DNA of 27,358 nucleotides from a virus: the IMG/VR virus record IMGVR_UViG_3300025646_000269, positions 1-27,358 of that record. One strand, 5' to 3'. The position numbers were made by a program, and so were the translations under genes. How positions within the stretch are numbered: position 1 is the stretch's first letter; each line of letters begins with the position of its first letter. Shown here piece after piece: positions 1 through 27,358 of the stretch. The notes beneath the pieces were generated by a model. It was not told the origin of the DNA. It searched no databases and saw only the letters and a list, made by a program, of their open reading frames with translations.

Positions 1-1
1 A

Positions 2-85
2 TCTACTGTCTACTCTGAAACCAAGAATCTGCGTTTTGCATATTCGGGTGTTGAGTGTGATGCTCCTGCTATTGATCGTAGCTGA
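2..85 (+). CDS. Probable major capsid protein, C-terminal fragment
   Basis: The open frame enters from the left edge and ends at TGA 83-85, giving 27 residues that finish NLRFAYSGVECDAPAIDRS. No domain can be proved from so little. The assignment rests on context: in T7-like phages the gene directly before tail tube A is the capsid protein (gp10), and a strong intrinsic terminator separates the two, as it does in T7. The tail is consistent with the compact C-terminus of a HK97-fold shell protein, but this is inference. It could instead be a small gene inserted between capsid and tail tube A. Confidence 0.55.
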   Translation, partial: STVYSETKNLRFAYSGVECDAPAIDRS

Positions 86-98
86 TTAATGTTCTATT

Positions 99-126
99 GG
101 GGATCCTTCGGGGTCCCCTTTTTTTT
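99..126 (+). terminator. Rho-independent terminator after the probable capsid gene
   Basis: An 8-bp stem (GGGGATCC at 99-106 with GGGTCCCC at 111-118, one G:U pair) is closed by a UUCG tetraloop and followed directly by eight T residues. This is a textbook intrinsic terminator. It sits 14 bases after the stop of the upstream gene and 14 bases before the tail tube A start, matching the place of the T7 terminator after gene 10. Partial termination here would let the capsid gene be transcribed more than the tail and core genes. Confidence 0.93.
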
Positions 127-139
127 ATTCTTTAATAAA

Positions 140-754
140 ATGCTCCCTAGTCAATTTAACACCGAGACCGAACTCTCCGCAGTGAACTCAATCCTGGGGA
201 GCATTGGTCAAGCACCTATTACAAAGTTAGAGTTTGACAACCCTGAGGTTTCCTATGTATATCAACTACTGCAGGAATGCAACACTGATGTACAGACAGA
301 GGGCTGGGTATTTAATACAGAGAATCACTACGAATTGATTCCTGATTCTAATGGTTATATCCAAATCCCTGATAATGTTCTCCAGATGGATATCTCTGAG
401 GGACAGATCTATCGTGATACGGATGTTGTTAAGCGTAATGGCAGGCTGTATGATAAACAGAATCATACTGATATTTTTGAAAATCCTGTTGAAGTAGATA
501 TTGTTTGGAAGTTTAAGTTTTCTGATCTTCCTCAAGTCTTCAAACGTTATATTACTTATCGTGCTTCTGTTCGAGCAGCTACTCAACTTGTTGGTAATAA
601 AGAGTTGATGCAAATGCTTGCTATGCAGGAAGCATTCTCTAGAGCAGGATGTATGGAATATGAATGTAACCAAGGTGATTATACAATCTTTGGTACACCT
701 TCTGAAACTGCGTATCGTTCATATCAACCTTACATGGCTCTTAATAGACTATGA
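140..754 (+). CDS. Tail tubular protein A (T7 gp11-like)
   Basis: This 204-residue protein matches the T7 gp11 family in length (T7 has 196) and in style. The N-terminus (FNTETELSAVNSILGSIGQ, then TDVQTEGWVFNTE) is the conserved start of phage tail tube A or head-tail gatekeeper proteins. It forms the ring between the portal and the gp12 nozzle. ATG 140 is chosen over the in-frame ATG at 89 because the latter lies upstream of, and would translate through, the intrinsic terminator at 99-126. No clear Shine-Dalgarno is seen. The stop overlaps the tail tube B start in ATGA, so the two are translationally coupled. Confidence 0.93.
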   Translation: MLPSQFNTETELSAVNSILGSIGQAPITKLEFDNPEVSYVYQLLQECNTDVQTEGWVFNTENHYELIPDSNGYIQIPDNVLQMDISEGQIYRDTDVVKRNGRLYDKQNHTDIFENPVEVDIVWKFKFSDLPQVFKRYITYRASVRAATQLVGNKELMQMLAMQEAFSRAGCMEYECNQGDYTIFGTPSETAYRSYQPYMALNRL

Positions 755-3700
755 CAAGTATTACTCAAAAGATCCCTGGGTTTATTGGTGGTATCTCTCA
801 ACAACCTGATGAATTAAAACCAGTAGGTACTGTGAGAGATGCTGTTAATATTATCCCTGATATTACTAAAGGTGTTATTAAACGTCCTGGTGGTCGTCTT
901 GTACAACCGCTTGCTGCACACCAAGATGGTAAGTGGTTTAACATCTATCGTGATCCTACTGAGCAATACATTGCAAAAGTAAATAGGGATGGTACGGTAG
1001 AAGTATATGGTGCACTAGATGGTCTGCCTAGGGTTGTTACTTATAGTGAGACACCTTATAGCACTAGTTATCCAGAAACACCAGAGGTTGATTCTGATAG
1101 CCTACCAGCTTACCCGTTGTGTGATATCAATGCATTTAACACAGCAGTAACAGCATACCTTACATCTGAGACAGAATATCTTACTAAAGAATCAGAGTAT
1201 GATATTAAACTTAATGAGATTAATCTCCTTGAAGATCAAGTCAATGATGTAGATACTTACTACAATGTAGATGATCTCGGTGGTGATATTTTCAGAGTAT
1301 ATGAAGGTATTATTTCTGGTAGAACAGGTGGACAATCTAGTGCTGGAGATGATATTGAAATAGGACCAACTCCTCCTGCAGGGTATAAAGTACGCAGAGG
1401 AAAGAGAAAGGAAGTAAATGTTACTGCTATTATTGGAGATGCAGACTTCTTTGATTTTGGTCAGCAGTACTATGACGCTAACATCTACGAATATGAAGTC
1501 TACAGGGACGCAGATACTACTGGGTTAGATGATCTCTATGATGAGTTAGATGTTATCAAAGCTGAGCTTGGTACATTAGAAGCAACTAGGACTTATAACA
1601 GAGAGCAGTATGAATATGCTGCAGCTGCTTGTGGTCTTTATACTAATGAATACGAGCAAGCTCTTGAAGCTGATTCTGTTGTTTTAGAAGATCCTCCGGT
1701 TGATGCTACCAATACAGAGATTGTAGAAGCAGAACCTGTTTACTATTTACCTTATCTTGTTCATGGTAATGATGATGACATTCAAATCCTTACTTTGAAT
1801 GACTACACATTCTTTACCAACAGAACTGTGAAGACTTCTATGTCTTCTGATACCTCTACTGTACGTGCATCTGAAGCTTATATTGAGCTATCACAAGTAG
1901 CGTATAATAAGCAGTACGCTATGACGGTATGGGAAGATACAGCTAGCACAGCTGTAACTGAAGTATCCTATACCCGAGTAACCCAAGTTAGTGTTAACAA
2001 AGGTACATGGGAAGATAGTGATGGTACTTGCCTCTTAACTGATATCCAATCATTCACCTTTACTGGTGATGATATCATTAAGAGTGGTGGCGGTGTTGAT
2101 GCAGATAAAGGTAACCTTGTTGTACAACTGGAGACAAGAGGTACACCTGAATTAAAGAACCCAGATAAACCAGAGAATGGTTACATTTGTAAATATGTAA
2201 CTACTTCTATCTTACAGTTTGGTGGTGAGAACTGGGTTGTTGGTGATGTCGTAGAATGTGAGATGGCAGGCCAAACCTACAAAATTACTGTAGAAGAGGT
2301 TGAGACCTACTATGAACAAGGTCTCGGTACATCTATTCCCATCTTCCCTACTGTTACTACTAATGACGGTAGTGTCACTCTTACTGCTACCAGCATCCTT
2401 AATGATATCAAGACTGAACTTGAAACTGAGACTACTGGTTATGCTGTAGAGATCATTGGTAACGGTGTATATATTACACACCCGTCAAAGGTATTTACAA
2501 TTACTACACCTGAGACTCAGTTGATGAATATCACAACTGATGAAACTAATAATGTATCCACACTACCTACTCAATGTAAGGATGGATATATTGTTAAAGT
2601 TGCTAATACAGATAGTGATTATGATGACTACTGGGCTGTATTTGAAGCACAGATTCCTGGTGTAGATGGTCATGGTAGTTGGATTGAAACAGTAAAACCA
2701 GGTATTGAAGTCACCTTTAACAGGTATAGTATGCCGCACCAAATGGTACGTCAAAGTGATGGTACATTTGTTGTTACACCTATTGACTGGGATCCCAGGG
2801 AAGCAGGTGATGATGAAACTAATCCTAAGCCTACCTTTGTTGAATCCTACATCAACAAGATTGTCTTCTTCCGTAATCGTCTTACCTTCCTAAGTGGGGA
2901 GAATGCTATTGCATCCCGTCCAGGTGATTACTTTAATTTCTGGAGTGGCTCTGCTCTTGCCCAAGTAGATAATGATCCTATTGACCTTACATCTGCATCA
3001 ACAATGCCTTCAGTGTTATTGGATGCTATTGAAGTAAGTGAAGGTCTATTGTGTTTTGGTCCTAACCAACAGCATCTACTTACTACTGATTCAGAAGTCT
3101 TTGGTCCTAATACTGCTAAGTTTAGTGCTATTGGTACGTACAGATATAGCGGTGATATCTCGCCTATTTCTCTTGGATCTACTATTGCTTTTGTTAGTAA
3201 TGCAGGTCTACGTTCAAGGCTAATTGAGCTGACAAGTGTTAGTAGGAACAGAGAGTCTGATATTAATGAAGTCAGTAAACCAGTATCTGATCTAATGCCA
3301 AGTGAATTGAATCTACTTGGTGAATCAAAGGATAACTCAATGGTACTGCTGTCAGCTAAGGGTTTGACAACTGTATGGGGTTATCGTTATTTCCAGACAG
3401 ATAGAGAGCGGCTTCAATCAGCTTGGTTTAAATGGGAGCTACTTGGTAAACTTCAATTCCATTGTATTATGGATGATGTTTATTACACAGTTCTAGAGAA
3501 TACCTCTAGCTCTCCTGGTAACGCTACTATTGTTTCACTACAGCGATATGATCTTAGGGATCAATCAGAGACAGCTATTGTAGCTAAAGAGCAAGATTCC
3601 TTCCAAGTTCATCTGGATAATTATCGTGTACTTTATCCTGATAAAGGGCAGTACTATACTCACCTTAATCAGACATATTTTAAAACACCTATTGGTTACT

Positions 3701-4245
3701 TTGAAGACGAACGACTTGTAGCGTATGCTTTGTCACCACGTATTGGTGATTATGCTACGTATCAATTAGTTGGTTCGATTGTATATCCTAGGTTTGAAGT
3801 AGACTATCTTGGTACGTGGATGGTACTAGATGGTGACTGGTCTGATACACGTCTTATGGTTGGTTACGAGTATGAGATGAAAGTAGAATTCCCTACTATT
3901 TACCCTACTCGTTCACAAGAAACACAAGCTACTAACCGAACTGATTCTAGATCATCTTTAATTGTACATCGAGTAAAACTTAACTTTGGACAAGTTGGTG
4001 TTTATGAAACTACACTAACTAGAAAAGGTAGAGAGGATTATACTCAGTTGTATGAATGTAAGACAATGGATGGTTACTTAGCTAATGATGTAGCTTTTGA
4101 CCAACAACGTGTACAAACAGTTCCTGTATATGCTAGGAACACTGATTGTAGATTAACACTTAAATCTTCTCACCCATCACCAGCGACTTTATATTCACTG
4201 GAATGGGAAGGGGATTATAGTTCTCGTTTCTATCAACGTGTCTAA
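751..4245 (+). CDS. Tail tubular protein B / nozzle (T7 gp12-like)
   Basis: This 1164-residue protein follows tail tube A with an ATGA overlap. The N-terminus (ITQKIPGFIGGISQQPDELK) is the diagnostic start of gp12-family nozzle proteins, and the central FRNRLTFLSGENAIASRPGDYFNFW block is also characteristic. It forms the hexameric tail nozzle to which fibres attach. It is much longer than T7 gp12 (about 794). The extra length is concentrated in residues about 105-310, an acidic, partly helical insert (for example YLTKESEYDIKLNEINLLE), and in beta-rich sequence around 400-620. The insert could be an added surface domain or a fibre-docking platform. Confidence 0.95.
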   Translation: MTSITQKIPGFIGGISQQPDELKPVGTVRDAVNIIPDITKGVIKRPGGRLVQPLAAHQDGKWFNIYRDPTEQYIAKVNRDGTVEVYGALDGLPRVVTYSETPYSTSYPETPEVDSDSLPAYPLCDINAFNTAVTAYLTSETEYLTKESEYDIKLNEINLLEDQVNDVDTYYNVDDLGGDIFRVYEGIISGRTGGQSSAGDDIEIGPTPPAGYKVRRGKRKEVNVTAIIGDADFFDFGQQYYDANIYEYEVYRDADTTGLDDLYDELDVIKAELGTLEATRTYNREQYEYAAAACGLYTNEYEQALEADSVVLEDPPVDATNTEIVEAEPVYYLPYLVHGNDDDIQILTLNDYTFFTNRTVKTSMSSDTSTVRASEAYIELSQVAYNKQYAMTVWEDTASTAVTEVSYTRVTQVSVNKGTWEDSDGTCLLTDIQSFTFTGDDIIKSGGGVDADKGNLVVQLETRGTPELKNPDKPENGYICKYVTTSILQFGGENWVVGDVVECEMAGQTYKITVEEVETYYEQGLGTSIPIFPTVTTNDGSVTLTATSILNDIKTELETETTGYAVEIIGNGVYITHPSKVFTITTPETQLMNITTDETNNVSTLPTQCKDGYIVKVANTDSDYDDYWAVFEAQIPGVDGHGSWIETVKPGIEVTFNRYSMPHQMVRQSDGTFVVTPIDWDPREAGDDETNPKPTFVESYINKIVFFRNRLTFLSGENAIASRPGDYFNFWSGSALAQVDNDPIDLTSASTMPSVLLDAIEVSEGLLCFGPNQQHLLTTDSEVFGPNTAKFSAIGTYRYSGDISPISLGSTIAFVSNAGLRSRLIELTSVSRNRESDINEVSKPVSDLMPSELNLLGESKDNSMVLLSAKGLTTVWGYRYFQTDRERLQSAWFKWELLGKLQFHCIMDDVYYTVLENTSSSPGNATIVSLQRYDLRDQSETAIVAKEQDSFQVHLDNYRVLYPDKGQYYTHLNQTYFKTPIGYFEDERLVAYALSPRIGDYATYQLVGSIVYPRFEVDYLGTWMVLDGDWSDTRLMVGYEYEMKVEFPTIYPTRSQETQATNRTDSRSSLIVHRVKLNFGQVGVYETTLTRKGREDYTQLYECKTMDGYLANDVAFDQQRVQTVPVYARNTDCRLTLKSSHPSPATLYSLEWEGDYSSRFYQRV

Positions 4246-4678
4246 ATTTATTCACCCTGCAACTTTGGAGGCTGCCTATGAGGTGGCCTCTCAGTTGCGT
4301 CCAGAAGACGCTAGGGAGTGCATTGAGGGCCATGGGGTACTACCTACCCAAGCACTCCCCTTAGCCATACTACAGTGCCCCACAGAAGCCTTCTACGTGC
4401 CAGACGGCAGGATTGCCGGACTGGTAGGTATCTATGATAATGGACTTATCTGGATGCTATGTACCAAGGCTGTTGAAGACTTTCCTATTTTATTCTTTAA
4501 AGAGGCTAAACAATTCATTGAATCCAGAAAGGAACCTAGATTATTTAATGTAGCTGATAAACGTAATGCGTTACATTTAAAGCTATTAAAGAAGCTAGGG
4601 TTTACTTTTACTGGTGAAGTTTTGCATGGCCCCAACCAATTACCTTTTATTCAATTTGAAAGATGTGTGCTCCATTAG
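4238..4678 (+). CDS. Internal virion protein, gp13-like with GNAT-type character
   Basis: The start is GTG at 4238, overlapping the end of the nozzle gene by 8 bases. The product has 146 residues, close to T7 gp13 (138), and occupies the gp13 slot. The C-terminal half (VADKRNALHLKLLKKLGFTF) matches the 'N..h...L..lGF.f' pattern seen both in gp13-like proteins and in GNAT acetyltransferases. I therefore read it as a GNAT-fold-derived assembly or ejection protein. Whether it keeps acetyl-CoA binding is unknown: I do not see a clear Q/RxxGxG/A loop. The stop overlaps the next gene by 16 bases. The first half of the gene (4250-4430) is richer in G and C than its surroundings. Confidence 0.75.
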   Translation: MSKFIHPATLEAAYEVASQLRPEDARECIEGHGVLPTQALPLAILQCPTEAFYVPDGRIAGLVGIYDNGLIWMLCTKAVEDFPILFFKEAKQFIESRKEPRLFNVADKRNALHLKLLKKLGFTFTGEVLHGPNQLPFIQFERCVLH

Positions 4679-5406
4679 CAACAGCAGGGTTTCAAGCGGC
4701 TAGTGCAATTGGCGGCTTTATAACAGAGCAAAATACCACAGCTGCCAAAAATAATGCTGCTATTCAAGATTATGAATATCAACTAGCTGCTCGTGAACAA
4801 CAATGGATGAACACTCTAGGAGAGTGGAACCAACGTCAGCTAGAGTATAAAAAATCACTTAGTTCTTTTGAGGAAGCTGCCTATGCTGGGTATGCTCAAG
4901 AACAACAACGACTTAATGAAGTTTATAAAGAAGCTGCATTTAAGAATCAAGAAACTGTTCTTGGTATGTTACAAGCAACAGGTAGACAATATGCTACAGC
5001 AGCTTCTGGTCAATCGACCTTGCGTAGTGCTCGAATGGTTGAAGCATTCGGTGGTCGTAACCTAGCTACTCAACAGCAATCACTAGAGAGTGCTCGCAAT
5101 AGGTTCTCATTGTCTACTGAAGGTATTCGTCGTGATTGGATGAGTGCTCAGAATCGAGCATTCAGTAATGTTGCTATTGCTCCTACTGCAGGTATTGCTC
5201 CGCCTAAGCCTACAATGCAAGAAGGTCCTAGTGTTCTTGGTCTTGTTGCAGGTCTTGGTAGTGCTGCAGTTCCTCTGATCGGTAAACCGCTACTCCCACC
5301 TAGTAGTAGTCCCCTACCAAACTTTAATGTTAACTCACCGTATACTCTACCAAGTGCTGTATCCTTTGATACTCAAACAGCTTTCAGTAGTCCATTCTTA
5401 GGATAG
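4663..5406 (+). CDS. Internal virion protein B (T7 gp14-like)
   Basis: The product has 247 residues (T7 gp14 has 196). It opens with MCAPLATAGFQAASAIGGF, a short hydrophobic stretch, and continues with a long alanine- and glutamine-rich helical region (residues about 25-165, for example YEYQLAAREQQWMNTLGEWN). This is the typical gp14 build. In T7 this protein is ejected and forms the outer-membrane part of the DNA translocation channel. The C-terminal 70 residues are rich in proline and serine. It lies between gp13-like and gp15-like genes, overlapping the first by 16 bases. Confidence 0.88.
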   Translation: MCAPLATAGFQAASAIGGFITEQNTTAAKNNAAIQDYEYQLAAREQQWMNTLGEWNQRQLEYKKSLSSFEEAAYAGYAQEQQRLNEVYKEAAFKNQETVLGMLQATGRQYATAASGQSTLRSARMVEAFGGRNLATQQQSLESARNRFSLSTEGIRRDWMSAQNRAFSNVAIAPTAGIAPPKPTMQEGPSVLGLVAGLGSAAVPLIGKPLLPPSSSPLPNFNVNSPYTLPSAVSFDTQTAFSSPFLG

Positions 5407-5412
5407 TAATTG

Positions 5413-8307
5413 ATGGAACAACAACAATACCGTTCATATGCAGAGGGGGGTAGGTTTGATCCTATTGAGCAGACTAGTTACATCCCCATGTATCAGCAGC
5501 GAGCTAGAGAAAGGGAAGCCGCCTTGAACCGTTACATTCAAGGGCAGAAACAAAATGCTCAGACTGCTGTTGAGAATGCTGCTCAACAAGGCGAAACCCT
5601 AAAGCAACTAAGTGGGTTCTCTCAGACCCTAACCAAACGGTTGGGTGAGATTGAAGAGCAAACAAAGAAAGATATTGAAACAGGTCAGTTCTATGATGCT
5701 ATCATGGCTGATCTTAATACAATGAAAACAGAAGGTGTCTCCCCACAAGATACGCCTGAACAACAAGCACTACAAGCTGAAGCTAATTCAGTAGCTAAAA
5801 CCTCTAAGATGATTGAGGATAGCACTGGTGATATTGCTGCTGCCTATACCTACCAAATTGACTTTGGTGGTGTAGCTAGGGGATTTGCTGGTGAACAAGC
5901 TGCTCTACAATCGGCTCAGACACGTTATAGTGGCTGGCAATCTAACTTTCTCAATAGTAATACTAAGCTTGCTATAGACCCGTCGATGTCGGTACGAGAG
6001 GCTGCCAACAGTGGTGATCCTCGTTTAGTTGAAGCTGCAGTACGTCAAGGCCGCCTTACCTTTATTAAAGAGCATAACCTACAATATGCAACAAAGGATA
6101 ACTTTGTTAAGTATATGGGTCAGACTATACTTGCATCTGATGCTAGTCTATCTGGTAATCTTGTTAGGGAAGGTATTAAAGCTAACCGTGAAGCAGAGAT
6201 TCAACGTATCGATGGTCTCGCTTATGATTTAGCTAAAACTGGTGGGTCTGATACTGACTCACTGCAGTCATTAATCAATGATCTATCAAATCAGTATTAC
6301 ACTAATAATACTGGTATGAGTAGAGGGGAAGCTACTACTGCAGCAGTTAAAGGTGTTATCGCTCAGTATGAAGATTCCGGTAACGTTGATGCTCTAAACA
6401 ATCTGCTTGATGTTCAGAAGATTCCAGGTCAAGCTGGTACAGAACTTCGTAGGCAGTATGGTAATATCATCAATGATGCTATCGACCGTGCTACAGATAA
6501 GCAAGCACGTCTTGAAGCACAAGCTGCTAAGGACATTGAAGCTGATATGTATAGACAGCTTGCAGACGCCCAAACACCTGAAGATCGAGCTGCTATTGTT
6601 GATAGTGCTGTTGCTCAACTAGAAGCTAGTGGTAATTACCAAGCAGCTAGGGCTTTGCAATCACAGAAGGATGATCTCCAGATAGAAGGTAGTGCTGAAT
6701 ATAATGCTCAACAACTAGAGGATTCCCTTAATCGTGGTGATGCTTCGCTTGAAGACCTTGAACGTGCTAAAGACTTAGGTCAAATTACTCGTAGTCAATA
6801 CGATGCCCTAAAGAAAGCATTTGGTGATAACAGTCAAGCAGGCGCTGATAAGCAACTTAGCAGTAATCAAATATTGAAAGAGACTCTTGATTCATATGTC
6901 GATAGGTTTGATACCGACTTCATGAATGCTGCTGGTCTCAAGACTGACCTTTATGGTAAGCCGCTGCTGACTGAGCAATCACTTCTTACTCCTGGTGAAG
7001 CGGAGGTTCTTAGAGGTTCAGCTAAGAATGCAATGCGTAGAGTAGCTGCACTTGCTTTGTCACAACTATCTGGCACAGAAAGTGATGCTGTTAAGAATGC
7101 TACCATTAGCAAAGCGTTGCAAGAATGGTATAAGGCTGAATTTAAAACACCTGGTGGTACGTATTATGTTGCCCCCAAGGAAAAGGGAGAATGGAATCAA
7201 GATAACCGTTCTTATCTAAAGAACCTATCTAACTCACCTGTAACCCTAGCTAAACCCCAACTACGCGGTATTACTACTCTACGTAGTAACGACTTCTCTC
7301 AAAAGGTTAAATTTGGATCTTCTATACCGAGAGATGTAAGACAAAGTTTCCGTAGACTTCGTGGTGATCAGTTGTTTAATTCGAACACAGTTGCTGTTCT
7401 AGCAGATCATTATCAAAAGACTGGTAGTTTCCAACAGGGACTTATCAAGGCTGCACAAGAACTTGGCATGTCACCACTTGCTTTGTTAAACCAACAAATT
7501 GCTGCTCATCCTGATCTTAATATAGATCCATTTGATGCAACTCCAATGTCTGGTGGTAAGGCTGATGCTCCTTCTGGTGCTGTACAAGGTTATCGTATGT
7601 TGCTGCAGATGGGGGTACCTGAAAAAGGTGCAGCTTATTTGGCTGGTAATATACAACAAGAATCTGGTTGGAATGGTAATAGAACTTGGGATGACCAAGG
7701 AGCCAGGGCTGGCGGTATCGCTAGTTGGAGAGCTGGTCGTTTGAATAACCTACAGGCTGCTGTGGGTGATGTACGGCAAGCTAGTACTAAGGAGCAACTT
7801 GAATACATGATGCAAGAGATGCGTACTAGGTATCCGTCTGCTTATCGAACCTTTATGAATCCTAGGTCTACTGATCGCCAATTAATGCAGGCTTCTTACA
7901 ATTACTGGGTATATGGTACAGAAGGCGCACGCTTTAGATATGCCCAAGATATTGAAGCACAAGCTAAAGGAAGAGGCCGTCCTCCTAAAGTACAAGGTTC
8001 TGCACAAGAGCGTACAGTTCAAGTTGGAAGGATGCTGCAGTCTCAAGGCTATAAGATGTGGCAACATAGTAATTTCAATGTAGATACTGGTTATACACCG
8101 AGAGGTGGACAACGAGTAGCTCAACGTGAATACGACAGTGCTCATCATTATGGAGAGGCGTTAGACTTCCCACTTAGTCACAATAACGAAAAGCAGTTAG
8201 ATAAGCTGTACAACTACTTTAAAAAGAATAAAGCACGTCTTGGTGTAGCGGAACTGCTATGGCGCACATCTGGACATTATGATCACCTACATGTATCATT
8301 TGAATAA
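5413..8307 (+). CDS. gp15-like internal virion protein fused to lysozyme-like and M15-type peptidase domains
   Basis: This 964-residue protein sits in the gp15 position. Residues 1 to about 690 are helical, Q/A/D/E-rich core-protein sequence. About residues 715-850 look like a phage tail lysozyme domain (AAYLAGNIQQESGWNGNRTW, with E750 as the likely catalytic acid). Residues 885-964 carry the M15 D-Ala-D-Ala carboxypeptidase signature S-x-H-x-x-G-x-A-x-D (S909, H911, D918), followed by HYDHLH (H955-H960), which supplies the remaining zinc ligand. The protein would open peptidoglycan during ejection by two chemistries. T7 gp15 (about 747 residues) lacks both domains; in T7 the murein hydrolase is at the N-terminus of gp16. 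ATG 5413 is preferred over TTG 5410. Confidence 0.88.
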   Translation: MEQQQYRSYAEGGRFDPIEQTSYIPMYQQRAREREAALNRYIQGQKQNAQTAVENAAQQGETLKQLSGFSQTLTKRLGEIEEQTKKDIETGQFYDAIMADLNTMKTEGVSPQDTPEQQALQAEANSVAKTSKMIEDSTGDIAAAYTYQIDFGGVARGFAGEQAALQSAQTRYSGWQSNFLNSNTKLAIDPSMSVREAANSGDPRLVEAAVRQGRLTFIKEHNLQYATKDNFVKYMGQTILASDASLSGNLVREGIKANREAEIQRIDGLAYDLAKTGGSDTDSLQSLINDLSNQYYTNNTGMSRGEATTAAVKGVIAQYEDSGNVDALNNLLDVQKIPGQAGTELRRQYGNIINDAIDRATDKQARLEAQAAKDIEADMYRQLADAQTPEDRAAIVDSAVAQLEASGNYQAARALQSQKDDLQIEGSAEYNAQQLEDSLNRGDASLEDLERAKDLGQITRSQYDALKKAFGDNSQAGADKQLSSNQILKETLDSYVDRFDTDFMNAAGLKTDLYGKPLLTEQSLLTPGEAEVLRGSAKNAMRRVAALALSQLSGTESDAVKNATISKALQEWYKAEFKTPGGTYYVAPKEKGEWNQDNRSYLKNLSNSPVTLAKPQLRGITTLRSNDFSQKVKFGSSIPRDVRQSFRRLRGDQLFNSNTVAVLADHYQKTGSFQQGLIKAAQELGMSPLALLNQQIAAHPDLNIDPFDATPMSGGKADAPSGAVQGYRMLLQMGVPEKGAAYLAGNIQQESGWNGNRTWDDQGARAGGIASWRAGRLNNLQAAVGDVRQASTKEQLEYMMQEMRTRYPSAYRTFMNPRSTDRQLMQASYNYWVYGTEGARFRYAQDIEAQAKGRGRPPKVQGSAQERTVQVGRMLQSQGYKMWQHSNFNVDTGYTPRGGQRVAQREYDSAHHYGEALDFPLSHNNEKQLDKLYNYFKKNKARLGVAELLWRTSGHYDHLHVSFE

Positions 8308-8315
8308 CAAACAAA

Positions 8316-11300
8316 ATGTCCGAATTTGAACCTACACAGGAGGAGATTAATAGGCAGATTGATGAATATAAACGGCAGCAAGCTGCGGCTGCTGCTGCAA
8401 AAGCATCGATGCCTGTTAAGAAAAAGGCTGCGGCCACTCCTAAATCGGAAGCCCAGACAGCACAACCACAAAGGCGAGAGCGTGGTCTACTTACACAAGT
8501 AGGTGAAGCACTCGATTATGTTGTCGGTGGTGATTGGATGAATGACGCACTGGATGCTGTAGCTCCTGATGTATTTAAAAGTACAGAAGAATTAGAACAA
8601 GCTAAGCAAGCCAGGAAACAACAAGTAGAGAAATCTGGTAGTCCTGTTGATAAGCTAGCCTTTGGCACAGCTTCTAATATGGAAGCATTGGCTTCTGGTA
8701 TGCAGGCTGGTCTAGCAATGCCTATGACTGTTGCTGCTAGACTTGCTAACCAAGATAGTGATAAGTGGTCTAACCCACCTGCTATTGTTAAAGGATCACC
8801 TATTGGAGAGGCTATATTCTCTATTGCAGAGATTGTTACCCCTACCCTATTGACAGGTGGTGTAGCGGCTGCTGCAGGGGCTCCTGCTATTGCTACAGGC
8901 GGTGTTGCACTTGTTGGTGAATCTGCTATTGAAACCGCTACACAGGAATCTGCACAGGACCTTGTTGCTGGTAGATTCCTCGCTGAGAAAATTGGTGAAG
9001 TAGCTAATGCTCAGGGTTATGATGGGGCGCAGCTTACTAGAGACTTGATTGAAGGTAAGAAACCTCATGCACAAGCAATGGTTGCTACTATTGGACTACT
9101 ACAGAACATGGGTATTAACTTTGGTGTTGATGCCCTTGTTAAACACTTTGGCCCTAAGGTAATTGATGTAGTCAAACCAGAAACTGGTAAAGCGGCTAAG
9201 ATTCTAAAGAAAACACCTGAAGAACTTAATAAAGCTGCTGATGATGTGAATCTACCATTGTATGATAAGATGGCAGAACCACATGATGTTATGGATATTA
9301 ACTCAGCTGTACCTGTTGCTAAACCGTCACCTGGTAATCAGTACATCAATGAGGATGCATTGATCCGTGAATCACTGCGTAAATCAGGTATTGGTGAGGA
9401 TGGTCTTACATCTGCAGATCGTGATTACTTCACTAACTGGGCACCACTAGCTGATGAAGAGTCTACTATTAGAGTTCTGAAGGAAGCTACTGATACACTG
9501 CGTAAGCTAAAGGACTTCCCTGAAGACCTTAGGAATGTAATGCTACGTGCTCAAGAGTGGTGGAACTTCAATAAAGAACTTATTGATGAAGACATGGAAG
9601 CGGTGATTCATAATTTCACTAGATTAACACGTGTGCTTCCTGGTAAAAAAGAAGCTAAGCGTGTTGAAGTTCCTAGTGATGTTGCATTCCTTAGAGAATA
9701 CGCTGCAGTAACACAAGAGGGTTATATTGCTTCTGCCTTGATGGGTGAGGAGCTTGGTGTTCGTATTCAAAAGTTAGCCCGTCAAGCCATTAACCTTGAT
9801 AATGCAGAAGACCCTATTGATTTTACATCAACTGTTGAGAATTTACTTAACTTAAACGATCAAATTCAACCGTTCTTGATTCCTGGCCGTAGGGGTAAGC
9901 GTATCTGGGCTGTGGAAGGTATGATTGAACAGCGTAAGCAGATCAAACGTGTCAAAGATGCGGATGTACAAACAGCTATTCAAGCACAAAAGACTGGTAT
10001 TACTTCATCTGAAGCACCTGCTAGAGAATTTGAAACCATTAAGGTTGATGATTTAGATTCTGGTGCTACTATTCGTGAGCTATGGGAACTGTATAAAGAA
10101 GGTGATGAAGGAGCAGGTGCTACTCTTAAGCAGTATTTAACTGCTGTTGCATATTCTGAACCTACTGCTATCTTAGGACAGACTGTTAACCTTAGCAAAG
10201 TACTACGGGAGAACCTACGCAAAGGTAACTCTGATGCTGTTAGTAATATCTTCTACGCAGCTATGCTATCTAGGCTTGGTACTCACGTTGCTTCTGCAGC
10301 TTCTAACGTAGCTCAACTGTTCTTTGAACCAATGGGTGCTTCCCTTAGTGGTAAAAGAGCCTTTGGTTTTGGTCAATATGTTGGTATGATGGAAGCAATG
10401 AACGATGCATTCACTGCTGCTAAGCGTACCATGTTTGATGGTGCTTATATCAACGGTGGCTCTAAGATTACCAATCAAGTAGAAAACCTTGTTAAGCAAC
10501 GTTCACAACTAGAAGCGACATATAAAGGTGCTCAGATAGAGATGGCTCGACGTGGTGCATCTGAAATGGAAAAGTTCAGTGCATTTATCGACTACAACCT
10601 ACAAAAAGTAGGACTTAGTACAGCTGTATCTATTCCTGGTAGAGCACTTGGTGCAATGGATGAAGCTACTAAGGTACTATATGGTACTAGCGTAGCTTAT
10701 GGTCGTGCATTCCAAGACGCTGCACAGATGGGTATCAATCGTGAGGATAAATATTTTGCTAAGATGATCCAAGATCATATGCAAAAAGTATTCCGTGATG
10801 GTGTATCTACTGGTAAGATCCGTGACCTTGAGGTTCTGGAAGCTGCCAAGAATATGACCTTCCAATCTGATATTCCTCTGAATGGAAACTTTGTAGATAA
10901 TGCATTCCGTCAGCTAAAAGAAGCAGCAGATGAAAGTGCATTCTGGCGCTATGTATCACCATTTACTAGGGTGTCATATGGTGTAATGGAGAAAGTAGGT
11001 AGGTATGATCCTACTGGTGTTCTTCGTGGTATGGTGCCAAGATATAAGGCTATCCTTAATGGAGAGATGGGAGAACTAGCTCAGATCCAACTTGAATCCC
11101 AAATTGCTATGGGTAAGCTGTTTGCTGTTAGTGCTACTACTATGGCTATGCTTGGTGGTATTACTGGTAACAACAGCGGATCACTTCCTCCGTCTTCTTT
11201 TATTCTTCCTGATCCTACTAAACCAGAAGGCTATGTAGCATTCGACTACAAGAAGATTGAGCCAATGGCTTCTATCCTTGCAGTTACTGCTGATATGGTG

Positions 11301-12221
11301 AATGGTTTGAGGGATGATGTCATTACACAAGGTCAGTACGATAGGTTCATTGCTGGTATGGTAATGAGTCTTGGTATGGCTACCTTTGATAAGACATTCC
11401 AGAAAGGTATGATGGAAGTAGGTTCTATGTTGTCTCCTAAGATGCTAGCAAGTGGTGGTGGCTTCTTTAGTGGAGCAGCTAGTATTGGATCAACTGCAGT
11501 GCCTGGTGTTGCTAAAATGATTGCAGACTGGGCTCAACCTTATCGTACTATTTCTACTGCTGATAACGATCCTGGTGGTAACTTCTGGAGATCACTTGCC
11601 CAGCGTTCTATTGGTGGTGCTGGTCTGCCTGTTATGTACGACGAACTGACTGGTAAGCCAATTCCTAAGGTAGCTACTGTTGGACCTGATGATAATTATT
11701 GGGCTGCTGTTACTTCTTCTATCTTTAGGGAAGCTTTGTATCCTGGTAAAACTGCTAAAGGAATTAAGGATCCAATTCGTGTTGAACTTGATTGGTTGAA
11801 CTATAAGCATGACCAAGTTTCTAGCCTACGTCGTGTTGGTAGCGTTACTCTATCACCCCAACAACAATCTATCCTTAGTGAGGATATGTATCTTGTTGGT
11901 GGATTACGTGATGCATTGGCTGAATTCTTCTCTCGTGATACCTATCAGTATAAGTTCAAGAAAGACTTCCAAAAGCTACGTACAATGGATCCAATGTTAA
12001 GTGCTAACAAGAACTCACTGGCTGATCAATTGTTAGACGATATGCATGGACAAATTCGTAGCATTTATCAACAGGCTAAACTACGTGCTGCTACACAAGG
12101 TCGATTAGCTAAAGATCCTGATTTCCAACAGAAACTACGTCAGTCTCAAGAGTTGGACGTTATGGTTCGTAGTGGAGAGTTAGAGCCTGGGTATAGTGCA
12201 CTTGATATGACAAACCGCTAA
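8316..12221 (+). CDS. Internal virion protein D (T7 gp16-like)
   Basis: The 1301-residue product is almost exactly the length of T7 gp16 (1318) and occupies its position, 8 bases after the gp15-like gene. It begins with a charged, alanine-rich segment, has a long small-residue hydrophobic stretch at about residues 163-208, and has a second hydrophobic run near 930-950 (FAVSATTMAMLGGITG). The PFTRVSYGVMEKVGRYDPTG region near 885-905 resembles conserved motifs of large ejected core proteins. I see no transglycosylase motif at the N-terminus, which agrees with the hydrolases lying in the preceding protein. It should be ejected and help form the periplasmic and inner-membrane DNA conduit. Confidence 0.85.
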   Translation: MSEFEPTQEEINRQIDEYKRQQAAAAAAKASMPVKKKAAATPKSEAQTAQPQRRERGLLTQVGEALDYVVGGDWMNDALDAVAPDVFKSTEELEQAKQARKQQVEKSGSPVDKLAFGTASNMEALASGMQAGLAMPMTVAARLANQDSDKWSNPPAIVKGSPIGEAIFSIAEIVTPTLLTGGVAAAAGAPAIATGGVALVGESAIETATQESAQDLVAGRFLAEKIGEVANAQGYDGAQLTRDLIEGKKPHAQAMVATIGLLQNMGINFGVDALVKHFGPKVIDVVKPETGKAAKILKKTPEELNKAADDVNLPLYDKMAEPHDVMDINSAVPVAKPSPGNQYINEDALIRESLRKSGIGEDGLTSADRDYFTNWAPLADEESTIRVLKEATDTLRKLKDFPEDLRNVMLRAQEWWNFNKELIDEDMEAVIHNFTRLTRVLPGKKEAKRVEVPSDVAFLREYAAVTQEGYIASALMGEELGVRIQKLARQAINLDNAEDPIDFTSTVENLLNLNDQIQPFLIPGRRGKRIWAVEGMIEQRKQIKRVKDADVQTAIQAQKTGITSSEAPAREFETIKVDDLDSGATIRELWELYKEGDEGAGATLKQYLTAVAYSEPTAILGQTVNLSKVLRENLRKGNSDAVSNIFYAAMLSRLGTHVASAASNVAQLFFEPMGASLSGKRAFGFGQYVGMMEAMNDAFTAAKRTMFDGAYINGGSKITNQVENLVKQRSQLEATYKGAQIEMARRGASEMEKFSAFIDYNLQKVGLSTAVSIPGRALGAMDEATKVLYGTSVAYGRAFQDAAQMGINREDKYFAKMIQDHMQKVFRDGVSTGKIRDLEVLEAAKNMTFQSDIPLNGNFVDNAFRQLKEAADESAFWRYVSPFTRVSYGVMEKVGRYDPTGVLRGMVPRYKAILNGEMGELAQIQLESQIAMGKLFAVSATTMAMLGGITGNNSGSLPPSSFILPDPTKPEGYVAFDYKKIEPMASILAVTADMVNGLRDDVITQGQYDRFIAGMVMSLGMATFDKTFQKGMMEVGSMLSPKMLASGGGFFSGAASIGSTAVPGVAKMIADWAQPYRTISTADNDPGGNFWRSLAQRSIGGAGLPVMYDELTGKPIPKVATVGPDDNYWAAVTSSIFREALYPGKTAKGIKDPIRVELDWLNYKHDQVSSLRRVGSVTLSPQQQSILSEDMYLVGGLRDALAEFFSRDTYQYKFKKDFQKLRTMDPMLSANKNSLADQLLDDMHGQIRSIYQQAKLRAATQGRLAKDPDFQQKLRQSQELDVMVRSGELEPGYSALDMTNR

Positions 12222-12251
12222 GCACCCACATACACATTAAACAAATAAGTA

Positions 12252-13769
12252 ATGAGCAACGTAATTGTTGACACTACAGATCAATGTAGTGCAGTTCTAA
12301 ATAGATTTAAAGGTAATGGTACTACAACTACTTTTACCTTTAGTTTTACATATTTGAATTGGGATGACATCCGTTGTTATCTTTATAATGACGGACTTGG
12401 TAAGTGGGATGAAGTTAACAGCAACCTGTTTATTCAAGGCTCTACAGCATCGCAGGTAACGTTTCTAACAGCTCCTCCTGCCCCTGCTGATCCCTCATTT
12501 GATAACGTTATTATTGCCCGTCATACTCTTCTAGATGATGGGCTTAATGCTATCTTTTACCCTGGGTCTTCTGTTCGTGCTGAAGACCTTAATGAAAACT
12601 TCGATCAACTTCGCTTTGCTATTCAAGAAGCACGTTGTGATCTGGAGAACTTAGAGGATATCTACATTCGTGATACTGATATCCTACAACGTACTGAACA
12701 AGAAGCTGGCCTTTGGTTGCCTGATGGTGATCAAGAGAAGCTCCCTACAACAGGAGCTGCTGCTGCACGTCATGATGTATTGGTACGTGATACTGTACCA
12801 ACTAATCCTCCTGTACAACAGCCTGGTAAGTCTTGGCAAAACACTGACAAGTGTTGGTCTAGTTACTGGAACCCTGAAGCTAATGCCTGGGTTGCTTATG
12901 TAAACACTGGTCCTCGTGGTGTACAAGGCGCTCAAGGCATCCAGGGTATTCAAGGTCCTACAGGCCCTCAAGGTCTCCAGGGACCGCAAGGTGAGCAAGG
13001 TATCCAAGGTATCCAAGGGGAAGTTGGTCCTCAAGGTCCTCAAGGTGAGCAGGGTATTCCTGGTTATGTACAAGATGTTATTGGTGGTTCTGGTATTACC
13101 AGCACTGATGATGGGCTAGGTAACTACACTATTGATCTTGCTGCAACTCTTACAACACAAGCAGATGTTGGCTTCAAGACGATTGATCTTGTTACCGACA
13201 CTTTCCAGATCTTAGGTGGTACTGGTCTTACTTCTAATACCCATACTCAAGGTATTACCATTGATCTCAATAACACCACAGTAATTCCAGGTAGCTATAG
13301 CTATGCCAACATTACTGTTGATCAACAAGGTCGTCTAACTGCTGCTAGTGATGGGGTTGCTCCACTTACTAGTTCTGATATTGATGTCACTATTCAGAGC
13401 TATGATGCAGATACAGCTAAGACTGATGTTGCTCAAACCTTCACTGCTGCTCAGCGTGGCTCATATGTAACGCTCACTGATGCTGCTACCATTGCTGTTG
13501 ATCTGAGTCTTGGTAATAACTTCCAAGTTACCCTTGGTGGTTCAAGAACACTCGGTGCTCCTACTAATGTTGTAGCGGGTCAGAGTGGGGTAATACGAGT
13601 CGTCCAGGACGGTTCTGGTTCTAAGACACTTTCCTACGATACTATCTACAAGTTCCCTGGTGGTGTTGCACCAACACTAACAACCACAGCTGATGCTGTA
13701 GATCTTCTGGCATATCATTGTGAGTCAGCTACTCGTATTGCTGTTCGATTTATTGGTGATGTAAAATGA
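12252..13769 (+). CDS. Tail fibre protein with T7-type adaptor, collagen-like stalk and C-terminal knob
   Basis: The product has 505 residues. Residues 1-170 resemble the T7 gp17 N-terminal anchor domain ([20 protein letters not shown], then [30 protein letters not shown]), which docks on the nozzle. Residues about 195-220 contain a carbohydrate-binding-like segment ([21 protein letters not shown]). Residues 220-270 are 17 uninterrupted G-X-Y triplets, expected to form a trimeric collagen-like stalk. The C-terminal 110 residues ([20 protein letters not shown] and following) are a beta-rich phage fibre tip domain. The stop overlaps the next start in ATGA. No Shine-Dalgarno is seen. Confidence 0.9.
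12909..13061 (+). repeat. Collagen-like G-X-Y tract (17 triplets) in the tail fibre
   Basis: The 153 bases encode 17 consecutive Gly-X-Y triplets such as [21 protein letters not shown] and GIP. At DNA level it is a degenerate 9- or 18-base repeat built on GGT-N3-CAA units. Such tracts are prone to length variation by slippage. That could tune fibre length. Confidence 0.92.
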
Positions 13770-16498
13770 GTGTGATTGATACACCACTTTTACTTGGTGA
13801 TGAAGCTGCTGCTGGTGGATATGAGATCGAGCGTTCGCTGCGTTTTAACTCACCAGATTCGGCCTATCTCAGTAAGACCTTCGCATCTGCTGGCAACCGC
13901 AAGACGTGGACCTGGGCGGGTTGGGTTAAAAGGAGCGCGTTAGGGGTAACACAGCAGATTTTTGCAAGTAGACCAACTACCACCCCGTATTCACTGTTCT
14001 ATTTCTTCACCGATAACAAGCTTGCGTTTGATAATGGCATTAGCAGCTTTTCAACCAACGCTGTCTTCAGGGATCCAAGTTCGTGGTATCACATTGTTTT
14101 TTGGTGGGATTCGACACAAGCAACTGCAGCCAACCGTATCAAGTTGTACGTGAATGGGGTCGAGCAGACATTTAGCACAGTTTCCTACCCAACCCAGAAC
14201 GCAGACGGCCAGATCAATACCGCCACAAATCACACCATTGGCACAGGCGGGGCCTTTGGCGAGTACCTTTCCGGCTACCTAGCCGATATCTACTTCATCG
14301 ACGGCCAAGCCCTAGGCCCCATCAGCTTCGGTGAGTTCGACGGCAACGGCATCTGGCAACCGATTGAATACACCGGCACCTACGGCACCAACGGTTTCCA
14401 CCTTGACTTCAGCGATAACAGCACCGTTGCTGCACTTGGAACGGACACAAGTGGCAATGGGAATGATTGGACTGTTAATAACATAACCGCTATTGAGCGA
14501 AGCTATACACAAGACTGCACGGGCACTCCGTTTACTGGTAACCACAGTTTTACCTATATGTTTGATGGAAACTTAGGAAAATACATGACGCCCGCTGCAG
14601 GAACGTGGGCAGTATTTGAGCCATCACCAGCAATAAGCGTTAGCACCATCGAGATTTATGGAGGCTGGGCTGAGGGGGTTGCTGGAGTGAAACCCAAAAT
14701 CAACAACATAGAAGTTACCAACGGGCCGACAACATTCCAGTGGTTTACGCCTACTTTGACTGGCGGTGTTTCTATTACTTCTCTACAAAAACTGGAGTTT
14801 TATTCCGACAGCGGCACCGTTGCATTTCACGTTGGCGCTATCAAGATCAATGGAAGCATACTAATTAACGCTTCCGGCGGTCAAGACTCCCTCGTAGACG
14901 TACCCACCAACGGCACCGAGACGGATACGGGAATTGGGGGCGAAGTTCGTGGAAACTATTGCACGTTGAATCCGCTGGTTCTTGCATCCGGCGGATCGTT
15001 AAAAAACGGGAATTTAGACCTAGTAAAAACTGGTGGCAGCATTGCTAATTTCTACGGTACTGTTGGTGCAAGTTCTGGAAAATGGTATTACGAATATGTC
15101 GCAACTGCGGGTCCGTATATCGGTGGGCCAGGTGTCGCCAACTATGCAGACCCAGGAGGCGCGACAGCAACAAATATCTTTTTAAACGAAGGTGGCAGTA
15201 TTTATCTTAATTTGTCCGCTGTTCAGTCAACGGGCGTTTCATGGACTACTGGCGACGTAATTGGTGTCGCAATTGATTTAGACGCAAAGACTATTCAATG
15301 GCGCAAGAATAATGTAGTCGTCAACAGCACCCCGTACTCCTTTAGCGGCGCATCCGGTAATTTTTACCCGAATGTCCATGCTTACACAGCAACAGCGACC
15401 CTTAACTTCGGCCAACGTCCCTTCGCCTACACCGCCCCCAGCGGCTTCAAGTCCATCAATACGGCAAACCTGCCCACTCCGACCATCACGAAGCCTAGTG
15501 AGTACATGGATATTGCTCTTTATACGGGCAATGGCAGCACGCAGACTATTTCAGGGTTGGGTTTTTCGCCTGATTTTGTTTGGCTAAAACAACGTAGCGG
15601 AACAAACCGGCACGAGCTTTATGATGCCATCAGAGGTCCAGGTCTCCGTTTATTCAGCAACACATCAGACGCAGATAATACTTCAACCAGCCTTAGCTCC
15701 TTTAATTCAGACGGCTTTTCTTTGACTAATACAGGCGGTGGTAACGTCAGTTCCACCACCTACGTCGCTTGGACATGGGACGCAGGAAGTTCCAGTGTCA
15801 CAAACCCCGCAGGTTCAATTAGCAGTACAGTTCGGGCTAATACTAGTGCCGGATTTTCAATTGTAAGCTATACGGGGAACTCTACAGCAGGTGCTACTGT
15901 TGGGCACGGTCTTAATGTGACGCCTGCCTTAATTATTGTCAAAAACCGAGATCTCACAAAAAACTGGGCTGTTTATCATGCCAGTGCATCGGCATCGCCT
16001 GCGACTGGATATTTAAGACTTAATAGCTCAGCCGCATTTACTACCGCTAACACCATCTGGAATGACACGGCGCCTACGTCAAGCGTTTTCAGTGTTGGAA
16101 CCAGTGACATAACGAACCTTTCTACAAATAGGTTCATAAGTTACTGCTTCGCCCCAGTCGAGGGCTACAGCGCCTTCGGCAGCTACACCGGCAACGGCAG
16201 CACGGATGGTCCGTTCATTTTTACTAAATTCAAACCAGCGTTTATTATTTTCAAGAGAACTGACGCTGCCGCAAACTGGTTAATGATTGATTCGGGGCGA
16301 AATACCTATAACCCAGTTGATACGCATTTGCACCCAAATCTAACAAATGCAGATTATGTTGCATCGCCGCCGTGGGCTGACTTTTTGTCTAATGGTTTTA
16401 AGCTAAGAGCATCTTACCAAGAAGCAAATACCGCCGCTGCAAGTTACATATATATCGCCTTCGCTGAACATCCTTTCTCCCTGGCTCGTGCCAGGTAA
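13766..16498 (+). CDS. Large multi-domain fibre / host-recognition protein (LamG-like, SPRY-like, DUF7483-like repeats)
   Basis: This 910-residue protein starts inside the stop of the tail fibre gene. Residues about 25-200 look like a LamG/concanavalin-type fold ([15 protein letters not shown], then WAGWVKRS, then [14 protein letters not shown]). Residues about 400-570 look SPRY-like (SGKWYYEYV, then [18 protein letters not shown]). From 580 to the end three related blocks begin YTGNGST (586), YTGNSTA (702) and YTGNGST (807), each followed by h.P.hhhhK.R; these resemble DUF7483 repeats known from cyanophage genes. The role is inferred to be an adhesin or accessory fibre. From about 13840 the DNA uses many more C- and G-ending codons (GGC, ACC, TTC) than the neighbouring genes, which suggests separate acquisition or domain shuffling. 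Confidence 0.78.
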
Positions 16499-16517
16499 CA
16501 CCAACACTTAACGAGCC

Positions 16518-17051
16518 ATGTTTATTCTTGACGGCAAGCCCCTGTCACCTGATAGGGCATTTACACACAACGGGATTAGCTATCCCGCAAATTGGCTGCG
16601 CTTGACGACGCTGGCTGAAAAGGAAGCCATCGGCATCACCGAACAGCCTGATCCTGTAGTTGCTTATGACCAGCGTTTCTATTGGGGACCAAACAACCCC
16701 AAGGATCACGGTCAACTCATGGATCAGTGGGTCCTTACAACTAAGCAAACAGCAGGCAGCCTACTCAATCAATACGACTGGTACGTCGTGCGCCAAGCTG
16801 AAACTGGAAAGGCAGTACCGCAGGAAGTCCTTACCTATCGCCAAAACGTCCGCATTATCTCTGATAACCGTGAGGTAATGATCAAAGGTACAACTACAAC
16901 TGATCAGCTTTTTGCTGTTATCACCGGAGACTTCGGCGGCATGTTCCCGTGGCCTGCAGACCCCTTCAGTCCCCCTCCAGCTGATCCTGTGAGTGATGCA
17001 ATTGAAGTTGAACTTCCGCCTGATACAGCCTTCTCTGGAGGCCTTATTTAA
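16518..17051 (+). CDS. Conserved phage protein of the fibre region (possible fibre assembly factor)
   Basis: The 177-residue product begins MFILDGKPLSPDRAFTHNGI and continues YPANWLRLTTLAEKEAIGIT, with QRFYWGPNNPK and QTAGSLLNQYDWYVVRQAE later. I recognise this architecture from uncharacterised marine phage proteins next to tail fibres. The central TAGSLLNQYDWYVVR segment recalls tail fibre assembly chaperones, in which a similar 'LL..tDW.v.r' motif occurs. The C-terminus (PWPADPFSPPPADP) is proline-rich and probably flexible. The gene lies between two fibre genes and shares the C-ending codon bias of the preceding one in places. The function is inference from place and weak motif similarity. 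Confidence 0.65.
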   Translation: MFILDGKPLSPDRAFTHNGISYPANWLRLTTLAEKEAIGITEQPDPVVAYDQRFYWGPNNPKDHGQLMDQWVLTTKQTAGSLLNQYDWYVVRQAETGKAVPQEVLTYRQNVRIISDNREVMIKGTTTTDQLFAVITGDFGGMFPWPADPFSPPPADPVSDAIEVELPPDTAFSGGLI

Positions 17052-17060
17052 CCTAATATT

Positions 17061-18266
17061 ATGAGCTTTCTATTCCCTGCCAATCCAGCAGATGGTGATA
17101 TTGTAGTTCGTGATAATCTACTTGCAACATACGATGCAGCTACTAATACCTGGAGTGTAGGTGAAGTTCCTACATATCCAGGTGTTCCTGGTCCTGCTGG
17201 CCCTGCTGGTCCTACGGGACCTAAAGGTGACCCTGGTGAAGGAGTTAATATTGCTGGTACTGTTGCTGCTGAGGTAGATCTTCCGAATGATGCAGATCCG
17301 AATACCTTCTGGATTGTAACTGATACTAATACTCTGTTCTTCTGGGATGGAGCCTCGTGGTTTAACCTTGGTGGTCCTATTCAAGGCCCCACTGGTCCTC
17401 AAGGTCCTGCTGGTACTAATGGTACAAATGGTACTAACGGTACTAATGGTCTTGGTTGGTATGATACTAGCATTACCAGTTCAGAAGGTAATTATCAAAT
17501 TACTTTCCTTAGTAATGATGGCCTAACTTTTACTACTGACAACCTGGTTGGTCCTGCAGGAGCATTGCAAATTGCTACTGAAGATACGGTTGGTGGTATT
17601 AAAATTGGACGTGGTATCTCCATGGAGGATGATGGTACTGCCAATATTAACACTGCATATGTTGACCTTGAGACTGTACCTATTGAGTCTTATGGTTATA
17701 ACTTGATGTATGAACCTGTTGTTTTCCGTATGGGAGAGCAAGATGGTTCTGGTGAGTATATTACCACTACACTTAATGGTCCTGCAGGTTCAGCTGCTGG
17801 TGTTCAATATCTTTTGAGATCTGATCCTAACAACAGTGCTCCGCATGTGTATAGTATTCCTATGCCTGCAGAAGCTGATGCAGCTCTGTGTTACATGTTT
17901 GCGTCTTCAATGATGCAACCAGGTAGTAACTATACTGGTGAAGATAACTATGCATTCCGAGCATATCTTGAGTATGAGTTGACACTGACTAATGCTACTT
18001 ATCAAAACGATGAGGATAGCACTTCTACTGTCATGATTATCGCTCCTACTCATAATATGACTTGTGGTTGGAGTGCACAAACAGTAGACAAACGTCAAAG
18101 CGTTCTACCTTATACAAAGATCTTTAAGATTATTTTTGATAAAGGAGCTACTGTTAACTTTAACCTTATTGCTTCTACTATTGAAGCTAACTGGGGCAAT
18201 ACACGGGTAACAGGTTATCCTGTACGCTTCCAAGTTATTCCTTATCAAACAACAGATAAAGTATAA
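17061..18266 (+). CDS. Second collagen-like fibre protein
   Basis: The 401-residue product opens MSFLFPANPADGDIVVRDNL, a start shared by many cyanophage structural proteins. Two collagen-like tracts follow: residues about 41-62 (GVPGPAGPAGPTGPKGDPGE) and about 109-120 (GPTGPQGPAGTNG), the latter running into four GTN units. Between them NTFWIVTDTNTLFFWDGASW is a small beta domain typical of fibre shafts. The remainder (about 150-401) is beta-rich with no recognised enzyme motif and probably forms the receptor-binding or capping domain. Base composition returns to the AT-rich phage norm. The stop TAA overlaps the next ATG by one base. Confidence 0.75.
   Translation: MSFLFPANPADGDIVVRDNLLATYDAATNTWSVGEVPTYPGVPGPAGPAGPTGPKGDPGEGVNIAGTVAAEVDLPNDADPNTFWIVTDTNTLFFWDGASWFNLGGPIQGPTGPQGPAGTNGTNGTNGTNGLGWYDTSITSSEGNYQITFLSNDGLTFTTDNLVGPAGALQIATEDTVGGIKIGRGISMEDDGTANINTAYVDLETVPIESYGYNLMYEPVVFRMGEQDGSGEYITTTLNGPAGSAAGVQYLLRSDPNNSAPHVYSIPMPAEADAALCYMFASSMMQPGSNYTGEDNYAFRAYLEYELTLTNATYQNDEDSTSTVMIIAPTHNMTCGWSAQTVDKRQSVLPYTKIFKIIFDKGATVNFNLIASTIEANWGNTRVTGYPVRFQVIPYQTTDKV
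17412..17447 (+). repeat. Tandem 9-base repeat encoding (GTN)4
   Basis: Four tandem units of GGT-ACW-AAY encode Gly-Thr-Asn four times, directly after a collagen-like tract. Third-position changes between units (ACT/ACA, AAT/AAC) show that the array is not brand new. Slippage could still change its length. Confidence 0.9.
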
Positions 18267-18613
18267 TGAGTAACTTTTATCGTGAAGATGACGCTGCATT
18301 TGCTCTTAACTCTACATATAAAGCAGATGCAGTGACTCTTCTTCCTCCACGTATGACAAGTGGAGAAGCTGTAACGGATCTTGCTACTAAATTGAAAAAA
18401 CGTGCCCTATCTATCCGTGAAAAGATTGATTGGGAACTACCTTTTGTAACACCAGGTTCACCGACTGCTATTGCATTGATTCAATTTAGACAAGATCTTT
18501 ATGATATTAGAGATTATCCTGGTACACCAGCTGATGTTAACACAGAGCTTACTAGGATTGACAATGGTGTAATGGCTATTGTCGGTTATAGTCTACGTTT
18601 TGAGGTGCCCTAA
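18266..18613 (+). CDS. Small conserved phage protein of unknown function
   Basis: The 115-residue product (MSNFYREDDAAFALNSTYKA at the start) is helical, with IDWELPFVTPGSPTAIALIQ in the middle. I do not recognise a characterised family. It overlaps the fibre gene before it by one base and the next gene by one base, so it belongs to the late fibre transcript. A tail-associated or assembly role is plausible from position only. Confidence 0.7.
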   Translation: MSNFYREDDAAFALNSTYKADAVTLLPPRMTSGEAVTDLATKLKKRALSIREKIDWELPFVTPGSPTAIALIQFRQDLYDIRDYPGTPADVNTELTRIDNGVMAIVGYSLRFEVP

Positions 18614-18759
18614 TGGCTGAAATTCCATTCCCTGGTGGTGCCAAAGATCAAGATGTGTTTTTCCATGAAGATAAGATCTGCATTTATCACGGTGATATTA
18701 ACACTTGGGAGTGTAGAGCTATTGAAGTTGGAGAATATACCGAAGATCTGGGGGACTAA
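18613..18759 (+). CDS. 48-residue protein in the fibre/lysis junction
   Basis: This short frame runs from ATG 18613 (overlapping the previous TAA) to TAA 18757-18759, whose last base begins the next ATG. The product starts MAEIPFPGGAKDQDVFFHED and continues KICIYHGDINTWECRAIE. Precise one-base overlaps on both sides (TAATG) make it convincing despite its size. The 'hY.gd...WeCR' pattern resembles the short beta units that close fibre shafts, but no function can be assigned. Confidence 0.72.
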   Translation: MAEIPFPGGAKDQDVFFHEDKICIYHGDINTWECRAIEVGEYTEDLGD

Positions 18760-18998
18760 TGGTAGAAGCCGGTGTCTCCGCAGCGTTAGCACTCATTACG
18801 GGTGCTTTTGTTTTATTTAATCGAGTCAGCGGACGCATCAATGACGTTGACCGACGAGTAGATGGTGTTGAACTACGTGTAGCTCAATACTATGTTTCTA
18901 AACACGACTTAGAAAACGCCATGGATAAACTCGAAGGGCGTATGAGTCGTATAGAAGTTAAACTTGATGCAATCCTTACTAACACTACCCCACATTAA
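18759..18998 (+). CDS. Single-pass membrane protein with coiled coil (holin candidate)
   Basis: The 79-residue product has one N-terminal membrane segment (residues about 4-21, AGVSAALALITGAFVLFN), followed by a charged heptad-like helix (residues about 22-70, with VDRRVDGVELRVAQ and KLEGRMSRIEVKLDAIL). This matches a widespread small cyanophage protein type. It lies upstream of the small terminase, near the slot held by holin gene 17.5 in T7. A holin, holin regulator or virion-anchored membrane protein are all possible; sequence alone does not decide. Confidence 0.75.
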   Translation: MVEAGVSAALALITGAFVLFNRVSGRINDVDRRVDGVELRVAQYYVSKHDLENAMDKLEGRMSRIEVKLDAILTNTTPH

Positions 18999-19000
18999 TC

Positions 19001-19138
19001 ATGGCCTTCCTTGAATCTGCTATCTTCTGGATCATCGTTGCTGCTGCTAGTGAAGTCATCGCTCTGACTCCGCTTAAGTCTAACAGCATCATCCAGCTTG
19101 TATTGCAAGCATTGAACGCTATTAAGCCAAAAAAGTAA
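19001..19138 (+). CDS. 45-residue membrane protein (holin candidate), zero-frame product
   Basis: ATG 19001 opens a frame ending at TAA 19136-19138. The product (MAFLESAIFWIIVAAASEVI, then ALTPLKSNSIIQLVLQALNA, then IKPKK) has one hydrophobic helix at about residues 7-22, a second amphipathic helix, and a basic tail. It lies 2 bases after the previous gene and is of the size and place expected for a T7 gene 17.5-like holin. The last sense codons are AAA AAG inside a perfect -1 slippery heptamer (19129-19135), so a longer frameshifted form is likely to exist. Confidence 0.75.
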   Translation: MAFLESAIFWIIVAAASEVIALTPLKSNSIIQLVLQALNAIKPKK

Positions 19139-19161
19139 AAGCTGAGGAAGCTGTTACTCAG
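19129..19161 (+). promoter_or_regulatory. Putative programmed -1 ribosomal frameshift signal
   Basis: The heptamer A AAA AAG (19129-19135) is in the correct X XXY YYZ register of the 45-residue gene and is followed at once by the zero-frame stop TAA. Six bases later a hairpin can form: CTGAG (19142-19146) pairs with CTCAG (19157-19161) across a 10-base loop. Slippery site, short spacer and stem-loop are the three standard parts of a bacterial or phage -1 frameshift element. Confidence 0.6.
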
Positions 19162-19320
19162 GCAATAGAAGAATTAAATCTTCCCCAATCAACCGTAGAT
19201 CAACCTATCTTCACCGAAGTCGGTACTTTTGGTGAGGAGGGTTGGTCTATTTCTTTAACAGCACCATGGCAAGAAAAGGAAAAGCTACAGAAGACCAATT
19301 CAACGAACTCCACAACCTAG
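19135..19320 (+). CDS. -1 frame extension of the 45-residue membrane protein (about 106 residues in total)
   Basis: After slippage at 19135 the -1 frame reads VKAEEAVTQAIEELNLPQST and continues through VDQPIFTEVGTFGEEG and WSISLTAPWQEKEK to a TAG at 19318-19320. It adds 61 residues and overlaps the small terminase by 55 bases. The frame has no start codon of its own near the junction and would fill an otherwise empty 127-base gap in a region where genes usually touch or overlap. The added tail is acidic and soluble, which would give a membrane protein with a cytoplasmic or periplasmic domain. A sequencing indel in the A-run is the main alternative. Confidence 0.5.
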   Translation, partial: VKAEEAVTQAIEELNLPQSTVDQPIFTEVGTFGEEGWSISLTAPWQEKEKLQKTNSTNSTT

Positions 19321-19520
19321 TTACGCAAGAACTTCTTAAGCGTATTAAGGCTGGTGAAGCAACAACTGCTGATCTTAAAGCAGCTTGTGATTGGTTGGTT
19401 AAAAATGATATCTCCGGTGTTGCTTATGAAGGTAACCCGCTAGATAAATTGGCAACTATTATGCCTAAAGTTGACCCAGAACTCGTTCAAACCAGGTTAT
19501 ATGGCCAGAAGTACAGCTGA
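19266..19520 (+). CDS. Terminase small subunit (T7 gp18-like, DNA maturase A)
   Basis: The 84-residue product (T7 gp18 has 89) has the family layout: a basic start, a helical segment with NLVTQELLKRIKAGEATTAD then LKAACDWLVKNDI, and a C-terminal block DPELVQTRLYG. It recognises the packaging site and stimulates the large terminase. ATG 19266 is chosen because the frame start at 19242 is only a TTG and the family begins MARKGK-like. A GGAGG at 19236-19240 lies 25 bases upstream, too far for optimal use, so translation may depend on ribosomes arriving in the overlapping -1 frame. The gene overlaps the next by 20 bases. Confidence 0.85.
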   Translation: MARKGKATEDQFNELHNLVTQELLKRIKAGEATTADLKAACDWLVKNDISGVAYEGNPLDKLATIMPKVDPELVQTRLYGQKYS

Positions 19521-19746
19521 GTATTATCGCCAAAACCCGAAAGCTAAAGCGAAGAAAAATGCCTATCAAAAGAAATATAATAGGTCAGAACTTCAAATTA
19601 AAAAACGGGTTGAACTAAATAAAATCAATCGTAAAAAGGGTACATACGGAAACGGTGACGGCAAAGATGTATCCCATAAAAAGGATGGTTCTACTGTAAT
19701 GGAGAATCAATCTAAAAATCGTGCTAGAAATCGTGGACGCAAATAA
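19501..19746 (+). CDS. Small, strongly basic conserved phage protein
   Basis: The 81-residue product begins MARSTAEYYRQNPKAKAKKN, is rich in Lys, Arg and Asn throughout, and contains GTYGNGDGKDVSHKKDGS and ends NRARNRGRK. I recognise this composition and the 'GDGKDVSH' motif from uncharacterised cyanophage proteins encoded near structural and packaging genes. The charge suggests nucleic acid binding, perhaps in the capsid or at the packaging machine, but that is inference. ATG 19501 lies inside the small terminase gene and is preferred to the upstream TTG 19471. Confidence 0.75.
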   Translation: MARSTAEYYRQNPKAKAKKNAYQKKYNRSELQIKKRVELNKINRKKGTYGNGDGKDVSHKKDGSTVMENQSKNRARNRGRK

Positions 19747-19749
19747 GCG

Positions 19750-20076
19750 ATGACACCACTATTCCCTACGCCTGAGCACTATCTACATAACCTAATAACC
19801 ATGACAAGTCCCGAAGCTAAAAGGCTCTGGAGAAGAGCTATTAAAGAGCACTTCAATTGTCAATGTGTCTATTGTGGAGAAATCTATGAATTACATGAAC
19901 TTACTCTTGACCACGTTCGTCCTCGTTGTTTGGGCGGAGAAGATCTTACAAGTAACCTTGTCCCATCCTGTTGGGAATGTAATCAGGCTAAAGGAAGTAG
20001 AAACTGGTTAACCTGGATGAGAGAAACCTTTGGTATTACTACCAGAGAAAAGTTAATCTTACAACACATACATTAA
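19750..20076 (+). CDS. HNH endonuclease
   Basis: The 108-residue product has the full zinc-supported HNH motif: C39-x-x-C42 (CVYC), the LDHVRPRCLGG block with D54-H55, N69 in TSNLVP, and C74-x-x-C77-N78 (CWECN). It is a metal-dependent nicking or double-strand nuclease. Its place between the small and large terminase genes is notable. In many tailed phages an HNH protein beside the terminase supports packaging cleavage; alternatively it is a free-standing homing nuclease. The gene starts 4 bases after the previous stop and its TAA overlaps the next ATG. Confidence 0.93.
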   Translation: MTPLFPTPEHYLHNLITMTSPEAKRLWRRAIKEHFNCQCVYCGEIYELHELTLDHVRPRCLGGEDLTSNLVPSCWECNQAKGSRNWLTWMRETFGITTREKLILQHIH

Positions 20077-21506
20077 TGCCTACATCTCAACAAACTGTAA
20101 GGAGGCATGTGCTTAGGCCTCTTGCTAAAATTCAAGCAGAGGATTCTTTTGCAGATCTGAAAGCAGCTGGTTTAATTGATCCTAAATGGCAAACTATTGA
20201 TCAGTTAAACATAGCCTACATACAAGCTGTTGAAGCGGCTAAAAAAGATGCAATCAAAGCTGGTCAAGAACTCAAGCCAGCTATAATTAACGCTAAAGCA
20301 CGGGCAATGGTAGGGGTATTACCTCCTATCTTTGATAAAAAAGGTATCAATAACCGTAAATTGCGTGATATCTTTCCACCTAAACTTCAACAAGCTATTG
20401 ATAATATTTCAGGACCTGATACTGTTAAGAAAGCCTTAGCTCAGCAAAAGAAGGATTGGAAGGATACTCAAATTCTTCTTAGGGAAATTGGTAAAAAAAT
20501 AGGCATGAAGCTTGACATTGGTCATTTCCTACCCCATGCTTTTGGTGCCCCTCAAGATATATCAGCTGCTGGCCCAGAAAGTTCAATAGATAATCAAAGA
20601 GCTAAAGCTACGCCTAGGACTACGGATATCCAAGGTCTTAGGATGAATCAGGTCTCTATTAATAAAACAGAAGGTATTTACGAAACCATCTTACGTGCTG
20701 ACGGTTTAACTAAACCTATGCATCCCTTGGTCTCTGTTTTGTTTGGTACAGATGAAACATCTCGGTTTGTATCGTTAGATCAGGCTGAAATGTTAAGCCG
20801 TCGATTTGAGGAGATCGAAGGGCAAGGTGGTGATGTATTTAAAACTTATAATAACATCCGAGAAACTGGTAACACAGATGTTGAGTCTATGTTCCGTGCT
20901 GGGTTTGAAGATGATATTAAAAAAGGTACATTCCCTCCTGCTAAACCAAAAGCTAAAACACCTAAATCAGGTGAAATCCTTGACGTTATCAAGGGTTCTA
21001 AATTAGCACGTACTGCTGCACGAGCTTTACCTATTGGTGCTGCTTCATTAATACTGTCACAACAGGAAGTAAGTGCTAGGGAGCTGGAGTACAAAAATAA
21101 CCCGTCTCCTATTAATAAATTTCAACTTGATCTAGCTAAATTTGCTCTTGCTGCTGATATTGGCGGTTCAGTACCTACACCTGTTGCTCCTATTGCAGAA
21201 GGTGCATCAATGGCTGCAGCTGTTGGTGGTATGCTTATTGATGAACGCGAAACAGTAGCTGAGATTGGTGGTCGTGCTGCTAAAGCAGTCAAAGAATACG
21301 ACACAATTGTTAACGCACCACAACGTGCTATCTCTAGTGCAGTTGGTGGTGGGGCACGTTACCTTGCTGGGCTTATGATGCCTGAAACTAAACCACAAGC
21401 CAAACCTAAGCCAACACAAACCCAACCAACTAAAAAGGGTAAGTTAAAAATTGGTGGCATGGAACTACCTGAGTTTGGTATTAGTGAATTTCTAGGATTT
21501 AACTGA
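20076..21506 (+). CDS. 476-residue phage protein with possible nuclease-like core (uncharacterised)
   Basis: I do not recognise this protein with certainty. Residues 1-145 are helical and basic. Residues about 145-180 read KLDIGHFLPHAFGAPQDI then SAAGPESSIDNQRAK; the D-x-G-H ... P-E-x4-x-N spacing (H150, E168, N173) resembles HNH/His-Me-type cores in other phage proteins, which is suggestive only. Residues about 310-335 and 355-400 are small-residue hydrophobic stretches (ALPIGAASLILSQQ; EGASMAAAVGGMLI) that could enter membranes. The C-terminus is proline- and lysine-rich (KPQAKPKPTQTQPTKKGK). A virion protein ejected with the DNA would fit this mix. The gene overlaps both neighbours by one base. 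Confidence 0.65.
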   Translation: MPTSQQTVRRHVLRPLAKIQAEDSFADLKAAGLIDPKWQTIDQLNIAYIQAVEAAKKDAIKAGQELKPAIINAKARAMVGVLPPIFDKKGINNRKLRDIFPPKLQQAIDNISGPDTVKKALAQQKKDWKDTQILLREIGKKIGMKLDIGHFLPHAFGAPQDISAAGPESSIDNQRAKATPRTTDIQGLRMNQVSINKTEGIYETILRADGLTKPMHPLVSVLFGTDETSRFVSLDQAEMLSRRFEEIEGQGGDVFKTYNNIRETGNTDVESMFRAGFEDDIKKGTFPPAKPKAKTPKSGEILDVIKGSKLARTAARALPIGAASLILSQQEVSARELEYKNNPSPINKFQLDLAKFALAADIGGSVPTPVAPIAEGASMAAAVGGMLIDERETVAEIGGRAAKAVKEYDTIVNAPQRAISSAVGGGARYLAGLMMPETKPQAKPKPTQTQPTKKGKLKIGGMELPEFGISEFLGFN

Positions 21507-21808
21507 TGGCTGAAGATAAAAGGAAAGAACGGGAAAAGAATCCATTCTTACGTTTTCTTGATAACCTAAAGATTAAGTATTTGGATGGTAAGAATCCTAT
21601 TGGTCGTACCATGACAGGTTATGGATATCTCCCTACTAAGAATGCTGCACTGAATATTGGTGCATTGATGGGTGTACCATACGATAGTGAACTACGTATT
21701 CGTAAAAAGGATCCAGCTGCTCAACTAAGAGCAAATAACGCTCGTATTGGTCAAATTGAACGTATTCATAACGTTTATGTACCAGGTAGAGTCAAGCTTG
21801 CTGATTAA
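21506..21808 (+). CDS. 100-residue basic protein, unknown function
   Basis: The start ATG shares a base with the preceding TGA. The product is basic and contains KNPFLRFLDNLKIKYLDGKN and GYGYLPTKNAALNIGALMG. I do not recognise the family. Its coupling to the 476-residue gene suggests that the two act together in the virion or in packaging. A long hairpin follows the stop. Confidence 0.68.
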   Translation: MAEDKRKEREKNPFLRFLDNLKIKYLDGKNPIGRTMTGYGYLPTKNAALNIGALMGVPYDSELRIRKKDPAAQLRANNARIGQIERIHNVYVPGRVKLAD

Positions 21809-21816
21809 ACCGCTAT

Positions 21817-21849
21817 GAGAGGCCCCTAGAAGCCCCAGGAAGGCCTCTC
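21817..21849 (+). terminator. Strong hairpin between late genes (weak terminator or RNA processing site)
   Basis: GAGAGGCC (21817-21824) pairs with GGCCTCTC (21842-21849). Inside it, CCT (21825-21827) pairs with AGG (21837-21839), leaving a 9-base loop and an AA bulge. No T-tract follows (TATTCACC comes next), so it is not a canonical intrinsic terminator. It may attenuate transcription, protect mRNA ends or be cut by RNase III, as happens between T7 genes. Confidence 0.55.
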
Positions 21850-21881
21850 TATTCACCATTAGGTACAATCTATCTATTAAC

Positions 21882-22082
21882 ATGAAATCAACCCGTACAG
21901 CGCCTTCTAAGAAGGACTCACTTAAAATCGCAGGTTATTTGACCGATTCTGATCGTGAAATTCTTAATAATCACGCTAAGAAACTCCTTATGGAGGACAA
22001 CAACCGTTCTAAACGTGAACTTAAAAAGATGCAAGAGATGTACAATCAATACGGTTGGTCAATCCCAGTGAAGGGTGTATGA
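21882..22082 (+). CDS. 66-residue basic protein before the large terminase
   Basis: The product (MKSTRTAPSKKDSLKIAGYL, then TDSDREILNNHAKKLLMEDN) is basic and helical. It has no recognised family, although a helix-turn-helix-like or coiled-coil reading is possible. Its stop overlaps the TerL start in ATGA, so the two are coupled. This suggests a packaging accessory role. It is the first gene after the hairpin at 21817-21849, so it may head a processed TerL message. Confidence 0.7.
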   Translation: MKSTRTAPSKKDSLKIAGYLTDSDREILNNHAKKLLMEDNNRSKRELKKMQEMYNQYGWSIPVKGV

Positions 22083-23818
22083 ACGATATCCTTTCACAGT
22101 TGAAAGGTGACTTCAAGCTGTTTCTACAAGCATTGTGGCAGCAGCTTGATCTTCCTTCCCCAACTAGAGCTCAATACGCTATTGCAGACTACCTACAACA
22201 CGGCCCTAAACGTCTACAGATCCAAGCATTCCGAGGAGTCGGTAAATCTTGGATTACTGGTGCTTTTGTGTTGTGGACACTCTTTAATAATCCCGAAAAG
22301 AAGATCATGATTATCTCCGCTTCTAAAGAGCGTGCTGATAACATGTCTATCTTCCTACAAAAGCTTATTATTGAGACACCGTGGCTGAGTCATCTAAGAC
22401 CGAAGTCGGATGATGCACGTTGGTCTCGTATCAGTTTTGATGTTAACTGCTCCCCTCACCAAGCACCCTCCGTTAAATCCGTAGGTATTACAGGTCAGCT
22501 CACTGGTTCTCGTGCTGATCTAATGATCCTTGATGACATTGAAGTCCCTGGTAACTCAATGACTGAAATGATGCGTGAAAAACTTCTTCAGCTGTGTACT
22601 GAAGCTGAATCTATTCTTACACCAAAGAAAGACTCACGTATCATGTACCTAGGTACTCCTCAGACAACCTTTACTATCTACCGTAAGTTAGCTGAACGTA
22701 ACTACCGCCCATTCGTGTGGCCAGCACGGTATCCACGTAAGCTATCTAACTACGAAGGGCTACTTGCTCCTCAACTTGTTGAAGACATTGATAAAGGTGC
22801 AGAAGATTGGACACCAACAGATCCTGATCGCTTTGAATCTGATGATTTGTTAGAACGTGAAGCTGCTATGGGTCGTAGTAACTTCATGCTACAGTTCATG
22901 TTGGATACATCTTTGAGTGATGCTGAAAAGTTCCCACTTAAGATGGCAGACCTAATCGTAACAGCTGTTAACCCTACTGAATGTCCAGATTCTGTAGTGT
23001 GGTGTAGTGATCCATCTAATATCATTAAAGACCTGCCTACTGTTGGTCTACCTGGTGATTATTTCTACTCACCAATGGTAATGCAAGGTGATTGGTTACC
23101 ATATACTGAAACCATCTGCTCTATTGACCCCTCTGGTCGTGGTACTGATGAAACAGCAGCTACCTTTATTAGCCAACGTAATGGTTTTATCTATGTCCAT
23201 GAAGTACGCGCCTATAGGGATGGTTATAGCGACAACACTTTGCTTGATATCCTTAGAGGTTGTAAGAAATACAACGTCACTAAACTCCTTATTGAAACCA
23301 ACTTTGGAGACGGTATCGTCGCAGAGCTGTTCCGTAAACACTTACAGCAGACAAAACAACTAATAGACATCGAAGAAGTACGTGCTAACGTCCGTAAAGA
23401 AGACCGTATCATTGATACTCTAGAACCAGTACTTAATCAACATAAATTAATCCTTAATCGTTCAGTCATTGAGTGGGATTTTAAGTCAAATCCTGAAGAA
23501 GCACCTGAGAATAGACTACAATACATGCTATTCTATCAAATGTCACGTATGTGTCGTGAAAAGGGTGCCATTAGACACGATGATAGACTAGATAGTCTAG
23601 CTCAAGGTGTTAAATACTTCACAGATGCTCTTGCAATCTCAGCTTATGAGAACGTTAAACTACGTAGACAAGAAGATTGGAACGATTTACAAGAGGCTTG
23701 GCTAGATGATCCACAAGCTGCAGCTAGTCATATGGTCTTCGGTTTTAGTATAGACCAACGTAAACAAGCAAGGCAGTTAGCCGGTAAGAAAACTGTCCCA
23801 ACATGGGTAAAAAATTAA
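22079..23818 (+). CDS. Terminase large subunit (T7 gp19-like)
   Basis: The product has 579 residues (T7 gp19 has 586). The ATPase domain has a Walker A motif GVGKS (K56) and a Walker B motif MILDDIE (D152-D153, E155). The nuclease domain has SIDPSGRGTDETA (D350), LLIETNFGDG, and the late acidic pair in DDRLDSLAQGVKYF (D502, D505). It pumps and cuts concatemeric DNA at the portal. ATG 22079 is chosen over the upstream GTG 22055 because it forms the ATGA overlap with the preceding gene and gives MNDILSQLKGDFKLFLQALW, a normal family start. It is the last gene of the late block, followed by a terminator. Confidence 0.97.
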   Translation: MNDILSQLKGDFKLFLQALWQQLDLPSPTRAQYAIADYLQHGPKRLQIQAFRGVGKSWITGAFVLWTLFNNPEKKIMIISASKERADNMSIFLQKLIIETPWLSHLRPKSDDARWSRISFDVNCSPHQAPSVKSVGITGQLTGSRADLMILDDIEVPGNSMTEMMREKLLQLCTEAESILTPKKDSRIMYLGTPQTTFTIYRKLAERNYRPFVWPARYPRKLSNYEGLLAPQLVEDIDKGAEDWTPTDPDRFESDDLLEREAAMGRSNFMLQFMLDTSLSDAEKFPLKMADLIVTAVNPTECPDSVVWCSDPSNIIKDLPTVGLPGDYFYSPMVMQGDWLPYTETICSIDPSGRGTDETAATFISQRNGFIYVHEVRAYRDGYSDNTLLDILRGCKKYNVTKLLIETNFGDGIVAELFRKHLQQTKQLIDIEEVRANVRKEDRIIDTLEPVLNQHKLILNRSVIEWDFKSNPEEAPENRLQYMLFYQMSRMCREKGAIRHDDRLDSLAQGVKYFTDALAISAYENVKLRRQEDWNDLQEAWLDDPQAAASHMVFGFSIDQRKQARQLAGKKTVPTWVKN

Positions 23819-23858
23819 TCCTTGAAACTCCTTGCACTGCAATTGATTTGCCCAAGGT

Positions 23859-23884
23859 GGGATCATTAGGGGGGACGGGAAGGG
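23859..23884 (+). other. G-quadruplex consensus
   Basis: Four G-tracts occur on the + strand: GGG (23859-23861), a 7-base loop, GGGGGG (23869-23874), AC, GGG (23877-23879), AA, GGG (23882-23884). This fits G3+N1-7 four times. A competing GGGT/ACCC stem (23882-23885 with 23893-23896) is possible. Confidence 0.5.
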
Positions 23885-23902
23885 TGGACCCTACCCCCAA
23901 CG

Positions 23903-23940
23903 GGGGAAGACTCGTCTTTAACAAGACTCTCTTCCCCTTT
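23903..23940 (+). terminator. Terminator at the end of the late gene block
   Basis: GGGGAAGA (23903-23910) pairs with TCTTCCCC (23930-23937), and an inner GTCTT/AAGAC stem closes a TAAC loop. Three T residues then ATTAATG follow. The long GC-rich base and the position 84 bases after TerL support an end-of-operon terminator, although the T-tract is short. Confidence 0.75.
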
Positions 23941-23997
23941 ATTAATGAACAGTGAGAAGGTTCCAAAGACAAACATCTTCCTCTTAGTTCATTCTGT

Positions 23998-24036
23998 AAG
24001 TACTGTCTTATATATTATATAATATTAAGAGTACTT
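23998..24036. repeat. AT-rich nested inverted repeat
   Basis: AAGTACT (23998-24004) matches AGTACTT (24030-24036). Inside lie CTTA/TAAG arms around a perfect 14-base palindrome, ATATTATATAATAT (24012-24025). Only a two-base and a one-base bulge interrupt the symmetry. It could be an unwinding element, a protein-binding operator or a hairpin in RNA. Confidence 0.7.
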
Positions 24037-24125
24037 CTCCTCTCGACCTCAGCAACGAAGTTGCGTGGGAGTATGTAGAGACTATACCACCACCAGTAAT
24101 CTTATTCCACTCCATCCCACATAAG

Positions 24126-24770
24126 ATGACACACACAGCTACACTTGTACATATCACACCTAACGCTGAAGAACTCATTAGCTATATGGCTAGAGTATCT
24201 AACCCAGCTAATCAAACTAATAAAGAGACCTCACCTAAACTCATCAGGTATCTGATCGATCATCAACACTGGTCTCCTTTTGAAATGGTTAATATGTGCG
24301 TAGAAATTAATACTACTCGTAGCATAGCAGCACAAATCCTTAGACACCGTAGCTTTAGCTTCCAAGAGTTTAGTCAACGATACGCTGAAGTACCTACCCC
24401 TCCTCAATTACCAGAACTCCGTAGACAAGATCTAACTAATAGACAAAACTCTATTAATGATCTAGATGAAACCATTAAAAAGAACTTTGAATATCGTATC
24501 GCTATAGCTTACTCTGATAACTACCGTCTCTATAAAGATATGGTAGCAGCAGGTATCGCTAAAGAATGTGCTCGTGAAATACTCCCCCTATCTACTCCCT
24601 CTAGGTTGTACATGAATGGGTCTATTCGCTCTTGGTTGCATTACTGTGATCTTCGTACCTCTAACGGTACTCAAAAGGAACACGCACTAATCGCAGCACA
24701 GATTCAAGACCTCCTCTATCAATACCTCCCTAATGTAACCGCAGCAATGTGGCCAGAGAGGGACCTGTAA
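24126..24770 (+). CDS. thyX: Flavin-dependent thymidylate synthase ThyX
   Basis: The 214-residue product has the ThyX signature RHRSFSFQEFSQRY at residues 73-86 (RHRx7S-type motif), preceded by the usual LIRYLIDHQHWSPFEMVNMC block, and ends with a C-terminal segment, SWLHYCDLRTSNGTQKEHA, that matches the family's substrate-binding region. It converts dUMP to dTMP using FAD, NADPH and methylenetetrahydrofolate, supplying dTTP for phage replication. The gene stands alone, between the late terminator and the non-coding region, with no Shine-Dalgarno and no obvious sigma70 promoter within 150 bases. It may be read by the phage RNA polymerase or by read-through. Confidence 0.97.
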   Translation: MTHTATLVHITPNAEELISYMARVSNPANQTNKETSPKLIRYLIDHQHWSPFEMVNMCVEINTTRSIAAQILRHRSFSFQEFSQRYAEVPTPPQLPELRRQDLTNRQNSINDLDETIKKNFEYRIAIAYSDNYRLYKDMVAAGIAKECAREILPLSTPSRLYMNGSIRSWLHYCDLRTSNGTQKEHALIAAQIQDLLYQYLPNVTAAMWPERDL

Positions 24771-24782
24771 GGGGCTACAAGG

Positions 24783-24832
24783 GGCTTGTAAGTTGGTTTA
24801 GGTGTACTGTACTGTCCCTACACTTACAAGCC
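24783..24832. repeat. Perfect 10-bp inverted repeat forming a nested hairpin
   Basis: GGCTTGTAAG (24783-24792) is exactly complementary to CTTACAAGCC (24823-24832). An inner GTGTA/TACAC stem lies directly against the right arm. No T-tract follows, so it is not a simple terminator of thyX, although it starts only 12 bases after the thyX stop. Confidence 0.75.
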
Positions 24833-24853
24833 GGTTACAGGGGCAGGTAGAGG

Positions 24854-24891
24854 GGTCTTATATTTTAACAAAAATTTCTCAGGTCTTATAT
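24854..24891 (+). repeat. Direct repeat GGTCTTATAT, period 28
   Basis: The 10-base word occurs at 24854-24863 and 24882-24891. The bases between are A/T-rich (an AACAAAAATTT run), and a GGCGGGGGCGGCGCG block follows directly. Such paired words can be iterons or phage RNA polymerase contacts; nothing here proves either. Confidence 0.5.
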
Positions 24892-24910
24892 CGGCGGGGG
24901 CGGCGCGAGT

Positions 24911-24927
24911 TACCCCCCATTGGGGTA
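24911..24927. repeat. Short perfect hairpin TACCCC/GGGGTA
   Basis: TACCCC (24911-24916) and GGGGTA (24922-24927) pair perfectly over a 5-base loop (CCATT). A separate perfect palindrome, GGGTATACCC, lies at 24955-24964, reusing the same word set (GGGTATAC also occurs at 25205-25212). Confidence 0.6.
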
Positions 24928-25014
24928 TAGTATCCTCCCAAAAGCAGAATGGTAGGGTATACCCAGTGCTAAGTAATTACAATAGGGCTAACAGGTAATA
25001 TTCCGTGGGGCACA

Positions 25015-25034
25015 GTGTTAATAATTATTAGCAC
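25015..25034. repeat. Near-perfect 20-base palindrome (operator-like)
   Basis: GTGTTAATAATTATTAGCAC is self-complementary except for one T/G position pair. A related GTGCTAA word occurs upstream at 24967-24973. The length and symmetry suit a dimeric DNA-binding protein. No gene start lies nearby. Confidence 0.6.
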
Positions 25035-25119
25035 GGGGTAATTATGTGCAAACAAGGACTAATTAATTATTTATCATGACACACTGATGAATAACAATCG
25101 CTGAGATCCCTTGGTATGA

Positions 25120-25173
25120 CTGGCTTCTTTATTGATTGATCTGTAGCCCCACCTTAATCAATCAGTAGACCAG
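25120..25173. repeat. Imperfect long hairpin with ATTGATT/AATCAAT core
   Basis: CTGG (25120-25123) pairs with CCAG (25170-25173), and ATTGATT (25131-25137) with AATCAAT. Opposed 7-base internal loops lie between the two stems. The apical loop contains CTGTAGCCCCACC. It could be an RNA fold or a cruciform. Confidence 0.5.
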
Positions 25174-25247
25174 CCATGAGTAAGCATTGATAAGGGACGC
25201 TGATGGGTATACTTAGTGGTCTACACGGTTCCACTGGGTTCTTGAGC

Positions 25248-25276
25248 TTGACACATCGGGGCATTGGTGGTATTGT
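25248..25276 (+). promoter_or_regulatory. Sigma70-type promoter (early promoter candidate)
   Basis: A perfect -35 box TTGACA (25248-25253), a 17-base spacer and TATTGT (25271-25276) as a -10 box with four of six consensus bases. Transcription would start near 25283, giving a leader of about 225 bases before the first early gene. Host RNA polymerase would read it, as expected for early genes of a T7-like phage. Confidence 0.65.
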
Positions 25277-25336
25277 ATGTTCATCGGTGGGGGATCAGTT
25301 CTCTACTCGATACGCACCTTGACAACTTAATAGTAT

Positions 25337-25419
25337 ATGATCGTCACAAGACGGAGCTAGCGGAGCGAGCGATCCCGCGAACAGTTATAGGTTGCAACCC
25401 GACCTGACTGTACGATCAT
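25337..25419 (+). ncRNA. Candidate structured RNA in the early leader
   Basis: ATGATCGT (25337-25344) and ACGATCAT (25412-25419) form a perfect 8-bp closing stem around 67 bases. Inside are a GC-rich block with repeated AGCG/GGAGC words (25354-25378) and a second arm, ACAGT...ACTGT with inner AGGT/ACCT. The GC-rich island stands out from its AT-rich surroundings. T-rich sequence (GTTATTATTTATTATT) follows. It lacks a tRNA T-arm and anticodon arm. It may be a leader-encoded riboregulator, a stability element or a packaging/origin structure. Confidence 0.45.
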
Positions 25420-25435
25420 GTTATTATTTATTATT

Positions 25436-25453
25436 GTGCAGAGCCACATGCAC
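25436..25453 (+). terminator. Small hairpin GTGCA/TGCAC followed by CTTT-type stretch
   Basis: GTGCA (25436-25440) pairs with TGCAC (25449-25453) over an 8-base loop, then TTTAAAC. It is too weak to be a convincing terminator and may simply be part of the leader fold. Confidence 0.3.
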
Positions 25454-25494
25454 TTTAAACATTAGATCATGGCAAACTGTTAAGTTATTACAAT

Positions 25495-25510
25495 CGGAGG
25501 ATTGCTTATG
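25495..25510 (+). promoter_or_regulatory. Strong ribosome binding site, first copy of a repeated initiation module
   Basis: CGGAGG (25495-25500) lies 7 bases before ATG 25508 and sets this start over TTG 25502. The same arrangement, CGGAGG then TGCTTATG, recurs at 25943-25959. It is one of the few strong Shine-Dalgarno sites in the window. Confidence 0.85.
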
Positions 25511-25732
25511 AAACTGACTGCTTTTGAGTCCAAGGTGCGTTCTATTCTTATGGATTGCACAGGTTATAGTCTCACCAAGTGTAGTGAGGATGATGATGTC
25601 TTTTATTATTTGATTGACAACTATGGTGATCGTGATGGCGATCCATTCTATGAGTTTGATGATGTACTCGACTACATTTGTAATGACGAAAGTGTAGAGG
25701 GTGAGATCAACAACCTTTTGCTTGCGTATTGA
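25508..25732 (+). CDS. 74-residue acidic early protein
   Basis: The product (MKLTAFESKVRSILMDCTGY, then SLTKCSEDDDVFYYLIDNYG) has 18 acidic and 5 basic residues, with acid runs EDDD and DRDGDPFYEFDD. It is the first gene after the structured leader and has a strong ribosome binding site. I do not recognise a family. The charge pattern fits a nucleic acid mimic or an inhibitor of a host DNA- or RNA-binding enzyme, as is common for early phage genes, but this is inference. The next ATG follows the stop by two bases. Confidence 0.75.
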   Translation: MKLTAFESKVRSILMDCTGYSLTKCSEDDDVFYYLIDNYGDRDGDPFYEFDDVLDYICNDESVEGEINNLLLAY

Positions 25733-25734
25733 TT

Positions 25735-25935
25735 ATGGCTTACAGTGAGGACCTATTGCGTAGTTCATTGATTGATAAATATGACTATGACTATCACGAG
25801 GAGGATGAATATGATCATGATGCTTATGTTGAGTTCCTAAGTAAGCTTAACTACACTGAGCTATTGTATGAGTTCCTTGATGTCTATGGATTAGACGAGG
25901 TTGAGGAGATTGCAGATCACATTGGTTACTACTAA
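25735..25935 (+). CDS. 66-residue, extremely acidic and tyrosine-rich protein
   Basis: The product has 20 Asp/Glu, only 3 Lys/Arg and 11 Tyr among 66 residues, with the core DKYDYDYHEEDEYDHDAY at residues 14-31. It ends GLDEVEEIADHIGYY. No family is recognised. Dense carboxylates spaced by aromatic residues are what DNA-mimic antirestriction or anti-polymerase proteins look like. It may equally be a small metal- or protein-binding factor. ATG 25735, two bases after the previous stop, is preferred to TTG 25729; coupling replaces a Shine-Dalgarno site. Confidence 0.75.
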   Translation: MAYSEDLLRSSLIDKYDYDYHEEDEYDHDAYVEFLSKLNYTELLYEFLDVYGLDEVEEIADHIGYY

Positions 25936-25942
25936 CACAACA

Positions 25943-25959
25943 CGGAGGTAATGCTTATG
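25943..25959 (+). promoter_or_regulatory. Strong ribosome binding site, second copy of the repeated initiation module
   Basis: CGGAGG (25943-25948) is followed by TA and ATGCTTATG. The ATG at 25951 is too close (2 bases), so ATG 25957 (8 bases) is the likely start. The near-identity with 25495-25510 suggests duplication or shared selection for early expression. Confidence 0.8.
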
Positions 25960-26238
25960 TCTACATATCAACTGTTCATGGGTCGTGACATACCTGGTGG
26001 TGGGTATGTTAATGATACTGATTGGCAAAAGTTTCTACATATTGTAGATACTATTGTTGATGGCTACACTGTTGTTGATGCTGATGGTGTATGGCTTGGT
26101 GTACATGAGGATTGTAAGGTTATGACAGTCTCTACTGATGATATCGAATCAGTACGTGAGATTGCTAATGTATATAAGCAAGCCTTTGATCAAATGGCTG
26201 TAGGTATTACTACTCTTCCTGCTATGGAGTTTGTTTAA
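25957..26238 (+). CDS. DUF3574-like small protein
   Basis: The 93-residue product is MSTYQLFMGRDIPGGGYVND, then TDWQKFLHIVDTIVDGYTVV, then DADGVWLGVHEDCKV, ending MEFV. The succession 'hF.Gr..p.GG.V.D.dW..F', 'dGyTV.DAdGvW' and 'E..KV..V' followed by 'Yk..F.Q.aV' closely follows my knowledge of the DUF3574 family, usually bacterial secreted or lipoprotein-like proteins of about 130 residues. Here there is no signal peptide, so the phage form would be cytoplasmic. The biochemical role is unknown. The stop overlaps the next ATG by one base. Confidence 0.65.
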   Translation: MSTYQLFMGRDIPGGGYVNDTDWQKFLHIVDTIVDGYTVVDADGVWLGVHEDCKVMTVSTDDIESVREIANVYKQAFDQMAVGITTLPAMEFV

Positions 26239-26384
26239 TGTCTTACCTTGTGTATAAGTTAGATGATTCTCTTAATAGAGAAGCAATCACTACTGTATGT
26301 AGTGAAGATGAAGCTGACGATCTAGTTGATTATTATTGCAATGTATTCCCATATGCTTATATAGATTATATCAAACTAGATTAG
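26238..26384 (+). CDS. 48-residue acidic early protein
   Basis: ATG 26238 overlaps the previous TAA by one base; TAG lies at 26382-26384. The product (MSYLVYKLDDSLNREAITTV, then CSEDEADDLVDYYCNVFPYA, ending YIDYIKLD) again combines acidic and tyrosine residues. It is too short for family assignment. The exact stop-start overlap and the matching composition support it as real. Confidence 0.68.
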   Translation: MSYLVYKLDDSLNREAITTVCSEDEADDLVDYYCNVFPYAYIDYIKLD

Positions 26385-26456
26385 GAATCACTCTCATAAT
26401 AATGGGGCGTAGCGATTTCATTTGTTGTTGACCTTTGTTCTTTGTTTGTTACTGAA

Positions 26457-26858
26457 ATGACTGGTGCTGTTGATCTATCGTGGAGTACTGTTACTGCGTG
26501 GTATGATGCCACTAATGAGCAGTATCAGGATCTATATGATGAATTGTGCGATCGTATCGAACATTTTAACAAGTTTGATATTGAGCAAGTACTTGACTTC
26601 TTGAGTGAGCTAAGTGATTTAGGTATTGACAACAAGGATCAATTCAGTGATGCATTCTATACCTTTAGTTCTGAGGCTAGCTATCGTGCAGAGCGAGAGT
26701 TTGCTGAGGAGTTTTGTGTAGAGTGTGGTATGATTGATGAGGATTCACCTGTGTTCTTTGCTATTGACTGGCAGCATGTATGGGATGGGTTGTTGAGGTA
26801 TGACTTCAGCACGATTGTATTTGATGGTGACACTTACTTTTTCAACAACGAGTTCTGA
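26457..26858 (+). CDS. ArdA-like antirestriction protein (DNA mimic)
   Basis: The 133-residue product is acidic and ends with the ArdA-type C-terminal pattern: REFAEEFCVECGMIDEDSPV, then FFAIDWQHVWDGLLRYDFST, then DGDTYFFNNEF. In ArdA proteins the same order appears as 'F.ee.G.l...p...y.IDy...arDl...D...' and a final 'G.yyvFrn'. ArdA dimers mimic bent B-DNA and block type I restriction and modification enzymes. At 133 residues it is shorter than the usual 165-170, the loss being at the N-terminal domain. It occupies an early position comparable to Ocr in T7. ATG 26457 is preferred to TTG 26442; no Shine-Dalgarno is seen. Confidence 0.7.
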   Translation: MTGAVDLSWSTVTAWYDATNEQYQDLYDELCDRIEHFNKFDIEQVLDFLSELSDLGIDNKDQFSDAFYTFSSEASYRAEREFAEEFCVECGMIDEDSPVFFAIDWQHVWDGLLRYDFSTIVFDGDTYFFNNEF

Positions 26859-26860
26859 TT

Positions 26861-26977
26861 ATGACTGAGACTAACATTTTGCTTGCTGTTATTGGTTGCA
26901 TTGGTTTGCTGTCTACACTAGCTGTGTATTCACGAGCTAATAGTGCTGTTGTTCGTTATGAGGTACGTAAGAAGTGA
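26861..26977 (+). CDS. 38-residue single-pass membrane protein
   Basis: ATG 26861 follows the ArdA-like stop by two bases; TGA lies at 26975-26977. The product is MTETNILLAVIGCIGLLSTL then AVYSRANSAVVRYEVRKK: one clear membrane helix (residues about 5-23) and a short basic tail, which by the positive-inside rule should be cytoplasmic. No family is recognised. Small early membrane proteins of phages often act on host envelope processes or superinfection, but nothing here shows which. Confidence 0.65.
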   Translation: MTETNILLAVIGCIGLLSTLAVYSRANSAVVRYEVRKK

Positions 26978-27090
26978 CTGAAGAGGAGTACATGGAGCAG
27001 GTCATCAAAGAATACAAACGTATTGATGATGATCCTGATGTAGAGGATGACTTCTTTGACATGATTAATTTGATGGAGGATTACGAATGA
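26974..27090 (+). CDS. 38-residue acidic protein (GTG start)
   Basis: The start GTG at 26974 overlaps the previous TGA in GTGA, and the stop TGA overlaps the next ATG in ATGA. The product (MTEEEYMEQVIKEYKRIDDD, then PDVEDDFFDMINLMEDYE) is highly acidic and helical. Four-base overlaps on both sides support it as a real coupled gene. The function is unknown. Confidence 0.65.
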   Translation: MTEEEYMEQVIKEYKRIDDDPDVEDDFFDMINLMEDYE

Positions 27091-27275
27091 CTGACACTGT
27101 GAGTACTGCTGTTAAGGTTGATGTATATCCTGATGAGTTCAAGCCAATCATGAAAGCAATCAAGTATGCTACGATATGTGACGATTGGTCACTGCTGTTT
27201 GAGGTTGAGGAGAAGGAGATGCTAGAATCATTCCTTGACTACTTCAGTGACATTGCTCTTAATGAGGGCATCTAA
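27087..27275 (+). CDS. 62-residue acidic early protein
   Basis: The product (MTDTVSTAVKVDVYPDEFKP, then IMKAIKYATICDDWSLLFEV) has a GGAGG ribosome binding site at 27075-27079, 7 bases before the ATG and inside the previous gene. The C-terminal half (EVEEKEMLESFLDYFSDIAL) is acidic and helical. No family is recognised. Confidence 0.72.
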   Translation: MTDTVSTAVKVDVYPDEFKPIMKAIKYATICDDWSLLFEVEEKEMLESFLDYFSDIALNEGI

Positions 27276-27302
27276 TCGTTTTTAATTCACACTCATTTCG
27301 CC

Positions 27303-27358
27303 ATGTATTACAACACAGACACTGAGCGTGCTATCAACATTGATGAAATTGCTCGTCA
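27303..27358 (+). CDS. Start of a further early gene, cut by the window edge
   Basis: ATG 27303 opens a frame that stays open to the end of the window (MYYNTDTERAINIDEIAR). It follows the previous stop by 27 bases. Only 18 residues are visible, too few for assignment; no Shine-Dalgarno is seen. Confidence 0.5.
   Translation, partial: MYYNTDTERAINIDEIAR

Follow-up and report, generated by a model that had tools for sequence, protein, structure and literature searches.

The DNA studied here is a virus record of 27,358 bases, and the whole of that stretch is referred to below as the window. The features described at the locus of interest all lie on the plus strand. The locus begins with a gene for a 79-aa protein (18759-18998) that falls in phrog_12220, a family of unassigned function, and has an N-terminal hydrophobic segment followed by a coiled-coil-like remainder. 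Next to it is a zero-frame gene coding for a small membrane protein of 45 aa (19001-19138), which matches phrog_22542 with an E value of 2.7e-20, where again no function is assigned. A check of the sequence established that the membrane protein ends in IKPKK, with the final codons CCA AAA AAG TAA, and that the slippery heptamer A AAA AAG (19129-19135) is in register and abuts the zero-frame stop TAA (19136-19138). The original prediction had placed this heptamer in the register for tandem -1 slippage just before the membrane protein stop, and its coordinates were found to be exact. The -1 frame holds a tail (19135-19320) of 61 sense codons that bears a coding signature in that frame, starting with GTA at 19135 and ending with TAG at 19318-19320, with base 19135 being read in both frames; joined to the membrane protein it makes a product of 106 aa. 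The sequence also bore out the predicted layout of this open frame, which crosses a 127-base gap before the ATG (19266) of the gene coding for the small terminase subunit TerS (19266-19520) and shares the initial 55 bases of that gene.

Relatives of the membrane gene were collected from three IMG/VR scans, one genome scan and annotated records, giving at least 175 distinct loci. The best 80 loci were kept per scan, and the sample is thus tilted toward close relatives of the three queries. Since the query of the first scan included the tail, the resulting bias was checked by scans with the zero-frame sequence alone, and among the matches listed these returned the heptamer in 85 of 87 distinct new loci. 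Conservation of the heptamer across related cyanophages, which had been put forward as a check of the prediction, was clearly seen, as an in-register heptamer was found zero or one codon ahead of the stop in 159 of the 175 loci among the matches listed. Of these, 147 have A AAA AAG, 11 have G GGA AAG and one has A AAA AAA, and the distance to the stop is 0 sense codons in 36 loci and 1 in 123. When only dissimilar representatives were counted, 79 of 89 had A AAA AAG and the remaining 10 had G GGA AAG; these 89 were drawn solely from heptamer loci, for which reason 159/175 is the fair figure for frequency. In every one of the 159 listed heptamer loci the -1 tail reaches 41 residues or more, with a median of 81, and the median open length after the heptamer is 13 codons in the +1 frame as against 81 in the -1 frame.

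Among phage records, tblastn detected the membrane protein in the podovirus-type Synechococcus phages 7B11-B, WH11-B and S-B28, as well as in S-CBS1, S-CBS3, KBS-S-2A and S-EIVl. In all seven cultured phages an in-register heptamer lies just ahead of the stop and the -1 frame stays open over a long distance, the heptamer of S-EIVl being G GGA AAG. The arrangement proved much commoner than the original prediction had envisaged, being also found in siphovirus-type phages, where it adjoins lysozyme genes, and, as read from these sequences, the putative frameshift arrangement spans a large virus group, mainly viruses of cyanobacteria. In none of the database records examined were the membrane protein and the tail annotated as one product. 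Three membrane-gene loci (L253, L254 and L255) were located on bacterial-genome bins and are probably misbinned phage contigs.

The heptamer appears to be maintained as nucleotides. In the codon preceding AAA AAG the third base was A in 148 of 148 cases among the matches listed, with ten codon types represented at this site (Ala, Gly, Pro, Thr, Lys, Glu, Val, Ser, Gln and Leu). In the 20 codons upstream no third base is less frequent than A (485/3021), yet here it is invariant, which points to the nucleotides of the heptamer, and not the amino acids encoded, as the target of selection. Given how these genes use codons, about 3.5% of loci would be expected by chance to have A AAA AAG at a random x-Lys-Lys end, as against the 79 of 89 dissimilar representatives in which it is seen.

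The tail itself has the features of a conserved protein. The original prediction had called for a synonymous bias in the -1 frame, and such a bias was evident, with a dN/dS of 0.19 for whole tails in 54 disjoint pairs and with differences by codon position of 410/263/957. Over the first 12 codons past the heptamer, the zero frame gave a dN/dS of 1.5 and the +1 frame one of 2.0, whereas the -1 frame stood at 0.13; by this signature, selection acts on the -1 frame as protein from its first codons. Between the window and its close relative L024, the part of the tail before TerS showed 11 synonymous and 2 nonsynonymous codon changes. Tail homologues are also found as stand-alone proteins, namely S-CRM01 g111, S-CRES gp104/gp115, S-CBS2 gp048 and the T4-like cyanophage family GC410, which profile-profile comparison matched at an E value of 2.8e-7 when all tails were included and 2.2e-12 with podovirus tails; in the window this similarity falls in a conserved C-terminal part of the tail (19195-19269, VDQPIFTEVGTFGEEGWSISLTAPW). 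A structure model of a long tail from a relative was of modest confidence (pLDDT 74, pTM 0.39) and showed a beta-hairpin together with a long helix, and a comparison of this modest-confidence model with known folds returned no significant match, nor did a search of the tail sequence against PDB return any. Like the membrane protein, the tails matched solely families of unknown function in PHROGs, with no homology to tail-assembly chaperones, nor did either of them match any named family, known holins and antiholins included.

Sixteen of the 175 listed loci are without the heptamer, and in 14 of them no -1 tail is reached from the membrane gene. The tail is missing from the KPRK group (L077-L082), in which an endolysin gene comes directly next, and from L055, L125, P60 and S-SRP01. 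In S-CRES1 and S-CRES3 a tail homologue is encoded as a separate downstream gene, and in S-CBS2, which has no heptamer, the tail is a separate gene that starts from GTG in the overlapping -1 frame. The sole real exception among the 16 is L144, which retains a -1 tail behind A AAG AAG, a point that counts against a programmed frameshift; the site may be a naturally weakened or decaying one. Thus, L144 and S-CBS2 aside, slip site and -1 tail are retained or lost together in the 175 listed loci. On a tree of the short membrane proteins the heptamer changes 8 times and the tail 7, and the two mostly change jointly, in 4 supported independent pairs, a number too small for significance. Natural comparisons are at hand in the loci that have neither site nor tail, in those with a separate tail gene and in the one with a weakened heptamer. 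In S-CRES3 (L012:1120-1160) and S-CRES1 (L019:1150-1182) the stretch that parts the membrane gene from its separate tail gene contains a terminator-like structure, a GC-rich hairpin with a T-run, which might offer another route to a minor tail product.

A 5-bp hairpin, CTGAG/CTCAG (19142-19161, with arms at 19142-19146 and 19157-19161), had been pointed out in the window and is a possible stimulator. The hairpin is indeed present six bases past the heptamer, but it is weak and is not conserved as such across the family, as it scarcely rises above shuffled sequences (z -0.94, with 37 of 200 shuffles folding equally well) and, although intact in L024, is one pair short in L023 and gives way to different stems in sister phages. 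Family-wide, the sequence just past the heptamer folds more strongly than shuffles do: when 60-base segments starting 0-30 bases past it were folded, the mean z against shuffles was -1.2 to -1.7, compared with about -0.5 elsewhere, and against synonymous-codon shuffles it was -1.5 at +15 and -0.5 at +90. Covariation in support of any single stimulatory stem was absent from three group alignments, which speaks against the programmed frameshift and led us to reject one conserved stem. An upstream Shine-Dalgarno-like stimulator was likewise rejected, no enrichment being seen at the dnaX spacing. It is likely that the slippery site is aided by local structure, which would vary with the lineage.

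Taken together, the conserved heptamer and -1 frame, the synonymous bias and the lack of a zero-frame fusion support the original reading, and the locus very probably uses a programmed -1 ribosomal frameshift to make a short membrane protein and a minority form that carries the tail. Other explanations were weighed against this one. A slip site that is a homopolymer could raise the suspicion that a sequencing or assembly error has split a single zero-frame gene. The arrangement is found in seven cultured phages and in more than 150 distinct loci, those with G GGA AAG included, and a zero-frame fusion of membrane protein and tail, which was sought among the relatives as evidence against a frameshift, was absent from all 175 loci listed; an error is rejected by this conservation across loci and its likelihood is negligible. 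Transcriptional slippage, by which RNA polymerase would add or skip an A on the A-run and normal ribosomes would read the fused message, agrees with the six or more A of most sites and with the longer runs of a few loci (L029, L030 and L050). However, six A, the number in the window, is short for efficient polymerase slippage, and eleven loci use G GGA AAG, with just three G and three A, so that the long homopolymer expected for this process is lacking. Polymerase slippage moreover has no need for codon register, yet the register is always kept. The G GGA AAG loci lead us to reject it as a general route, and we regard it as very unlikely.

It could also be argued that the tail is an independent overlapping gene with a start of its own and that the heptamer is incidental, as the annotation of S-CBS1, S-CBS3 and S-EIVl gives portions of the tail a gene of their own with an internal TTG, ATG or GTG as start, and S-CBS2 and S-CRES1/3 do carry separate tail genes. 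Nevertheless, selection already acts in the -1 frame over the first 12 tail codons. Just 40 of the 159 listed loci have ATG, GTG or TTG within these codons and the other 119 have none, so that a separate start fails to account for such early selection in most loci. In the window, as in the close relatives L023 and L024, none of the three occurs ahead of the conserved part of the tail. A separate gene would also not explain why the heptamer is retained at the synonymous level. Independent initiation as the sole route is rejected by the selection on the first 12 tail codons and is highly improbable. More weight can be given to the proposal that the frameshift is real and serves mainly to deliver ribosomes to the next start, that of lysozyme or TerS, and thereby sets the dose of that protein, with the tail protein being secondary. 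In 85 of the 86 loci measured, the end of the tail frame and the nearest candidate start of lysozyme overlap by 4-32 bases, an overlap of a kind that is typical of translational coupling and may serve it here; in the window the corresponding overlap with TerS is 55 bases. On the other hand, the tail protein is clearly under purifying selection, is homologous to stand-alone proteins and is present in loci with other downstream genes, and as the main role of the site ribosome delivery seems rather unlikely.

Three things can be read directly from the sequences, namely the register of the heptamer, its association with the tail and a selection that begins with the first codons of the -1 frame, and a programmed frameshift built on them would work as follows. 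Most ribosomes would stop at the TAA and release the 45-aa membrane protein, while a minority, as we suppose that share to be, would slip by -1 with both Lys-tRNAs on A AAA AAG, bypass the stop and make the 106-aa form. The slipped ribosomes would terminate within the start region of the next gene, which is TerS here and lysozyme in most siphovirus-type relatives, and termination over the next start may couple the translation of that gene. The short form could be a holin, and the long form a minor regulatory form that sets the timing or dose of lysis, whether antiholin-like or otherwise.

The suggestion that the membrane protein is holin-like was upheld in part, as its size, hydrophobic segment and gene order agree with it, but homology to holins was not found. 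Hydropathy and helix prediction gave traits of a holin, that is, 45 aa with hydrophobic helices and a charged C-terminus, and modelling on the relative L038 placed the helices at about residues 7-22 and 28-41, with a basic KPKK C-terminus. None of the holin models in Pfam, NCBIfam and PHROGs matched the membrane protein, and this lack of a match to any known holin, antiholin or named family weighs against the holin part of the explanation. A lysozyme gene was found downstream in 93 of the 159 listed heptamer loci and TerS in 22, and 44 had neither within 600 bases downstream, a number that includes 6 in which the contig ends sooner. In T7 the holin gene 17.5 sits immediately ahead of TerS. Because of the lysozyme neighbors and of the position before TerS, as in T7 gene 17.5, the short form can be read as holin-like, and it resembles a holin without being classed as one. 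A wider interpretation, in which cyanobacterial phages would possess a dual-stop lysis switch with one slip site setting both the ratio of holin to extended form and, by delivering ribosomes to the start of lysozyme (or TerS), the dose of that product, is offered only tentatively. Roughly half of the loci encode a relative of the upstream 79-aa protein ahead of the membrane gene, and this protein is possibly a second lysis protein.

Minor C-terminally extended proteins are known from other frameshifts. In T7, the minor capsid protein 10B is produced from gene 10A/10B by a -1 frameshift near the end of the gene, a likeness in a T7-like phage; the present case differs in that a tiny membrane protein would be extended, slippage would take place right at the stop, and homologues of the tail exist as proteins on their own. 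The tail-assembly chaperone of lambda (G/GT) is made by a -1 shift at G GGA AAG, the heptamer of eleven of our loci, and that frameshift is also conserved over many phages. Unlike G/GT, the site described here does not lie between the tail-tube and tape-measure genes, belongs to a membrane protein and is mostly A AAA AAG. The latter heptamer, which is shared with the frameshifts of E. coli dnaX and the IS3 family, is strongly slippery for bacterial tRNA-Lys; in dnaX it is accompanied by a hairpin and by a defined Shine-Dalgarno-like stimulator upstream, whereas no upstream stimulator at a fixed spacing and no covarying stem were found at the present loci. If this is a lysis gene, it may also be compared with lambda S, a dual-start gene from which holin and antiholin, two versions of one membrane protein, arise in a fixed proportion, the difference being two starts in lambda S and two stops here. 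In phage SPP1, a shift at the stop codon yields gp17.1*, a minor extended form of gp17.1 (PMC6316719). The position at the stop is common to both cases, but the SPP1 shift is +1 and affects a tail-tube protein, and here it would be -1.

To our knowledge, no frameshift has been known in this gene class. The open-licence literature searched contained nothing relevant on frameshifting in holin genes or cyanophages, and the main text of the PRFect paper mentions neither holins nor cyanophages. The mechanism is a known one, and that searched literature yielded neither the gene nor the tail, nor conservation of this breadth. Few frameshifts are known in phages, and this locus would join them as a deeply conserved one. 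It also provides a joined reading for tails that were missed or shortened by annotation in the seven cultured phages examined, and suggests how abundant cyanobacterial viruses may set the dose of lysis or packaging. Two other observations were made on gene content. In 7B11-B an extra gene, annotated as recombination endonuclease VII, is inserted between the tail and TerS (L001:1809-2198), and the window has two fibre-like genes (12252-13769 and 17061-18266) with collagen-like GXY repeats.
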